Below are positions 1 to 64,000 of a stretch of 64,000 nucleotides of DNA, one piece after another; within the stretch, counting starts at the first letter, position 1, and the number at the start of each line of letters is the position of its first letter. The stretch comes from Pseudomonas benzenivorans (GTDB lineage: Bacteria > Pseudomonadota > Gammaproteobacteria > Pseudomonadales > Pseudomonadaceae). The notes under the pieces were generated by a model, which was given only the letters and a program-made list of their open reading frames with translations, was not told the DNA's origin and searched no databases. The stretch lies in the NCBI RefSeq assembly GCF_033547155.1, contig NZ_CP137892.1, positions 4,278,001 through 4,342,000 on the forward strand, read 5' to 3'. Position numbers and translations under genes: made by a program.

Positions 1-181
1 TGTCGACGTGTTCGCCCTGGCCATGGAGCTGGGCGACCGCGTCTACGCCCGCTCGGTGCAGCTGCACGGTCAGATCAGCCCGCGCCTGGCCGAGGAGGGC
101 ATGCGCGTGTTCGACGCCTACCTGGGCCTGTACCTGCCGCCCTGCCTGCCGAAGCGAGCCCAACCACTGCTACCCGACTAG
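1..181 (+). CDS. C-terminal end of a probable TetR-type regulator (AguR-like), truncated at the window edge
   Basis: Only the last 59 codons are present, in the frame starting at base 2 and ending with TAG at 179-181. The peptide is helical and hydrophobic, with a Pro/Leu-rich tail, and has no diagnostic motif. The call rests on context: in P. aeruginosa the TetR-family repressor gene aguR lies just upstream of and co-directional with aguBA, exactly as here, and it controls them in response to agmatine and N-carbamoylputrescine. The short tail fits the C-terminal ligand domain of a TetR protein, but any co-directional upstream gene would look similar. The identity is an inference. Confidence 0.5.
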   Translation, partial: VDVFALAMELGDRVYARSVQLHGQISPRLAEEGMRVFDAYLGLYLPPCLPKRAQPLLPD

Positions 182-231
182 GCGCTGCCTGCCATCTCCA
201 GTGACAGGCCTGCTCCACACCGACAAAAATC

Positions 232-305
232 GATTTATATCCGCATAAATCAATATTTATATTTTCAATAAGGAATTTTCCGCTTTAAAAGCCGATTTTT
301 ATCGG
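232..305. promoter_or_regulatory. A/T-rich regulatory region of aguBA with two inverted repeats
   Basis: The 227-base gap before aguB is strikingly A/T-rich for this genome. It holds an inverted repeat with 7-base arms GATTTAT (232-238) and ATAAATC (245-251) around a 6-base spacer, and a second one, CCGAT-TTTT-ATCGG (292-305). Either could be the operator of the upstream TetR-like regulator, and the region probably carries the aguBA promoter. The repeats are seen directly; the binding assignment is inferred. Confidence 0.4.
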
Positions 306-408
306 TTATAAATCCACAACCGCTCGCCCCCCCCCGTCGAGCCGGCATCGTCATCGGCCGCCCGCTGACTCATTGCGGCCACCGTTCATCGTTCCTACGA
401 GGTGTTCC

Positions 409-1287
409 ATGTCCCGCATCGTTACCGTCGCCGCCACCCAGATGGCCTGCTCCTGGGATCGCGCCGCCAATATCGCCAACGCCGAGAAGCTGGTGCGCCA
501 GGCCGCCGCCCAGGGCGCGCAGATCATCCTGATCCAGGAGCTGTTCGAGACCCCCTACTTCTGCCAGAAGCCCAACCCGGACTACCTGCAGCTGGCCACC
601 CCGGTCGAGGCCAACGAGGCCATCGCCCACTTCCAGAAGATCGCCAAGGAGCTCCAGGTGGTGCTGCCGATCAGCTTCTTCGAGCTGGCCGGGCGGGCAC
701 GCTACAACAGCATCGCAATCATCGACGCCGACGGCAGCAACCTCGGCATCTATCGCAAGAGCCACATCCCGGACGGCCCCGGCTACCACGAGAAGTACTA
801 CTTCAACCCGGGCGACACCGGCTTCAAGGTGTGGAACACCCGCTACGCCAGGATCGGCGTGGGCATCTGCTGGGACCAATGGTTCCCCGAGTGCGCGCGC
901 AGCATGGCCCTGCTCGGCGCCGAAATCCTCTTCTACCCCACCGCCATCGGCAGCGAGCCCCATGACCCGACCATCAGCTCCCGCGACCACTGGCAGCGCG
1001 TGCAGCAGGGCCACGCCGGCGCCAACCTGATGCCGCTGGTGGCGAGCAACCGCATCGGCCGCGAGGACCAGGACGGCTACCACATCACCTTCTACGGCAG
1101 TTCCTTCATCGCCGACCAGTTCGGCCAGAAGGTCGAGGAGCTGAACCAGACCGAGGAAGGCGTGCTGGTGCACCGCTTCGACCTCGACCGGCTGGAGCAC
1201 ATCCGTAGCGCCTGGGGCAGCTTCCGCGACCGCCGGCCGAACCTCTATGGCCCGCTCAAGACCCTGGACGGCGCCCTGGAGTCCTGA
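409..1287 (+). CDS. aguB: N-carbamoylputrescine amidase
   Basis: This is a nitrilase-superfamily C-N hydrolase that converts N-carbamoylputrescine to putrescine, CO2 and ammonia, the last step of the agmatine route to putrescine in the cytosol. The Glu-Lys-Cys triad is visible at Glu44 (QELFE), Lys117 (YRKSHIP) and Cys154 (GICWDQWFPE). The protein is 292 residues, the usual length of bacterial AguB. The ATG at 409 is chosen because the 12 codons before it in the open frame lack family similarity, and an ACGAGG ribosome site sits just upstream. aguA follows about 140 bases downstream, so the two steps are adjacent and probably co-transcribed. Confidence 0.95.
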   Translation: MSRIVTVAATQMACSWDRAANIANAEKLVRQAAAQGAQIILIQELFETPYFCQKPNPDYLQLATPVEANEAIAHFQKIAKELQVVLPISFFELAGRARYNSIAIIDADGSNLGIYRKSHIPDGPGYHEKYYFNPGDTGFKVWNTRYARIGVGICWDQWFPECARSMALLGAEILFYPTAIGSEPHDPTISSRDHWQRVQQGHAGANLMPLVASNRIGREDQDGYHITFYGSSFIADQFGQKVEELNQTEEGVLVHRFDLDRLEHIRSAWGSFRDRRPNLYGPLKTLDGALES

Positions 1288-1300
1288 TCGCCAGATGACC

Positions 1301-1346
1301 TGTAGGGTGGGTCGAGGCGCACAGCGCCGCTACCCATCGCCACCCG
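1301..1346. repeat. Intergenic GGTGGGT...GGCGC...GCGCC...ACCCA repeat element
   Basis: The aguB-aguA gap contains a hairpin-forming sequence, GTAGGGTGGGT followed by GGCGC, then GCGCC and TACCCATC. The same layout recurs in the opposite orientation between sbp and cysT (39424-39490). Such short, imperfectly palindromic GTAGGGTGGGT elements are familiar in Pseudomonas intergenic regions. Function is unknown; it may simply form an RNA hairpin between the two agu genes. Confidence 0.45.
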
Positions 1347-1430
1347 ACTATGGCTAGCGCTACGCTTAACCTACGCGGCCCGACCTGTGCGGGCCACTCC
1401 CCCTAGCCAGTTCCACGTTTTGGTGACCCA

Positions 1431-2537
1431 ATGACTGCACTGAACAGCACCCCCCGCGCCGACGGCTTCCGCATGCCGGCCGAGTGGGAACCCCACGCCC
1501 AGACCTGGATGGTCTGGCCCGAGCGCCCGGACAACTGGCGCCTGGGCGGCAAGCCGGCCCAGGCCGCCTTCAGCGCGGTGGCCCGCGCCATCGCCGAGTT
1601 CGAGCCGGTGACCGTCTGCGTCTCGGCCGGGCAGTACGAGAACGCCCGCGCGCGCCTGGCCCACCCGGCCATCCGCCTGGTGGAGATCAGCACGGACGAC
1701 GCCTGGGTGCGTGACACCGGGCCGACCTTCGTCTGCAACGAGCAGGGCGAGGTGCGTGGCGTGGACTGGGCCTTCAACGCCTGGGGCGGCTTCGACGGCG
1801 GCCTGTATTTCCCCTGGAACCGCGACGATCAGGTGGCCAGCAAGATCCTCGAGATCGAGCGCTGCGCCCGCTACCGCACCGAGGGCTTCGTGCTCGAGGG
1901 CGGTTCGATCCACGTCGACGGCGAAGGCACCCTGATCACCACCGAGGAATGCCTGCTCAACCGCAACCGCAACCCGCACCTGGAGCGCGAGGCGATCGAG
2001 CTGAAGCTGCGCGAGCACCTGGCCGTCGATACGGTGATCTGGCTGCCGGACGGCCTGTTCAACGACGAGACCGACGGCCACGTCGACAACTTCTGCTGCT
2101 ACGTGCGCCCCGGCGAGGTGCTGCTGGCCTGGACCGACGATCCGCAGGACCCCAACTACCCGCGTTGCCAGGCGGCCATGGCCGTGCTGGAGCAGGCCCG
2201 CGACGCCCGCGGCCGCCAGCTGATCGTGCACAAGATGCCGATTCCCGGCCCCCTGCACGCCACCGCCGAGGAATGTGCCGGGGTCGACCTCGCCGCCGGC
2301 AGCCAGGAACGCAGCCCGGCGGTGCGCCTGGCCGGCTCCTACGTCAACTTCCTGATCGTCAACGGCGGCATCGTCGCGCCCAGCTTCGACGACCCCAAGG
2401 ACGAGGAGGCCCGCGCCATCCTCCAGCGCCTGTTCCCCGAGCACCGGGTGGTGCTGGTGCCCGGCCGGGAGATCCTCCTCGGCGGCGGCAACATCCACTG
2501 CATCACCCAGCAGCAGCCGGCGCCGCAACGGCGCTGA
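1431..2537 (+). CDS. aguA: Agmatine deiminase (agmatine iminohydrolase)
   Basis: It hydrolyses agmatine to N-carbamoylputrescine and ammonia, supplying the substrate of AguB. The 368-residue length equals the known pseudomonad enzyme. Family marks run along the protein: [16 protein letters not shown] at the N terminus, the [10 protein letters not shown] block, the [11 protein letters not shown] block with the active-site His, and [13 protein letters not shown] at the C terminus with the nucleophile Cys357. It belongs to the peptidyl-arginine-deiminase (guanidino-group modifying) fold. It is co-directional with aguB and ends 33 bases before the convergent SulP gene. Confidence 0.96.
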
Positions 2538-2570
2538 GCCCCAGGGCCCGGGTTGGCCCCGTCAGCCAAC

Positions 2571-4291
<1,721 letters not shown>

Positions 4292-4295
<4 letters not shown>

Positions 4296-5158
4296 GGGAA
4301 CATATTCAACGGGATCTTCAGGTAGCGGGTGCCGTTGTCCTCCGCAGGGGGCAACTCGCCGGCGCGCATGTTCACCTGCACCGCCGGCAACATCAGCGCC
4401 GGCATCTTCAGCTCGGCATCCCGGGCGCGGCGCATGGCGACGAAGCTGTCCTCGTCGATGCCCTCGCGCACCTGCACGTTGTGCGCGCGCTGCTCGGCCA
4501 CCGTGGTCTGGTACTGGTAGTGCTCGCGCCCCGGGGCCTTGTAGTCATGGCAGAGGAACAGCCTGGTCGCGCCGGGCAATTCGAACAGCCGGCGGATCGA
4601 GCGGTACAGCGCCCGGGCATCGCCGCCGGGGAAGTCGCAGCGGGCGGTGCCGTAGTCGGGCATGAACAGGGTATCGCCGACGAAGGCGGCGTCGCCGATC
4701 AGGTAGCTCATGCACGCCGAGGTATGCCCCGGGGTGTGCAGGGCGCGGACGCTGAGCGCGCCGATGCCGAGGCAGTCGCCGTCCTGCAGCAGCCGGTCGA
4801 ACTGACGGCCATCGGTGGCGAATTCCCGGCCGAGGTTGAACAGCCGGGCGAAGCTGTCCTGCACCTGGGTGACCCCCGCGCCGATCGCCCGGCGCCCGCC
4901 CAGCTCGCGCTGGAGGTAGGCGGCGGCGGACAGGTGGTCGGCATGCACATGGGTCTCCAGCAGCCAGTCCAGGGTCAGGCCCCGCTCGCGCACATGGCCG
5001 ACCAGGCGCTCGGCGCCCGCGTGGGAGATGCGCCCGGCGGCCGCGTCGTAGTCCAGCACCGGGTCGATGATGGCGCAACGCTTGCTGCCCGGATCGCTGA
5101 CCACATAGCTGTAGCTGGAGGTGGCCGAATCGAAGAAGGCGGTGATTTCGGGCGACAT
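4292..5158 (-). CDS. Metallo-beta-lactamase-fold persulfide dioxygenase (Blh/ETHE1 type)
   Basis: A 288-residue MBL-fold protein with the metal-binding THVHADH motif near residues 70-76, then HTPGHT, GDTLF and LFLCHDY further on. This is the ETHE1-like arrangement of persulfide dioxygenases, mononuclear iron enzymes that oxidise glutathione persulfide to sulfite. No rhodanese domain is fused. Position after a BigR-type repressor and two YeeE/YedE proteins matches the sulfide-detoxification operon first described for Xylella and Agrobacterium, where this gene is called blh. A GAGGAG ribosome site lies upstream of the chosen ATG. General MBL hydrolase activity is the alternative. Confidence 0.85.
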
Positions 5159-5167
5159 GACGACTCC

Positions 5168-5587
5168 TCAGGTGCGGCGGCGACGCTGCTGGACAGAGAA
5201 CACTAGCATCCCGGCCAGCATCGCCAGCACGAACAGCACGGCTTGGCCCTGGCCGCTGGGCAGGATCACCAGCGCCGGACCGGGACAGATGCCGGCGACG
5301 CCCCAACCGATGCCGAACAGCAGGCTGCCGCCGATCAGCCGGCGGTCCGGCTCGCGCCCGGCCGGCAACCGCATGGCCGCGCCGAGCAGCGAGCGCGAGC
5401 GGCCCCTGGCCCAGGCCATGGGCGCAGCGGCGACACCGATGGCCCCGACCATGACCAGCAGCAGCGACGGGTCCCAGGCCCCGGCCAGGTCGAGGAAGCC
5501 GAGCACCTTGGCCGGATTGGCCATGCCGGACAGCAGCAGGCCGAGGCCGAAGAGCAGGCCGGCGAGCAATGCGGTGAGTGGGCGCAC
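5168..5587 (-). CDS. YeeE/YedE-type membrane protein, second half-transporter (PmpB-like)
   Basis: A small membrane protein of 139 residues with about four hydrophobic segments and a GIGWGVAGICPGPAL motif near residue 100. This is the Cys-containing sulfur-transport signature of YeeE/YedE proteins. The start is taken as GTG at 5585-5587 because a strong GGAGG lies just upstream and the longer open frame would run through the preceding gene. It begins 2 bases after that gene ends. The pair probably forms one bipartite channel for reduced sulfur species; family members such as YeeE carry thiosulfate. Confidence 0.8.
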   Translation of the reverse strand: MRPLTALLAGLLFGLGLLLSGMANPAKVLGFLDLAGAWDPSLLLVMVGAIGVAAAPMAWARGRSRSLLGAAMRLPAGREPDRRLIGGSLLFGIGWGVAGICPGPALVILPSGQGQAVLFVLAMLAGMLVFSVQQRRRRT

Positions 5588-5589
5588 GT

Positions 5590-6066
5590 TCAGCCTCCGA
5601 ATAGATGACGCAGGACAAACACCGTGGCAAAACCACTGGCCATGAAGACGAGCGTCGCCACCAGCGAGCGCGGCGACAGGCGCGCCACGCCACAGACCCC
5701 ATGACCGCTGGTACAACCGGAACCGTAGCGGGTGCCGATGCCGACCAGCAGACCGGCCACCAGCACACCCGGCCAGCCGCCCTCGAATTCGATCGCCGGC
5801 AGCGTGGCGAACAGGCTCCAGAGCGCCGGCGCCAGCAGCAGTCCGAGCAGGAACAAGGCCTTCTCACCGCGCCCCTCGCCGCCCTCCAGGACGCCGCCCA
5901 GCAGGCCGCTGATACCGGCGATGCGCCCGTTGCCCAGCACGAACAGGGTGGCGGCCAGACCGATCAGGGCGCCGCCGGCCAGGGACGACCAGGGGCTGAA
6001 GTGCAACCAGTCGATGGCGACCCCGTCGGTGGCGATCCCGGCTGTGGCGCCCCCGGCGATGCTCAT
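5590..6066 (-). CDS. YeeE/YedE-type membrane protein, first half-transporter (PmpA-like)
   Basis: A 158-residue hydrophobic protein with the sulfur-transport motif GYGSGCTSGHGVCGVARLS near residues 108-126, including the conserved Cys residues, and GNGRIAGISG near 45. It is the first of two adjacent half-size YeeE/YedE proteins, as in bigR operons of plant-associated bacteria. Its ATG overlaps the stop of the bigR-like gene. Translational coupling along the whole operon suggests equal dosage of repressor, channel and enzyme. Confidence 0.82.
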   Translation of the reverse strand: MSIAGGATAGIATDGVAIDWLHFSPWSSLAGGALIGLAATLFVLGNGRIAGISGLLGGVLEGGEGRGEKALFLLGLLLAPALWSLFATLPAIEFEGGWPGVLVAGLLVGIGTRYGSGCTSGHGVCGVARLSPRSLVATLVFMASGFATVFVLRHLFGG

Positions 6067-6389
6067 GGCGCCTCTCCCGCGCAGAACAGCCGGTACAGGG
6101 TGTCGAGCACCGCCGAGGCAGCCGGGCTGCTGACCCGGTAGTGGATTTGCTTGCCGTCGCGGCGGGTGGCCACCAGCCCCTCGCGGCGCAGGACCGCCAA
6201 CTGCTGCGACAGGGTCGGTTGCTGGATGCCGAGCAGGGCCTCCAGCTCGCCCACGCTGCGCTCGCCTTCGGTGAGCTGGCAGAGCAGCAGCAGGCGGTCG
6301 GGGTTGGCCAGGGCCTTGAGCAGCTGGCCGGCGGCCTCGGCATTGGCGCGCAGCAACTGCATATCCAGAGGCGATAGGGGTGCGTTCAT
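6063..6389 (-). CDS. bigR: ArsR-family redox repressor, BigR-like
   Basis: A 108-residue winged helix-turn-helix protein with the ArsR recognition region QPTLSQQLAVLRREGLV near residues 57-73. Two cysteines sit where BigR/SqrR proteins carry their persulfide-sensing pair: Cys37 (LLLLCQL) and Cys103 (YRLFCAGE). In that family, sulfide or polysulfide crosslinks the pair and releases DNA, derepressing the sulfide-oxidation operon. The ATG at 6389 is preferred over the long open frame, which would run through the A/T-rich promoter. The gene is first in a five-gene operon (bigR, two YeeE/YedE, persulfide dioxygenase, SulP) and is probably autoregulated. Confidence 0.85.
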   Translation of the reverse strand: MNAPLSPLDMQLLRANAEAAGQLLKALANPDRLLLLCQLTEGERSVGELEALLGIQQPTLSQQLAVLRREGLVATRRDGKQIHYRVSSPAASAVLDTLYRLFCAGEAP

Positions 6390-6412
6390 GGCGGCTCGCT
6401 CACTTAATGCAA

Positions 6413-6442
6413 TGACAATATATTTTTTTATAAAGTATATAG
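6413..6442 (-). promoter_or_regulatory. A/T-rich promoter/operator upstream of bigR
   Basis: A 25-base run of almost only A and T lies 25-50 bases before the bigR ATG. It reads as an imperfect inverted repeat with ATATAT at one end and GTATAT at the other. BigR-type repressors are known to bind A/T-rich palindromes overlapping the -10 box of their own operon. The composition is seen; the role as operator is inferred. Confidence 0.5.
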
Positions 6443-6498
6443 CAAGACCGCCACGCTTCAGGTCATCCCCCGCGACTGCGCTCACCGAGCAGGCCGAA

Positions 6499-6532
6499 AC
6501 GCAGAAGCCCGCCAGTTGGCGGGCTTCTGCGT
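6499..6532 (-). terminator. Hairpin downstream of the porin gene
   Basis: A perfect 15-base inverted repeat (6499-6513 and 6518-6532) with a 4-base AGTT loop lies about 70 bases after the porin stop and before the bigR promoter. It has the GCCCGCC/GGCGGGC core typical of Pseudomonas terminators, with only a weak T-run on the minus strand. It probably isolates the porin transcript from the bigR operon. Confidence 0.7.
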
Positions 6533-6601
6533 GCCTCGTCACGACCGGGCAGGATGCAACTACCCGGTCATGTCTGTATCCCGTCGCGGACGGGACAAGC
6601 C

Positions 6602-7867
6602 TTACAGCAGCGGCAGCGTGTAGCTGACGATCAGACGGTTCTCGTCGATGTCGTTGGCGAAGTTGGAACGCACCGCGGCGTTGCGCCAGCGCACGCCGAG
6701 GTTCTTCAGCGCACCTTCCTGGAACACGTACATCAGCTCGGTATCGCGCTCCCACTCCTTGCCCTCGGAACGGTTGGCGCCCAGCTCGACGTTGTCGCCG
6801 GTCAGGTAGCGGGTCATGAAGGTCAGGCCAGGGATGCCGATGGAGGCGAAGTTGAAGTCGTAGCGCGCCTGCCAGGACTTCTCGTCCTTGTTGGCGAAAT
6901 CGCTGATCTGCACGTAGTTGACGAGGAAGGGGTCGGTACCGTTGATATAGGCGAAACCGGTGTCGCCGCTCATCTTCTGGTAGCCCAGGCCGAAGCTGTG
7001 GCCGCCCAGGCCGTAGGTGACCATGGCACCGAGGGCCTTGTTGTCGACGTTACTGCGCGAGCCGTCGTCGGTGGAGCGGGCATAGCGCAGGTCGGTCTTC
7101 AGGCTCTGCTTGTCGCCCAGCGGCAGCACATGCACCAGATTGAAGGAGTTCTGCTTGTACAGGTCCTCCAGGTTGGAGTGGTAGTAGGACGCGGTCAGGT
7201 CCTGGGTGAGCTTGTAGCTGCCGCCGAGGAACTGGAAGGAATCGGTCGTGGTGCCGCCGGTGGTGGTGATGCCGCGTTGACCGCCGCGGGTGATGGCGAT
7301 GTCCTCGAAGTCGCCGGAGTTGCGGTGGTTGACTTCGCGCAGGTAGCCGCCATCCAGGGTCAGGCCATCGATCTCCTGGGAAACCAGGTGGCCGCCCTTG
7401 AACACCTGCGGGGTCAGGCGGCTGTCGCTGGAGGCGATGGCCATGTTCTTGAACTGCATGCTGCCGGCCCGCAGGGTGCTCTTGGAGGCCTTGACCTTGG
7501 CGGCGACAGCCAGGTCGGAGGAGTAGTCCTGGGAGCCGCCCGACGACTGATCGGGCACCAGCAGGCCGCTGCCGGCGGTGCCGTCGCCGGAGTCCAGCTT
7601 GAAGCCGAGCATGCCGATGGCATCCAGGCCGAAGCCCACGGTGCCTTCGGTGTAGCCCGACTCCGCGCGCAGGATGAAGCCCTGGGCCCACTCTTCCTGC
7701 TTGGCCTGGCTCGGGGTCGGCCGGCTGTCCTGACGGAAATCGCGGTTGAAGTAGAAGTTGCGCGCCTCCAGGCTGGCCTTGCTGTCCTTGATGAACTCGG
7801 CCTGGGCCAGCGGGCTCAGGGACAGGGTGCCGGCGGCGATGGCCAGTGCCAGGGTGGTCTTTCTCAT
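6602..7867 (-). CDS. oprE: OprD-family outer-membrane porin, OprE-like
   Basis: A 421-residue protein with a cleavable signal peptide (about residues 1-23, ending LAQA) followed by EFIKDSKASLEARNFYFNRDFR, the start of mature OprD-family porins, and a C-terminal YTLPLL strand. The 18-strand family carries amino acids and small organic acids across the outer membrane. OprE is chosen because the P. aeruginosa oprE gene lies in the same setting, between aguBA and a diguanylate cyclase gene; family identity is certain but the symbol rests mainly on synteny. The substrate is not readable. A GGAG ribosome site precedes the ATG. Confidence 0.8.
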   Translation of the reverse strand: MRKTTLALAIAAGTLSLSPLAQAEFIKDSKASLEARNFYFNRDFRQDSRPTPSQAKQEEWAQGFILRAESGYTEGTVGFGLDAIGMLGFKLDSGDGTAGSGLLVPDQSSGGSQDYSSDLAVAAKVKASKSTLRAGSMQFKNMAIASSDSRLTPQVFKGGHLVSQEIDGLTLDGGYLREVNHRNSGDFEDIAITRGGQRGITTTGGTTTDSFQFLGGSYKLTQDLTASYYHSNLEDLYKQNSFNLVHVLPLGDKQSLKTDLRYARSTDDGSRSNVDNKALGAMVTYGLGGHSFGLGYQKMSGDTGFAYINGTDPFLVNYVQISDFANKDEKSWQARYDFNFASIGIPGLTFMTRYLTGDNVELGANRSEGKEWERDTELMYVFQEGALKNLGVRWRNAAVRSNFANDIDENRLIVSYTLPLL

Positions 7868-8334
7868 CGTGATTTACTCCAGTGTTTTAGGGGTGACACA
7901 CCGGCCCGGCGCAGGCTTCGCAACGAAGAGGCAGGCGCGAGCCGAATCCGATCGCCACAGCGCCCCGCCCTGGGTGGCCGTCATAGGGCTGTCCAGGACG
8001 CTGAAACGAGGCTGGGCGAGGATGATTCAGGGGCGCGGGACGGGCCGCCGACCGCGGACGAATGGAGCGGGCCTGGGAGCGATGGAACAGCAACAGGAGA
8101 GGTTCATCGGCGCGGGTCTCTTCATTGTTATTGTGCGCCAGCCCAGGGGGCCGGCTTGGGTCTGAAGAGCCATAGGCAAATACTGCGCCAGAAGCCAAGG
8201 CACGCGAAGAAAGGCTCTGGCTCAAGGGGGCGGCAGCTGTGTCAGGGCCGCGAGGGGCCGAGGGACCAAGGCGGGTGGGCGGCTTTCCGCCCACTCGCAG
8301 TGCGCCATCGGCGGATTATCGCCATAAGCGGGCG
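7868..8334. other. 467-base intergenic region upstream of the porin
   Basis: No convincing gene is seen. A minus-strand open frame (7887-8294) is low-complexity, Pro/Ala/Arg-rich and unlike a protein. The stretch should hold the porin promoter and leader and the 3' end of the diguanylate cyclase transcript. A hairpin with 8-base arms (8275-8282 and 8287-8294) lies 41 bases after the cyclase stop and may terminate it. Confidence 0.5.
8275..8294 (-). terminator. Possible terminator after the PAS-GGDEF gene
   Basis: GTGGGCGG and CCGCCCAC form a stem with a 4-base loop 41 bases beyond the stop at 8335. There is no clear T-run, so this is a weak call. Confidence 0.35.
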
Positions 8335-9306
8335 CTAGCCACGGACGATCTGGTTCTTGCCCTGGCGCTTGGCCAGGTACATGGCCGCATCGGCGCGGGC
8401 GAACAGCGCATCCAGACTCTGATCGCTGCGCTCCAGGCTGGTCAGGCCCTGGCTGATGGTGATGCCGAACGACTTGCCCTGGTGCGCGAACCCCAGGCGC
8501 TTGACCTCGCGCTGCAGGCGCTCGGCGATCTGCCCGGCCAGTGCCGGCTCGCAGCCGGGAAACAGGGCGGCGAACTCCTCGCCGCCGATGCGCCCGAACA
8601 GGTCGCCACGACGCAACACCGAGGCGCCGCATTGGGCCAGGCGCTGCAGCACCCGGTCGCCCATCTGGTGGCCGTACCTGTCGTTGATCTGCTTGAAGTC
8701 ATCGATGTCGAGCAACAGAAAGGCCAAGGGCGTGCCGAACTGGCGGGCGCGCTCGAACTCGCCCAGGGCGCAGTCGAAGAAGTGCCGGCGGTTGCTGCTC
8801 TGGGTCAGCACGTCGGTGGTGGCCAGGCGATGCAGCTCCCCCTCCAGTCGCTTCTTCTCGGTGATGTCCTCGGCGATGCCGACGATGATCTGCGCCTGCC
8901 CCGCGGCGCTCTGGTGGCTGATGAAGCACTTGTCGTTGAGCCAGCGCAGCTGTCCGTCGCCGCGGATGATGCGGTACTCGCGGCTCTCCACCGCACCGGC
9001 GTCCAATACCTTGGCCAGGCTCTCGGCGGCATAGTCGAGGTCATCCGGATAGATGCAGTTGCGCCACTCGTCGTAGTCGGCCAGCAGCAAGGCAGCCGAA
9101 CGGCCGAAGATCTGCTCGTAGGCCGGACTGACATAGATCACCCGTTGCTGCTGCCAGTCGAAGGCCCAGAGCACGGCATTGACACTGCCGAGCAGGGTAC
9201 TGAACAGCTGCTCGCGCTCACGCAGGCGCGCCACTTCCGAGCGGCAATGCAACAACGCCAGGGTCAGCTCCTCCAACTCGACCGGGATAGGACTGTGCTC
9301 GTCCAT
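8335..9306 (-). CDS. PAS-GGDEF diguanylate cyclase
   Basis: A soluble 323-residue protein with a short N-terminal helix, a PAS domain at about 35-155 (ending AEDITEKKRLEGEL) and a GGDEF domain at about 160-323. The active-site motif is intact as GGEEF at 241-245, and an RRGD inhibitory site lies five residues before it, so product inhibition is expected. The usual DxLTGLxNRR entry motif is altered to DVLTQSSNRR. It should make c-di-GMP in response to a PAS-sensed signal. It occupies the same place as the cyclase gene PA0290 between oprE and desA in P. aeruginosa. No signal peptide or membrane segment is seen. Confidence 0.88.
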   Translation of the reverse strand: MDEHSPIPVELEELTLALLHCRSEVARLREREQLFSTLLGSVNAVLWAFDWQQQRVIYVSPAYEQIFGRSAALLLADYDEWRNCIYPDDLDYAAESLAKVLDAGAVESREYRIIRGDGQLRWLNDKCFISHQSAAGQAQIIVGIAEDITEKKRLEGELHRLATTDVLTQSSNRRHFFDCALGEFERARQFGTPLAFLLLDIDDFKQINDRYGHQMGDRVLQRLAQCGASVLRRGDLFGRIGGEEFAALFPGCEPALAGQIAERLQREVKRLGFAHQGKSFGITISQGLTSLERSDQSLDALFARADAAMYLAKRQGKNQIVRG

Positions 9307-9363
9307 AGAGCCGCTCCGCAGACTGCAGGGGGAATACCCTCAGCATAGAGCGTCACAACGAAA

Positions 9364-9385
9364 AAGCCCGCCGTACGGCGGGCTT
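9364..9385 (-). terminator. Rho-independent terminator of the desaturase gene
   Basis: A 10-base stem AAGCCCGCCG/CGGCGGGCTT with a TA loop is followed, on the minus strand, by a run of T (the AAAAA at 9361-9365 on the plus strand). It begins 22 bases after the desaturase stop. Confidence 0.85.
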
Positions 9386-9406
9386 GGCAGATGCGGCGCG
9401 GGCCGC

Positions 9407-10594
9407 TCAGTGCGCGGCGGCCGGACGCAGGGAGTAGCTCTGCAGCTGCTCGGCGAAGTCGCGCAGGGACTGGATGCCGCTGGCCTCGGCCTCGTGCACC
9501 CACTGCTTGATCGCCTCGAGCATCTCGTGGCCGTTGGAGCTGGTCTTGGCCCAGATCTGCTGCAGGGCCAGGCGCTTCTCGTAGATCACCTTGAGCGCAT
9601 GGCTCTGCGCCAGCATGGCGTCGATGCGCAGCTGCTGACTGTCCTGCAGCAGACTCGGCTCGCGGGCCAACAGGCGCTTGGCACGGCGGAACTGGTGGCG
9701 TACCGAGGCGTCGGCCTTGAGCAGCTCCTGCTTGACCAACGGCCCGATCACCAGCCTGCGGTACTGGGCCATGATCTGGAAACGGTTGTTGAGGATGGCC
9801 ATGGCGGTGTCCATGTCCAGCTGGCGCTTGCCCTCGACCCGATGGGCGATCGGCGCCACCCGCTGCACCTTGGCCAGCCCCAGCAGGCTGAACAGCTTGA
9901 TCCAGGCCCAGCCCATGTCGAACTCCCACTTGCGCACCGACAGCTTGGCCGAGTTCGGGTAGGTGTGGTGGTTGTTGTGCAGCTCCTCGCCGCCGATCAG
10001 GATGCCCCAGGGCAGCAGGTTGGTGGCCGCGTCGCGGCACTCGAAGTTGCGGTAACCGACGGCATGGCCCAGGCCATTGATCACCCCGGCGGCCCACACC
10101 GGAATCCACATCATCTGCACCGCCCACACGGTCATGCCGAGCACGCCGAACAGGGCCAGGTCGATGATCGCCATCAGGGTCACGCCGCCGATCGGGTAGC
10201 GTGAATAGAGGTTGCGCTCGATCCAGTCGTCGGGGCAGTTCTTGCCATAGATGCGCAGGGTTTCCGCGTTCTTCGCCTCCTCCTGGTACAGCTCGGCGCC
10301 CTTGCGCAGCACGGTACCCAGGCCCTTGATCACCGGGCTGTGCGGATCGTCGAGGGTTTCGCACTTGGCGTGGTGCTTGCGGTGGATGGCGGTCCACTCG
10401 CGGGTGTTCTGGCCGGTGGTCAGCCACAGCCAGAAGCGGAAGAAATGCTTCAGTAGCGGGTGCAGTTCCAGGGCGCGGTGCGCCGAGTAGCGGTGCAGGT
10501 AGACGGTGACGCTGACGATGGTCACGTGCGTCAGCACCAGGGTGACCGCGATCAGTTGCCAGACCGACAGGTCGAGAAAGCCGTTGTACCACAT
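9407..10594 (-). CDS. desA: Membrane fatty-acid delta-9 desaturase
   Basis: A 395-residue di-iron desaturase. All three histidine boxes are present: HRYSAH (34-39), HRKHH (71-75) and HNNHH (about 208-212), with hydrophobic pairs between them. The class introduces a cis double bond into saturated acyl chains to tune membrane fluidity in air. P. aeruginosa has two such enzymes, DesA acting on phospholipid acyl chains and DesB on acyl-CoA. DesA is chosen because it neighbours the same cyclase and GGDEF/EAL genes there. The C-terminal 100 residues are a charged helical tail. It is divergent from the next gene. Confidence 0.82.
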   Translation of the reverse strand: MWYNGFLDLSVWQLIAVTLVLTHVTIVSVTVYLHRYSAHRALELHPLLKHFFRFWLWLTTGQNTREWTAIHRKHHAKCETLDDPHSPVIKGLGTVLRKGAELYQEEAKNAETLRIYGKNCPDDWIERNLYSRYPIGGVTLMAIIDLALFGVLGMTVWAVQMMWIPVWAAGVINGLGHAVGYRNFECRDAATNLLPWGILIGGEELHNNHHTYPNSAKLSVRKWEFDMGWAWIKLFSLLGLAKVQRVAPIAHRVEGKRQLDMDTAMAILNNRFQIMAQYRRLVIGPLVKQELLKADASVRHQFRRAKRLLAREPSLLQDSQQLRIDAMLAQSHALKVIYEKRLALQQIWAKTSSNGHEMLEAIKQWVHEAEASGIQSLRDFAEQLQSYSLRPAAAH

Positions 10595-10761
10595 GGGGTC
10601 GAGTACCTCTGCAAAAGTGGCGCGGCCTGTTCCAAAGTATCAGGCCGTTAAGCATTATCCCTGACCTCAGACAGAAAACCAGTTGGTCTTTTGGATAAGA
10701 ATGACGCGGCTGCGCCTGTCTCTATACTGCACTGCACGCAAAAGGAGTTGACCGCCCCTCC
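10595..10761. promoter_or_regulatory. Divergent promoter region between desaturase and GGDEF/EAL genes
   Basis: A 167-base gap serves two divergent genes. On the plus strand TATACT at 10723-10728 is a good -10 candidate 34 bases before the GGDEF/EAL start, but no convincing -35 box is correctly spaced. An AAAGGAG ribosome site lies just before the GGDEF/EAL ATG. Confidence 0.35.
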
Positions 10762-12696
10762 ATGAACACACGCTTAGGCGCCTCGCGCCTCACCCTGCTC
10801 TACCTGCTGGCTGCCGGCCTGTGGGTTCTGCTCGGCGACAGCTGGCTCGCCGCCCTGGGGCTCGACAGCACCCAGCTGAACCGCCTGCAATCGGTCAAGG
10901 GCCTGCTGTTCGTCCTGCTCAGCGGCGCCCTGCTGTATGGCCTGCTGCGCGTCCAGCAGCATCGGCTGACCCGCTCCAGCCGGGACCTCGGCGCCAGCGA
11001 AGACAGCCTGCGCCAGGCCGCCGCGGTCTTCGAGTCCACGCAGGAAGGGGTGCTGGTCACCGACGCCGAGCAGCGCATCGTCCACGTCAACCCGGCCTTC
11101 AGCCGCATCACCGGCTACAGCGCCGCGGAGGTCCTTGGCCAGCGCCCCAGCCTGCTCAAGTCGGGACGGCATGACGGGGCGTTCTACCAGGCCCTGTGGG
11201 AGGCCCTGCAACGCCACGGCAGCTGGAGCGGCGAGGTGTGGAACCGGCGCAAGAGCGGCGAGGTCTACCCGCAGTGGCACTGCATCCGGGCGATCCACGA
11301 CGAACGGGGGCGGATCGGCCACTATGTCGCGGTGTTTTCCGACATCAGCGCCCTCAAACGCTCCGAGCGGGAACTGAACCAGCTGGCCCATTACGACCCC
11401 CTGAGCAACCTGCCCAACCGTTTGCTGTTCACCGAGCGCCTGGCCCACGCCTTCGACCGCACCACTCGCACGCAGTCCCACGGTGCGCTGCTGCTGATCG
11501 ACCTGGACCACTTCAAGCACATCAATGAAAGCCTCAGCCACAACGTCGGCGACCTGCTGCTGCAGGCGGTCGGCGAGCGTTTCGCCGCCCAGCTGAGCGA
11601 CGGCATGACCCTGGCCCGCCTGGGCGGCGACGAATTCGGCCTGCTCTGCGAACCATGCGCCAGCCCCGACCAGGCCGCCGACCTGGCCCAGCAGCTGCTG
11701 CACAGCCTGGCCAGCCCCTTCCTCCTCGCCGGCCGGGAGCTGTACATAGGCGCCAGCATCGGTATCAGCCTGTTCCCCGAGGCCATCGACAGTGTCGAGC
11801 AGGTGCTGCGCAACGCCGATTCGGCGCTGTTCAAGGCCAAGAGCAACGGCCGCGAAGGCTTCGCCTTCTATGACCAGGCGCTCACCCAGTACGCCCGGCA
11901 ACGGGTCGAACTGGTCGGTGCCCTGCGCCAGGCCCTGGACAACGCACAGCTGCGCCTGCACTACCAGCCCCTGCACGACCTGCAGGACGGCCGTCTGGTC
12001 GGCGTCGAGGCCCTGGTGCGCTGGCAGCACCCGCAGCGCGGCCTGGTGCCGCCGGCGGAGTTCATCCCGATCGCCGAAGACAGCGGCCTGATCGGCGCCA
12101 TCGATGCCTGGGTGCTGGAGCGGGCGTGCCGGCAGATGGTCGCCTGGCAGGCCGCTGGCGCCGAGCTGGAATTCGTCGCGGTGAACGTCTCCGGCCGGCT
12201 GTTCAACCGCGGCGAGTTGGACCTGCAGGTGACCCGGGTCCTGGCCGCGACCGGCCTGGACCCGGCCTGCCTGGAACTGGAAGTCACCGAGAGCGCTGTC
12301 ATGGAGAACCCCGACGCCGCCCTGCTGCGGCTCGAACGCCTGCGCCAGCTGGGCGTGGGCCTGGCCATCGACGACTTCGGCACCGGCTACTCCTCCCTGG
12401 CCCGCCTCAAGCGTTTGCCCGTGCACAAGCTCAAGCTCGACCAGAGCTTCGTGCGCGGCCTGCCCCACGACAGCGACGATGCGGCGATCACCCGGGCGGT
12501 GATCGCCCTCGGCCAAAGCCTGGAGCTGCGGGTCGTGGCCGAGGGTATCGAACGGCCGGAACAGGTCGAGTTCCTCCGCCAGCTCGGCTGCGACTACGGT
12601 CAGGGCTACCACTTCGGACGGCCGGTCACGGCCGAGCGGATCGGCCGTGCGGCGGACCCGGCGACCCTCGCCAGCGAACCACTGGGCGCGCCCTGA
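10762..12696 (+). CDS. Membrane-anchored PAS-GGDEF-EAL protein
   Basis: A 644-residue protein with two N-terminal membrane helices (about 8-27 and 42-60), one PAS domain (about 85-200), a GGDEF domain with GGDEF at 288-292, and an EAL domain with EAL at 416-418. The EAL domain keeps the DDFGTGYSS and DQSFV metal/catalytic blocks, so both cyclase and phosphodiesterase activities are possible. It corresponds by position to P. aeruginosa PA0285, a PAS-GGDEF-EAL protein, but is shorter than my recollection of that protein. The next signalling gene starts 49 bases later in the same direction, so it may head the long signalling operon. Confidence 0.88.
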   Translation: MNTRLGASRLTLLYLLAAGLWVLLGDSWLAALGLDSTQLNRLQSVKGLLFVLLSGALLYGLLRVQQHRLTRSSRDLGASEDSLRQAAAVFESTQEGVLVTDAEQRIVHVNPAFSRITGYSAAEVLGQRPSLLKSGRHDGAFYQALWEALQRHGSWSGEVWNRRKSGEVYPQWHCIRAIHDERGRIGHYVAVFSDISALKRSERELNQLAHYDPLSNLPNRLLFTERLAHAFDRTTRTQSHGALLLIDLDHFKHINESLSHNVGDLLLQAVGERFAAQLSDGMTLARLGGDEFGLLCEPCASPDQAADLAQQLLHSLASPFLLAGRELYIGASIGISLFPEAIDSVEQVLRNADSALFKAKSNGREGFAFYDQALTQYARQRVELVGALRQALDNAQLRLHYQPLHDLQDGRLVGVEALVRWQHPQRGLVPPAEFIPIAEDSGLIGAIDAWVLERACRQMVAWQAAGAELEFVAVNVSGRLFNRGELDLQVTRVLAATGLDPACLELEVTESAVMENPDAALLRLERLRQLGVGLAIDDFGTGYSSLARLKRLPVHKLKLDQSFVRGLPHDSDDAAITRAVIALGQSLELRVVAEGIERPEQVEFLRQLGCDYGQGYHFGRPVTAERIGRAADPATLASEPLGAP

Positions 12697-12745
12697 TGCG
12701 GCGACGGTGTACCGGACATCCGGCCGAAGAGAGCAAGGAGCTGCC

Positions 12746-13873
12746 ATGCGCGTGATGATTCTCGAAGACGACCCCTGGATCGCCGACCTGCTCAAGCAGG
12801 TCGTCCTCAGCCTGCGCCCGGCCGCCCAGGTCAAATGCCTGGGCAGCGTCGCCGAGGCCCTGCTCGACTGGCAGCAGCATGCCGCCGACCTGGTGATTTC
12901 CGACTGGAACCTGCCGGACGACCAGGGCACCCACCTGCTCGAACAGGTCCGCCGCGACAATCCCCAGGTACCGCTGCTGATGGTGACCGGACGGGCCGAC
13001 CGCGACAGCGTGCTGGAGGTGCGCCGCCTGGGCATCAGCGCCTTCATCAGCAAACCGTTCCAGCTGCCCAAGGTACTCGAGTGCCTGGGACAACTGCTGC
13101 CGGCCGACGATGCCGAGGCGGCGGCCGCGGCGCCCGCTGCCGACAGCTTCGTCGCGCTCTTGGGCGACCTACCGGCCAGCGCCCTGGACCTGCCCCTGCA
13201 GGCCGGCATGCTCGACGGTCTGCAGGCCGATGCCGCCGAGCCGCCGAGCCTGCAGCAGCTCTGCGAACGCTGGCGGCACGACGCGGCGCTGACCGCGCGC
13301 CTGGTCGCCGCCGCCAACAACAGCCAGTACAACCGGAGCAACCGCCCCTGCCTGAGCCTGGCCGAGGCCCTGCAGATCCTCGGCCCGGTCACCAGTCGCA
13401 GCCTGGGCCTGGGCCTGGGCCTGCGCCCGGCCGCCGAACTGGAGGATGGCGAACTGAAGCTGCAGGCCCAGGCCTACCTCGAGCAGGTCGAGCGCCTCAC
13501 CGAACGGGTGACCCGGCTCGCCGAGCAGGCCAAACTCGACCCCGCCCCGTTGCAGTGCGCCGCAACGCTGCACCGCATCGGCGAACTGTGCGTGCTGCAG
13601 CAGGCGCAACTCTGGAAGGACGGCGGCCAGCCCCTGGACACGGAGCAGCTGCAACAGGCGCTGGATCAGTGGAGCAACGAACTGGCCTTTCGCCTCAAGG
13701 CCCACTGGCGCCTGCCGACCGCCTTACGCGAGCTGATCGGCGCCTGCTATGGTCTGGCCAGCAATAACGTCAAACGAGAAACCATCGTCATGCGCCTGGC
13801 CATCTGCGAGCAGCACCCCGAACCCGACAACGACGACCTGGCCCGCCTGCGACGCCTGGCCGGACTGAGCTGA
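12746..13873 (+). CDS. Response regulator with REC and HDOD-type output domain
   Basis: 375 residues. The receiver domain (1-125) has the acidic pair EDD at 7-9, phospho-acceptor Asp53 (ISDWNLPDDQG) and Lys in FISKPF. Residues 150-370 form an HDOD-like helical domain (SLQQLCERWRHDAALTARLVAAANNSQY). HDOD domains lack catalytic metal residues and act as protein-interaction modules in signalling. The ATG at 12746 follows AAGGAG, and upstream in-frame residues are not receiver-like. It is the first gene of the kinase array, so it is a candidate regulatory output of those kinases. A direct role in transcription is not indicated, since no DNA-binding domain is present. Confidence 0.85.
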   Translation: MRVMILEDDPWIADLLKQVVLSLRPAAQVKCLGSVAEALLDWQQHAADLVISDWNLPDDQGTHLLEQVRRDNPQVPLLMVTGRADRDSVLEVRRLGISAFISKPFQLPKVLECLGQLLPADDAEAAAAAPAADSFVALLGDLPASALDLPLQAGMLDGLQADAAEPPSLQQLCERWRHDAALTARLVAAANNSQYNRSNRPCLSLAEALQILGPVTSRSLGLGLGLRPAAELEDGELKLQAQAYLEQVERLTERVTRLAEQAKLDPAPLQCAATLHRIGELCVLQQAQLWKDGGQPLDTEQLQQALDQWSNELAFRLKAHWRLPTALRELIGACYGLASNNVKRETIVMRLAICEQHPEPDNDDLARLRRLAGLS

Positions 13874-13904
13874 GCACGGCCGTGAGCGGAGCGCCCACCC
13901 CAGG

Positions 13905-16900
13905 ATGTCGTCGATGAGCCCAGCCGCCAAAGCCAACACCATTCACTGGATAGTGGTCGGCGGCAGCCTGCTCCTCGCCCTGCTCTTCAGCGCCCTCGGC
14001 TGGCAGGCGCTACGCGAACGGGAAGCCCTGTGGCAGTTGCAGATGACCCGCCAGGGTGAACTGCAGCGCCTGGCCCAGCAAGGCAGCCAGGAGCGCCTGC
14101 GGGAGCAGGCGCAGATACTCGCCGATGCCATCGCCGCCGACGCCTGGGTCGTGGAGCTGGTGCGCCAGGCCCAGGTGCTGGCGCGCGAGGGCAAGGGACC
14201 TCGCGACGCCCGCCTCGGTTATATCCGCAATCAGCTGTACACCCGCCTGGCGCCACGCTGGCGCAGCCTGCAAGCCGGTCACCCCTTCCGCCTCTATGTG
14301 CACCTGGCGCCCAGCGCCGAGGTGCTGCTGCGGGTACACCAGCCCAAGGTCTTCGGCGACCACCAGGCCGCCGGGCGGCCGATGCTGCGCGACGTCCTCG
14401 CCGATGGCCGCAGCCGCTCCGGCCTCGGCCTGGCGCCCGGCAACCTGGGCATGCGGGCCGTCGTGCCGCTGCAGGTGGAACAGGCCGACGAGACGACCAC
14501 GGTCGGCGCCATCGAGGTGGGGCTCGGCGTGCTCAACGACCTGCGGCAGCTCGACCTGGAGCTGGACGCCGGGGTCGCCCTGCTGGTTCGTCACAACCTG
14601 CTCGAATCGCCGGACAGCGGCGAGAGCCTGCGCGGCCTGCCCACCCGGGACCAGCTCTGGTACCTGCTGGACGCCTCCCGCCCAGAGGTGCGTCGCTGGC
14701 AACGACAGCGGCTGTTGCCGACCCCGGACAGCGGCACGACCCTCAAGCTGATCGCCGATGACGGCCATACCTACCTGCTCAACCAGATCGTCCTGTCCGG
14801 CTACCCGTACCGCCAACCGCATGCCGCGCCAGCCAAGGCCATGGCCCTGGTCTGGCGCGATGTCAGCGAGCTGTTCGCCCGCCACCAGGAGGAGAAGAAG
14901 CGGCTGATCGGCAAGTGGCTGCTGGCCTGGCTGGGCGCCGAAGCCCTGCTCCTGCTGCTGCTGTTCGCCACCCGCAACGGCACCCGGGCGCTGATGCAGC
15001 GGCACCAGCGCGCGCTGCTGGACAAACACCGGCAGAGCGAGCAGGCGCGCCAGTTGCTGACCATCATTACCCAGGCCCAGGCCGCCTACATCGATGCGCG
15101 GAACCAGTACCAGGTGTTCGCCGACCTGCTGCAGCGCATCCTCGAACTGAGCGCCAGCCCCTACGGCTTTATCGGCGAGGTGCTGCACGACGCCGACGGC
15201 CCGCCCTATGTGCGCACCTATGCGCTGCGCGACCTGGCCGACCAGTCGGCGTGCGCCGAGGCCCAGCCCGCACGCCTGGAAATTCGCGACCTGGACAGCC
15301 TGTTCGGCCAGGTCCTGGACAGTGGCCAGCCACAGATCGTCAATTCGCCGCTCGCCCCCCGGCAACCCAGCGGCCTGCCGACGACGCACCCGCCCCTGCA
15401 GGCCGCCGCCGGCCTGCCGATCTTCAGCCGCGGGCAACTGGTCGGCCTGCTCGGCCTGCTCAACCGGGTCGACGGCTATCCCCACGAGCTGATCGAGCAG
15501 CTCCATCCGCTGCTCGCCACCCTCGGCCAACTGATCGATGCGCTGCGCCGCGACCGCCAGCGCGAACACGAGCAGTTGCGCCTGCAACGCCAGCAGGGCG
15601 CGCTGCGCGCCCTCAACGAGATTGCCGCACTGCCCGAACGCAGCAGTCAGGAGCAGTTGCGCCAGGCGCTGCACCTGGGCGCGCGCTTCTACCGGCTGCC
15701 GCTGGCGATCATCAGCCAGATCGACGACGAGGATTACCGGGTGCTGGTCCAGGTCTCGCCAGACGGCGGCCTGCAGGACGGCCAGCGCTTCGCCCTCGGC
15801 GAGACCTACTGCAGCCTCACCCTGCAGAGCGACGAGGTACTGGCCATCGCGCACATGGCGCAGTCGCCCCATGCCGGCCACCCCTGCTACCGGCAGTTCG
15901 CCCTGGAGACCTATATCGGCATCGCCATCTGGGTCGGCGGCCGGCGCTTCGGCACCCTCAACTTCTCCGCCGCCCACGCCCGCGAGCAGCATTTCGACGA
16001 GGCCGATAGGGAGTTCCTGCGGCTGTTCGCCCGCTGGGTCGGCGCCACCCTCGAGCGCCAGCGCCAGGCCCAGGCGCGCCAGGCGCTGCTGGAGCGCCTC
16101 AACGAATCCCAACGGATCGCCCGCCTGGGCCACTGGGAAGTCGACCTGCACAGCGGCCAGGCACACTGGTCCGATGTCATCTTCGCCATCTTCGGCCAGG
16201 ACCCGCAGCACTTCAGCCCCAGCATGACGGCCTTCTACCAGTGCGTGCACCCCGAGGACCGCGAACTGGTCGAGGCCAGCCAGCGCCTGGCCGAGGCCGG
16301 CGGCGGACACGAGGTGGTCTACCGCATTGCCCGTCCCGACGGCGCAATCCGCTGGATCCACGAGCTGGGACGCCTGCAGCCGGACGAGCAGGGCCGGCCA
16401 CTGCGCCTGCTCGGCACCGTACAGGACATCAGCGACAGCAAGCAGCGCGACCTGGAGATCCACCGGGCCCGCAGCTTCCTCCAGGCGGTGCTCGACTCCG
16501 CCACCGGGGTCTCGATCATCGCCACCGACCCCAGCGGCCTGATCACCCTGTTCAACTCCGGCGCCGAGCGCCTGCTCGGCTACCGGGCCGCGGAGATGGT
16601 CGGCCGCAGCACGCCGGCGCTGTTCCACCTGGAAAGCGAGATGCAACAGCGCAGCGCCGAGCTCGCCCAGGCCGAGGGGCGCGCGGTGACAGGCTTCGAG
16701 GTGTTCGTGCACAACCCGCGCCGCGGCGAACCCGAGACCCGGCAGTGGACCTATGTGCGCAAGAACGGACAGACCCGCACGGTGCACCTGACCGTCAGCG
16801 CCATCCGCGACGGCGCCGGCGAGATCAGCGGCTTTCTCGGCATCGCCAGCGACATCAGCGAACTGCAGCAGGCCACCCGTGCCCTGCAGAAGAGCGAGAG

Positions 16901-18725
16901 CCGTTTCCGCGGCATGGTCAGCAACCTGCCGGGGGTGGTCTACCGCTGCGACAACGATGTCGAGTGGACCATGCGCTATATCAGCGAGGAGATCCTCAAC
17001 CTGTGCGGCTACCCGGCCAGCGACTTCGTCGACAACCGCCGGCGCAGCTACGCCAGCCTGATCCACCCGGACGACCTGCCGGATACCTACCGGATATTCG
17101 AGGCCCTCGCCCGCCAGGAAACCTTCGAGCTGACCTACCGCCTGCGCCATGCCGACGGCCACGAGGTCTGGGTACGCGGCAAGGGCCGCGGCGAGTACGA
17201 CAGCCAGGGCCAGCTGCTGTGGATCTCCGGCTTCATCTGGGACATCAGCGCGCGCAAGGCGGTCGAGGACCAGCTCAAGCTCAGCCAGCAGCGCTTCAGC
17301 ACGGCCTTCAGCACCGCCCCCCAGGGCATGGCCCTGGTCTCCCCGCAAGGCCAGTGGCTGGAGGTCAACGACGAGCTATGCCGCATGCTCGACTACAGCC
17401 GCGAGGAGCTGCTGCGCACCGACTTCCAGCACATCACCCACCCCGACGACCTGCAGGCCGACCTGCACAACGTCGAGGCCCTGCTGCAGGGGCGGATCAA
17501 CGCCTACCAGATGGAGAAGCGTTACCTGAACCGGCGCGGCGAAACCGTCTGGGTCCTGCTCAGCGTCTCCCTGGTGCGCGACGGCCAGGGCCAGCCGGTG
17601 CACTTCGTCTCCCAGGTGCAGGACTTCAGCGAGCGGGTCGCCGCCGAGCGCGCCATCCGCGAACGCGAGCACTACCTGAGCACCCTGCTCGACAACATCC
17701 TCGACGCCATCGTCACCATCGATCAGTTCGGCCGCATCGAGACCTTCAACCGCGCCGCCGAGCAGCTGTTCGGCTACAGCCTGGAGCAGGTGCTGGGACA
17801 GAACGTCAAGCTGCTGATGCCGGAACCCGAGCGCTCGGCCCACGACCACTACCTGGCGCGCTACCGCCGCAGCGGCGAGGCGCGCCTGATCGGCAGCGTG
17901 CGCGAACTGGCCGGACAGCGCAGCAACGGCGAGCAGTTCGCCCTGGAGCTGGCCGTGTCGCAGATCAGTCACCAGGGCGAACCGCGCTTTATCGCGGTGA
18001 TCCGCGACATCAGCGAGCGCAAGCGCATCGAGCGGATGAAGGACGACTTCGTCTCCACCGTCAGCCACGAGCTGCGCACCCCGCTGACCGCCATCGCCGG
18101 CTCCCTCGGCCTGATCAACGGCGGCGTGCTGGGCGAGGTGCCCGCCACCATGCAGCAGATGCTGACGATCGCCCAGGGCAACTGCCAGCGCCTCAGCGCG
18201 CTGATCAACGACCTGCTGGACATGGACAAGCTGGCCGCCGGGCAGATGCACTTCGAGCTGCGCGAGCAGGCCCTGCGGCCCCTGCTCGCGCAGGCCCTGG
18301 AGCAGAACCAGCCCTATGCCCGGCAGCTGGAGGTCGACCTCGAGCTGCGCGAGGACGCCGACACGCCCTGGGTGCGGGTCGACGCGCAGCGCCTGCTGCA
18401 GGTGCTGGCCAACCTGCTGTCCAATGCGGCGAAGTTCTCCCCTCCCGGCCAGGTGGTCGAGCTGGGCGCGCAGCCCTGCGCGGGCGGCGTGCGGGTCAGC
18501 GTGCGCGACCGCGGGCCGGGGGTGCCGGAACGCTTCAAGCAGCACCTGTTCGGCAAGTTCTCCCAGGCCGACTCCACCGATACCCGCACCAAGGGCGGCA
18601 CCGGCCTCGGCCTGGCCATCAGCAAGGCGATCATCGAACGCATGGGCGGGCGCATCGGCGTCGACTCGATCGAGGGCCAGGGCGCCACCTTCTGGTTCGA
18701 GCTGCCGGTGGAGGTCGCGACATGA
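13905..18725 (+). CDS. Very large PAS/GAF sensor histidine kinase (no receiver domain)
   Basis: 1606 residues. Order: membrane helix (about 13-33), extracytoplasmic Cache-like region (40-335), second helix (340-358), GAF (385-535), GAF (565-715), five PAS domains beginning near 735, 860, 997, 1126 and 1254, HisKA with His1388 (FVSTVSHELRTPL), and HATPase with N, G1 and G2 boxes to the end (NLLSNAAKF, RDRGPGVP, GGTGLGLAIS). It should autophosphorylate His1388 and pass phosphate to a separate receiver. Two ATGs, 13905 and 13914, are possible starts. The stop overlaps the next kinase (ATGA), showing translational coupling. The number of stacked sensors is far above the norm for a kinase. Confidence 0.9.
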   Translation: MSSMSPAAKANTIHWIVVGGSLLLALLFSALGWQALREREALWQLQMTRQGELQRLAQQGSQERLREQAQILADAIAADAWVVELVRQAQVLAREGKGPRDARLGYIRNQLYTRLAPRWRSLQAGHPFRLYVHLAPSAEVLLRVHQPKVFGDHQAAGRPMLRDVLADGRSRSGLGLAPGNLGMRAVVPLQVEQADETTTVGAIEVGLGVLNDLRQLDLELDAGVALLVRHNLLESPDSGESLRGLPTRDQLWYLLDASRPEVRRWQRQRLLPTPDSGTTLKLIADDGHTYLLNQIVLSGYPYRQPHAAPAKAMALVWRDVSELFARHQEEKKRLIGKWLLAWLGAEALLLLLLFATRNGTRALMQRHQRALLDKHRQSEQARQLLTIITQAQAAYIDARNQYQVFADLLQRILELSASPYGFIGEVLHDADGPPYVRTYALRDLADQSACAEAQPARLEIRDLDSLFGQVLDSGQPQIVNSPLAPRQPSGLPTTHPPLQAAAGLPIFSRGQLVGLLGLLNRVDGYPHELIEQLHPLLATLGQLIDALRRDRQREHEQLRLQRQQGALRALNEIAALPERSSQEQLRQALHLGARFYRLPLAIISQIDDEDYRVLVQVSPDGGLQDGQRFALGETYCSLTLQSDEVLAIAHMAQSPHAGHPCYRQFALETYIGIAIWVGGRRFGTLNFSAAHAREQHFDEADREFLRLFARWVGATLERQRQAQARQALLERLNESQRIARLGHWEVDLHSGQAHWSDVIFAIFGQDPQHFSPSMTAFYQCVHPEDRELVEASQRLAEAGGGHEVVYRIARPDGAIRWIHELGRLQPDEQGRPLRLLGTVQDISDSKQRDLEIHRARSFLQAVLDSATGVSIIATDPSGLITLFNSGAERLLGYRAAEMVGRSTPALFHLESEMQQRSAELAQAEGRAVTGFEVFVHNPRRGEPETRQWTYVRKNGQTRTVHLTVSAIRDGAGEISGFLGIASDISELQQATRALQKSESRFRGMVSNLPGVVYRCDNDVEWTMRYISEEILNLCGYPASDFVDNRRRSYASLIHPDDLPDTYRIFEALARQETFELTYRLRHADGHEVWVRGKGRGEYDSQGQLLWISGFIWDISARKAVEDQLKLSQQRFSTAFSTAPQGMALVSPQGQWLEVNDELCRMLDYSREELLRTDFQHITHPDDLQADLHNVEALLQGRINAYQMEKRYLNRRGETVWVLLSVSLVRDGQGQPVHFVSQVQDFSERVAAERAIREREHYLSTLLDNILDAIVTIDQFGRIETFNRAAEQLFGYSLEQVLGQNVKLLMPEPERSAHDHYLARYRRSGEARLIGSVRELAGQRSNGEQFALELAVSQISHQGEPRFIAVIRDISERKRIERMKDDFVSTVSHELRTPLTAIAGSLGLINGGVLGEVPATMQQMLTIAQGNCQRLSALINDLLDMDKLAAGQMHFELREQALRPLLAQALEQNQPYARQLEVDLELREDADTPWVRVDAQRLLQVLANLLSNAAKFSPPGQVVELGAQPCAGGVRVSVRDRGPGVPERFKQHLFGKFSQADSTDTRTKGGTGLGLAISKAIIERMGGRIGVDSIEGQGATFWFELPVEVAT

Positions 18726-20677
18726 CCGGCCTGGCACGCCAGAGCGCCAAGTCGCGACGACGGCGCACGCTGAACTGGGCGCTCAGCCTCGGCCTGCTGC
18801 TGCTGCTCGGCCTGGGCGTGGAACTGCTGCTGCAGCAATATGCCCTGCGTCAGTTCGAAACCGCCCAGCAGCGCCTCACCGCTCGCGCCGGCGAGGTGCG
18901 CGCGGTGCTGCTCAGCGAGCTCAACGCCACCCTGCACCTGGCCACCGGCCTGGCCTCCTATATCGGCGCGCGCCAGGGCCAGGTGCACTCGCCCGAGTTT
19001 CAGCCCTGGCTCGATGGCCTGCTGCGCCAGGGCCGGCATATCCGCAATATCGGTCTGGCACCGGACAACCGCATCAGTTTCGTCTACCCCCTGGCCGGCA
19101 ACGAGCGCGCGCTGGGCCTCTACTACCCCGACCAGCCCCAGCAGTGGCCGGCGGTACAGCGCGTCATCGCCAGCCGCGAACCGGGACTGGACGGCCCGTT
19201 GCAGCTGGTCCAGGGAGGCAACGGACTGATCTACCGGGTGCCGGTGTTCCTCGGTAACGACAGCTATTGGGGGCTGATCAGCACGGTGATCGACTTCGAC
19301 CGCCTCTATGCGCGGATCGAGCAGGTGGCGCGCCAGCTCGACCTGGCGATCCGCCTCGAACGCCTCGACGAAGCCGGGGCGGCCAGCCTGATCAAGGGCC
19401 ATGACCCGTCCGGCGCCCCTACCGTGGCCCTGCAGGTACGCCTGGCCGGCGCCCACTGGCGGCTCGAAGCCCGCGAGGCCCAGACCCAGCCCTCGAGTCT
19501 GCTCTGGCTGCGCGTGCTCGGCTGGGGCCTGGCCCTGGCAGTGAGCGCGCTGATCGGCCTGACCCTGCACGGCCAGCACCGCCAGGCCAGCCTGCTGCTG
19601 GCCCTCAACCAGAGCCAGCGGCAGTTCCGCCGGGCCTTCGAGCAGGCCCCCCAGGGCCTGGCCCTGCTCGACGCAGAGGGTCGCCTGCTGTCCGTCAACC
19701 GCACCCTGTGCCGCCTGCTGCAACGCGAGCCGGGCAGCCTGGTCGGCCACCGTCTCGCCCAGTTCGGCGGCGCCGAGCTGGAGGTCGGGCTCAACGGGCT
19801 GCTCGCCGAGGGGGGCGAAGGACAGGCGCGCGGCCGCCAGCTGTGCCTGTTCGACGCCCAGGGCGAGCCCATCGACATCGAACTCAGCGCCGCCGCCCTG
19901 GACGACGATGCCCCCGAGCAACCCAGGTGGATCCTCCATCTGCAGGACATTCGCGAGAGCAAGCGCCTGCTGCGCCTGCAGAACGAATTCGTGTCCACCG
20001 TCAGCCATGAGCTGCGCACCCCGCTCACCGCCATTCGCGGCCCGCTGGAGCTGCTCAATGCCGGGGCCCTCGGCGAAGTCCCCGCCGCCATGCGGCAGAT
20101 GCTGCAGATTGCCGGCGACAACAGCCAGCGCCTGGCCCTGCTGATCAACGACCTGCTGGACATCGGCAAGCTCGAAGCCGGGCGCATGCTCTTCGACTGC
20201 CGGCCCCACGCCCTGCAGCCGCTGATCGAACAGGCGCTGCAGGCCAACCAGGCCTATGCCGCCGACTACGGGGTGCGGCTCAGACAGATCGGCGCCTGCC
20301 CGGACTGGGTGCGGGTCGACGAACGCCGCCTGCAACAGGTGCTGAGCAACCTGCTGGCCAACGCCGCCAAGTTTTCCCCGCAGGGGACGGACGTGGAACT
20401 CTTCACCGAGCGCCGCGGGCAGTGGCTACGCCTGCACGTGCGCGACCGCGGCCCGGGCATCGCGGCCGCCTTCCGCCCGCGGATCTTCCAGAAATTCGCC
20501 CAGGCCGACGCCTCCGACAGCCGTCAGCAGAGCGGTACCGGCCTGGGCCTGGCGATCAGCAAGGAACTGGTGGAACAGATGGGCGGGCAGATCGGTTTCG
20601 ACTCCGTGGAAGGCCAGGGTGCTATCTTTTGGCTGGAACTGCCGCGGCTCGACGCCACCGAGGGACAGCCGTCATGA
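18722..20677 (+). CDS. CHASE-domain PAS sensor histidine kinase
   Basis: 651 residues starting at the ATG that overlaps the previous stop. Order: helix (about 17-38), extracytoplasmic CHASE domain (45-250; IRNIGLAPDNRISFVYPLAGNE), helix (259-284), PAS (295-410), HisKA with His429, HATPase_c to about 645. No receiver is attached, so it needs a separate one. CHASE domains sense small extracellular ligands. Its kinase core resembles the cores before and after it so closely that a common origin by tandem duplication is likely. The open frame extends far upstream inside the previous gene, but that part is a shadow reading. Confidence 0.9.
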   Translation: MTGLARQSAKSRRRRTLNWALSLGLLLLLGLGVELLLQQYALRQFETAQQRLTARAGEVRAVLLSELNATLHLATGLASYIGARQGQVHSPEFQPWLDGLLRQGRHIRNIGLAPDNRISFVYPLAGNERALGLYYPDQPQQWPAVQRVIASREPGLDGPLQLVQGGNGLIYRVPVFLGNDSYWGLISTVIDFDRLYARIEQVARQLDLAIRLERLDEAGAASLIKGHDPSGAPTVALQVRLAGAHWRLEAREAQTQPSSLLWLRVLGWGLALAVSALIGLTLHGQHRQASLLLALNQSQRQFRRAFEQAPQGLALLDAEGRLLSVNRTLCRLLQREPGSLVGHRLAQFGGAELEVGLNGLLAEGGEGQARGRQLCLFDAQGEPIDIELSAAALDDDAPEQPRWILHLQDIRESKRLLRLQNEFVSTVSHELRTPLTAIRGPLELLNAGALGEVPAAMRQMLQIAGDNSQRLALLINDLLDIGKLEAGRMLFDCRPHALQPLIEQALQANQAYAADYGVRLRQIGACPDWVRVDERRLQQVLSNLLANAAKFSPQGTDVELFTERRGQWLRLHVRDRGPGIAAAFRPRIFQKFAQADASDSRQQSGTGLGLAISKELVEQMGGQIGFDSVEGQGAIFWLELPRLDATEGQPS

Positions 20678-20765
20678 CGCCGCCCCTGCGCCAGCCTTCG
20701 CGCTGCCAGACAGCACACGGAAGCCGGTGCCGCCCCCCGAAGCGGCACCTCGCCAAGGAACAGCC

Positions 20766-23360
20766 ATGAACACCCCCTCCCCTAGTCTGCGCGACGCCAG
20801 CCTGCAGGCCCTCTTCAGCCGGCGCAACGCCCTGGCCTGGGCGGTCCTGGCCATCGCCCTGCTGGCCAACCTGGCCAGCTGGCTGTACCTGCAGCAACGC
20901 GAGCACCTCGCCGCCCTGCGTCAGTTCGACCAGTTGGCGAGCGAGGTCAGCGAGGCGATCGGCAAGCGCATGAAGGATCACGAGCAGATCCTCCTGGGCG
21001 CCGCCGGTCTGTTCGACGCCAGCCAGCAGGTCGACCGCCGCGAGTGGCGCACCTACTACCAGCGCCTGGCGCTGGCCGCCCACTACCCCGGCATCCAGGG
21101 CGTCGGCTACGCCCAGATGCTGCAACCCGAAGAGGTGGCGCAGTACGAGACCGCGATACGCGCCGAAGGCTTCCTCAACTTCCGCCTGCACCCGCCCGGT
21201 GAGCGGCCGCTGTACAGCTCGATCCGCTTTCTCGAACCCCTGAGCGGTCGCAACCTGGCCGCCTTCGGCTACGACATGCTGTCCGAATCGACCCGCCGTG
21301 ACGCCATGCTGCTCGCCGCGCGCAGCGGCAAGACGCGCATCACCGCCCGGGTCACCCTGCTGCAGGAGACCCACGGCAAGGTCCAGGCCGGGCTGCTGAT
21401 GTACGTGCCGGTGTATCGCCCGGGCCTGCCCCTGGATAGCCCCGAGCAACGCCTGGCGGCCCTGCGCGGCATTGTCTACAGCCCCTATCGGATGGACGAC
21501 CTGATGGCCGGCATCCTCGGCCACCAGGCCCCGCAGCTGGACTTCAGCATCTACGACGGCGCCGAGCCACAGACCGAGGCCCTGCTGTTCAGCACCCGGG
21601 AGGGCGACGCTCGACGCGCCCCCGAGTTCGGCAAACAACTGCAGCTCGAACTCTACGGCCAGCGCTGGACCCTGACCTTCGCCAGCCTGCCGGCCTTCGA
21701 GGACAGCTACCACAACGCCGGCCCCCTGATGCTGCTGGGCCTCGGCGTCAGCCTGTTGCTGTTCGTGCTGGCCTCGCTGCTGACCCTGCGTCGGGAGCAG
21801 GCCGAGGCCCTGGCGCGCAAGATGACCGAGCAGATCCGCCAGAACGCCGAGGCCCTGCGCCAGAGCGAGGAGCGCCAGCGCCTGGTGCTCAAGGGCAGCA
21901 ATGACGGCTGGTGGGACATCGACCTGCAGGCCGGCAGCCTGTTCGCCTCGGCCCGCGCCTGGGAGATGCTCGGCTACCCGCCCGACGAGCGCCCGCAGCC
22001 CGCCCAGCACTGGCTGAAACTGATGCTGCCCGCCGACCTCGACGCCCTGCAGGACGGCCTGCGCCAGGCGGTGGATGCCGGCGACGAGTGGTTCAGCCGC
22101 GAAGCGAGCATGCAGCACCGCAGCGGACACCAGGTGCCGGTGCTGCTGCGCGGCTATCTCCAGAGCGATGCCCAGGGCCGGCTGCAGCGCCTGAGCGGCA
22201 CCATGCTCGACCTGAGCGAACGCAAACGCATCGAACGCCTGAAGAGCGAGTTCGTCTCCACCGTCAGCCATGAACTGCGCACCCCGCTGACCTCCATCTC
22301 CGGCGCCCTGGGCCTGGTCAATGGCGGCGCCATCGGCAAGGTGCCGGCGCCGATGGCGCAGATGCTGCAAATCGCCCAGCAGAACTGCCAGCGCCTCAGC
22401 CTGCTGATCAACGACCTGCTGGACATGGAGAAGCTGGAGGCCGGCAGGATGACCTTCGACCTGCAGAACCAGCCGCTGAAACCGCTGATCGAGGAGGCCC
22501 TGACCGCGAACCAGGCCTACGCCGAGCAGCACGGCGTGTCCTTCAGCCTCGATCAGCTCGGCGACATCTGGGTGCGAGCCGATGCCGCACGCCTGCAGCA
22601 GGTACTCGCCAACTTCCTCTCCAACGCCATCAAGTTTTCCCCGCGCGGCTCCGGCGTGCACCTGCACAGCGAGCTGCGCGGCAACCGGGTACGGGTCAGC
22701 GTCAGCGATCGCGGCCCCGGCATCCCCGAGGCGTTCCGCCCGCGCATCTTCCAGAAGTTCGCCCAGGCCGACGGCTCGGACCGCCGCACCCAGGCCGGCA
22801 CCGGCCTGGGCCTGGCGATCAGCAAGGAGCTGATCGAGCGCATGGACGGCAGCGTCGGCTTCCATTCGGTGCCCGGCGAAGGCACGACCTTCTGGTTCGA
22901 GCTGCCCCTGCTCGAGATGCAGCAGGCGACGCCTGATCAGCACACGACCGCGCCGCGTCTGCTGGTGGTGGAGGACGAGCCGAGCATCGTCCACCTGTTG
23001 CAGGCGATGCTCGGCCATGCCGGTTACCGGGTCGACAGCGTCTTCAGCGAGGCTCAGGCCCTGTCGCGTCTGGCCGAGCAGCGCTACACCGCCATGACCC
23101 TCGACCTGCGCCTGAGCGACGGCCACGGCCTGGCCCTGATCCGCGAGGTGCGCGCCAACCCGGCCACCCGCACGCTGCCGATCCTGGTGATCTCGGCCTA
23201 TTGCGACGAGGGTCGCAAGCTGCTCGACGACCGCAGCGCCATCGCCTGGCTGGACAAGCCGTTCAGCAACGCGCAGCTACTGGACACCCTGGAGCGCTGC
23301 CTGCGCGACGCGTCCAGCCCGCACAAGACCGCGGCCAACGACCATGACACCGCGCACTGA
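20766..23360 (+). CDS. CHASE-PAS hybrid sensor kinase with one receiver domain
   Basis: 864 residues from an ATG with AAGGA upstream. Order: helix (about 18-37), CHASE domain (50-300; HYPGIQGVGYAQML), helix (320-340), PAS (370-490), HisKA with His502, HATPase_c (600-715), receiver domain (730-850) with phospho-acceptor Asp780 (TLDLRLSDGHG). As a hybrid kinase it can move phosphate internally from His to Asp and then needs a histidine phosphotransfer (HPt) partner; one is present in the last gene of the cluster. It starts 88 bases after the preceding kinase, in the same direction. Confidence 0.9.
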   Translation: MNTPSPSLRDASLQALFSRRNALAWAVLAIALLANLASWLYLQQREHLAALRQFDQLASEVSEAIGKRMKDHEQILLGAAGLFDASQQVDRREWRTYYQRLALAAHYPGIQGVGYAQMLQPEEVAQYETAIRAEGFLNFRLHPPGERPLYSSIRFLEPLSGRNLAAFGYDMLSESTRRDAMLLAARSGKTRITARVTLLQETHGKVQAGLLMYVPVYRPGLPLDSPEQRLAALRGIVYSPYRMDDLMAGILGHQAPQLDFSIYDGAEPQTEALLFSTREGDARRAPEFGKQLQLELYGQRWTLTFASLPAFEDSYHNAGPLMLLGLGVSLLLFVLASLLTLRREQAEALARKMTEQIRQNAEALRQSEERQRLVLKGSNDGWWDIDLQAGSLFASARAWEMLGYPPDERPQPAQHWLKLMLPADLDALQDGLRQAVDAGDEWFSREASMQHRSGHQVPVLLRGYLQSDAQGRLQRLSGTMLDLSERKRIERLKSEFVSTVSHELRTPLTSISGALGLVNGGAIGKVPAPMAQMLQIAQQNCQRLSLLINDLLDMEKLEAGRMTFDLQNQPLKPLIEEALTANQAYAEQHGVSFSLDQLGDIWVRADAARLQQVLANFLSNAIKFSPRGSGVHLHSELRGNRVRVSVSDRGPGIPEAFRPRIFQKFAQADGSDRRTQAGTGLGLAISKELIERMDGSVGFHSVPGEGTTFWFELPLLEMQQATPDQHTTAPRLLVVEDEPSIVHLLQAMLGHAGYRVDSVFSEAQALSRLAEQRYTAMTLDLRLSDGHGLALIREVRANPATRTLPILVISAYCDEGRKLLDDRSAIAWLDKPFSNAQLLDTLERCLRDASSPHKTAANDHDTAH

Positions 23361-23426
23361 CCCCCAGCATCGCCGACCCTCGCGAGCGGCGCGCGCGATC
23401 CCCCCTGGCCCGCAGAGGAGCTGCAG

Positions 23427-26400
23427 ATGAACCCCATGCCCAACGGCGCTCCCCTGCCCAGCGACGAAGCCGCGCGGCTCGCCGAGCTGCACCAGTACGC
23501 CCTGCTCGACAGCCCGGCCGAGCAGGCCTACGACGATCTCACCCAGCTCGCCGCCCAGCTGTGCGACACCCCCATCGCCCTGATTTCCCTGGTCGACGAG
23601 CAACGGCAGTGGTTCAAGAGCCGGGTCGGCCTGGATGCCTGCGAAACGCCGCGCCAATTCGCCTTCTGCGCCCATGCCATCCTCGCCGACCGGCTCTTCG
23701 AGGTCGGCAACGCCCTGGAAGATCCGCGCTTCCACGACAACCCGCTGGTCACCGGCGCGCCGCATATCCGCTTCTACGCCGGCATGCCGCTGACCACCGG
23801 CAGCGGCCACAGGCTCGGCACCCTGTGCGTGATCGACAGCCACCCGCGCCAACTGACGGCGCAGCAACGCGACGGCCTGCAGCGCCTGGCCCGACAGGTC
23901 GTGCAGCTGTGCGAGCTGCGCCTGAGCAATCGCCGCCAAGTCGAGCAGGCCGCGCTGCAACGGGCGATCCTCAGCAGCGCCGGCAGCGCCATCCTCACCA
24001 CCGACCCGGCCGGCAGCATCATCAGCATCAACCCGGCCGCCGAGCAGCTGTTCGGCTACCGCCAGCACCAGCTGCTCGGCCAGCCGCTGGTGCCCACCCT
24101 GCTCAGCGCCGCGCAGCTGGCCGGGCATAGCGCCGGCGGCGCGTCGCCGGCGGGCGCGGACAGCGACTTGGCGGCGTTGCTGGCGAGCGCCGCGTGCGAC
24201 CCAAAGGAGCCGCTCGAGTGGACCTATCCGCGCCGGGACGGTAGCCGGCTGTCGCTGCTGCTGACGATCTCGGCGATCCACGGTCCCGTCGACCAGCTGC
24301 TCGGCTTCGTCATCATCGCCCAGGACCTCAGTCCGCTCGCGGCGGCCCAGCAGCGCCTGCGCCACATCGCTGCGCAGATACCGGGCATGGTGTTCCAGGC
24401 CCAGCTGCACAGCCAGGGCACGGTGCTGTTCCCCTATGCCAGCGCAGGCATCGAGGACATCTACGGCTTGGCTCCCGGGGATGTGCGCGCCCGCAGCACG
24501 GCGATCTTCGCCGCCATCCACCCGGACGACCGCGCAGCCGTTACCGCCTCCATCCTGCGCTCGGCCGAAGAGCTCAGCCAATGGCAGCAGCAGTACCGTG
24601 TACAGCACCCGCGCAAGGGCCTGATCTGGGTCGAAGGCAAGGCCACCCCGCAGCGCCAGGACGATGGCTCGGTGGTCTGGCACGGCGTGCTCACCGATAT
24701 CAGCGCGCGCATGCAACAGCAGGCGGAGCTGGAGCGGCAGGAGGAAATGAACCGGCGCCTGCTCGAGGCCCTGGCCGAGGGGGTGGTCGCCTGCGACGCC
24801 CAGGGCAACCTGACCCTGTTCAACGAGACCGCCCGGCAATGGCACGGCACCGACGTCGGCCAGCTGCCCCCCGAGCAATGGGGTGAATACTACGACCTGT
24901 TCGAGGCCGACGGCCTGACCCCGCTGGACAGCGCGCGGGTCCCGCTGCTGCGCGCCTTGCGCGGCGAACGGGTGCGCCAGAGCGAGATCAGCATAGTCGC
25001 CAAGGGCCAGGCGCCGCGCCTGGTCACCACCAACGCCGACCCGCTGTACGCCCCGGACGGCCGCCAGCTGGGCGCGGTCGCGGTGATGCACGACATCACC
25101 GAGCACAGGCGCATCGAGCGCCTGCAGCGCGAGTTCGTCTCCGCGGTCAGCCATGAGCTGCGCACCCCGCTGACCTCGATCGCCGGCTCCCTCGGCCTGA
25201 TCCAGGGCGGCGCCCTGGGCCAGCTGCCGGCGGAGATGCAGCAGATGCTGGAGATCGCCCACCACAACAGCCTGCGCCTGAGCCACCTGATCAACGACCT
25301 GCTGGACATGGACAAACTGGTCGCCGGCAAGATGAGCTTCGAGCTGGAGGACCTGGCGCTGCGCACCCTGCTCGACGACAGCCGGGTCAGCAACCAGGCC
25401 TACGCCGACCAGCACGGCGTGCACCTGGTACAGGGCCCGACGCCCGAAGTGCGGGTGCGCACCGATGCCATGCGGGTGCAGCAGGTGCTGGCCAACTTCC
25501 TCTCCAACGCCATCAAGTTTTCCCCCCGCGGCGCCCAGGTGCAGCTCAGTGCCGCGATGCGGGGCCAGCGGGTACGGATCAGCGTATCCGACCAGGGCCC
25601 CGGCATCGCCGAGCAGTTCCGCGCACGGATCTTCCAGAAGTTTTCCCAGGCCGACGCCACCGACAGCCGCCAGAAAGGCGGCACCGGCCTGGGCCTGGCC
25701 ATCAGCAAGGAATTGATCGAGCGGCTGGGCGGGCGCATCGGCTTCGACTCCGTCGAAGGCCAGGGCGCCACCTTCTGGTTCGAGCTGCCCACCCTGGATG
25801 CGCCCCACGCCGAGCCCGGCCCCGACGGCGAGAACGACCCGCGCCCCTGCCTGCTGGTGGTCGAGGACGACGCGGATATCGCCCAGCTGCTGGACCAGCT
25901 GCTGCGCCAGGCCGGCTACCGCGTGGTGCTCGCCGCCAGCCTGCAGCAGGCGCGGACACGCCTGACGCAGCAGCCCTTCGCCGCCCTCACCCTGGACCTG
26001 AGCCTGCCGGACGGCAACGGCCTGCAACTGATCCGCGAGCTGCGCGACGCCCCGGCCACCGCCGAGTTGCCGGTACTGGTGATCTCTGCCGCCTGCGAAG
26101 ACGGGCGGTTGAAGTTGCAGGGCGGCGTCCAGGCCATCGACTGGCTGGACAAGCCGTTCGATCCGCAGCGCCTGCTGAGCCGCATTCGCCTGGCCCTGCA
26201 GGGGCTGCCGGGGCGACCCCGGGTGCTGCACATCGAGGACGACGCCGACCTGCGCCTGGTGATCGCCGAGCAGGGCCGTGGGCTGGCCGAGTTCGTCGCC
26301 GCCGGCAGCCTCAAGGAGGCGCGCCAGCGCCTGCAACAGGGCCGCTTCGACCTGGTGCTGCTGGATCTCGGCCTGCCCGACGGCAATGGCGTGGAACTGC

Positions 26401-26579
26401 TCGAAGATCTCCACCAGCAGCATCCCGAGCTGCCGGTGGTGGTACTCTCGGCCCAGGAACTGCCTGCCGAGCAGTTCGGCCGAGTGGAGGCCGCCCTAGC
26501 CAAGTCGCGCGGCAATGCGCAACACTTCCTGCAACTGCTCGGCCGCCTACTGCCCGCCAAGGAGAACCGGCATGCCTGA
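23427..26579 (+). CDS. Cytosolic GAF-PAS hybrid kinase with two receiver domains
   Basis: 1050 residues with no membrane helix. Order: GAF (about 20-160; LLDSPAEQAYDDLTQLAA), three PAS domains (175-295, 310-430, 440-560), HisKA with His576, HATPase_c (665-790), receiver 1 (808-925, Asp857) and receiver 2 (930-1045, Asp980). A GAGGAG ribosome site precedes the ATG. It would sense an intracellular signal, unlike the three membrane kinases upstream. Tandem receivers suggest a branched or gated phosphorelay. Its last 8 bases overlap the following lone receiver gene. Confidence 0.9.
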   Translation: MNPMPNGAPLPSDEAARLAELHQYALLDSPAEQAYDDLTQLAAQLCDTPIALISLVDEQRQWFKSRVGLDACETPRQFAFCAHAILADRLFEVGNALEDPRFHDNPLVTGAPHIRFYAGMPLTTGSGHRLGTLCVIDSHPRQLTAQQRDGLQRLARQVVQLCELRLSNRRQVEQAALQRAILSSAGSAILTTDPAGSIISINPAAEQLFGYRQHQLLGQPLVPTLLSAAQLAGHSAGGASPAGADSDLAALLASAACDPKEPLEWTYPRRDGSRLSLLLTISAIHGPVDQLLGFVIIAQDLSPLAAAQQRLRHIAAQIPGMVFQAQLHSQGTVLFPYASAGIEDIYGLAPGDVRARSTAIFAAIHPDDRAAVTASILRSAEELSQWQQQYRVQHPRKGLIWVEGKATPQRQDDGSVVWHGVLTDISARMQQQAELERQEEMNRRLLEALAEGVVACDAQGNLTLFNETARQWHGTDVGQLPPEQWGEYYDLFEADGLTPLDSARVPLLRALRGERVRQSEISIVAKGQAPRLVTTNADPLYAPDGRQLGAVAVMHDITEHRRIERLQREFVSAVSHELRTPLTSIAGSLGLIQGGALGQLPAEMQQMLEIAHHNSLRLSHLINDLLDMDKLVAGKMSFELEDLALRTLLDDSRVSNQAYADQHGVHLVQGPTPEVRVRTDAMRVQQVLANFLSNAIKFSPRGAQVQLSAAMRGQRVRISVSDQGPGIAEQFRARIFQKFSQADATDSRQKGGTGLGLAISKELIERLGGRIGFDSVEGQGATFWFELPTLDAPHAEPGPDGENDPRPCLLVVEDDADIAQLLDQLLRQAGYRVVLAASLQQARTRLTQQPFAALTLDLSLPDGNGLQLIRELRDAPATAELPVLVISAACEDGRLKLQGGVQAIDWLDKPFDPQRLLSRIRLALQGLPGRPRVLHIEDDADLRLVIAEQGRGLAEFVAAGSLKEARQRLQQGRFDLVLLDLGLPDGNGVELLEDLHQQHPELPVVVLSAQELPAEQFGRVEAALAKSRGNAQHFLQLLGRLLPAKENRHA

Positions 26580-26958
26580 ACTGAACCGCATCCTGCACGT
26601 GGAAGACGACACCTCGATCCAGGCCGTGGCCAAGGTCGCCCTGGAGGCCGTCGGCGGCTTCAAGGTGCTCAGCTGCTCGTCCGGCCAGGAGGCCCTGGAC
26701 CAGGTCCAGGGCTTCGCCCCCGACTTCATCCTGCTGGACGTGATGATGCCCGGCATGGACGGCCCGCAGACCCTGGAGCGGCTGCGCACGCTGGTGGACA
26801 TCGACCTGATCCCGGTGGCCTTCATGACCGCCAAGGTGCAGCCGGCCGAGATCCAGCACTATCGCAGCCTGGGCGCCCGCGAGGTGATCATCAAGCCCTT
26901 CGACCCGATGCAGCTGGCGGCCCAGGTGCGACAGATCTGGAGCCAGGTCCATGGTTGA
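26572..26958 (+). CDS. Single-domain CheY-like response regulator
   Basis: 128 residues forming only a receiver domain: acidic pocket VEDD (10-13), phospho-acceptor Asp56 (FILLDVMMPGMDG), Thr in FMTAK and Lys in IIKPF. No output domain is attached, so it acts by binding a partner or as a phosphate shuttle or sink. It overlaps the kinase before it (8 bases) and the HPt protein after it (8 bases), implying coupled expression in fixed ratio. AAGGAG lies upstream of the chosen ATG. Confidence 0.9.
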   Translation: MPELNRILHVEDDTSIQAVAKVALEAVGGFKVLSCSSGQEALDQVQGFAPDFILLDVMMPGMDGPQTLERLRTLVDIDLIPVAFMTAKVQPAEIQHYRSLGAREVIIKPFDPMQLAAQVRQIWSQVHG

Positions 26959-28609
26959 GCGCACCGAAGCGGGCGCCGAGCTGCAGCGCCATCTGCAGCA
27001 GCTCGGCGAACAGTTTGCCGAACGCCTGAAACAGGAGCTGCCGCAGCTGGCCGACAAGGCCCAGCAGCTGCTGCTGGCCTGCACCCCGGCCGAACAGGAA
27101 CAGCACCTCAACAGCCTGCGCGACCAGCTGCACAGGCTGGCCGGCACCGCCGGCACCTTCGGCTTCGCCCGCCTCGGCGAACGCGCCCGCGAGCTGGAGC
27201 TGCAAGCCGAACAATGCCTGGCCAGCCTGCAGCAGAAGCAGCAAGGCCTGCACAGCTTCATCGACAACCTGCAACAGCTGACCAGCCAGCAGTACCAGGC
27301 CGAACCGGCGAGCAACAGCCCGCCGGCCGTGCCCAGGAACGGCCGTGCCGACCGCGAGGAGCAGTGGATCTACATCCTCGAGGACGAGGCCTGCGTCGGC
27401 GAGAACATGCGCCTGACCCTGAGCAACTTCGGCTACCACGCCGAACACTTCGCCACCATCGAGGCGCTGGACGCCGCCATCGGCCAGCGCCTGCCCGACG
27501 CCCTGATCGTCGACGTCAACCTGGAAGGCACGCAGCAGACCGGGCTGACCTACGCCGCCGCCCTGCAGCGGCGCCTCGACGCGCCCCTGCCGCTGCTGGT
27601 GATCAGCACCCAGGACGACTTCGCCACCCACCTGGAGGCGGTGCGCGTCGGCGCCACCGGCTTCTTCACCAAGCCGGTGGACATCCCCCAGCTGGAGAAC
27701 CGCCTGGAGCGCTGCTTCGCCCAGCAGCAGGGCGAGCCCTACCGGGTGCTGATCATCGACGACGACCATGAGCTGGCCAGCCGCTACAGCCTGGTGCTGC
27801 GCGCCGCCAACATGCTGGTGGAGATGAGCCAGGACCCGGCGGACATCTTCCAGCGCATGCGCGAGTTCAACCCGGAAGTGGTGCTGCTCGACGTCAACAT
27901 GCCCGGCTGCACCGGCCCCGAGCTGGCCCAGATCATCCGCTTCAACGACGACTGGCTGCGCGTGCCGATCATCTACCTGTCGGCGGAGACCGACATCGCC
28001 CGGCAGATGAACGCACTGATGATGGCCGGCGACGACTTCGTCACCAAGCCGCTGTCCGACAACGCCCTGGTCACCACTGTGTTCGCCCGCGCCCAGCGCG
28101 CCCGCCTGCTGAGCAATGCCCTGTCCCGCGACAGCCTGACCGGGCTGCTCAAGCACGCCGACATCAAGGAGCAGGTGGCCATCGAGCTGGAGCGCGCCAG
28201 GCGCAGCGGCAACCGCGCCAGCGTGGTGATGCTGGACATCGACCACTTCAAGAAGGTCAACGACAACTACGGCCACACCGCCGGCGACAACGTCATCCGC
28301 GCCCTGGCCAACCTGCTGCGCCAGCGCCTGCGGCGCATCGACAGCCTCGGCCGTTACGGCGGCGAGGAGTTTCTCGCGGTGCTTCCGGACTGCTCGACGG
28401 CGCAGGCCCAACGGATTCTCGACGAGATCCGCGAGCGCTTCGCCGGGCTGCGCTTCATCGCCGAGGGCGTTGAGTTCACCGTGACCCTCAGTGCCGGCAT
28501 CGCCTGCACCGACCTCGACAGCAGCGCCGGCGAACTGCTGGAGCGCGCCGACCGCGCGCTGTACGCGGCGAAGAACGGCGGGCGCAACCAGGTTCGCCAG
28601 GCCGAATGA
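26951..28609 (+). CDS. HPt-REC-REC-GGDEF diguanylate cyclase
   Basis: 552 residues combining a histidine phosphotransfer domain (about 25-115, His61 in LHRLAGTAG), receiver 1 (135-255, Asp188), receiver 2 (258-378, Asp314) and a GGDEF domain (390-550). The active site is intact as GGEEF at 470-474, with an RRID inhibitory site five residues before it. Within one chain it holds the HPt relay step and the final receiver controlling c-di-GMP synthesis. It is the last gene of the cluster and is followed by a perfect palindrome. The inferred route is kinase His to hybrid receiver Asp to His61 to Asp188/Asp314, then cyclase control. Confidence 0.9.
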   Translation: MVERTEAGAELQRHLQQLGEQFAERLKQELPQLADKAQQLLLACTPAEQEQHLNSLRDQLHRLAGTAGTFGFARLGERARELELQAEQCLASLQQKQQGLHSFIDNLQQLTSQQYQAEPASNSPPAVPRNGRADREEQWIYILEDEACVGENMRLTLSNFGYHAEHFATIEALDAAIGQRLPDALIVDVNLEGTQQTGLTYAAALQRRLDAPLPLLVISTQDDFATHLEAVRVGATGFFTKPVDIPQLENRLERCFAQQQGEPYRVLIIDDDHELASRYSLVLRAANMLVEMSQDPADIFQRMREFNPEVVLLDVNMPGCTGPELAQIIRFNDDWLRVPIIYLSAETDIARQMNALMMAGDDFVTKPLSDNALVTTVFARAQRARLLSNALSRDSLTGLLKHADIKEQVAIELERARRSGNRASVVMLDIDHFKKVNDNYGHTAGDNVIRALANLLRQRLRRIDSLGRYGGEEFLAVLPDCSTAQAQRILDEIRERFAGLRFIAEGVEFTVTLSAGIACTDLDSSAGELLERADRALYAAKNGGRNQVRQAE

Positions 28610-28617
28610 GCGACGCT

Positions 28618-28641
28618 GCCGCGGGTCGATCGACCCGCGGC
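28618..28641 (+). terminator. 24-base perfect palindrome after the signalling operon
   Basis: GCCGCGGGTCGA and its exact reverse complement abut, nine bases after the stop of the HPt-REC-REC-GGDEF gene, and are followed by TTGG and an A/T-rich stretch. It can fold as a G/C-rich stem and probably ends the roughly 18-kb co-directional cluster. A protein-binding site cannot be excluded. Confidence 0.6.
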
Positions 28642-28671
28642 TTGGCCACATGAATTTTATGGCGTATATTT

Positions 28672-28701
28672 TCATGAAATAATTACTTAGTTATTTCATG
28701 A
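28672..28701. promoter_or_regulatory. Perfect 11-base inverted repeat (operator) before the polyamine oxidase gene
   Basis: TCATGAAATAA (28672-28682) and TTATTTCATGA (28691-28701) are exact reverse complements separated by 8 bases, ending 7 bases before the ATG at 28709. A related half-site, CATGAATTTTAT, lies about 25 bases upstream. The right arm includes part of the ribosome site (ATGAGG). A dimeric regulator bound here would block both transcription and translation initiation; the XRE-cupin protein encoded two genes downstream is the obvious candidate. Confidence 0.6.
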
Positions 28702-28708
28702 GGCCGCC

Positions 28709-29998
28709 ATGTTCAAGCAGTCCGCCCAGCATGTAGCCAGCTACTACGCCGGCACCTTCCCCGCCGCCATCCCCCTGCGCCCGACCCTGAGCGGCCGCGA
28801 AGACTGCGAGGTGCTGATCGTCGGCGCCGGCTTCAGCGGCCTGCACACCGGGCTGCGCCTGGCCCTGGCCGGCAAGCGGGTGTGCCTGCTGGAAGCCAGC
28901 CGGGTGGCCTGGGCGGCCTCCGGGCGCAACGGCGGCCAGGCGCTGCTCGGCTGGTCCTGCGACATGGCGCCGCTGGAGCGGGCCCTGGGCCAGGAGCGCG
29001 GCCGCCGCCTGTGGGACAGCATGCGCTGGGCCGCCGCGGAGTTGCGCGAGCTGCCGCAGCGCCATGGCTTCGCCATCGACTACCGCCAGGGCAGCCTGTG
29101 GGCCGCGGTGCAACAGCGCCGCGTCGGCCAGCTGGAACAGGCGCGGATCGAGGCCGAGGAGAAATGGGGCTACCACGATCTGCGCCTGATTGCCCGGGAG
29201 GAGCTGAGCGAGTGGATCGCCAGCCCGCGCTACCGGGCCGCGCTCTACGACCCCGAGGCCGGCCACCTCAACCCGCTGAAACTGGCCCAGGGCCTGGCCG
29301 CGGCCATCGAGCGGGCCGGCGGGCGCATCTACGAACAGAGCCGCGTGCTCGACTACCGCGAGACCGCCGCCGGCTACGTCGCCCGCACCGAGCGCGGCGA
29401 GGTGCGCGGCGACGTCCTGGTGCTGGCCTGCAACGCCTATATCGACCGCCTCGACCGCCGCCTGGCCGGGCGCCTGCTGCCGGTCGGCTCCTACCAGGTG
29501 GCCACCGCGCCGCTGGCCCCCGAGCTGGCCCGCTCGCTGCTGCCCCACGACAGCTGCGTGATCGACAATCAGTTCGTCCCCGACTACTTCCGCCTGACCC
29601 CGGACCACCGCCTGCTGTTCGGCGGCGGCTGCACCTACCTGGGCGGCATCCCGGCGGATGTCGCCAAGGCCACCCGCCCCTACCTGGAGCGGGTCTTCCC
29701 GCAGCTGCGCGGGGTCGAGCTGGAGTTCGCCTGGGGCGGGCACATCGACTGCAGCATGAAGCGCACCCCGGACATCGGCCGCCAGGGCCAGCGCTACTGG
29801 CTGCAGGGCTTCTCCGGCCACGGCGTGCTGCCGACCCTGGCCGGCGCCCGGGCGGTGAGCGATGCCATCCTCGGCGACGACGGGCTGCTGGCGCTGTACC
29901 AGGCCCTGGACAACCCGCGCTTCCCCGGCGGCGCCCTGCTGGCCGCGCCGCTGGAGGCCGCCGGCAAGGCCTGGTACCGGCTGCGCGACCTGATTTGA
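28709..29998 (+). CDS. FAD-dependent gamma-glutamylputrescine oxidase-type enzyme (PuuB/PauB family)
   Basis: A 429-residue flavoprotein of the DAO/glycine-oxidase fold. The N terminus has SYYAG and the dinucleotide motif VLIVGAGFSGLHTG (about 36-49), then GRNGGQ near 75, and GGGCTYLGG and GFSGHGV blocks towards the C terminus. In E. coli PuuB and Pseudomonas PauB, such enzymes oxidise gamma-glutamylated polyamines to the aldehyde with H2O2 release. It lies in a three-gene same-strand set with an XRE-cupin regulator and a glutamine synthetase-like ligase, the hallmark of this pathway. Which polyamine is used cannot be read. Confidence 0.85.
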   Translation: MFKQSAQHVASYYAGTFPAAIPLRPTLSGREDCEVLIVGAGFSGLHTGLRLALAGKRVCLLEASRVAWAASGRNGGQALLGWSCDMAPLERALGQERGRRLWDSMRWAAAELRELPQRHGFAIDYRQGSLWAAVQQRRVGQLEQARIEAEEKWGYHDLRLIAREELSEWIASPRYRAALYDPEAGHLNPLKLAQGLAAAIERAGGRIYEQSRVLDYRETAAGYVARTERGEVRGDVLVLACNAYIDRLDRRLAGRLLPVGSYQVATAPLAPELARSLLPHDSCVIDNQFVPDYFRLTPDHRLLFGGGCTYLGGIPADVAKATRPYLERVFPQLRGVELEFAWGGHIDCSMKRTPDIGRQGQRYWLQGFSGHGVLPTLAGARAVSDAILGDDGLLALYQALDNPRFPGGALLAAPLEAAGKAWYRLRDLI

Positions 29999-30054
29999 CC
30001 CCTGGACTGGAACGGCGCCCAGCGTTTTCCGGCAACCGAATCGAGGACAACGAC

Positions 30055-30612
30055 ATGGACATGCAAGAAGAAATCGAAGGTCTGGCGATCCTGATTCGCG
30101 ACCTGCGCAAGCACAAGAACCTCACCCTTGGCGAACTCGCCGAGCGCATCGGCCGCTCGGTGGGCTTCCTCTCCCAGGTCGAGCGCGGCCTCTCAAGGCC
30201 GACCGTCGCCGACCTCACCGCGATCAGCGAGACCCTGGGGGTGCCGACCACCTACTTCTACAGCCTGAGCAAGCCGCGGGCGCTGCCCTGGGTGACCCGC
30301 CCCGGCGAGCGCCGCACCCTGTACTACGGCGGCGGCATCACCGACGTGCTGGTGTCGCCGAACATGGCGGCCGGCTTCTCCATGCTCGACAGCCACCTGG
30401 AGCCCGGCGCCAGCAGCGGCGAGGGCCACCTCAACGACAGCGACGAGCAGGGCGGCTTCGTCCTCGAGGGCGAGCTGACCATCTGGCTGGAGGGCAGCGA
30501 CGAGCCGGTGACCCTCGGCCCCAACGACGGCTTCCAGCTGCCGCCGCACACCCAGTTCCGCTACGCCAACCTCACCGACCAACCGACGCGGGTGCTCTGG
30601 GTGTTCCGCTAA
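30055..30612 (+). CDS. XRE-family regulator with C-terminal cupin domain (PuuR-like)
   Basis: 185 residues: an XRE helix-turn-helix at about 12-68 (LTLGELAERIGRSVGFLSQVERG) and a cupin sensor domain at 110-183 (DEQGGFVLEGELTIWLEG). The architecture and length match PuuR, the repressor of putrescine use in E. coli, and related polyamine regulators. It sits between the oxidase and ligase genes and probably binds the palindrome upstream of the oxidase gene. The ATG at 30055 follows GAGGA; a second in-frame ATG at 30061 is possible. The much longer open frame in this register is a shadow of the oxidase gene. Confidence 0.85.
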   Translation: MDMQEEIEGLAILIRDLRKHKNLTLGELAERIGRSVGFLSQVERGLSRPTVADLTAISETLGVPTTYFYSLSKPRALPWVTRPGERRTLYYGGGITDVLVSPNMAAGFSMLDSHLEPGASSGEGHLNDSDEQGGFVLEGELTIWLEGSDEPVTLGPNDGFQLPPHTQFRYANLTDQPTRVLWVFR

Positions 30613-30636
30613 CCCAGGCCCGCAGGACCCCACGCC

Positions 30637-31989
30637 ATGACCACGCCCCCCAGTTTCCCCGACCTGCTCAGCGAAGTACGCGCCTTCCGCGCCCAGCACC
30701 CCGCGGTGCGCTACGTCGACCTGATCAGCCTGGACATCCCCGGACACTTCTACGGCAAGCGCTACCCCATCGACATGCTCGAGAAGGTCGCCGCCGGCAG
30801 CCCCCTGAAATTGCCGCAGAACTGCGTGCTGCTGGGCGTCCAGGGCGGTCTCTACCCGATCGGCGACTACTGCTTCGCCGACGGCGACCCCGACGCGCCG
30901 CGCCGCCTGATCCCCGGCACCCTCAAGCCGGTGCGCTGGGAGCAGCAGCCCCTCGGGCAGATGCTGATCAGCTCCGACGGCACCGCGGCGCCTATCGAGT
31001 TCGAGCCGCGCGAGGTGCTGGCCCGGGTGCTGGCGCGCCTGGAGGCCCGTGGCATCCGCCCGGTGGTGGCCTTCGAGCTGGAGTTCTACCTGTTCGACCG
31101 CAAGCTCGAGAACGGCCTGCCGCAGTTCCCCCGCGACCCGCTGAGCGACGACGCCGACGACCAGCCGAATATGCATATCGAGCGCCTGTCGCGCTTCTCG
31201 GACGTGCTCGACGAGATGGTCCTGGCGGCGAACGAGCAGGGCGTGGACGCCAACGTGATCACCGCCGAACTCGGCCCGGGGCAGTTCGAGATCAACTTCG
31301 GTCACTGCGACGACGGCCTGCGCGCCGCCGACTGGGCCGCCCTGTTCTGCCGCAGCAGCCGCGGCGTGGCGCTGAAACACGGGTACAGGGCCAGTTTTAT
31401 GAGCAAGCCCTACCTGGACGCCCCGGGCAGCGGCATGCACGTGCACGTCAGCCTGTACGACCGGGACGGTCGCAACCTGCTGGCCGCCGACCAGCAGCGC
31501 CCGCTGCGCCACGCCGTGGCCGGCTGCCTGGAGCTGCTGCCCCACTGCATGCCGATCTTCGCCGCCAACCACAACGCCTTCCGCCGCTACGGTGCCATGG
31601 TCAACGCCGCCAGCCGCGCCAGCTGGGGCTTCGAGGACCGCGACGCGTGCATCCGCATCCCCGAGTCGGACGGCAAGAACCTGCGCCTCGAACACCGCCT
31701 GGCCGGCGCCGACGCCAACCCCTACCTGGTGCTGGCCGCCATTCTCACCGGCATGGAACACGGCCTGGACGCCCAGCGCGAGCCCATCGCCCCGCTCAAC
31801 CAGGATCGCGACAGCGGCATCGACTTCCCCCAGGACATGCTCTCGGCCGTGGCGGCCATGCGCGCGCACCCGGCGGTCAACCAGGGCCTGGGCAGCGAGT
31901 TCGTCATGGTCTATTGCGAGAACAAGCGCCAGGACCACCTGGCCTTCATGCACGAGGTCAGTGCCCGGGAATACCGCTGGTTTCTCTGA
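30637..31989 (+). CDS. Glutamine synthetase-family gamma-glutamylpolyamine ligase (PuuA/PauA type)
   Basis: A 450-residue GS-fold ligase with the ATP/Glu and metal sites in order: FELEFYLF (about 149-156), ELGPGQFEINF (about 210-220), GSGMHVHVSL (about 265-274) and the KNLRLEHRLAGADANPYL block. It lacks the adenylylation loop and the motifs specific to GlnA. In this subfamily the enzyme joins glutamate to putrescine or another amine using ATP, protecting the amine before oxidation. It follows the regulator by 24 bases. Another amine specificity, such as ethanolamine or spermidine, is possible. Confidence 0.85.
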   Translation: MTTPPSFPDLLSEVRAFRAQHPAVRYVDLISLDIPGHFYGKRYPIDMLEKVAAGSPLKLPQNCVLLGVQGGLYPIGDYCFADGDPDAPRRLIPGTLKPVRWEQQPLGQMLISSDGTAAPIEFEPREVLARVLARLEARGIRPVVAFELEFYLFDRKLENGLPQFPRDPLSDDADDQPNMHIERLSRFSDVLDEMVLAANEQGVDANVITAELGPGQFEINFGHCDDGLRAADWAALFCRSSRGVALKHGYRASFMSKPYLDAPGSGMHVHVSLYDRDGRNLLAADQQRPLRHAVAGCLELLPHCMPIFAANHNAFRRYGAMVNAASRASWGFEDRDACIRIPESDGKNLRLEHRLAGADANPYLVLAAILTGMEHGLDAQREPIAPLNQDRDSGIDFPQDMLSAVAAMRAHPAVNQGLGSEFVMVYCENKRQDHLAFMHEVSAREYRWFL

Positions 31990-32038
31990 GCAGGCCGCCG
32001 CTGCGGCGTGGCTCCTGCCGGTAGCCGGGGCGGCCTGC
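31990..32038. terminator. Possible bidirectional terminator between convergent genes
   Basis: GCAGGCCGCC (31990-31999) and GGCGGCCTGC (32029-32038) are exact reverse complements around a 29-base loop, filling the gap between the convergent ligase and GyrI-like genes. No T-run is seen. Confidence 0.4.
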
Positions 32039-32046
32039 GCCCCGGC

Positions 32047-32505
32047 TCAGCCGATGCCGAACTGCAACTCGATGCGATTGTCGGGGGAATCCGCCCCCTG
32101 CCAGCGGTGATAGACCTCCCGGCTTTCTCCGGTCAACCTGTGACCGGCCGCCAGGGCCCCCTCGACGAGCGGGGCATAGCCCTGGGCGAAGATTCCGGCG
32201 AGTGGCCCGTGGTAGTCGCCATGGACGCAACGCATGGCCGCGAGCTCCCGGCTTTCGACGGCACCGGCCGGCTCGTCCAGGGTGCCCTCCACAGGCAGGC
32301 AGAACGCGATCCGGAAGCGCTCGCTGGCGTTGCTCGGGAGCTTGTGGGAGACGAACACCCAGGGCCCCGCGACCTTCAACCCCCGCGCCTCGGCCACCCG
32401 CGTGATCTCGGCACAGCATGCCTGCGCCTGCGCGGCGATCTCCGGAATCGACAGCTCCCGACCGATGCACAGCACCCGCTGCGGGCCCACGATTTTTTCC
32501 TTCAT
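32047..32505 (-). CDS. Small GyrI-like/effector-binding-domain protein
   Basis: 152 residues resembling the stand-alone GyrI-like (AraC-type effector-binding) domain: hydrophobic N-terminal strand, a central MRCVHGDYHGPL segment and YHRWQGADSPDNRIELQFGIG at the C terminus, where such domains carry an acidic ligand-pocket motif. Members bind small molecules, and some hydrolyse or sequester them. The start at 32505 is chosen because GGGAG lies 7 bases upstream. No DNA-binding domain is present. Function is not known. Confidence 0.6.
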   Translation of the reverse strand: MKEKIVGPQRVLCIGRELSIPEIAAQAQACCAEITRVAEARGLKVAGPWVFVSHKLPSNASERFRIAFCLPVEGTLDEPAGAVESRELAAMRCVHGDYHGPLAGIFAQGYAPLVEGALAAGHRLTGESREVYHRWQGADSPDNRIELQFGIG

Positions 32506-32598
32506 CCGTAACTCCCTGTTTGCCTGGCAACGCACCGCGAGGGGGTTGCGTCCCTTGTCGAAAGCAGCGCATGAGCCTCGCCCCGGCCCCTGGGCGAC

Positions 32599-33945
32599 TC
32601 AGAACACTAGCAGGTGCAGCAGCAGCCCGGCCAGGGCGCAGGCGCCGAGCACCTCCATCACCCCGCGCTTGTAGCGCAGCAGCGCCACGGCCGCGGCCAG
32701 GGCGATCAGCGCCGAGGGCCAGTCGAAGGCGCCGGCGAAGCCCTGGGGCCAGAGCACATGGTAGGCGAAGAACAGCGCCAGGTTGAGGATCACCCCGACC
32801 ACCGCGGCGGTGATGCCGGTCAGCGGCGCGGTGAATTTCAGCTCGCCGTGGGTCGACTCCACCAGCGGGCCGCCGGCGAGGATGAACAAAAACGACGGCA
32901 GGAAGGTGAACCAGGTGACCAGGCAGGCGGCCAGCGCGCCGCTCGAGAAGGCCGCGTCGCCGGCCAGCATCGGCTGCAGGTAGGCGCCGACGAAGGCGAC
33001 GAAGGCCACCACCATGATCAGCGGCCCCGGCGTGGTCTCGCCCAGGGCCAGGCCGTCGATCATCTGCGCCGGGCTGAGCCAGCCGTAGTGGCCGATGGCG
33101 CCCTGGTACACATAGGGCAGCACCGCGTAGGCGCCGCCGAAGGTCAGCAGCGCCGCCTTGGTGAAGAACCAGGCCATCTGCGTCAGGGTGCCCTGCCAGC
33201 CGTACAGGGCGCACAGCAGGGCCATGGGCAGCAGCCAGAGGGCGGCGCCCACGGCGAGGATCAGGGCCAGGCGCGAGGCACGGAAGCGCGCGTGCTGCGG
33301 CGTCGGCGTGTCGTCGTCGATCAGCGCCGGGCCGTAGGACGCCTTGGCCGCGCCGTGGCCGCCGCCGACGCTGAAGGCCTCCGGCAGCAGGCGCCCACCC
33401 AGGTAGCCGAGCAGCGCGGCGCCGAGGACGATCAGCGGAAAGGGCAGATTCAGGGCGAAAATGGCGACGAAGGCCGCCGCGGCGATGGCCCACAGCCAGT
33501 GGTTCTTCAGCGCCCGCGCGCCGATGCGCAGGGCCGCCTGCACCACGATGGCGGTGACCGCCGGCTTGATGCCGTAGAAGATCCCGGCCACCAGCGGCAC
33601 ATCGCCGAAGGCGATATAGACCCAGGACAGGCCAATCAGCAGCAACAGCGAGGGCAGCACGAACAGCGTCCCGGCGATCAGCCCGCCCCAGGTGCGGTGC
33701 AGCAGCCAGCCGATGTAGGTGGCCAGCTGCTGGGCCTCCGGCCCCGGCAGCAACATGCAGTAGTTCAGCGCATGCAGGAAGCGCCGCTCGGAGATCCAGC
33801 GGCGCCGCTCGACCAGCTCCTGATGCATGATGGAAATCTGCCCGGCCGGGCCGCCGAAGCTGATCAGCCCCAGCTTGAGCCAGAAGGCCAGGGCCTGCAG
33901 CAGGCTGACGGGGGGCGGCGGGGCGTGTTCGGCGGGCTCGGCCAT
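32599..33945 (-). CDS. chrA: Chromate transporter, ChrA family
   Basis: A 448-residue membrane protein built of two homologous halves, as in long-chain ChrA. The first half starts ALAFWLKLGLISFGGPAGQISIM; the second contains AWFFTKAALLTFGGAYAVLP. The N-terminal half has the PGPEAQQLATYIGW motif, the second GETTPGPLIMVVAFVAFVGAY. ChrA exports chromate, which enters cells through sulfate carriers; a sulfate ABC importer lies about 5 kb away. The ATG at 33945 is preferred because the preceding open-frame residues are basic and unlike the family. Confidence 0.88.
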   Translation of the reverse strand: MAEPAEHAPPPPVSLLQALAFWLKLGLISFGGPAGQISIMHQELVERRRWISERRFLHALNYCMLLPGPEAQQLATYIGWLLHRTWGGLIAGTLFVLPSLLLLIGLSWVYIAFGDVPLVAGIFYGIKPAVTAIVVQAALRIGARALKNHWLWAIAAAAFVAIFALNLPFPLIVLGAALLGYLGGRLLPEAFSVGGGHGAAKASYGPALIDDDTPTPQHARFRASRLALILAVGAALWLLPMALLCALYGWQGTLTQMAWFFTKAALLTFGGAYAVLPYVYQGAIGHYGWLSPAQMIDGLALGETTPGPLIMVVAFVAFVGAYLQPMLAGDAAFSSGALAACLVTWFTFLPSFLFILAGGPLVESTHGELKFTAPLTGITAAVVGVILNLALFFAYHVLWPQGFAGAFDWPSALIALAAAVALLRYKRGVMEVLGACALAGLLLHLLVF

Positions 33946-34101
33946 GGGCGGGCGTCCAGTCGGGTTACGGAGTCGGCGCACTATAACCCGCGCCGTCCGA
34001 GGCCGTGCTAGCGGCCCCGGACGTCGTTGCGCGACCACCCGCCCGGTCCTTGGATGGGGTTAAATAGAGGCCTTCTTCTCGTCCAGCGGCCGCCCCGTCC
34101 C

Positions 34102-34728
34102 ATGCCCTACGATGCCGAGCAACTGCAGCAGATCAGCGCCCTGACCCTGGCCCACTACCAGGACCACGCCGAGGATTTTCGCGCGGGCACCCGCGACCAC
34201 GACGTGAGCCAGAACATCGCCGCCCTGCTGCGCCATATCCGCGGCGAGCCACCCTACCGCATCCTCGACTTCGGCTGCGGACCGGGCCGCGACCTGCGCA
34301 CCTTCAAGGCCTTGGGCCACAGTGCGGTCGGCCTGGACGGCTGCCCGCGCTTCGTCGAGATGGCCCGCGCCGAGAGCGGCTGCGAGGTCTGGCGCCAGGA
34401 CTTCCTGGCCCTGGAGCTGCCGGATGGGCAGTTCGACGGCATCTTCGCCAACGCCGTGCTGTTCCACGTCCCCAGCCAGGAGCTGCCCCGGGTGCTCGGC
34501 CAGTTGCACGCCACGCTCAAGCCCGGCGGCGTGCTGCTGAGCTCCAACCCCCGCGGCGACAACCGGGAGGGCTTCAACGGCGAGCGCTACGGCGCCTACT
34601 ACGACCTCGACCACTGGCGCGCGCTGCTGCGGGCCGCCGGCTTCGACGAGCTGGAACACTACTACCGTCCGCCCGGCCTGCCGCGCGCCCAGCAGCCGTG
34701 GCTGGCCAGCGTCTGGCGCCGCGCCTGA
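34102..34728 (+). CDS. Class I SAM-dependent methyltransferase
   Basis: 208 residues with the Rossmann-like SAM fold: motif I ILDFGCGPGRDLRTF (about 55-69), acidic residue after the second strand (GLDG), motif II FDGIFANAVLFHVP (about 113-126) and motif III LKPGGVLLSSNPRGDNRE. No substrate domain is recognisable. It lies upstream of modABC in the same direction, separated by 129 bases, so a functional link is not established. Confidence 0.8.
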   Translation: MPYDAEQLQQISALTLAHYQDHAEDFRAGTRDHDVSQNIAALLRHIRGEPPYRILDFGCGPGRDLRTFKALGHSAVGLDGCPRFVEMARAESGCEVWRQDFLALELPDGQFDGIFANAVLFHVPSQELPRVLGQLHATLKPGGVLLSSNPRGDNREGFNGERYGAYYDLDHWRALLRAAGFDELEHYYRPPGLPRAQQPWLASVWRRA

Positions 34729-34731
34729 TGA

Positions 34732-35613
<882 letters not shown>

Positions 35614-35625
35614 CGCAGGCCCCGC

Positions 35626-36306
35626 ATGCCCCTGAGCCCGGCCGACCTCGACGCCATCCTGCTGACCCTGCAGCTGGCGTCGCTGACCACCCTGCTGTTG
35701 CTGCTGCTGGGCACGCCCATCGCCTGGTGGCTGGCGCGCACCGGCTCCTGGCTGAAGCGGCCGGTCGGCGCCATCGTCGCCCTGCCCCTGGTGCTGCCGC
35801 CGACGGTGATCGGTTTCTACCTGCTGGTGAGCATGGGGCCCCATGGTTTCATCGGCCAGCTGACCCAGGGCCTCGGCCTCGGCACCCTGACCTTCAGCTT
35901 CAGCGGCCTGCTGATCGGCTCGGTGATCTACTCCCTGCCCTTCGTCGTGCAGCCGCTGCAGAACGCCTTCGAAGCCATCGGCCGCGCGCCCCTGGAGGCC
36001 GCGGCGACCCTGCGCGCCGGGCCCTGGGACGCCTTCTTCAGCGTGGTCCTGCCGCTGGCCCGGCCCGGCTTCGTCACCGCCGCCATCCTCGGCTTCGCCC
36101 ACACGGTCGGCGAGTTCGGCGTGGTGCTGATGATCGGCGGCAATATCCCCGGCCGGACCCAGGTGGCCTCGGTGCAGATCTACAACCATGTCGAGGCCCT
36201 GGAGTACACCCAGGCCCACTGGCTGGCCGGCGGCATGCTGGCCTTCTCCTTCCTCGTGCTGCTGGCGCTCTACTCCAGCGGCCAGGCGCGCAGGGCCTGG
36301 CGATGA
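35626..36306 (+). CDS. modB: Molybdate ABC transporter permease
   Basis: 226 residues with about five membrane helices and the ABC permease EAA loop [25 protein letters not shown] near residues 125-149, which contacts ModC. It forms the homodimeric channel in the inner membrane. Its stop overlaps the ATG of modC (ATGA), so the two are translationally coupled. The length is typical. Confidence 0.93.
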
Positions 36307-37448
36307 GCTGGCGGCCACGTGCGCGCGACGCGGTCACGGCCGCCGCAGCCGATGGCGACGGGCTGATCCAGGCGCGCTTTCGCATCGAGCACCCCGGCTT
36401 CGCCCTGGACCTGGACCTGCGCCTGCCGGGTCGCGGCATCAGCGCCCTGTTCGGCCCCTCCGGCTCAGGCAAGACCAGCTGCCTGCGCTGCTTCGCCGGC
36501 CTGGAGCGGCCGACCGAGGGCTATCTGCGGGTCAACGGCGAGCTGTGGCAGGACAGTGCAGGCGGCCACTTCCTCGCCCCCCACCGACGCCCCCTGGGTT
36601 ATGTGTTCCAGGACGCCAACCTGTTCCCCCACCTGTCGGTGCGCGGCAACCTGGAGTTCGGCCTCAAACGCATCGCCGCCGGCGAGCGCCGGGTGCGCCT
36701 GGAGCAGGCCGCCGAGCTGCTCGGCATCGCCGGCCTGCTCGAACGCATGCCGGCGCGCCTGTCCGGCGGCGAGCGCCAGCGCGTCGGCATCGCCCGCGCC
36801 CTGCTGACCAGCCCGCGCCTGCTGCTGATGGACGAGCCGCTGGCCTCCCTGGACCACAGGCGCAAGCAGGAGGTGCTGCCCTACCTGGAGCGCCTGCACC
36901 GCGAGCTGGAGACCCCGATCCTCTACGTCAGCCACGCCCCGGACGAGGTGGCGCGCCTGGCCGATCACCTGGTGGTGCTGGAACAGGGCCGGGTGCAGGC
37001 CAGCGGCCCGCTGAAGGAGACCCTGCTGCGCGCCGACCTGCCGTTCATCCTCGAGGACGACGCCGAGGCGGTGGTGGAGGGCCGGGTCTGCGCCTATGAC
37101 CCGGCCTATCGCCTGCTGAGCCTGGAGCTCGGCGGCGGCGAGGCGCGCCTGCAGCTGAGCCACGGCCCGTTGCCTGCGGGCCAGCGCGTGCGCATCAAGG
37201 TCAAGGCCCGCGACGTCAGCCTGAGCCTGAACCGGGCCGAGGGCAGCAGCCTGCTCAACCTGCTGCCGGCACGGGTCGAGCACTGGCTGGTGCTGGACGA
37301 GCAGGCCCAGGTGCTGGTCAACCTGAGGGTCGGCGACGAGCGGCTGATCGCCCGCATCACCCGTTACTCCTTCGACCGCCTGGGCATCCACCGGCAGCAG
37401 GGGCTGTGGCTGCAGATCAAGTCGGTGTCGCTGCTCGCCTCCGACTGA
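36303..37448 (+). CDS. modC: Molybdate ABC transporter ATP-binding protein
   Basis: 381 residues: Walker [10 protein letters not shown] (about 51-59), Q-loop [13 protein letters not shown], signature [15 protein letters not shown], Walker [14 protein letters not shown]-loop YVSHA, and a C-terminal TOBE/MopB-like molybdate-binding domain (about 310-380). It is slightly longer than usual at the N terminus (about 20 residues), but the ATG at the modB stop is the only coupled start. Confidence 0.93.
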
Positions 37449-37457
37449 GACGCCGGC

Positions 37458-38039
37458 TCAGGCGCGCAGGCGGCCCTGGCGGGCGATCTGTCCCTGCAGG
37501 CGGTAGAGGTACTCGAAGCCCTGCTCCCAGCGGTGGTGCCCGGACGCCACGTTGATATGCCCGGCGCCGGCCAGGATCAGCGCCTCGCTGCCCCAGTCGG
37601 CGGCCAGTTCCAGGGCCCGCGCGGCGCTGGCGGCCGGGTCGCTGTCCGAGCCGACCAGCAGGCTGGCGAAGGGCAGGGGCCGGCGGGCGATGGGCGCGAA
37701 GTTGCCCAGGGCCGCCGGGCAGTTGTCCCGCTCGACATCCGCCGGCGCCACCAGCAGGGCGCCACGCACCCGCCGCAACAACGCCTCCGGCGCCTGCGCC
37801 GCCCAGTGCGCCACGGTGATGCAACCGAGGCTGTGGGCGATCAGCAGGGTAGGCCGCGGGTCGGCGGCGATGCTGCGCTGCAACTCGGCGACCCAGTCGT
37901 CCCGGCGCGGCGCCAGCCAGTCGCCCTGCTCCACCCGGTCGCTGCCCGCCAGGCGGCGCTGCCAATGGCTTTGCCAATGCTCGGCGGGCGAGCCCTGCCA
38001 GCCCGGCACTATCAGGTAGCGGATATCTGCGTTGTTCAT
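37458..38039 (-). CDS. RBBP9/YdeN-type alpha/beta hydrolase
   Basis: 193 residues of the serine hydrolase RBBP9 family: start YLIVPGWQGSPAEHWQSHW, nucleophile elbow AHSLG near residue 69, acid SDSDP near 130 and catalytic His in GAGHINVASGH near 163. The fold and triad are clear; the substrate is unknown. It ends 9 bases from the convergent modC stop and is divergent from sbp across a long A/T-rich gap. Confidence 0.85.
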   Translation of the reverse strand: MNNADIRYLIVPGWQGSPAEHWQSHWQRRLAGSDRVEQGDWLAPRRDDWVAELQRSIAADPRPTLLIAHSLGCITVAHWAAQAPEALLRRVRGALLVAPADVERDNCPAALGNFAPIARRPLPFASLLVGSDSDPAASAARALELAADWGSEALILAGAGHINVASGHHRWEQGFEYLYRLQGQIARQGRLRA

Positions 38040-38406
38040 AAGGCCTCCGACGGCGTGCGGCGGCGGGCAGTGTAGGCGCGGCCGGAACAGGACAAAAAAG
38101 AATAAAAAATTATTTATTTATGCAATTTCGCTTATTCCGTAGCGCGTTGCGTGGCGCAATCTTATATATCCAAAAACCATATATATGTTCTTAAATATTA
38201 TTTTTAGGAATAACGAATCCTGCCTAGCATCCGCTCCACGTTCAGCCCAACGGCTGGTCCGCAACCCACCGCAACCTGAGCACTGCCGCCGAGGAGGCAC
38301 CCGATGAAGCCGCACAGCAGCTACCGATGTCGCCGGCGAATGTGGCGCTGAGCGCCCCGCCCCATCCCCCTGCATCGACATCACTTTCCTGCTCAGGAGC
38401 TGCACC
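38040..38406. promoter_or_regulatory. A/T-rich regulatory region upstream of the sulfate transporter
   Basis: A 367-base gap between the hydrolase and sbp, with a strongly A/T-rich core at about 38095-38222 in an otherwise G/C-rich genome. Such A/T-rich leaders are typical of CysB-controlled sulfate genes, where the activator binds upstream of the -35 box in sulfur-starved cells. No single site is clear enough to define. No gene is seen. Confidence 0.45.
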
Positions 38407-39405
38407 ATGTCCATTCGCCGTTTCGCCCTGGCCGCCCTCGCCAGCGCCCTGATCGCCGGCCCAGCCGCCGCCAGCCAGACCCTGCTCAACGTGTCCTACG
38501 ACCCGACCCGCGAGCTCTACACCGAGTACAACCAGGCATTCAACCGTCACTGGCAGGCCCTGGGCCACGAGGCGGTGCAGGTTCAGCAGTCCCACGGCGG
38601 CTCGGGCAAACAGGCCCGGGCGGTGATCGACGGCCTGCGGGCCGACGTGGTGACCCTGGCCCTGGCCGGCGACATCGACGAGCTCCATCGCCTCGGCAAG
38701 CTGCTGCCCGAGGACTGGCAGAGCCGCCTGCCCCAGGCCAGCACGCCCTACACCTCGACCATCGTGTTCCTAGTGCGCAAGGGTAATCCCAAGCAGATCA
38801 AGGACTGGGACGACCTGGTCAAGCCGGGCGTGGAGGTGATCACCCCCAATCCCAAGACCAGCGGCGGCGCGCGCTGGAACTTCCTCGCCGCCTGGGCCTT
38901 CGCCCAGCGTCACTACGGCAGCGAGGCGCAGGCCCAGGCCTTCGTCGAGAAGCTGTACCGGAACGTGCCGGTGCTCGACAGCGGTGCCCGCGCCTCGACC
39001 ATCACCTTCGTCAACAACCAGATCGGCGACGTGCTGCTGGCCTGGGAGAACGAGGCGCACCTGGCACTGCGGGAGCAAGGCGGCGAGCAGTTCGAGATCA
39101 TCGCCCCCTCGCTGTCGATTCTCGCCGAGCCGCCGGTGGCGGTGGTCGACAAGAACGTCGAGCGCAAGGGCAACCGCGAAGTCGCCGAGGCCTACCTGAA
39201 CTACCTGTACAGCGCCGAAGGCCAGCGCATCGCCGCGAAGCACTTCTACCGCCCGCGTGACCCGGCGGTGGCCGCCGAGTTCGCCAGGCAGTTCGCCGAC
39301 CTCGAGCTGGTCACGGTCGAGGGCGAGTTCGGCGGCTGGAAGCGCGCGCAGCCGAAGTTCTTCAACGACGGCGGGGTGTTCGACCAGATCTACCAGGTGC
39401 AGTGA
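38407..39405 (+). CDS. sbp: Sulfate ABC transporter, periplasmic sulfate-binding protein
   Basis: 332 residues with a signal peptide (about 1-23, ending PAAA) and the sulfate-pocket motifs [42 protein letters not shown] and [12 protein letters not shown]. It captures sulfate (or thiosulfate) for the CysTWA permease. AGGAG lies just before the ATG. The gene order sbp-cysT-cysW-cysA matches P. aeruginosa PA0283-PA0280. Expression is probably CysB-dependent; this is inferred from the family. Confidence 0.95.
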
Positions 39406-39423
39406 ACTCACTGAGCAAACCGA

Positions 39424-39490
39424 GGCTGGGTGCAGGCGCGTAGCGCCTATACCCACCGCAACAGAGCGGTGCGCGCGGCGCACCCTACCC
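39424..39490. repeat. Intergenic repeat element between sbp and cysT
   Basis: Reading on the minus strand, this is GGTAGGGTGCGCC, then GGTGGGTATAGGCGC...GCGCC...ACCCAGC, the same layout as the element at 1301-1346. Two palindromic units lie side by side. It separates the abundant binding-protein message from the permease messages and could form a processing or attenuation hairpin. That role is a guess. Confidence 0.45.
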
Positions 39491-39513
39491 TGACTCACCT
39501 GAAGGCATTCGCC

Positions 39514-40332
39514 ATGCACCGCCGCACTTCCCCCGTGATTCCCGGCTTCGGCCTGACCCTGGGCTACACCCTGGTGTACCTCAGCCTGCTGGTGCTGATT
39601 CCCCTGGCCGCGCTGTTCCTGCATGCCGCCCAGCTGAGCTGGGGCGAGTTCTGGGCCATAGTCACCGCCCCCCGGGTGCTGGCCGCGCTCAAACTCAGTT
39701 TCGCCACCGCCCTGGGCGCCGCCCTGCTCAACGGCGTGATCGGCGCCCTGCTGGCCTGGGTGCTGGTGCGCTACCGCTTCGCCGGGCGCAAGCTGATCGA
39801 GGCGATGATCGACCTGCCCTTCGCCCTGCCCACCGCGGTGGCCGGCATCGCCCTGACCGCGCTGTACGCGCCGAACGGGCCGATCGGCCAGTGGGCTGCC
39901 GAGCTGGGCCTGAAGATCGCCTACACGCCGCTGGGCATCACCCTGGCGCTGACCTTCGTCACCCTGCCGTTCGTGGTGCGCACCCTGCAGCCGGTGCTGG
40001 CCGACATCCCCCGCGAGGTCGAGGAGGCCGCCGCCTGCCTCGGCGCCCGGCCGCTGCAGGTGCTGCGCCACGTGCTGCTGCCGGCCCTGCTGCCGGCCTG
40101 GCTGACCGGCTTCTCCCTGGCCCTGGCACGCGGCGTCGGCGAGTACGGCTCGGTGATCTTCATCGCCGGCAACATGCCGGGCAAGACCGAGATCCTGCCG
40201 CTGCTGATCATGGTCAAGCTCGACCAGTACGACTACACCGGCGCCACCGCCATCGGCGTGCAGATGCTGCTGGTCTCCTTCATCCTGCTGCTGGCGATCA
40301 ATCTGCTGCAGCGTCGTCTGGCCCGCGCCTGA
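39514..40332 (+). CDS. cysT: Sulfate ABC transporter permease CysT
   Basis: 272 residues, six membrane helices, with the permease EAA loop [27 protein letters not shown] near residues 170-196. The ATG at 39514 is chosen because homologues start with [13 protein letters not shown] and the upstream in-frame part derives from the intergenic repeat. It pairs with CysW to form the sulfate/thiosulfate channel. Confidence 0.94.
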
Positions 40333-40342
40333 GGAAGCCAAG

Positions 40343-41212
40343 ATGTCCACTGCCACCCTGATCCTCGCGCCGGCCAGTGCCGCGCGCCGCGACCCGGCCT
40401 GGGGCCGCCGCCTGCTGATCGGCGCCGCCTGGCTGGTGTTCGCCCTGTTCCTCCTGCTGCCGCTGCTGGTGGTGCTGAGCGAGGCGCTCAAGCAGGGCCT
40501 GGGGCCCTTCTTCAGCGCGGTGCTGGAGCCCGACGCCCTGGCCGCCCTGCGCCTGACCCTGCTCGCCGTGGGCATCGCCGTGCCGCTCAACCTGGTGTTC
40601 GGCGTGGCCGCCGCCTGGTGCGTGAGCAAGTACCAGTTCCGCGGCAAGAGCCTGCTGGTGACCCTGATCGACCTGCCGTTCTCGGTCTCGCCGGTGCTCG
40701 CCGGGCTGATCTACGTGCTGCTGTTCGGCGCCCACGGCTGGTTCGGCGACTGGCTGGCCGAACACGACATCCAGATCATCTTCGCCCTGCCCGGCATCGT
40801 CCTGGCGACCATCTTCGTCACCCTGCCCTTCGTCGCCCGCGAGCTGATCCCGCTGATGCAGGAGCAGGGCACCCAGGAGGAGGAGGCGGCGCGCCTGCTC
40901 GGCGCCAGCGGCTGGCAGATGTTCTGCCACGTGACCCTGCCGAACATCCGCTGGGGCCTGATCTACGGCGTGGTGCTCTGTACCGCCCGGGCCATGGGCG
41001 AGTTCGGCGCGGTGTCGGTGGTCTCCGGGCATATCCGTGGCTACACCAACACCCTGCCGCTGCACGTCGAGATTCTCTACAACGAATACAACCATGTCGC
41101 CGCCTTCGGCGTCGCCAGCCTGCTGCTCGCGCTGGCCCTGCTGATCCTGCTGCTCAAGCAGTGGAGCGAATCGCGCCTCGAGCGCCAGCAATCCCGTACC
41201 GGCGAGGAATAA
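40343..41212 (+). CDS. cysW: Sulfate ABC transporter permease CysW
   Basis: 289 residues with six hydrophobic segments and the EAA loop [27 protein letters not shown] near residues 175-201. GAGGAA precedes the ATG, 10 bases after cysT. It is the second subunit of the heterodimeric sulfate channel. Confidence 0.94.
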
Positions 41213-41215
41213 GCC

Positions 41216-42205
41216 ATGAGCATCGAAGTCAGCCACATCAACAAGCGCTTCGGCGCCTTCCAGGCCCTCAGCGACATCAACCTGGACATCCGCAGCGGCG
41301 AGCTGGTGGCCCTGCTCGGCCCCTCCGGCTGCGGCAAGACCAGCCTGCTGCGCATCATCGCCGGCCTGGAGACCCCGGACAGCGGCCGCATCGCCTTCCA
41401 CGGCGAAGACGTCGGCGCCCGCGATGTGCGCGAGCGCAACGTCGGCTTCGTGTTCCAGCACTACGCGCTGTTCCGCCACATGACGGTATTCGACAACGTC
41501 GCCTTCGGCCTGCGCATGAAGCCGAAGAAGCAGCGCCCGGGCGAGGCGCAGATCGCCCAGCGGGTCCACGAGCTGCTCGAGCTGGTGCAGCTGGACTGGC
41601 TGGCCGAGCGCTACCCCGAGCAGCTGTCCGGCGGCCAGCGCCAACGCATCGCCCTGGCCCGCGCCCTGGCGGTGGAGCCCAAGGTGCTGCTGCTCGACGA
41701 GCCGTTCGGCGCCCTCGACGCCAAGGTGCGCAAGGAACTGCGCCGCGCTCTGGCGCGCCTGCACGAGCAGGTGCACCTGACCAGCGTGTTCGTCACCCAC
41801 GACCAGGAGGAGGCGATGGAGGTGGCCGACCGCATCGTGGTGATGAACAAGGGCGTGGTCGAGCAGATCGGCACCCCGGCCGAGGTCTACCAGCAGCCGG
41901 CCAGCGACTTCGTCTACCAATTCCTCGGCGACGCCAACCGTCTGCTGCTCTCCGGCGACCAGCCACTGCTGTTCCGCCCCCACGAGATCTCGCTGTCGCA
42001 GCAGGCCGAGGCCGGCCACCTGGCGGCCGAGGTGCGCGACATCCGCCCGCTCGGCGCCATCACCCGGGTGACCCTGAGGGTCGCCAGCCAGGCCGAACCG
42101 ATCGAGGCGGAAGTGGCCAGGGACCACGCCAGCCTGCAGCGGCTGGTGCGGGGCGCCACCCTGTACTTCCAGCCGCGCATCGCCCAGGCGTCGGCCCTCG
42201 GCTGA
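41216..42205 (+). CDS. cysA: Sulfate ABC transporter ATP-binding protein
   Basis: 329 residues: Walker [10 protein letters not shown] (about 36-44), Q-loop VFQHYALF, signature [15 protein letters not shown], Walker [13 protein letters not shown]-loop FVTHDQEEA, and a C-terminal TOBE-like region. It powers sulfate import by the CysTW channel and starts 3 bases after cysW. Confidence 0.95.
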
Positions 42206-42410
42206 GGCCGCCGGGCCGCGACGCCAGCGCACCCGCCGAACGGCCGGGCCAACCGCAAGGGGGCCTGGCCGCGTGGCTGGGCGGCGTCTTTCCGACGAAA
42301 TCACTCTTTCGGGTCATGCCCATAGCCAGCCCTGGCGGTACTCTTGCGAACGGGGCCTGCCACGGCCCCCAGTTCCGCACTGCTCACAACAACAACAAGG
42401 AGCACCCCGG

Positions 42411-43157
42411 ATGCGCTTCGAGTCGCTACTCAGACCGCTATTGCTCTGGACGCTTGGCGTCCTCGTCAGCCTGCCACCACTGGCCGTCGCCGAGGCGGCG
42501 AGCCCCCAGGTCCAGGCCCAGGCCTATGCCAGCCGCGCCACCAGCAGCCTGCTGCTGCTGCGCGGCGAGGGCTTCCAGAACAGCCACCGGCAACGCCTGG
42601 AGAACGACATCCAGACCCTCGCCGCCGCCGTGCAGAGCCTGCCGCAGAGCAGCGACGCCCTGCGCGCCAGCCACCTGGAGCTTGTTACCCAGCTGCGCCG
42701 CGGCGTTTCCTTTGGCCCCAGCGAGGACAACGTGCCCTGGGGCTATCCCCAGGAGCTGGCCAAGGCGCTGCGCGAGTTCCTGCATGCCGCGCGCCAGCTA
42801 GCGCACGCCGGTGACAGCGAGCTGTCGGCCAAGGTCGAGTACCTCGCCGTGCAGTACCTCAGCCGTTCCTACATCGGCAGCTTCGAGATCGCCCGCGAGC
42901 AGCCGGACACCTACCTCGGCCAGGACGAACGCCTGCTGGTGCCGGCGGTCGACCAGGAGCTGGCGACGCTGGATGCCAAGGCCGATCCGGCCCTGACCAA
43001 GCTCAGGGTGCGCTGGGAATACCTCAAGGCCGCCCTGAGCGACATGAACAGCAAGAGCAACACCCTGCAGAGTGTGTCCGGTCGACCCTTCGCACCCATC
43101 ACCGTGGACCGCCACAGCCGCGCCCTGACCCAGCAGTGGATGGCGCAGAGCCGCTGA
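42411..43157 (+). CDS. Secreted protein of unknown function
   Basis: 248 residues with a signal peptide (about 1-28), then a mainly helical, charged mature part without cysteines or a known motif. The ATG at 42411 has AAGGAG well spaced upstream; a longer open frame starting at 42273 lacks a ribosome site and would hide the signal peptide. It lies 205 bases after cysA in the same direction. I do not recognise the family; a periplasmic helical protein is all that can be said. Confidence 0.65.
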   Translation: MRFESLLRPLLLWTLGVLVSLPPLAVAEAASPQVQAQAYASRATSSLLLLRGEGFQNSHRQRLENDIQTLAAAVQSLPQSSDALRASHLELVTQLRRGVSFGPSEDNVPWGYPQELAKALREFLHAARQLAHAGDSELSAKVEYLAVQYLSRSYIGSFEIAREQPDTYLGQDERLLVPAVDQELATLDAKADPALTKLRVRWEYLKAALSDMNSKSNTLQSVSGRPFAPITVDRHSRALTQQWMAQSR

Positions 43158-43187
43158 AGCACGCCGCCGGATCAGAAGTGGTGAATG

Positions 43188-43207
43188 CCCCGTCTTCGTG
43201 GACGGGG
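43188..43207 (+). terminator. Possible terminator hairpin
   Basis: CCCCGTC and GACGGGG form a 7-base stem with a 6-base loop 31 bases after the stop of the secreted-protein gene. There is no T-run. It may end that transcript before the convergent AraC gene. Confidence 0.4.
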
Positions 43208-43342
43208 ACGGCCAAGGAGCCGTGCCGCGAGGCGTGGACTCGCCCCCGCCGGATCGGGGTATGAGCAACGGCGATGAATACCTGCACACCACCCGTTTAT
43301 GCGCACACGGCGCCCTCGACCCATCCCAAGGCATCACGGGGC

Positions 43343-44191
43343 CTAGACTGGAGAGCATCCCGCACGAAAACTGCCCGGGGTGATCCCGACCACCTTCTTG
43401 AACGCCCGAGTCATATGGCTCTGGTCGAAGAAGCCACAAGCGAGGGCGGCATCGGCAATGCTCACACCGGCACGCAGCAGGCGCTGAACCTGGGCAACCC
43501 TGATCTGGATCAGGTAACTGTGGGGCGATACACCCAGGCTCTTCTTGAACACCCGGATCAGATACAGCGGCTCCAGGCCCACCATATCGGCCAGTAGCGC
43601 CAGGGAAATCGGCGCGTCGAAGTCGTCTTCGAGCCTGCGCCGCACGCTCCGCACCGCCTGTTTCTCGAACGCAGCGACCGGTGAGTGGCTCGCACCTTTG
43701 CACTCGAAGAGCTGGCTCACCAACTCAAGCAAAAGGTTTTCCCGCTCCAGGCCACACTGGGACGACTCGATGACCTGGTGATGGCGCACAAAGGTATCGG
43801 CGAGCGCCGGCAACTGCTCGAAGGCCTCCCTGAATAAATGGATGTGATCACCGGCCTGACTCGGCCTCAGTATCCGGTTGAGCCACTGCGGGTCCAGATA
43901 CAACATGCGGTACATCCAGCCCCGCTCATGAGCGGGCAAGCCATCGTGGATCTCCCCCGGACTGATGGTCACCACGGTGCCCGCCCCGCCCAAGCAATAG
44001 CGACCACGGTAGTACAGGCGCTCCACGCCGCCGGTGATGACCCCAACGGCGTAGCGGTCATGGGAATGGCGCCCGAACGTATGGTAGCTAAAGCGCGCCG
44101 AGAGCAGCTCGCAATCGCCCTCGGGTATTCGCCTGAACCTGATGAAGCCGCTGTCCAGAGCGGCTCGCTTCTTGCCTTGCTGTGCGTCCAT
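43343..44191 (-). CDS. AraC-family transcriptional regulator
   Basis: 282 residues: an N-terminal AraC-type cupin (about 25-165; HSHDRYAVGVITGGVERLYYRGR, then SPGEIHDGLP) and two C-terminal helix-turn-helix motifs (about 185-280; ISLALLADMVGLEPLYLIRVFKKSLGVSPHSYLIQIRVAQVQRLL, CGFFDQSHMTRAFKKVVGITPG). It is divergent from the GST gene with an 81-base shared promoter region and so may control the GST and EamA genes. The inducer is unknown. Confidence 0.88.
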   Translation of the reverse strand: MDAQQGKKRAALDSGFIRFRRIPEGDCELLSARFSYHTFGRHSHDRYAVGVITGGVERLYYRGRYCLGGAGTVVTISPGEIHDGLPAHERGWMYRMLYLDPQWLNRILRPSQAGDHIHLFREAFEQLPALADTFVRHHQVIESSQCGLERENLLLELVSQLFECKGASHSPVAAFEKQAVRSVRRRLEDDFDAPISLALLADMVGLEPLYLIRVFKKSLGVSPHSYLIQIRVAQVQRLLRAGVSIADAALACGFFDQSHMTRAFKKVVGITPGSFRAGCSPV

Positions 44192-44272
44192 GCTTGTCCA
44201 GTTTTTTACAATACGCCGCGAGAACGGCCGCCTACTTTAGCGCTTCATTCACAACCTGAGCGAGTAAGTGCG

Positions 44273-44896
44273 ATGTCCGTGAAGTTGGTAATTGGCGATT
44301 TCGGCAAGTCTTCCTGGTCGTTCCGTGCCTGGCTGGCACTCGTGAGCGCAGATGTGTCGTTCCAAACCTTGCAGATCCGGCTCGGGCAACCGGACACCCA
44401 CCAGCGCATCCTCGCGCACTCACCCTCGGGCAAAGTCCCCGCCTTGCTGGTCGACGACATCGTCATCCACGACAGCCTGGCCATCTGCGAATACATCGCC
44501 GAAACCCACCCTCACGCCCAACTCTGGCCCGAGGACACTCGCCTACGCGCCAAAGCCCGCGCCGCAGCAGCGGAGATGCACTCCGGTTTCACCCATCTAC
44601 GCACGCAGATGTCGTTCGGACTGAACACCGGGGACCAAGTCGATGAGCTGCAAGAGCAGACCCGGGAAGAGATCCAACGCATCTTCGCGATCTGGAGCGA
44701 CCTGCTCGCGGCAAGCCAATCGCCCACATTCCTCTGCGGCAACTTCGGCATCGTCGATGCCATGTTCGTGCCCGTGGTATTTCGCTTCCGTCGCTACGGC
44801 ATCGAAATCCCGCCTCATCTGCAGACCTATGTCGACAACGTACTGGCCCACCCCGCCGTCCAGCAGTGGCTGAAACTGGCCAGTCGGCAGGTCTGA
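44273..44896 (+). CDS. Glutathione S-transferase family protein
   Basis: 207 residues with an N-terminal thioredoxin-like domain (LVIGDFGKSSWSFRAWLAL; SPSGKVPALLVDD; IHDSLAICEYIAE, the GSH-binding ES/DS motif) and a helical C-terminal domain. It probably conjugates or reduces electrophiles with glutathione. The ATG at 44273 is chosen at the family start; the longer open frame overlaps the AraC gene and its promoter. The gene is divergent from the AraC regulator. Confidence 0.88.
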   Translation: MSVKLVIGDFGKSSWSFRAWLALVSADVSFQTLQIRLGQPDTHQRILAHSPSGKVPALLVDDIVIHDSLAICEYIAETHPHAQLWPEDTRLRAKARAAAAEMHSGFTHLRTQMSFGLNTGDQVDELQEQTREEIQRIFAIWSDLLAASQSPTFLCGNFGIVDAMFVPVVFRFRRYGIEIPPHLQTYVDNVLAHPAVQQWLKLASRQV

Positions 44897-45195
44897 GCCT
44901 CGCTTGCCAAGCAACGAGCCAGGTCGCGAGAACACATCGAGCCTTCTGCTGGATCGACAGCCTAATCCGCTCAGGGCGGGGCTCGATGTCACCACTGGCG
45001 ACGGGCTGCTGCGTCTGCGCCGGCTGATCCGCGAGTACGGCATCCTGCCGATGCAGCGACGACATCCGGGCAGGCTGTGGCCGTGCCGGCACCTTCGACC
45101 AGAGGCCCATGCAAACTGGGCCAGACCGCATCTTCGATGCCATGGCTCAGATCCTAGGCAAGGCATCTGAGGCCCGCGAAAACAGGGAGTCATCA
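44897..45195. other. 299-base gap between GST and EamA genes, no gene recognised
   Basis: Short open frames exist on both strands, but none has a ribosome site or a family-like protein. The stretch may hold debris of a lost gene and the EamA promoter. Nothing firm is seen. Confidence 0.4.
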
Positions 45196-46116
45196 ATGCC
45201 GTCGCCTATGTCGACTAACAGCAACCGAGCGATCCTTGAACTGACCATCGGTGGGCTGATGCTCAGTCTTTCGGCCTTGGCCGTCGCCTTTGCCCAGATC
45301 GGGGCCGGTGGCGCCGGTTTCTACCGGATGTTGTTCGCCTCGGTCCTGTTCTTGCTGCTGCTCAAACTGCGCCGCACTCCGGTCATGCTCAAGGGCCTCA
45401 AGGCCCAGTTGTATACCGCGCTTGCCGGCGTGTTCCTGGCCATCGACCTGGCGCTCTGGCACCAGAGCATTTACATCGTAGGCCCCGGCATCGGCTCGAT
45501 CCTGACCAACTGTCAGGTGTTCTTCATGACCTTCCTGGGGTTCTATCTGCTCAAGGAAAGACCATCAGTGTATTTCCTCATCTCGATCAGCCTGGCCTTC
45601 ATTGGGCTGTACCTGTTGCTAATGCCGGAGATGAGCGATGCCATCGGGGTCAAAGGGGTGGTGTACGGGGTACTCTCGGGGCTGGCCTATGCCATCTGTG
45701 TGTACTTCCTCAAGGTCAACGCCCAGTTGCCGAACGGAGGTGGCGACAAGATCGCCCAGATGCTCAACCTGAGCCTGTGGGCGGCGCTGGTACTGCTCGG
45801 CTACGCCTTGGCCAACGACGAAAGCCTGGCCATCAACGATGGTCAGACCTTCCTGATGCTGGTGATCTATGGGGTGCTGGTGCAATTCGTCGGCTGGCTG
45901 CTGGTCAACCGCTCGATCGGCACCATCAGCCTGGGACTGGCCGGGCTGATCCTGCTGCTGGAGCCAATAATCACTTATTTCATCGATATCGCCTGGCTCG
46001 GCAAGGCCAACTCGACCTTGCAGATCTGTGGCGCCCTGCTGAGCATCCTGGCGGTGTATATCGGCTCGCTCAAGCCACCGGAAAAGACGAACCCGGCACT
46101 GCTCGAAACGACCTGA
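45196..46116 (+). CDS. EamA/DMT-family membrane exporter
   Basis: 306 residues with about ten membrane helices in two EamA repeats (repeat 1 about 15-145, repeat 2 about 160-295) and the inner-repeat motif near ILTNCQVFFMTFLGFYLLKERPS. Members export amino acids, metabolites or toxic compounds. AGGGAG lies 8 bases before the chosen ATG. It follows the GST gene, and an AraC regulator is divergent from both, a common arrangement for inducible efflux. Confidence 0.85.
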   Translation: MPSPMSTNSNRAILELTIGGLMLSLSALAVAFAQIGAGGAGFYRMLFASVLFLLLLKLRRTPVMLKGLKAQLYTALAGVFLAIDLALWHQSIYIVGPGIGSILTNCQVFFMTFLGFYLLKERPSVYFLISISLAFIGLYLLLMPEMSDAIGVKGVVYGVLSGLAYAICVYFLKVNAQLPNGGGDKIAQMLNLSLWAALVLLGYALANDESLAINDGQTFLMLVIYGVLVQFVGWLLVNRSIGTISLGLAGLILLLEPIITYFIDIAWLGKANSTLQICGALLSILAVYIGSLKPPEKTNPALLETT

Positions 46117-46256
46117 AGAGCGCCTCGACCACCGCCCAAGATGACCTTTGGTATTGACCCAGTGATACCGAAGGCCAAGTGGCCAGGCGGCAGCGCCTCA
46201 CGACTCAGGGCGAGTGGCTTGGCGTAGGTACGCCTCGTAGCGATGACGCCCTGTAG

Positions 46257-46421
46257 CGACCCGCGCGACCAAGCGAGCGGCTCGATCTATTCACGCTGCA
46301 AGCGAATGCCGACGGTCTGGTCGTGCCGGCCAAGCGCCGGGGACGCACCCATGCCTGGAGTGAGTGCGCCCAGAGGCTGCTCATGCATCACGACCGACTG
46401 ACGCAGATCGCCGAAGCCTAG
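46257..46421 (+). pseudogene. Possible C-terminal gene remnant (54 residues)
   Basis: The 306-base gap after the EamA gene contains an open frame that begins right after a TAG, has no start codon of its own near the front, and ends in TAG at 46419-46421. Its peptide (SERLDLFTLQANADG, AKRRGRTHAWSECAQRLLMHHD, LTQIAEA) has a natural protein composition, as though it were the end of a decayed gene. I do not recognise the parent. The rest of the gap, 46117-46256, shows nothing. Confidence 0.3.
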
Positions 46422-46422
46422 G

Positions 46423-46947
46423 TCAGGCCCCGCTCGGCCCCGTCCGGATACGGGTCGGCCCGGCGCGCTCGACCACCGCCCGCTCCAGTTCGCGGCGCAG
46501 GCCGAGGAGGAAGGCCGCCTCGGCCACCACGAACAGCGGCCCGATCGCCAGCCCCATGAGGTCGTCGACGAAGGCCGGCTTGCGCCCCTCGTAATGGTGG
46601 CCGACGAACTGAATGACCCAGCCGACCACGAACAGCCCCAGGCCCGCGCTCAGCCACAGCGCCGTGCCCTGGGCCGCCAGCGCCATGCCGGCCCACAGGC
46701 ACAGCCCCAGCAGGGCGGCCATCAGCAGGCCGAAACGCAGGTCCAGGCGCAGGTAGAAGGCCGCGGCCAGCAGCGCCGCCAGGGTCGCCGGCGACAACCA
46801 CAGGCCGGCCAACGCCAGGCCCGGCCGCGACAGCAGCACCGCGACCGCGAGGACGATCAGCGGGATGCCGATGAAGTGGCTGGCGATATTGCGCCGGTCG
46901 CGGTGGTAGGCGGCGTACTGGCTCAGGTATTCGACCAGGGTCTTCAT
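46423..46947 (-). CDS. Mpo1-like (DUF962) membrane protein
   Basis: 174 residues with four hydrophobic segments and the conserved His motifs YHRDRRNIASHFIGIP near residue 15 and QFVGHHYEGRKPA near 113. Yeast Mpo1 is an iron-dependent dioxygenase that alpha-oxidises 2-hydroxy fatty acids; the His residues are the presumed metal ligands. The bacterial substrate is not known. It is divergent from the Crp/Fnr gene. Confidence 0.82.
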   Translation of the reverse strand: MKTLVEYLSQYAAYHRDRRNIASHFIGIPLIVLAVAVLLSRPGLALAGLWLSPATLAALLAAAFYLRLDLRFGLLMAALLGLCLWAGMALAAQGTALWLSAGLGLFVVGWVIQFVGHHYEGRKPAFVDDLMGLAIGPLFVVAEAAFLLGLRRELERAVVERAGPTRIRTGPSGA

Positions 46948-47041
46948 CGGGCTTGTCCTCGTGGCGGGCGGGTCGGATGATGATGGTCCCGGCCCACCGC
47001 GTCCCTCTGTCGGCTAGCCGACAAATCAACGGAGATCGCCG

Positions 47042-47719
47042 ATGAACGATGCCCAGCGCGCCCGCCTGCGGGGCGGCCACTGGTTCGCCGCCCTGCCCGA
47101 GGCCCTGCAGCAGGCCCTGCTGGCCGCCGCCCGGGAGCAGCGCCTGGAGGCCGGGCAGCGCCTGTTCCGCCGCGGAGACCCGCCCAGCGGGCTGTACGCG
47201 GTGCTGGAAGGGGCCATGCGCGTCGGCGCGGTCAGCCCCGACGGCAAGGAGGCGCTGCTGACCCTGATCGAGCCGCCCTACTGGTTCGGCGAGATCTCCC
47301 TGTTCGACGGCCAGCCGCGTACCCACGACGCCTTCGCCGAGTGCCCCAGCACCCTGTTGCTGGTGCCCCAGGCCGAGCTGCTGGCCCTGCTCGAACGCGA
47401 GCCGCGCTACTGGCGCGACTTCGCCCTGCTGATGAGCCAGAAGCTGCGCCTGGCGTTTATCGCCCTGGAGGAGATGAGCCTGCTGCCGGCCGCGCCGCGC
47501 CTGGCCCGACGCCTGCTGCTGATCGCCGAGAATTACGGCGAGGGCGAGCCACGTCGGGTCATCCACCTGGCCCAGGAGCAGCTGGCCCTGATGCTGGCGA
47601 TCTCGCGGCAGACCACCAACCAGATCCTCAAGGAGCTGGAGGCCCAGGGCATCCTGCGCCTGAGCTACGGCGAGATCGAGCTGCTCGACCTGCCGCGCCT
47701 GCGCCAGGCGGCGCGCTGA
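47042..47719 (+). CDS. Crp/Fnr-family transcriptional regulator
   Basis: 225 residues: a cyclic-nucleotide-binding-type beta barrel (about 12-130; GLYAVLEGAMRVGAVSPDGKE, PPYWFGEISLFDGQPRTHDAFAE) and a winged helix (about 150-220; LAQEQLALMLAISRQTTNQILKELEAQGILRL). The N-terminal cysteine cluster of Fnr is absent, so it is not an iron-sulfur oxygen sensor. GGAGA precedes the ATG. The effector is unknown. Confidence 0.88.
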   Translation: MNDAQRARLRGGHWFAALPEALQQALLAAAREQRLEAGQRLFRRGDPPSGLYAVLEGAMRVGAVSPDGKEALLTLIEPPYWFGEISLFDGQPRTHDAFAECPSTLLLVPQAELLALLEREPRYWRDFALLMSQKLRLAFIALEEMSLLPAAPRLARRLLLIAENYGEGEPRRVIHLAQEQLALMLAISRQTTNQILKELEAQGILRLSYGEIELLDLPRLRQAAR

Positions 47720-47811
47720 GCCGCGGGCGCTGCCACAAGCGGAAACAATGCCGGAGCGAACGCCCGCCCCGGGCCATGGTCTATCCCCATTCCCCCAGGA
47801 GCCCCAGCCCG

Positions 47812-49818
47812 ATGCCGACACAGCCGCCCAGCGCCGCCCCCTCCAACGCCTTGCCGGCGGTGCTGGCCGGCCCCCTGCTGCGCCGCCTGGAGCCCCAGCG
47901 CCTGGTGCTCTGGCTGGTCGGCTCGCGGGCGCTGTCGCTGCGCCTGTGCCTGTGCCATGGCGGCGCGGAGCAAAGCGACTACCCGTTGGACGAACGCCAC
48001 TGCCGGGTGCTGCAGGTCGGCGAGCACGCCTTCGTCCACCTGATCGACCTGCGCCTCAACGCGCCGCTGCCGCAGGACGTGCGGATCGACTACGACCTGC
48101 TGATCGAAGGCGACGGGCCCGCGCAGGGCATCGCCGAGTGGGCGCCGCACCTGCTGTACGACGGCACCGAACAGCCGAACTTCGTCCTGCGTACGCGCCT
48201 CGACCATTTGCTCCACGGCTCCTGCCGCAAGCCGCACCACGCCGCGGCCGACGGCCTGCTGTGCGCCGACCGCCTGCTGGCCGAGCAGCCGGCGCCCGAA
48301 CAGCGCCCGGCGCTGCTGCTGATGAGCGGCGACCAGATCTACGCCGACGACGTCGCCGGGCCCATGCTGTGCGCCATCCACCAGCTGATCGCGCGCCTGG
48401 GGCTGTTCGGCGAACGCCTGGAAGGCGCCCTGGTCGACGACAGCGACGCCCTCTACGGCCATGCGGTCGGCTACTACCAACGCAGCGAACTGCTGCCGGA
48501 ACTGCAGAGCAACGTCGGCCTGCGCGAGCGCTTCTTCGGCGGGGTCAGGAAGCCGATCTTCACCACCAGCAGCGCCGACAACCACCTGGTGACCCTGGCC
48601 GAGGTGCTGGCCATGTACCTGCTGGCCTGGTCGCCGACGCCCTGGACCCTGCTCGGCAGCGGCCGGCCGGCCCTGGATGCCGAGCGGGCGCGGCGCTACG
48701 AGGACGAGCGGGGCCGTATCGAGGCGTTCCGCGACGGCCTCGGCGGCGTCGCCCGCGCCCTGGCCCACCTGCCGACCCTGATGATCTTCGACGACCACGA
48801 CGTCACCGACGACTGGAACCTCTCGGCGCAGTGGGAGGAAACCGCCTACGGCCACCCCTTCTCCCGGCGCATCATCGGCAACGCCCTGATCGGCTACCTG
48901 CTGTGCCAGGGCTGGGGCAACGACCCGGACGTGTTCGCCGATGCGCTGGAGCAATTCCAGGCCATGGCCGCCGGACGCGACGGGCGCAACCAGCTGGACG
49001 GCGCCGCCCAGGACGCCCTGATCGACCGCCTGCTGCACTTCCACCACTGGCACTACGTGCTGCCGACCGAGCCGGCGCTGCTGGTGCTGGACACCCGCAC
49101 CCGGCGCTGGCGCAGCGAGCGCCACCCCCAGCGGCCGTCCGGGCTGCTCGACTGGGAGGGCCTGTGCGAGCTGCAGCAGGCGCTGCTCGACCACCCGGCG
49201 GCGATCATCGTGTCGCCGGCGCCGATCTTCGGGGTCAAGCTGATCGAGGCGGTGCAGCGGCTCTTCACCTGGTGCGGCTACCCGCTGCTGGTCGATGCGG
49301 AGAACTGGATGGCCCATCGCGGCGCCGCCCGGGTGATCCTCAACATCTTCCGCCACTCGCGCACCCCGGGTTGCTACGTGGTGCTGTCCGGCGACGTGCA
49401 CTACTCCTTCGTCTACCGGGTGCTGATCCGCCACCGCAAGAGCGCCCCGCAGATCTGGCAGATCACCAGCAGCGGCCTGAAGAACGAGTTCCCGCGGCGC
49501 CTGCTGGACTGGTTCGACCGCCTCAACCGCTGGCTCTACTCGCCGCGCTCGCCGCTCAACTGGCTGACCAAGCGCCGGCGCATGCAGGTGGTGCCACTGA
49601 TCCCCAGCCGCAGCAAAGCCGGCGAGCGCCTGTGGAACGGCGCGGGCCTGGGCCAGGTGCGTTTCGACGAGCGCGGCCGGCCGAGCGAGATTCTCCAGCA
49701 CAACGCCGACGGCTCGGCGCCGGTCGGCTTCGTCGAGGATCGCGACGCCGCCCAGCGCGCGGCCCAGCAGGCGCAGGCCGGCCGCACGCTGGCGGCCGGC
49801 GACAAGTCCGCGCGCTAG
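47812..49818 (+). CDS. PhoD-like metallophosphatase
   Basis: 668 residues. The catalytic region has GDQIYADD (about 172-179), FDDHDVTDDWN (about 326-336) and a C-terminal SGDVHYS (about 527-533), the metal-binding blocks of PhoD-type phosphatases. No Tat signal or other export signal is seen at the N terminus, so a cytosolic enzyme is likely, unlike secreted alkaline phosphatase D. Residues 1-130 form an extra N-terminal domain. The start at 47812 follows AGGAG at rather long spacing; an upstream in-frame ATG at 47776 is an alternative. Confidence 0.82.
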   Translation: MPTQPPSAAPSNALPAVLAGPLLRRLEPQRLVLWLVGSRALSLRLCLCHGGAEQSDYPLDERHCRVLQVGEHAFVHLIDLRLNAPLPQDVRIDYDLLIEGDGPAQGIAEWAPHLLYDGTEQPNFVLRTRLDHLLHGSCRKPHHAAADGLLCADRLLAEQPAPEQRPALLLMSGDQIYADDVAGPMLCAIHQLIARLGLFGERLEGALVDDSDALYGHAVGYYQRSELLPELQSNVGLRERFFGGVRKPIFTTSSADNHLVTLAEVLAMYLLAWSPTPWTLLGSGRPALDAERARRYEDERGRIEAFRDGLGGVARALAHLPTLMIFDDHDVTDDWNLSAQWEETAYGHPFSRRIIGNALIGYLLCQGWGNDPDVFADALEQFQAMAAGRDGRNQLDGAAQDALIDRLLHFHHWHYVLPTEPALLVLDTRTRRWRSERHPQRPSGLLDWEGLCELQQALLDHPAAIIVSPAPIFGVKLIEAVQRLFTWCGYPLLVDAENWMAHRGAARVILNIFRHSRTPGCYVVLSGDVHYSFVYRVLIRHRKSAPQIWQITSSGLKNEFPRRLLDWFDRLNRWLYSPRSPLNWLTKRRRMQVVPLIPSRSKAGERLWNGAGLGQVRFDERGRPSEILQHNADGSAPVGFVEDRDAAQRAAQQAQAGRTLAAGDKSAR

Positions 49819-49853
49819 ACCGGCCATTTATAGGGGCGAAGTGGCACGGCCTG

Positions 49854-50420
49854 TTAGGTTCTGTACGAAAAGTACTGCCGTAGGCATCGCAGCGTGCAAG
49901 CCAGCGTGACCATCGCGCCAAAACTTCTGGCGAGCTTGTCGTAGCGGGTGCCGATTCTCCGGCTCTCTTTCAGCCAGCCAAACATCCGCTCGATGATGTT
50001 CCGTTGCCGGTATTTCGGGCGATCAAATAGCCGAGGTAGTCCTGGCTTGGGTTTGCGCTTCATGGTGCGCTGCGGAATCACTGGCTGCATGCGGTAGCGG
50101 TCGCAGTACTGGCGCAGATGCTCGGCGTCGTAACCTTTGTCGGCCAGTAACCAACGACAACGCTTGCGAGGCCGTCCCGACTTTCCGGGGATACGCACCT
50201 GCTCCAAGAGCGGCTGAGCATGTGCAATGTCGCTGGCTTGCCCCGGTGTCAGCATGAAGCGAAGAGGTATCCCATTGGCATCGCAGATCAGGTGAATCTT
50301 GGTAGTCAGGCCGCCTCGGCTACGTCCCAAGGCATGGTCTACCGGTTCTTCTGGCCCCCCTTTTTCCCGGCGCCAGAAGAGGCTCGGGTTGCGCGCACCG
50401 CGGTGGAGTCGATCATCCAC
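49854..50420 (-). CDS. IS5-family transposase, second frame (orfB)
   Basis: 188 residues as an open frame, with transposase similarity from about residue 14. It holds the remaining DDE residues: LLADKGYD (about 92-99) and RNIIERMFGWLKESRRIGTRYDK (about 140-162). Translation is expected by frameshifting from orfA rather than from its own ATG. The TAA stop lies at the very edge: its first two bases come from the TA target duplication, so the stop is completed by host DNA. Confidence 0.88.
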   Translation of the reverse strand: MDDRLHRGARNPSLFWRREKGGPEEPVDHALGRSRGGLTTKIHLICDANGIPLRFMLTPGQASDIAHAQPLLEQVRIPGKSGRPRKRCRWLLADKGYDAEHLRQYCDRYRMQPVIPQRTMKRKPKPGLPRLFDRPKYRQRNIIERMFGWLKESRRIGTRYDKLARSFGAMVTLACTLRCLRQYFSYRT

Positions 50421-50768
50421 GTATCCAAATCAATCAGGCCTTCCTGATTCAACCGGACGTGCAATCGCTCAAGTACTCGCTCAAACGTGCCATCGTCTCG
50501 CCAGTCACGGAACCGTTGATACACCGTTGACCACGGGCCGAAACGTTCCGGCAGATCACGCCAGGCGGCTCCCGAGCAGAGGATCCAGAAGATGCCGTTG
50601 AGCACCAGCCGATCATCACTGCGAGGCCGGCCCATCTTCTGTTCCGGGGAAACCAGATCCTTGATCAACTCCCAGGCCGCATCCGGGAGTTCGTAGCGCC
50701 TTGCCATGTGGGCCTCCAGCCAATCATGGCGATGATTCTACCTGCACCGACTTTTCGTACAGAACCTA
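49855..50768 (-). mobile_element. IS5-family insertion sequence, IS427-type
   Basis: The element spans 49857-50766 (910 bases). Its ends, GGTTCTGTACGAAAAGT at the left and the reverse complement ACTTTTCGTACAGAACC at the right, are perfect terminal inverted repeats, flanked on both sides by a TA target duplication (49855-49856 and 50767-50768). The transposase is in two overlapping frames, as in IS427-group elements. The element looks complete and potentially active. It marks the left side of the A/T-richer island. Confidence 0.92.
50339..50707 (-). CDS. IS5-family transposase, first frame (orfA)
   Basis: 122 residues, starting MARRYELPDAAWELIKDLV and containing the first catalytic Asp of the DDE triad (DTWMIDSTAVRA near residue 98). 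It ends just after an A5G6 run (50355-50365 on the plus strand), where a -1 slip would join it to the second frame and yield the full transposase. Alone it is the N-terminal DNA-binding part. Confidence 0.9.
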   Translation of the reverse strand: MARRYELPDAAWELIKDLVSPEQKMGRPRSDDRLVLNGIFWILCSGAAWRDLPERFGPWSTVYQRFRDWRDDGTFERVLERLHVRLNQEGLIDLDTWMIDSTAVRATRASSGAGKKGGQKNR

Positions 50769-51001
50769 AGGGGCATGGCAATAAGTGCGGCCAGGAAGCA
50801 AAGGCAGAGATCGACCCGAAGCGGCCGGTGAAAACCAACAAGTTCGTGATCTGTCCCCGATTGCTCCCTACTTCGAGCCGAAGGCATGTCTGTGCTGGCT
50901 GTTACACAGAAGGGGATCGAAACCGAGGCAGATCGAGCACTACCGGCGCAAAGCCACTATGGCATGCTAGGATCGGCGCACATCTAACCAGGGAAGGCGT
51001 A
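50769..51001 (+). promoter_or_regulatory. Upstream region of the helicase-DarT-ARH operon
   Basis: 233 bases between the IS end and the helicase start. No gene with a ribosome site is seen, although the frame of the helicase is open through it. It must contain the operon promoter unless the IS supplies one. AGGGAAGG precedes the helicase ATG. Confidence 0.4.
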
Positions 51002-52411
51002 ATGAAGGCACTAATTGATGTGACACCGACTGCCGAGCAGTTGGCTCTGTTCTCACGCAACGGTCCTGGAGTGGAGATCATTCGTGGGGCAGCGGGTAGC
51101 GGGAAAACCACTACCGCACTTCTCAAACTTCGATCTCTGGCCGCGTTTTTTATCAATCGAGCTCGGCGTCAGGACAACCCTGACCCAGTGAGTGTCTTGG
51201 TGCTGACGTACAATCGCACTTTGCGCGGCTACATCAACGAACTCACGCAACAGCAGCTGCACGAAGAGCCTCTCATCCACCTGGAAATTCAGACCTTTAA
51301 CTCTTGGGCAAGGAGCCTTGTCCCACCAAGATTCATGATCATGGGTATTGAGGAATCGATGCAGGCCCTGAGAAGCTTCTCTGGTGCTATGAGGCTGGAC
51401 TCTCAATTTGTCGTAGAAGAAGCCTCATACGTGCTTGGCCGATTTCTACCGGATGATCTTGACGAATATTTAGGCGCACGCCGGGACGGTCGTGGCATCG
51501 CGCCTCGAATGGAGCGGTCAACCAGGCAGCTCTTACTTGACACCGTCATCCGCCCTTACATCCAGCTCAAGCGAAACAACCAGCTCCTAGACTGGAATGA
51601 CCTCGCAATTCAGCTTGCTAGTGAACAGGTGCGTGAGTATTCAGTCATTGTCGTTGACGAGAGCCAGGATTTTTCTGCCAATGAGGTTCGGGCGGTACTG
51701 AACCAGCGCGCTGAGCATGCGTCGACCACCTTCGTTCTGGACAGCGCGCAGAAAATATATGCCCGAAACTTCATCTGGCCTGAGGTAGGCGTCACTGTCA
51801 CCTCTGGGAGAAGCAGTACTCTTCAGACGAACTACAGAAACACGAAGCAGATCGCTCGCTTTGCGGCTGCACTGCTCGAAGGGTTAGCACTGGATGACAA
51901 CGGGACTATGCCCAATTACGACAGTGCAATTTCTGAGGGGGAATTGCCGTGTGTGTTGACTGGGCCATACCAGAATCAGGTTCGTTTTGCCTTGAGCTAC
52001 ATCCAGGAAAATGTGGATCTGACACTAGACTCGGTAGCGTTTCTACATCCCAAGGGGTGGTTCAGAGATTTGACCCCAGAACTTGATCGCCTCGAAATGC
52101 CTTGGGTATCACTGACAGGAACACCAGATTGGCCACAGGGCAGTCAGAACATTGCGCTGTGCACACTTCACTCAAGTAAAGGTCTTGAGTTCGACCACAT
52201 CATCATGCTCGGTCTGGATGGAAGTATCGTCGACGTACGCCCCCCGGATGACGACGCTGAGGATTATGAGCCATCTGCAAGATTGCGCCGGCTGATCGCG
52301 ATGGGGGTAGGTCGTGCCAGAAAGAGCGTGATTATCGGCTTTAAAAGGAATGACGCCCCCGACATCATCCGGTTTTTCGGAGAGGGGCTATACCAAGGAG
52401 TTGACGTATGA
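51002..52411 (+). CDS. UvrD/Rep-like superfamily 1 helicase
   Basis: 469 residues with SF1 motifs in order: Walker A GAAGSGKT (29-36), motif Ia VLVLTYNRTL, motif II VVDESQDF (Asp219-Glu220), motif IV LQTNYRNTKQIA, motif V LHSSKGLEFD and motif VI GVGRARKSVIIG. It is shorter than UvrD (about 720 residues), as many mobile-element and defence helicases are. Codon use is clearly more A/T-rich than in backbone genes, indicating transfer. Its stop overlaps the ATG of the DarT-like gene, so the two are translationally coupled. It probably acts on DNA damaged or modified by that toxin, by inference from the operon. Confidence 0.88.
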   Translation: MKALIDVTPTAEQLALFSRNGPGVEIIRGAAGSGKTTTALLKLRSLAAFFINRARRQDNPDPVSVLVLTYNRTLRGYINELTQQQLHEEPLIHLEIQTFNSWARSLVPPRFMIMGIEESMQALRSFSGAMRLDSQFVVEEASYVLGRFLPDDLDEYLGARRDGRGIAPRMERSTRQLLLDTVIRPYIQLKRNNQLLDWNDLAIQLASEQVREYSVIVVDESQDFSANEVRAVLNQRAEHASTTFVLDSAQKIYARNFIWPEVGVTVTSGRSSTLQTNYRNTKQIARFAAALLEGLALDDNGTMPNYDSAISEGELPCVLTGPYQNQVRFALSYIQENVDLTLDSVAFLHPKGWFRDLTPELDRLEMPWVSLTGTPDWPQGSQNIALCTLHSSKGLEFDHIIMLGLDGSIVDVRPPDDDAEDYEPSARLRRLIAMGVGRARKSVIIGFKRNDAPDIIRFFGEGLYQGVDV

Positions 52412-53049
52412 GCGTAGAGAGGGTTGTCGCGAGTCGGGCTATCGAATCGATCGTTCATTTCACTACGAACCGAGGCTCGTTAGGTGTGTTCGCGACTGGC
52501 GCTTTACAGTCCCGGCAACGGCTCAATGTAGATGCTCAATTGAAGCATATCTTTCAGCCCAACGCCGCCTATCGAGGCAAGGATGCGGACTGGCTTGACT
52601 ACGCGAATCTATCGATCACTCATATCAACTCCGAATTCTTCAGAACAGCCTCCAATAATTGGCACAGGGAGCGGGGATTTTTCTGGTGCATTCTGGATTT
52701 CTCGCCACAGATCCTGAGTCATGAAGGTGTCTGGTTCACAACGACCAATAACATCTACACCGGCGTCAGGCGTGGACAAGGGCCAGATGGACTGGAGGCC
52801 GCGTTCCAGAACCCTGTAACACTCTGGGACGGAAAGATGGCGCGGCGCTCGCCAAATCAGCCCGCGAACCGGACAACCTGCCCACAGGCGGAAGTGCTTT
52901 ACCCTGTCGGCGTATCCACGGAATACTTGCAGCGAATCTACGTCAGAACTGAATCCGAGAGTGATGAATTGGCTGCGCAGATGTCTGCTGTTGGCCATAG
53001 AGAAGTGACGGTCGTGGTCAACCCCGACCTGTTCGTAGAAATCAGGTGA
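52408..53049 (+). CDS. DarT-type DNA ADP-ribosyltransferase (DUF4433 family)
   Basis: 213 residues, the usual size of DarT toxins, which attach ADP-ribose from NAD+ to bases in single-stranded DNA and block replication. Family marks: N-terminal VHFTTNRGSLGVFATGALQS with His17 in the NAD pocket, YANLSIT (65-71) and the catalytic Glu162 in CPQAEVLYPVGVS. The C-terminal RTESESDELAAQM and VVVNPDLF strands also fit. AAGGAG precedes the ATG, which overlaps the helicase stop. No DarG macrodomain gene is adjacent; instead an ADP-ribosylglycohydrolase starts 7 bases later. Base specificity cannot be predicted. Confidence 0.82.
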   Translation: MSVERVVASRAIESIVHFTTNRGSLGVFATGALQSRQRLNVDAQLKHIFQPNAAYRGKDADWLDYANLSITHINSEFFRTASNNWHRERGFFWCILDFSPQILSHEGVWFTTTNNIYTGVRRGQGPDGLEAAFQNPVTLWDGKMARRSPNQPANRTTCPQAEVLYPVGVSTEYLQRIYVRTESESDELAAQMSAVGHREVTVVVNPDLFVEIR

Positions 53050-53056
53050 AAACCCA

Positions 53057-54847
53057 ATGTCAGACCTTAGGCTGAAACGTACTATTTCCTCCGCGCTGTG
53101 GTCGGCCTATGCAGATGCGCTAGGGTTTCCCACAGAGCTTGCATCCGATAGGACTGTTCAACAGCGCCTAGGGCATTCCACTATTACTCGGACAGAACCG
53201 TGGAAGCGTATTGTGGGTGGACGATTCGGTGCAACCGTATCCCTGCCTGCCGGCGCCTATTCGGATGATACCCAACTGCGGTTAGCGACCAGCAGGGCCA
53301 TACGCGGCAATGGTTATTTCGATGTGGAGTCATTCGCTAAGATCGAGCTCACCGTGTGGCAAGCCTATGCGTTGGGAGCAGGCCGTGGCAGCAAGGCAGC
53401 CGCAGCAGCATTGTGCAACCGCAGTAATAACTGGTTTAGCAACTTTTTCACCAATTATGAAAACGGCGGAGGCAATGGCGCAGCAATGCGCATACAGCCG
53501 CACGTATGGGCCGCCAGCAATCTGGCGGACAAGGCATCTTACATCCCCGACGTCATCCGCAATGCGCTTTGCACTCATGGGCATATGCGAGGTATCGCGG
53601 GCGCGGTTATTCATGCCGTCAGCCTTGCTCATGCCTTTGACACCGGAAAACCCTTGCCCCCCGATCAATGGCCAGCATTGGCCAATGACATCCGCGCGAT
53701 TCCAAAAATGATCGCTGGCGACAACGAGTTGATGACTTTTTGGGTACCTACGTGGACGCAGAAGAGCCGGCAAACTCTTGAAGATGCAGTTGATACCGTT
53801 GCACGTGAATGGGAAGACGCCTCACGGAGTGTCGCGTCAATACTACACACCCGGCGTCCACACGATTATTCGGCGACTTATGAAGAAGTTGTCAAAGCGC
53901 AAAACGGCCTGAGCGCCGAGGAGCGTGGGTCTGGACTTAAATGCGCTCTGTTTGCCAACGTCGCAGCGTGGATATCTCCCAAAGCAGGTGCGCAAGAAAG
54001 CATTCAGATCGTTGCGAACCTTCTAGACAGTGACACAGATACGATCGGAACAATGGCTGGCGCGCTCATCGGGGCTGCTTATCCTGATGCAAGCTACCTC
54101 GGACCTATTCAAGATCACATTTACATCCGTGATGAAGCGGAACGGCTATACGACGTCAGCCAAGGGAAAAACACCTACAGTTTCAGCTATCCTGACCTTC
54201 TCTACTGGCAGCCACCTCGTACCATGGTCGACATTTTGGGGATCAAGGACAATCGGCTCCACATCGATGGACTCGGCGACGTTACCCCCCTTGAAGCCCC
54301 ATTTACTGGTCAGAAAGGCACAAGTTGGCAATGGTTTCTTCTGTCCACAGGCCAGACCATTCTCAGCCGTTTACGGACGGATTTGCTCACACAAGCACAG
54401 CAACGAAAAGAGTTCCCTTCTGAAAAGCTGGACACTCCTGATCTCTTTGACCAGACCATAGAAAATAGAGAGCGAAAAACTGCTCGCAATGCAGATGCGC
54501 ACGCCACCAGCAAAACGACCTCAGACGATGCTGAGCAGTCGAATATTGAAAGCACCTCCGGTGAGCTAGCTTCTTTATCAACACAGCCGAGCAAATTCGA
54601 AAGCCTAGTTGAGCATCATGCCCTATCCGCAGCTGCTCAAGCCCCATCAGAAAGCCAGGCTTCGACGCCGATCGATCTGGACAAGTTGACCAACGAAGCA
54701 ATTCGGGGCTTCGACCCGCAGACCATTGGCCGTCACATCCTGTTGTTGGCCGAACAACCAAATGCCATAGAACTGTCCATTGCCTATAGCGCCGTTGTGG
54801 TAAAGGCGCGGGCGGCACGCTTGAAGTACAAGTCCCGCAATGGATGA
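53057..54847 (+). CDS. ADP-ribosylglycohydrolase (ARH/DraG family) with a long C-terminal extension
   Basis: 596 residues. The ARH domain (about 8-375) starts ISSALWSAYADALGFPTE, has the metal motif GAYSDDTQL (66-74) and a second metal block DSDTDTIGTMAGALIGAAY (about 325-343). ARH enzymes remove ADP-ribose from proteins or small molecules, and some from DNA. Residues 440-540 are low-complexity Ser/Thr/Glu-rich, followed by a conserved-looking helical end (IDLDKLTNEAIRGFDPQTIG). Placed directly after a DarT-like toxin, it is the likely antitoxin or reversal enzyme. The extension is not part of the usual family and may contact the toxin or helicase. Confidence 0.85.
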   Translation: MSDLRLKRTISSALWSAYADALGFPTELASDRTVQQRLGHSTITRTEPWKRIVGGRFGATVSLPAGAYSDDTQLRLATSRAIRGNGYFDVESFAKIELTVWQAYALGAGRGSKAAAAALCNRSNNWFSNFFTNYENGGGNGAAMRIQPHVWAASNLADKASYIPDVIRNALCTHGHMRGIAGAVIHAVSLAHAFDTGKPLPPDQWPALANDIRAIPKMIAGDNELMTFWVPTWTQKSRQTLEDAVDTVAREWEDASRSVASILHTRRPHDYSATYEEVVKAQNGLSAEERGSGLKCALFANVAAWISPKAGAQESIQIVANLLDSDTDTIGTMAGALIGAAYPDASYLGPIQDHIYIRDEAERLYDVSQGKNTYSFSYPDLLYWQPPRTMVDILGIKDNRLHIDGLGDVTPLEAPFTGQKGTSWQWFLLSTGQTILSRLRTDLLTQAQQRKEFPSEKLDTPDLFDQTIENRERKTARNADAHATSKTTSDDAEQSNIESTSGELASLSTQPSKFESLVEHHALSAAAQAPSESQASTPIDLDKLTNEAIRGFDPQTIGRHILLLAEQPNAIELSIAYSAVVVKARAARLKYKSRNG

Positions 54848-54878
54848 ATCTTCGACAGCGAGGTAGCCTGGATGACCG

Positions 54879-54903
54879 CTGGTGGACAACGCTTTCTTGT
54901 CCA
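54879..54903 (+). terminator. Probable terminator of the helicase-DarT-ARH operon
   Basis: GGTGGACAA and TTGTCCACC pair as a 9-base stem with a 7-base loop (CGCTTTC), followed by AGCTTTTCG with a short T-run. It lies 31 bases beyond the ARH stop. Confidence 0.6.
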
Positions 54904-54964
54904 CCAGCTTTTCGAGCGACCGAAATGAGCCAGAAGCACCATTGTCGAATGGCCGCTTTGACCG

Positions 54965-55142
54965 GATTCTGTTGAAAAAGTCGGTTTTGGCCAGAGTCGC
55001 CTGTCCATAGTCCCAAATGCGGCTGATTTGCGCGTTGCTATGTGAAATCCAAGGCAGTTCTGCCTCGGAAATGGCTCAGATTTCAGCGTAGGCAACGCAC
55101 TTTTATGGGCGGAAATCTCGAAGGGACTTTTTCAACAGAATC
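54965..55142. mobile_element. 178-base MITE-like element with 18-base perfect terminal inverted repeats
   Basis: GATTCTGTTGAAAAAGTC (54965-54982) and its exact reverse complement (55125-55142) bound a short non-coding interior. Ends of this type belong to IS5-group elements, so this is probably a non-autonomous derivative mobilised by a transposase elsewhere. It does not match the ends of the IS at 49857-50766. It marks the right side of the island. Confidence 0.75.
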
Positions 55143-55218
55143 GGCCGATAGTCGCCACTCCCCCCCGGCGCCTATCGGCCCGGCCCAGGCAAACCACCCT
55201 GCACCTTCGGCGCACGAC

Positions 55219-56532
55219 TCAGCGCAGCTTCTCCAGCAACTGGTAGTACCACATGCCGACCGCCAGCATCGGGTTGCCCAGCTGCTCGCCCAGGGGCACC
55301 TTGATCTGCCGGCAGGCGGCGAAGGTGTCGAAGCGGCCGAGGGTGCCGGTCAGGGCCTCGGCCATGATCTCGCCCATGACGTGGCTGGTGGCGATGCCGT
55401 GGCCGGAGTAGCCCTGGCAGTACCAGACGTTGTCCGAGAGCTTGCCGAGCTGCGGGATGCGGTTCATCACGATGCCCATGGCGCAGCTCCACTGGAAGTC
55501 GATGGCCACGCCCTTGAGGGCCGGGAAGGTGCGCTCGATGGCCGGGCGCAGCTCGGCGGCGATGTCCCGCGAGTCGCGCCCCGAGTAGTTGGCGCCGCCA
55601 CCGAACAGCAGGCGGCCGTCGGCGGTCAGGCGGTGGTAGTCGAGGACGAAGCGGCAGTCGTAGACCGCCAGGTCCCGGGGGTTGATCGCCTTGGCCAGCT
55701 CGCCCAGCGGCGCGGTGGTGACGATGCCGCCCATGGCCGGGAAGATCAGGCCCTTGAGTTTCTGCGGTTCCAGCTTGTGGTAGACGTCGCCGGCCAGCAG
55801 CACCTGGTCGGCGTCGATGCGTCCGTCGGCGGTGATCACCGCCGGGTTGGCGCCATGGACGATCTCCAGCACCTCGGAGTGTTCGAAGATCAGCGCACCC
55901 AGGCCCTCGGCCGCGCGGGCCTCGCCGATGCACAGGTTGAGCGGGTGCAGGTGCAGGTTGCGGTCGTTCCTGATCGCCCCGCAGTACAGCTCGCTACCCA
56001 GCTGTTCGCGCACGCCGGCGCCGTCCAGCAGGCTGACCTCCGCGCCCATGCCGCGGCGCACGGCCTCCTCGTAGGCGTCTTCCAGCTCGGCCATGTGGCT
56101 GGGCTTCATCGCCGCGTGCAGGTGGCCGTGCTTGAGGTCGCAGGCGATGCCGTACGTCGCCACGCGGTTCTCGATGATGTCGTGGCCGCGCCAGCGCAGC
56201 CGCCAGATGAAGTCGTCGACTTCCGCGCCCAGGCTGTTGCGCATCTGCTTGCGCATGGCGGCGTCGCCGGACAGGCTGCCGGTGACCTGGCCGCCGTTGC
56301 GCCCGGTGGCGCCCCAGCCGATCTTCTTCGCCTCGACCACGGCCACCTTGAGGCCGCGCTCGGCCAGCTCGACGGCGCTGGCCACGCCGGTGAAGCCGCC
56401 GCCGATGATCACCACATCGACGCGGTGGCGGCCCTGCAGGGTCGGGTACTGGGTTTCCTGGTTGAGCGTGGCGCTGTAGTAGGACGGGCAGCGCTCGGCG
56501 GCCGGGGTTACGGGAGGGGTGATGGCATTCAT
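55219..56532 (-). CDS. FAD-dependent gamma-glutamylputrescine oxidase-type enzyme (PuuB family), second copy
   Basis: 437 residues: CPSYYSATLN near the start, dinucleotide motif VVIIGGGFTGVASAVELAERG (about 40-60), GRNGGQ (about 77-82), LLFGGGANYSG and GYSGHGIATSHVMGE near the C terminus. It is clearly related to but distant from the oxidase at 28709. The family oxidises gamma-glutamylated polyamines. It lies downstream of a glutamine synthetase-like ligase on the same strand (110-base gap), giving a second ligase-oxidase pair without a linked regulator. Confidence 0.88.
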   Translation of the reverse strand: MNAITPPVTPAAERCPSYYSATLNQETQYPTLQGRHRVDVVIIGGGFTGVASAVELAERGLKVAVVEAKKIGWGATGRNGGQVTGSLSGDAAMRKQMRNSLGAEVDDFIWRLRWRGHDIIENRVATYGIACDLKHGHLHAAMKPSHMAELEDAYEEAVRRGMGAEVSLLDGAGVREQLGSELYCGAIRNDRNLHLHPLNLCIGEARAAEGLGALIFEHSEVLEIVHGANPAVITADGRIDADQVLLAGDVYHKLEPQKLKGLIFPAMGGIVTTAPLGELAKAINPRDLAVYDCRFVLDYHRLTADGRLLFGGGANYSGRDSRDIAAELRPAIERTFPALKGVAIDFQWSCAMGIVMNRIPQLGKLSDNVWYCQGYSGHGIATSHVMGEIMAEALTGTLGRFDTFAACRQIKVPLGEQLGNPMLAVGMWYYQLLEKLR

Positions 56533-56642
56533 GGTCTGGTCCTTGTCGTCGGGCGGCCGCGCCGCCGTGGGGCCGCGCCAGGCGCGGCCCGGAAATATTG
56601 GGGTCGGGCGTAGGCTGGCCGCCCGACGCCGCGCGATTCGCC

Positions 56643-58019
56643 TCAGGCGTTGCTCAGGTACCAGCGCCAGTCCTGCTCGCCGACCTCGCCCATGAACTGG
56701 CGGTACTCGGCGCGCTTGATGGCCAGGTAGACCCGCAGGAATTCGACGCCCAGGGCCTCGCGGGCCCAGGCCGAACGCTCCAGGGCCTGGATGGAGGTCA
56801 GCCAGTCGGTCGGCAGCAACTCCTTGGCCTGGGCGTAGCCGTTGCCCTCGACCGGCGCGCCCGGGTCGAGCCGCGCGCAGATGCCGTGGTGGATGGCGGC
56901 GAGAATCGCCGCGGCGGCCAGGTAGGGGTTGGCGTCGGCGCCGCAGATGCGGTGCTCGATATGCCGGCTGGCGGCCGGCCCGCCCGGTACGCGCAGGCTC
57001 ACGGTGCGGTTGTCGATGCCCCAGCTCAAAGCCAGGGGCGCGTAGCTGTTGGCCTGGAAGCGCCGGTAGGAGTTGGCGTTGGGGCAGAACAGCAGCAGCG
57101 AATCCAGCAGATTCTCGAGCAGGCCGCCCAGGGCTTGCTTGAGCAGGCTGCCGGCCGGACCGTCGAGGTCGTCCGGCGGGCCGGCGAACAGGTTGGCGCC
57201 CCGGGCATCGGCCAGGCTGACGTGCATGTGCATGCCGGTGCCGGCCAGGTGATCGAAGGGCTTGGCCATGAAGCAGGCCTGCATCCCGTGCCGGTGCGCC
57301 ACGCCCTTGACCAGGCGCTTGTAACGCACCGCCTGGTCCATGGCGGCCAGCGCCGGACCGTGCTCCAGGGTGATTTCCACCTGGCCGGGGGCGTACTCGG
57401 AGATCGCCGTGCGCGCCGGAATGCCCTGGGCCTTGCAGGCGGCGTAGAGGTCGGCGAGGAAGGGTTCGAGCTGCTCCAGTTCGCGCAGGCCGTAGACCTG
57501 GGTGCTGCGCGGCCGGCCGCCGTCGGCATCCCGCGCAGGCTGCGGGCGACCCTGGGCATCGCGCTGCCGGTCGAGCAGATAGAACTCCAGCTCGCAGGCC
57601 ATCACCGGGTGATAGCCCGCGGCCTCGAGGCGCTCGATCACCTGCACCAGCACATGACGCGGGTCGGCCACGGTGGCCGGCAGGCCTTCTTCGGGGTGCA
57701 TGCCGACCTGCAGCGCGGCGGTGGGCACCTGGCGCCAGGGCAGGCGCACCAGGCTGCCGGCCAGCGGATAGGCGCGGCAGTCGATGTCGCCGACCTCCCA
57801 GACCAGGCCGGTGTCTTCGACATCCTCGCCGTGGATGCTCAGGCCGAGGATGGTGCTGGGCAGCGGCCGGCCGCTGCGGTACACCGCGAGCAGCTCCTCG
57901 CGGTGCAGCAGCTTGCCGCGGGGCACGCCATTGGCGTCGAGGATGAACAGCTCGAACAGTTCGATATCGGGGTGATGGGCGAGGAATGCCTCGGCCTCTT
58001 GCACGGCAGCGAATGACAT
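56643..58019 (-). CDS. Glutamine synthetase-family gamma-glutamylpolyamine ligase (PuuA/PauA type), second copy
   Basis: 458 residues of the GS fold: FELFILDANGVPRGKLL near residue 25, CELEFYLLDR, ISEYAPGQVEITLEHG, AGTGMHMHVSL and the HIEHRICGADANPYL block. Like PuuA it is shorter than GlnA and lacks the adenylylation site. It differs from the ligase at 30637 in several blocks (ISEYAPGQVE against TAELGPGQFE), so the two probably favour different amines. The ATG at 58019 is used; the upstream in-frame residues are not GS-like. Confidence 0.86.
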   Translation of the reverse strand: MSFAAVQEAEAFLAHHPDIELFELFILDANGVPRGKLLHREELLAVYRSGRPLPSTILGLSIHGEDVEDTGLVWEVGDIDCRAYPLAGSLVRLPWRQVPTAALQVGMHPEEGLPATVADPRHVLVQVIERLEAAGYHPVMACELEFYLLDRQRDAQGRPQPARDADGGRPRSTQVYGLRELEQLEPFLADLYAACKAQGIPARTAISEYAPGQVEITLEHGPALAAMDQAVRYKRLVKGVAHRHGMQACFMAKPFDHLAGTGMHMHVSLADARGANLFAGPPDDLDGPAGSLLKQALGGLLENLLDSLLLFCPNANSYRRFQANSYAPLALSWGIDNRTVSLRVPGGPAASRHIEHRICGADANPYLAAAAILAAIHHGICARLDPGAPVEGNGYAQAKELLPTDWLTSIQALERSAWAREALGVEFLRVYLAIKRAEYRQFMGEVGEQDWRWYLSNA

Positions 58020-58491
58020 GGGGGGACTCTCGTAAGCGCCCGACGGGCGCGGTGCCCGCACCGCGACGCTGCTGGGCAGGCGCAGGACGGGCGAGACGGA
58101 TGAAGCGGCCGCCGCTGAGCGGCCGAGGTCATGGACGACTTAGGAGAGCGGCATCCGGTGGGCGCGCATGGCGGCAGTGCCACAGCGCCCAGAAGGCGAG
58201 TATCGCCGGCAGCCTCGAATTGGCCCGCTCGGCGCCGAGGCGCTGGCCCTCCCGCAGGCGCGGGCAGTCACGGAACGGGGCGAAAAACGCGGGTGACGAA
58301 GTCATGGCGAACAGCCTCGCACGACGCCGGGCGGGCTTTAAATCGGATTATTCACACGCTCGGATCGCAATCGGCTAAACATTTGCCGGCAGCCTCCCCC
58401 GCCTGGGTTCTGGACGAAGAGTCGTCGAGGGACGGTCAGGCGGGCGGTTTTCACGCAGCAGCAGCGAGCGCGGGCACTTCTCGTACAGAAC
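58020..58491. other. 472-base gap upstream of the second ligase gene
   Basis: Apart from the possible 58-residue ORF and the stray IS end at 58477-58494, no gene is seen. An A/T-richer stretch around 58335-58385 is the likely promoter region for the ligase-oxidase pair. Confidence 0.45.
58129..58305 (-). CDS. Possible small protein (58 residues)
   Basis: A minus-strand open frame starting MTSSPAFFAPFRDCPRL with a GAGG nine bases before the ATG, mostly G/C-ending codons and a hydrophobic LPAILAFWALWHC segment near residues 35-47 that could span or touch a membrane. It lies 109 bases upstream of the ligase gene, in the same direction. No homologue is recalled. It could equally be chance in a G/C-rich leader. 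Confidence 0.3.
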   Translation of the reverse strand: MTSSPAFFAPFRDCPRLREGQRLGAERANSRLPAILAFWALWHCRHARPPDAALLSRP

Positions 58492-58494
58492 CTA
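58477..58494. mobile_element. Solo IS5-type end at the stop codon of the chemoreceptor gene
   Basis: CTTCTCGTACAGAACC followed by TA matches the right end of the complete IS at 49857-50766 (CTTTTCGTACAGAACC, TA) with one mismatch. No transposase or partner end is next to it, so it is a remnant of an old insertion. The adjoining TA forms part of the TAG stop of the chemoreceptor. Confidence 0.65.
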
Positions 58495-60057
58495 GGGCTC
58501 CGGCTTGTAACCCAGACGCAGGCCACCCCAGTGGCGGCCCTGGACCCAGATCGGCACCGACAGGTCGTGCATCAGCTCGCCGGTATCGCGCATATAGGTC
58601 TGCAGCAGCAGCGCCTGCTGATGACTGCCGCAACGCAGCCCGGTGCGGTCGTCGAACAGGCGCTTGCTGCGGCTCCTGAGCGTATCCACCGCGCGGTCGC
58701 CGGTCGGCGCATGGTTGAAGGCGTTGTTGTGGGTCGGCACATAGCCTTGCGGCGTGCTGGCGATGGCGAACACCAGGCCCTCGTGGCGCTTGAGCAAGGG
58801 CTCCTGGATGGCCGGCAGGACCTGGTCGGCATAGCCGTCGAAGCGGGTCTTGAACTTGGCCGGGAAGCTGTTCGGAATCGGCTGGTACTGGCGGTCGAAC
58901 AGGTCGGCCAGGCTGGTGCGGCCGGCCTCGATGTCCTGCTCGAACTGCGCGGCAATGCTGGCCGCGCCCTCGCGGGCCAGGTCATAGACGCGCTGGTGAT
59001 AGTCGTCCAGGCTCACCTCGGCGAGCTTCTCGCTGACCGCCTCGGCCTGGCCGACCAGCTGCGCCGCCGAGTCGCCGAGCTGGCGGGTCTGGCCCTCGCT
59101 GGCGCGCACGTCGCCGCGCAGCTGCTCGACGGCGACGGCCAGGCTGGCCAGGCGCTCGTGATTGTTCGCCGTGCCGGCGCTGATCTGCGCCACCTGGCGC
59201 TCCACGTCCTGGGCCAGGTCAGCGATGCCGTGCAGCTGCGTACCGGTCTGCTCGACCTGGCCGGCGGCCTGTTCCAGCTCGCGGGCCTGGTGCTGGATAT
59301 GGCTGACCACCGCGGCGCTCTGCTGGCGGATGTCGGCGACCATCTGGCCGACCTCCTCGGTGGCGCTGGCGGTGCGTGCGGCGAGGTGGCGCACCTCGTC
59401 GGCGACCACCGCGAAGCCGCGGCCCTGCTCGCCGGCGCGGGCCGCTTCGATGGCCGCGTTGAGGGCCAGCAGGTTGGTCTGGCTGGCGATCGACTGGATC
59501 ACCTGGGTGACCTGCTCGATCTGCTCGGTGCGCGCTCCCAGGCCGTCGATCAGCTCGCGGCTGGCGGCGGTCTGGGCGCTGAGCTGCTGCATGCGGGCGA
59601 TGGCCTGCTGCACCGCCTGCTGGCCGCTGGCGCTGTTCTGCCGCACGGTCTGCGCCGCCGCCAAGGTCTGCTCGGCGCGCCGCGCGCTGTCCTGCTCGGT
59701 GAGGGTGATGGCCTCGGCGCCCTGGCTGACCTGTGCGATGGCGCCGAGCTGCGACTGCAGCTTGGCCGCCAGCTGTTGCACGGCATGGGCCACCTGGGCG
59801 GCGGACAGGGCGTTATGGCAGGTGTGCCGGGACAGCGTGCGGCTCAGCTCGGCGAAGCCGCCGGGCCCCTCGTCCGCCGTGGCGGTGCTGTCCTGGCGCC
59901 GCCAGGCTCCCAGCCAGGGCCAGAGGGCGGCGCCTAGGAGCAGCGGCACGGCGGCGTAGGGCGCCAACTGCAGCCGCTCGGCGAGCCACAGCGAGGCGAT
60001 CAGGCCGAGGGCGTGCAGCAGACAGGTGCGCGACTGGCGAATGGCGGCATTACTCAT
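58492..60057 (-). CDS. Methyl-accepting chemotaxis protein with C-terminal sensor domain
   Basis: 521 residues. Two membrane helices near the N terminus (about 12-45) are followed directly by the coiled-coil signalling domain (about 60-340) with the hairpin tip [31 protein letters not shown]. Residues 365-521 form a sensor domain of Cache-like appearance ([43 protein letters not shown]) lying after the signalling domain, so it must be cytosolic. This order is the reverse of classical receptors but recurs in pseudomonads. The ligand is unknown. The stop codon abuts a stray IS end. Confidence 0.87.
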
Positions 60058-60183
60058 GGCAAACCCCGTGCTTATCGTTCTGCGATGCCGGCGACGAGGC
60101 CCCCGGGCGCAACGATTCGAGCACGGTCGGCCAGGCGCGACCATCGCACTTTGGTCTAGAGGGTGTTGGCGTTTCGTCGCGGC

Positions 60184-61260
60184 CTAGCCCGGCAGGCTAT
60201 GGCGGCGGATAAAGCCCTGGTCCAGATAGTCCTTCCAGCGCCCGCAGAAGCGGCCGCCGGCACTCCACTGGCGCCAGCCCAGCAGGGCCCCGCCATCGCC
60301 GGTGGCGAGCAGCGCCAGGCTGTGCCGCTGCGGCCGGTAGGGGCGCAGCGGCTGGCCACGCAGTGCGGCGGCGAGATTGGCCGCCAGCACCGGCCCCTGG
60401 CGCACCGCGTAGACCCCGCTCTTGCGTGCGCCGGGCAGACTGGCGCAGTCGCCGACGGCGAAGATGGCGGCATGGGACTGGCTCTGCAGGGTCGCGCCGA
60501 TGCGCACGAAGCCGCCCTCGTCGCAATCCAGGCCGCTGCGGGCCAGCCAGGGCAAGGCCCGGGCGCCGCTGGCCAGAAGCAGGCGGGAGCCGCGCCAGAC
60601 CGGCTCCGCGCCGCTGAGCAGGCGCTCGCCGTCGATCAGGCTGACCGGACAGTATTCGCGCACCCTCACCCGGCGCTGGCGCAGGTGCCCCCAGGCGCGC
60701 AGGTGCAGCCCGGCGTTATGCCCGTCGAGCAGCTGGCCGGCGCAGAACAGCGACAACTCCGGCACCTGACCGGCCAGGGCCAGGGCCAGTTCGACCCCCG
60801 CCGCGCCGCCGCCGAGGATCGCCAGCGGCTGCGGCTCGGCCTGCCAGGCGTGCCAGCCGGCGAGGAAATCGGCGAAGGGCTTGACCGCCAGCACCTGCAT
60901 GGCCGCGCCCCGTTGCGGCGGACAGGCGACCTCGGCGCCGAGGTTCAGCGACAGCCAGCGTCCGCTCAGTTCCCGGCCGTCGGCCAGGCGCACCTGACGC
61001 TGCGCCGGCTCCAGGCCCACGGCCTGGCCGATCAGCAGCTCGACCTTGGCCGCGCGGCACAGCGGGTCCAGCTCGATGCGGCAGTCCTCGGCGGCGAAGC
61101 GCCCGGCCAGCAGCCCCGGCAGCATGCCCGAGTACCAGGCCTGCGGGCCGGCGCTGAGCAGGGCGATGCGCCCCGGCGGGCGCTCGACCAGGGCCCAGCG
61201 GCGCAACACGCCGAGGTGAGCATGGCCGGCGCCGAGCAGGATCAGGTCATAGTGGTTCAT
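60184..61260 (-). CDS. NDH-2-like pyridine nucleotide-disulfide oxidoreductase (SelD-associated family)
   Basis: 358 residues with an N-terminal FAD motif LILLGAGHAHLGVLRR (about 6-21), a central NAD(P) motif LAILGGGAAGVELALAL (about 147-163) and FAVGDCASLPG (about 269-279). The GHAHLGVL and WYSGMLPGLLAG blocks match the family that is often fused to the N terminus of selenide,water dikinase (SelD). No dikinase part is present here. A redox role is certain; a selenium link is only by family association. It is last of three genes on this strand. Confidence 0.82.
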   Translation of the reverse strand: MNHYDLILLGAGHAHLGVLRRWALVERPPGRIALLSAGPQAWYSGMLPGLLAGRFAAEDCRIELDPLCRAAKVELLIGQAVGLEPAQRQVRLADGRELSGRWLSLNLGAEVACPPQRGAAMQVLAVKPFADFLAGWHAWQAEPQPLAILGGGAAGVELALALAGQVPELSLFCAGQLLDGHNAGLHLRAWGHLRQRRVRVREYCPVSLIDGERLLSGAEPVWRGSRLLLASGARALPWLARSGLDCDEGGFVRIGATLQSQSHAAIFAVGDCASLPGARKSGVYAVRQGPVLAANLAAALRGQPLRPYRPQRHSLALLATGDGGALLGWRQWSAGGRFCGRWKDYLDQGFIRRHSLPG

Positions 61261-61332
61261 CGCGCTATCGGTTCTTCAAGGCTGGCCAGGCGCAGAGGAT
61301 GGCGGCAGCAGGCGCCGTGGCGCAAGGCTCAA

Positions 61333-62067
61333 TCAAGGCGCGGCGGGCTGCAGGCGGGGATCGGCGAAGTAGCTCTGCGCCCGCTCGCCGGTGTTGTCGC
61401 TGTCGGCGGCGAACACCACCCCGAGGATGCGCGACGGCGCGCTGCCGAAGGCGGCGATGGCATCGGCGCGCAGGTCGCGGCGCTCGCTCAGCCACTGCCC
61501 GAGCGGCGCCTCGGGCCCACGCAGCACGCGCATCTCGACCTGCTCGGTGTAGGCGCTGCGGGCGTGGCTGCCGGGCGCCTGGCGGTTGTCCCAGACGTAG
61601 CTGAGGGTCGCCGCCGGCAGGCTGGGGTCGTAGAAGGTGCGCGCCAGGCGCAGCTTCTGCCGGGTCAGGAACGGCAGGCTGGCCAGCGGATAGTCGAGCA
61701 GCACATAGACCCGCGCGGCATAGTCGTCGCCCTCGCGGGTGGCGAAGCGCGCCTGCTCCAGGCGCCGCTCGCTGCGCCACTGCCAGCTCAGCTGCCAGGG
61801 CCGGTCGCCGGGCAGATCGAGCGGGTGCAACAGGCCGCCGGCGGCGGCATCGGCGTCGATGTGCAGCACCAGGCGACCGTCCCGCTCGACCAGGCTGCGG
61901 GTCGGCGCCTTGAGCTTGGGAATGTCGGCCACCCGCCAGGGCGGCGACCACTCGGCCGCCGGCGGGCCGGCCGTCCAGGGCGTCAGGCGATTGCCCGCGG
62001 CGCCATCCTCGTCCGCGACGGCCAGCAGCGGCAGCAGGGCCAGGGCCAGCAGCAGGGCCCGGCTCAT
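61333..62067 (-). CDS. Exported DUF3047-like protein
   Basis: 244 residues with a short signal peptide (about 1-18, ending AVADE), then a beta-rich domain with WQLSWQWRSERRLE, DYAARVYVLLDY, LSYVWDN and GVVFAADSDNTGERAQSYFADP, the layout of DUF3047 proteins. Function is unknown; the fold recalls carbohydrate- or ligand-binding sandwich domains. Its ATG overlaps the stop of the flavoprotein gene, so the two are coupled. Confidence 0.75.
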   Translation of the reverse strand: MSRALLLALALLPLLAVADEDGAAGNRLTPWTAGPPAAEWSPPWRVADIPKLKAPTRSLVERDGRLVLHIDADAAAGGLLHPLDLPGDRPWQLSWQWRSERRLEQARFATREGDDYAARVYVLLDYPLASLPFLTRQKLRLARTFYDPSLPAATLSYVWDNRQAPGSHARSAYTEQVEMRVLRGPEAPLGQWLSERRDLRADAIAAFGSAPSRILGVVFAADSDNTGERAQSYFADPRLQPAAP

Positions 62068-64000
62068 CCCCGTCTCCAGCCGTGGAAACGCTCGACCCAG
62101 CGCAGCAGGGCCTGGGGCGCATGGGCGCGCTTCCACTCGCCGGCCGCGTACTTGTTGGCCTCGGCCAGGGTCGGGTAGCTGTGGATGGTGCCGAGGATCT
62201 TGTTCAGGCCGAGCTCGTGCTTCATCGCCAGCACGTATTCGGCCAGCAGTTCGCCGGCCTGCTCGCCGACGATGCTGACGCCGAGGATGCGGTCCTTGCC
62301 CGGCGCGGTGAGCACCTTGACGAAGCCGTGAGCGGCCTCGTCGGCGATGGCCCGGTCGAGGTCGTCGATGCCATAGCGGGTGACCTCGTAGGCCACCCCC
62401 TGCTGCCGCGCCTCGCCCTCGGAGAGACCCACCCGCGCCACTTCCGGCGCGGTGAAGGTGCAATAGGGGATCACCCGGTAGTCCGCCTTGAAGCGCTTGA
62501 AGGGGCCGAACAGCGCGTTGACCGCGGCGTACCAGGCCTGGTGCGCGGCGACATGGGTGAACTGGTAGGGGCCGGTGACATCGCCCACCGCGTAGATGTT
62601 GGGAAAGCGCGTGGCCAGGTACTCGTCGGTCTCCAGGGTGCCGTTGTCGCGCAGCCTCAGGCCCAGTTCCTCGACCCCGTAGCCGCTGACGTTGGCCACC
62701 CGGCCGAGGGCCAGCAGCAGGCAGTCGAAGGCGATGGTCACCTGCTCGCCGGTGTCCAGGCGGCGGGCCACCATGCGCTGCTCGCCGTCGACCAGCTCGA
62801 AGCGCTCGGCCTGGTGCTGCAGGCGCACGTCGACGCCATCGGCCTGCAGGCTGGCCAGCAGCGCCGCGCTGGCGTCGTCGTCCTCGCGCGGCAGCAGGCG
62901 CTCGGCCATCTCCACCTGGATCACCTGGCTGCCGAGGCGCTGGAAGGCCTGGGCCAGCTCGCAGCCGATCGGCCCGCCGCCCAGCACCAGCAGCCAACGC
63001 GGTCGCTCGCGCAGGGTCCAGATGCTGTCGGAGGTGTAGGCCTGCACCTGCTCCAGGCCGGGGATCTTCGGCACCAGCGGACGCGCCCCGGCGGCGATGA
63101 TCAGGTTGCGGCTGCTCAGGGTCTCGCCGCCCACCTCCACCGTCCAGGGCGAGGTGATCCTCGCCTCGCCCTCGATCACCTCGACCCCCAGGCCGGTGTA
63201 ACGCTCCACCGAGTCGTGCGGGGCGATGTCGCCTATGACCCGCTGCACGCGCTGCATCACCGCGGCGAAATCCACCTCGCCGCTCACCCCGCGCAGGCCC
63301 AGGGCCTCGCCCTTCCGCAACTCGTGGGCCAGCTTGGCCGAACGCAGCAGCGCCTTGGACGGCACGCAGCCAGTGTTCAGGCAGTCGCCGCCCATCTGGT
63401 GCTTCTCCACCAGGCCGACCCTGGCCTTCACCGCGGCGGCGATATAGGCGCTGACCAGGCCGCCGGCGCCGGCGCCGATCACCAGCAGGTTGCGCTGGAA
63501 ACGCTTGGGCTTTTTCCAGCCGGCGTAGACCCGGCGCGCCTCGAGCAGCTCCAGCAGCTTGCGCGCCAGCAGCGGGAACAGGCCGAGCAGGACGAAGGCG
63601 CCGAGCAGCCCCGGCGAGAGGATGCCGCCCAGGGTCTCGAGCTGGCCCAGTTCGCGGCCGGCGTTCACGTAAACCAGGGTGCCCGGCAGCATGCCGACCT
63701 GGCTGACCCACCAGAAGGTGCGCAGCGGCAGGCGGGTCAGGCCCATGGCCAGGTTGATCAGGAAGAACGGGAACAGCGGCACCAGGCGCAGGGCGAACAG
63801 GTAGAAGGGCCCCTCGCGCTCGATGCCGGCGTCGATGCTGGCCAGGCGCCGGCCGAAGCGACCCTGCACCCAGTCGCGCAGCACGAAGCGGCTGCTGAGC
63901 ATGGCCAGGCTGGCGCCCAGGGTGGAGGCGAAGGACACCAGGATGAACCCCTGCAACAGGCCGAACAGGGCGCCGGCCAGCAGGGTCATCAGCGCCGCGC
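62064..64000 (-). CDS. TVP38/DedA-type membrane domain fused to a mercuric-reductase-like flavoprotein (5' end outside the window)
   Basis: At least 641 residues. The front 150 or so are a TVP38/TMEM64 membrane domain (TLLAGALFGLLQGFILVSFASTLGASLA; LVPLFPFFLINLAMGLT). Then comes a complete class I flavoprotein disulfide reductase: FAD motif LLVIGAGAGGLVSAY, redox-active pair GGDCLNTGCVPSK, NAD motif VLGGGPIGCELAQAF, YAVGDVTG and a C-terminal dimerisation domain with HSYPTLAEA. The C-terminal Cys pair of true MerA is absent, so mercury reduction is doubtful. No stop precedes the first Met in the window and families of this type have more N-terminal sequence, so the gene continues beyond base 64000. 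Confidence 0.85.
   Translation of the reverse strand, partial: AALMTLLAGALFGLLQGFILVSFASTLGASLAMLSSRFVLRDWVQGRFGRRLASIDAGIEREGPFYLFALRLVPLFPFFLINLAMGLTRLPLRTFWWVSQVGMLPGTLVYVNAGRELGQLETLGGILSPGLLGAFVLLGLFPLLARKLLELLEARRVYAGWKKPKRFQRNLLVIGAGAGGLVSAYIAAAVKARVGLVEKHQMGGDCLNTGCVPSKALLRSAKLAHELRKGEALGLRGVSGEVDFAAVMQRVQRVIGDIAPHDSVERYTGLGVEVIEGEARITSPWTVEVGGETLSSRNLIIAAGARPLVPKIPGLEQVQAYTSDSIWTLRERPRWLLVLGGGPIGCELAQAFQRLGSQVIQVEMAERLLPREDDDASAALLASLQADGVDVRLQHQAERFELVDGEQRMVARRLDTGEQVTIAFDCLLLALGRVANVSGYGVEELGLRLRDNGTLETDEYLATRFPNIYAVGDVTGPYQFTHVAAHQAWYAAVNALFGPFKRFKADYRVIPYCTFTAPEVARVGLSEGEARQQGVAYEVTRYGIDDLDRAIADEAAHGFVKVLTAPGKDRILGVSIVGEQAGELLAEYVLAMKHELGLNKILGTIHSYPTLAEANKYAAGEWKRAHAPQALLRWVERFHGWRRG

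Follow-up and report, generated by a model that had tools for sequence, protein, structure and literature searches.

A helicase–DarT–ARH operon on a mobile insert in Pseudomonas benzenivorans: a predicted DNA ADP-ribosylation defence system of the toxin–antitoxin type

Results

Layout of the locus

The three genes of an operon at positions 51002–54847 of the window, the 64,000-nucleotide stretch of DNA that was analysed, encode an SF1 UvrD-like helicase, a transferase with the DarT fold, and a hydrolase with the ARH/DraG fold; the catalytic motifs of each are intact (Table 1). An earlier sequence-only reading had proposed these gene coordinates and identities, which were borne out by ORF positions and Pfam matches, and had described the genes as A/T-richer, in agreement with a GC content of 52–55% in the operon versus ~70% further out. 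The 4-bp ATGA overlap of the helicase and DarT genes, of a type seen in 40 of 58 complete loci, suggests that the two are translationally coupled.

The operon sits on a 5.5-kb low-GC insert that is absent at the homologous site in one of six relatives compared (G012). The IS and MITE-like boundaries proposed earlier were both recovered: the upstream IS5-type element has 25-nt terminal inverted repeats (49849–49873 and 50750–50774) and ORFs for a DDE and a DUF4096 transposase, and a second copy of the downstream element, 71% identical, is found elsewhere in the genome.

Table 1. Features of the insert, in window coordinates
Feature	Position	Strand	Details
Whole inserted segment	49725–55216		Flanks 5.49 kb apart here, 208 bp apart in relative G012
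IS5-type insertion sequence, left edge of insert	49849–50774	-	Two overlapping transposase ORFs; upstream of operon
SF1 UvrD-like helicase, operon gene 1	51002–52411	+	469 aa; ATG 51002, stop 52411; Pfam
ATGA overlap, helicase stop/DarT start	52408–52411	+	4 bp, read directly from sequence
ADP-ribosyltransferase, placed in DarT1 lineage	52408–53049	+	213 aa
ARH/DraG-family ADP-ribosylhydrolase	53057–54847	+	596 aa
MITE-like element, right edge of insert	~54964–55146		Inverted ends GATTCTGTTGAAAAAGTC / GACTTTTTCAACAGAATC; downstream of operon

Conserved motifs of the three proteins

The helicase matched UvrD-helicase (9.6e-9) and UvrD_C (1.3e-7) in Pfam and carries motif I (GAAGSGKT, residue 29), motif II (DESQD, ~219), NYRN (277), SSKGLEFD (~390), and R438. 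DExQD, NxRN, S-K-GL, and the motif VI Arg were 100% conserved in the helicases of the 58 loci, and the motifs are also backed by the invariant columns of 24 helicases, in agreement with the SF1 assignment made earlier. The best PADLOC models were C3a187 (NERD plus UvrD, 66.9 bits) and GajB (59.9 bits).

The transferase matched DarT (PF14487) at 1e-19, with 71.5 bits against a cut-off of 22.5, and its closest structures are DarT enzymes; its suggested placement in the DarT fold was therefore confirmed by profile and structure alike. The NCBIfam equivalog toxin_DarT (NF048013) gave 17.5 bits, below its 150-bit threshold, and matched 12 of 30 relatives at E ≤ 0.01. The active-site residues are H17, F18, R56, S69, N114, Q160, and E162, of which H17, N114, and E162 (the catalytic Glu162 already singled out) occur in 58 of 58 complete loci and R56 in 56. 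Asn114 aligns with N104 of DarT1.

The third protein matched ADP_ribosyl_GH (PF03747) at 5.3e-29 and comprises a core with the ARH/DraG fold (residues 1–372), a small beta domain (~394–440), a disordered linker (455–535), and C-terminal helices (541–595), the leading candidate for a contact with a partner protein. Both metal motifs expected of this family, S69/D70/D71 and D326/D328, occur without variation in all 58 complete loci, forming a two-metal site. Its fold matches include the ART-linked ARH structures 6drh and 8za7.

Lineage of the transferase and type of eraser

In the tree, the trio clade is sister to DarT1 proteins linked to NADAR (98/81 group) and is separated by a 100/100 branch from macrodomain-linked DarTs, with a macrodomain partner present in all four rows scanned on the far side of that branch. 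This placement puts the transferase in the DarT1 lineage, and the eraser that has been replaced would accordingly be NADAR and not a macrodomain. The overall interpretation of the sequence-only reading is supported in part; its view of the macrodomain as the eraser displaced is not borne out. The position aligned to D54, essential in DarT1, is Asp in just 40 of 58 loci, and the alignment gave no conserved counterpart in the transferase of the DarT1 guanine contacts K74 and Y75, which together leave the modified base uncertain.

Two loci, L100 and L153, have a compact helicase gene and a DarT gene adjoining on one strand and a NADAR-DarT1 (PF22397) gene on the opposite strand; judged by gene content, they are a natural eraser swap, with NADAR or ARH beside helicase–DarT. 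PF22397 had no match in the whole P. benzenivorans genome. No macrodomain DarG was matched in the operon, and the sole macrodomain match in the genome lies far away, at 2.92 Mb.

Recurrence and genomic context

The linkage of DarT, ARH, and UvrD-like genes, expected to recur in other genomes, was found on 57 of 58 genome contigs selected by DarT (two of the helicases are split into two ORFs, and three genes are cut short at contig ends or close to them), and the 58th locus is interrupted by the contig end. The trio was also found on three of three viral contigs (the ARH being split on one of them) and in four of four plasmid matches, two of them nearly identical. Gene order and strand are identical in 58 of 58 complete loci, and the arrangement is therefore not due to chance. 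Across the 58 loci, the distances of the three proteins are correlated (r 0.855–0.887, highest for helicase and ARH), a level reached in 0 of 1000 permutations. Across 298 Pseudomonas genomes, the DarT profile detected six, namely five trios and one DarT1–NADAR pair, and the ARH profile (E ≤ 1e-20) likewise six, the same five trio genomes and one truncated remnant; the helicase profile (E ≤ 1e-40) detected 4 of 194, every one a trio genome. The trio, found in records assigned to seven phyla, is inherited as one tightly coupled unit.

Trio loci occur on plasmids and near integrases and transposases. In L065, the trio occupies the slot between gpA and the portal gene gpQ of a P2-like prophage, described as an anti-phage hotspot (PMC9122126). 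In L014, Olokun OloA/OloB follow the trio at a distance of 465 bp, a related DarT–ARH pair sits within a BREX-1 operon in Nostoc, and further PADLOC defence neighbours were found near trio loci versus a sparse control consisting of Pseudomonas loci only. No match was obtained in 50,697 phage records. The genomic context points to defence, and the trio is probably a phage-defence system.

Discussion

We read the operon as most likely a mobile, three-gene system of the toxin–antitoxin type that defends by ADP-ribosylating DNA, a prediction to which we assign a probability of roughly 0.6. The transferase would place ADP-ribose on a base of ssDNA, most likely guanine, as DarT1 does, and the ARH would clear this mark from host DNA as an enzymatic antitoxin, the role of NADAR in the sister loci. 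The helicase, translationally coupled and probably bound to DarT, may unwind invading or replicating foreign DNA and hand DarT its ssDNA substrate, such that modification would outrun erasure and phage replication halt. A more specific proposal is held tentatively, being somewhat less probable than its negation: that the helicase aims a DarT1-type writer at such DNA, and that the ARH, traded with NADAR as antitoxin of the same helicase–DarT core, is the first ARH known to erase ADP-ribose linked to DNA bases, together defining a distinct immunity class. Counting against the ARH as a base eraser, ARH-like enzymes assayed so far remove base-linked ADP-ribose barely or not at all: SCO5809 and human ARHs showed no activity on guanosine-ADPr RNA, SCO5809 being active on phosphate-end ADPr-RNA (PMC11833690); ARH3 cannot take the DarT mark off DNA (PMC9967889); and on U-ADPr bacterial ARH-likes were inactive and human ARH3 low but detectable (PMC13036486).

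The presence of the trio on plasmids, near integrases and transposases, and here on an IS/MITE-bounded insert would also suit a pure addiction module, in which DarT and ARH stabilise plasmids, ICEs, or prophages, the helicase is a passenger serving repair or maintenance, and phage defence is incidental. This is unlikely, since a passenger would hardly keep its position, overlapping DarT by ATGA in 40 loci, or be shared with NADAR-type loci, and the trio occupies the P2 hotspot and lies beside known defence genes. About equally unlikely is a protein switch, in which the DarT-like enzyme modifies a protein such as the helicase, the ARH reverses this, and helicase activity is the effector. DraT and DraG regulate nitrogenase reductase by reversible ADP-ribosylation. 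The strong co-variation of helicase and ARH and the toxin/immunity pairs among the ARH fold matches favour such a switch, as does the substrate range of known ARH erasers, mostly protein arginine or serine (PMC8883491).

A transferase acting on phage or host RNA, with an RNA helicase and the ARH as RNA eraser, has a precedent in CmdT, a known mRNA ADP-ribosyltransferase with anti-viral function, and in the RNA activity of SCO5809; it is improbable given that the helicase has matches to UvrD/PcrA/Rep and to DNA-defence helicases, GajB among them, and the transferase is structurally closest to DarT enzymes, which act on ssDNA. Least probable of all is a conventional DarTG1 or DarTG2 whose NADAR or macrodomain partner is unlinked, the ARH being a bystander: the distant macrodomain protein could be that partner, but NADAR-DarT1 is missing from the genome, an ARH adjoins DarT in every trio-family locus, and the full-length ARH family occurs solely in trio genomes among the 298 Pseudomonas.

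If the defence reading is correct, the trio would add a third writer/eraser pairing to DarT2–macrodomain and DarT1–NADAR, and a third hydrolase superfamily with DNA-base ADP-ribose as substrate. A helicase–DarT core with interchangeable NADAR and ARH offers one kind of writer with two unrelated erasers, whose substrates and mechanisms could be compared head to head, and the constancy of the helicase allows tests of how an ssDNA-modifying toxin targets foreign over host DNA. The occurrence in seven phyla and in prophages, plasmids, and defence islands suggests that this may be a widespread immune system missed by current catalogues.

Relation to known systems

The trio is a new variant of DarTG-type systems. 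It shares with DarTG1 the transferase lineage and fold, most active-site residues, and an enzyme toxin beside an enzyme eraser, but has an ARH-fold eraser and an SF1 helicase at the operon head. DarTG2 has a toxin of the same Pfam family and the same writer/eraser logic, whereas the trio transferase lies across the 100/100 branch with Ser69 in place of the [H-Y-E] Tyr, and its operon lacks a macrodomain. The compact helicase and DarT of L100 and L153 are related to those of the trio, which differs in having its eraser, an ARH, within the operon. In the ART–ARH effector/immunity pairs (6drh, which we take to be Tre1–Tri1, and the Listeria pair 8za7), an ARH-fold protein likewise protects from the ADP-ribosyltransferase linked to it; these transferases are of another type than DarT, with proteins as their substrates, and the pairs lack the helicase of the trio. 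Gabija similarly couples a UvrD-type helicase, GajB (models at most 60 bits against the trio helicase), to an effector attacking nucleic acid, but in the trio GajA, the Gabija nuclease, gives way to a DNA-tagging transferase accompanied by its eraser.

Organization of the operon and its insertion

The genes for the UvrD-like helicase, the DarT1-lineage ADP-ribosyltransferase (DarT), and the ARH/DraG-family hydrolase (ARH), here termed the trio, lie on one common strand, with a GC content of 52–55% versus ~70% further out. These tightly packed, A/T-richer genes had been described in the sequence-only reading as bounded by an IS and a MITE-like element, and both descriptions hold. The upstream element is of the IS5 type and contains two transposase ORFs; its inverted repeats are 25 nt long. 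The downstream MITE-like element has a second copy, 71% identical, at 1.08 Mb in the same genome. DNA related to the latter (76% identity) is also present on three Pseudomonas aeruginosa plasmids. Six relatives were compared, and both flanks could be aligned in one of them (G012), with the right flank alone aligned in the other five. Because the two flanks are 208 bp apart in G012 versus 5.49 kb in the window, the IS, operon, and MITE-like element are best read as one segment, probably acquired together.

Features of the operon and its flanks (window positions)
Feature	Start	End	Remarks
Left flank aligned in G012	46445	49724	
IS5-type element			5′ of operon
Operon	51002	54847	three genes
Helicase gene	51002	52411	ATG start, TGA stop
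DarT gene	52408	53049	start within helicase stop, ATGA 52408–52411
ARH gene	53057	54847	start 7 nt past DarT end
MITE-like element	54964	55146	3′ of operon
Right flank aligned in G012	55217	57797	

The trio as a linked unit

Recurrent linkage of DarT-like, ARH, and UvrD-like genes, on which the sequence-only reading depended, was found in a DarT scan of bacteria and archaea in which each species was represented by one genome. All three genes, in the order helicase, DarT, ARH, were present in 57 of the 58 loci obtained; in the 58th (L063), the contig begins within DarT and the ARH is present. Two loci, L024 and L047, have a helicase divided into two ORFs, and three others (L020, L042, and L057) each have one gene cut short at, or close to, the end of the contig. 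The trio was also present in all three viral contigs, one of which (L065) has its ARH split after residue 355, and in all four plasmid hits, two of them nearly identical.

After removal of 9 of 67 records (two duplicates and seven with incomplete genes), 58 complete loci remained, window included. The genes share one strand in every complete locus, and a 4-bp overlap is common to 40. Protein distances were correlated for helicase–DarT (r = 0.883), helicase–ARH (r = 0.887), and DarT–ARH (r = 0.855), and none of 1000 permutations reached such values; because the permutation ignores relatedness, these correlations show co-inheritance of the three proteins, not contact.

The scanned loci had been picked by DarT. 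Pseudomonas genomes were also searched with each protein separately. Of 298 genomes, six had DarT (five trios and one DarT1–NADAR pair) and six had ARH at E ≤ 1e-20 (those five trios plus one truncated remnant lacking adjoining DarT or helicase); the helicase (E ≤ 1e-40) was found in 4 of 194, every one a trio genome. The remnant (G566:C25; L175 7515–8579, 9148–10530), a decaying copy, retains no more of the ARH than its C-terminal part; the opposite strand encodes a SIR2-like protein (PF13289).

The system is rare and patchy. A PF14487 search across the class gave 27 matches in 25 of 369 genomes, among which an ARH of the trio family was seen at the window locus only, within flanks of at most 1.5 kb on either side, and a helicase, besides the window, in G078 only. 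A search of 398 genomes from the phylum with the DarT profile recovered the window, one helicase–DarT–NADAR locus, and two DarT1 loci. By record titles the trio is assigned to seven phyla; records beyond Pseudomonadota and Actinomycetota are metagenome-assembled genomes, in which binning errors are possible.

Helicase and phage context

The helicase is a compact UvrD-type protein of 469 aa. All 58 loci keep its DExQD, NxRN, S-K-GL, and motif VI Arg, and 97% keep the Walker A Lys. Its best defence-model matches were NERD+UvrD C3a187 (66.9 bits) and GajB (59.9 bits).

We infer a role in phage defence from the surroundings of the trio. In L065 it is flanked on one side by the gene of a gpA-type replication protein (phrog_91) and on the other by that of a portal protein (phrog_68), after which come terminase, scaffold, and capsid genes. 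This site is the gpA–gpQ hotspot of P2, shown to hold anti-phage systems (PMC9122126); DarT, DUF4433, UvrD, and ADP-ribosyl are absent from the main text of that paper. The trio adjoins filamentous-phage Zot and protein IV genes in L064, and OloA and OloB lie 465 bp behind it in L014.

Neighbouring ORFs numbered 218 over 63 loci, and the flank scan covered 138 of them, all from L002–L050. The best 25 of 83 PADLOC families (E ≤ 1e-10) included RmrA (3 proteins), capP (3), RmrT (2), and, with one protein each, DpdF, PsyrT, OloA, OloB, and MTase_II; one protein may match many models, so that family counts are not protein counts. Pfam matches included HTH_3 (6), phage integrase (5), and IrrE/ImmA (4). 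As a control, 106 ORFs were taken from 20 arbitrarily chosen sites across five Pseudomonas genomes; they matched five PADLOC families with one protein each (TnsB, TnsC, TniQ, and two REase_I models). In L015 (4205–5440), an HTH + IrrE/ImmA (Peptidase_M78) protein, possibly a regulator, is encoded upstream of the helicase ORF at a distance of 114 bp, and similar genes lie near the trio in L006, L007, and L053.

Distant and variant loci

Plasmids of Rhodococcus, Shinella, and Streptomyces carry distant trios, which score 144–180 bits (helicase), 35–71 (DarT), and 187–218 (ARH) against the trio profiles. In two of these loci (L154 4619–6421 and L155 5693–7426), the ARH C terminus matches a glyoxalase/bleomycin-resistance-like domain (E ~1e-4), unlike the helical C terminus of the window ARH. 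Close behind the trio of L154 (Rhodococcus sp. WAY2 plasmid; 8168–9448) are multiubiquitin-domain and ThiF-family genes, preceded by a HigA/RelE pair.

On Nostoc sp. C052 plasmid pC052_C (L162 13302–20050), an AAA_11/AAA_12 protein (Upf1-like, SF1), a DarT with an N-terminal extension of ~330 residues, and an ARH interrupt a BREX-1 operon between its pglX and pglZ genes. An N-6 DNA methylase, a DarT, and a NADAR stand in a row on a Deinococcus sp. QL22 plasmid (L158 1–5289), the N-terminal part of this DarT (~650 residues) giving no Pfam match.

Proposed exchange of erasers and relation to known systems

No description of the trio was found in search listings and passages of open-access papers on DarT/DUF4433 or ADP-ribosyl writers and erasers; it may already have been listed in earlier work, such as preprints, supplements, or subscription papers. 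There are two leads to such notice. PMC11543638, with reference to a previous survey by de Souza and Aravind, remarks that DarTs stand in operons with "different hydrolases," and PMC9035990 mentions a genomic-island segment that encodes two DUF4433 proteins together with a macro-domain protein and a DNA helicase.

The presence of the three genes, their linkage, and their distribution are demonstrated. Assignment of DarT as putative writer and ARH as putative eraser follows from family knowledge and from the exchange of erasers; the target base and the role of the helicase are inferred. Against ARH as eraser stand published assays in which other ARHs gave negative or nearly negative results (PMC11833690, PMC13036486, and PMC9967889). 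The best evidence that ARH would do the job of NADAR in the trio is the exchange of the two, as NADAR is the established eraser of the DarT1 guanine mark (PMC11543638). Within the DarT1-type superclade of a tree built from 41 selected rows, ARH (27 rows) and NADAR (8 rows) alternate with 2–3 label changes, a pattern with which one origin is also compatible. Two loci, in G078 (L100 6701–9530) and G936 (L153 525–3334), carry a helicase–DarT pair followed immediately, on the other strand, by a NADAR-DarT1 gene (PF22397; 1e-86 and 1.6e-89, respectively), and these represent a helicase-bearing variant of DarTG1.
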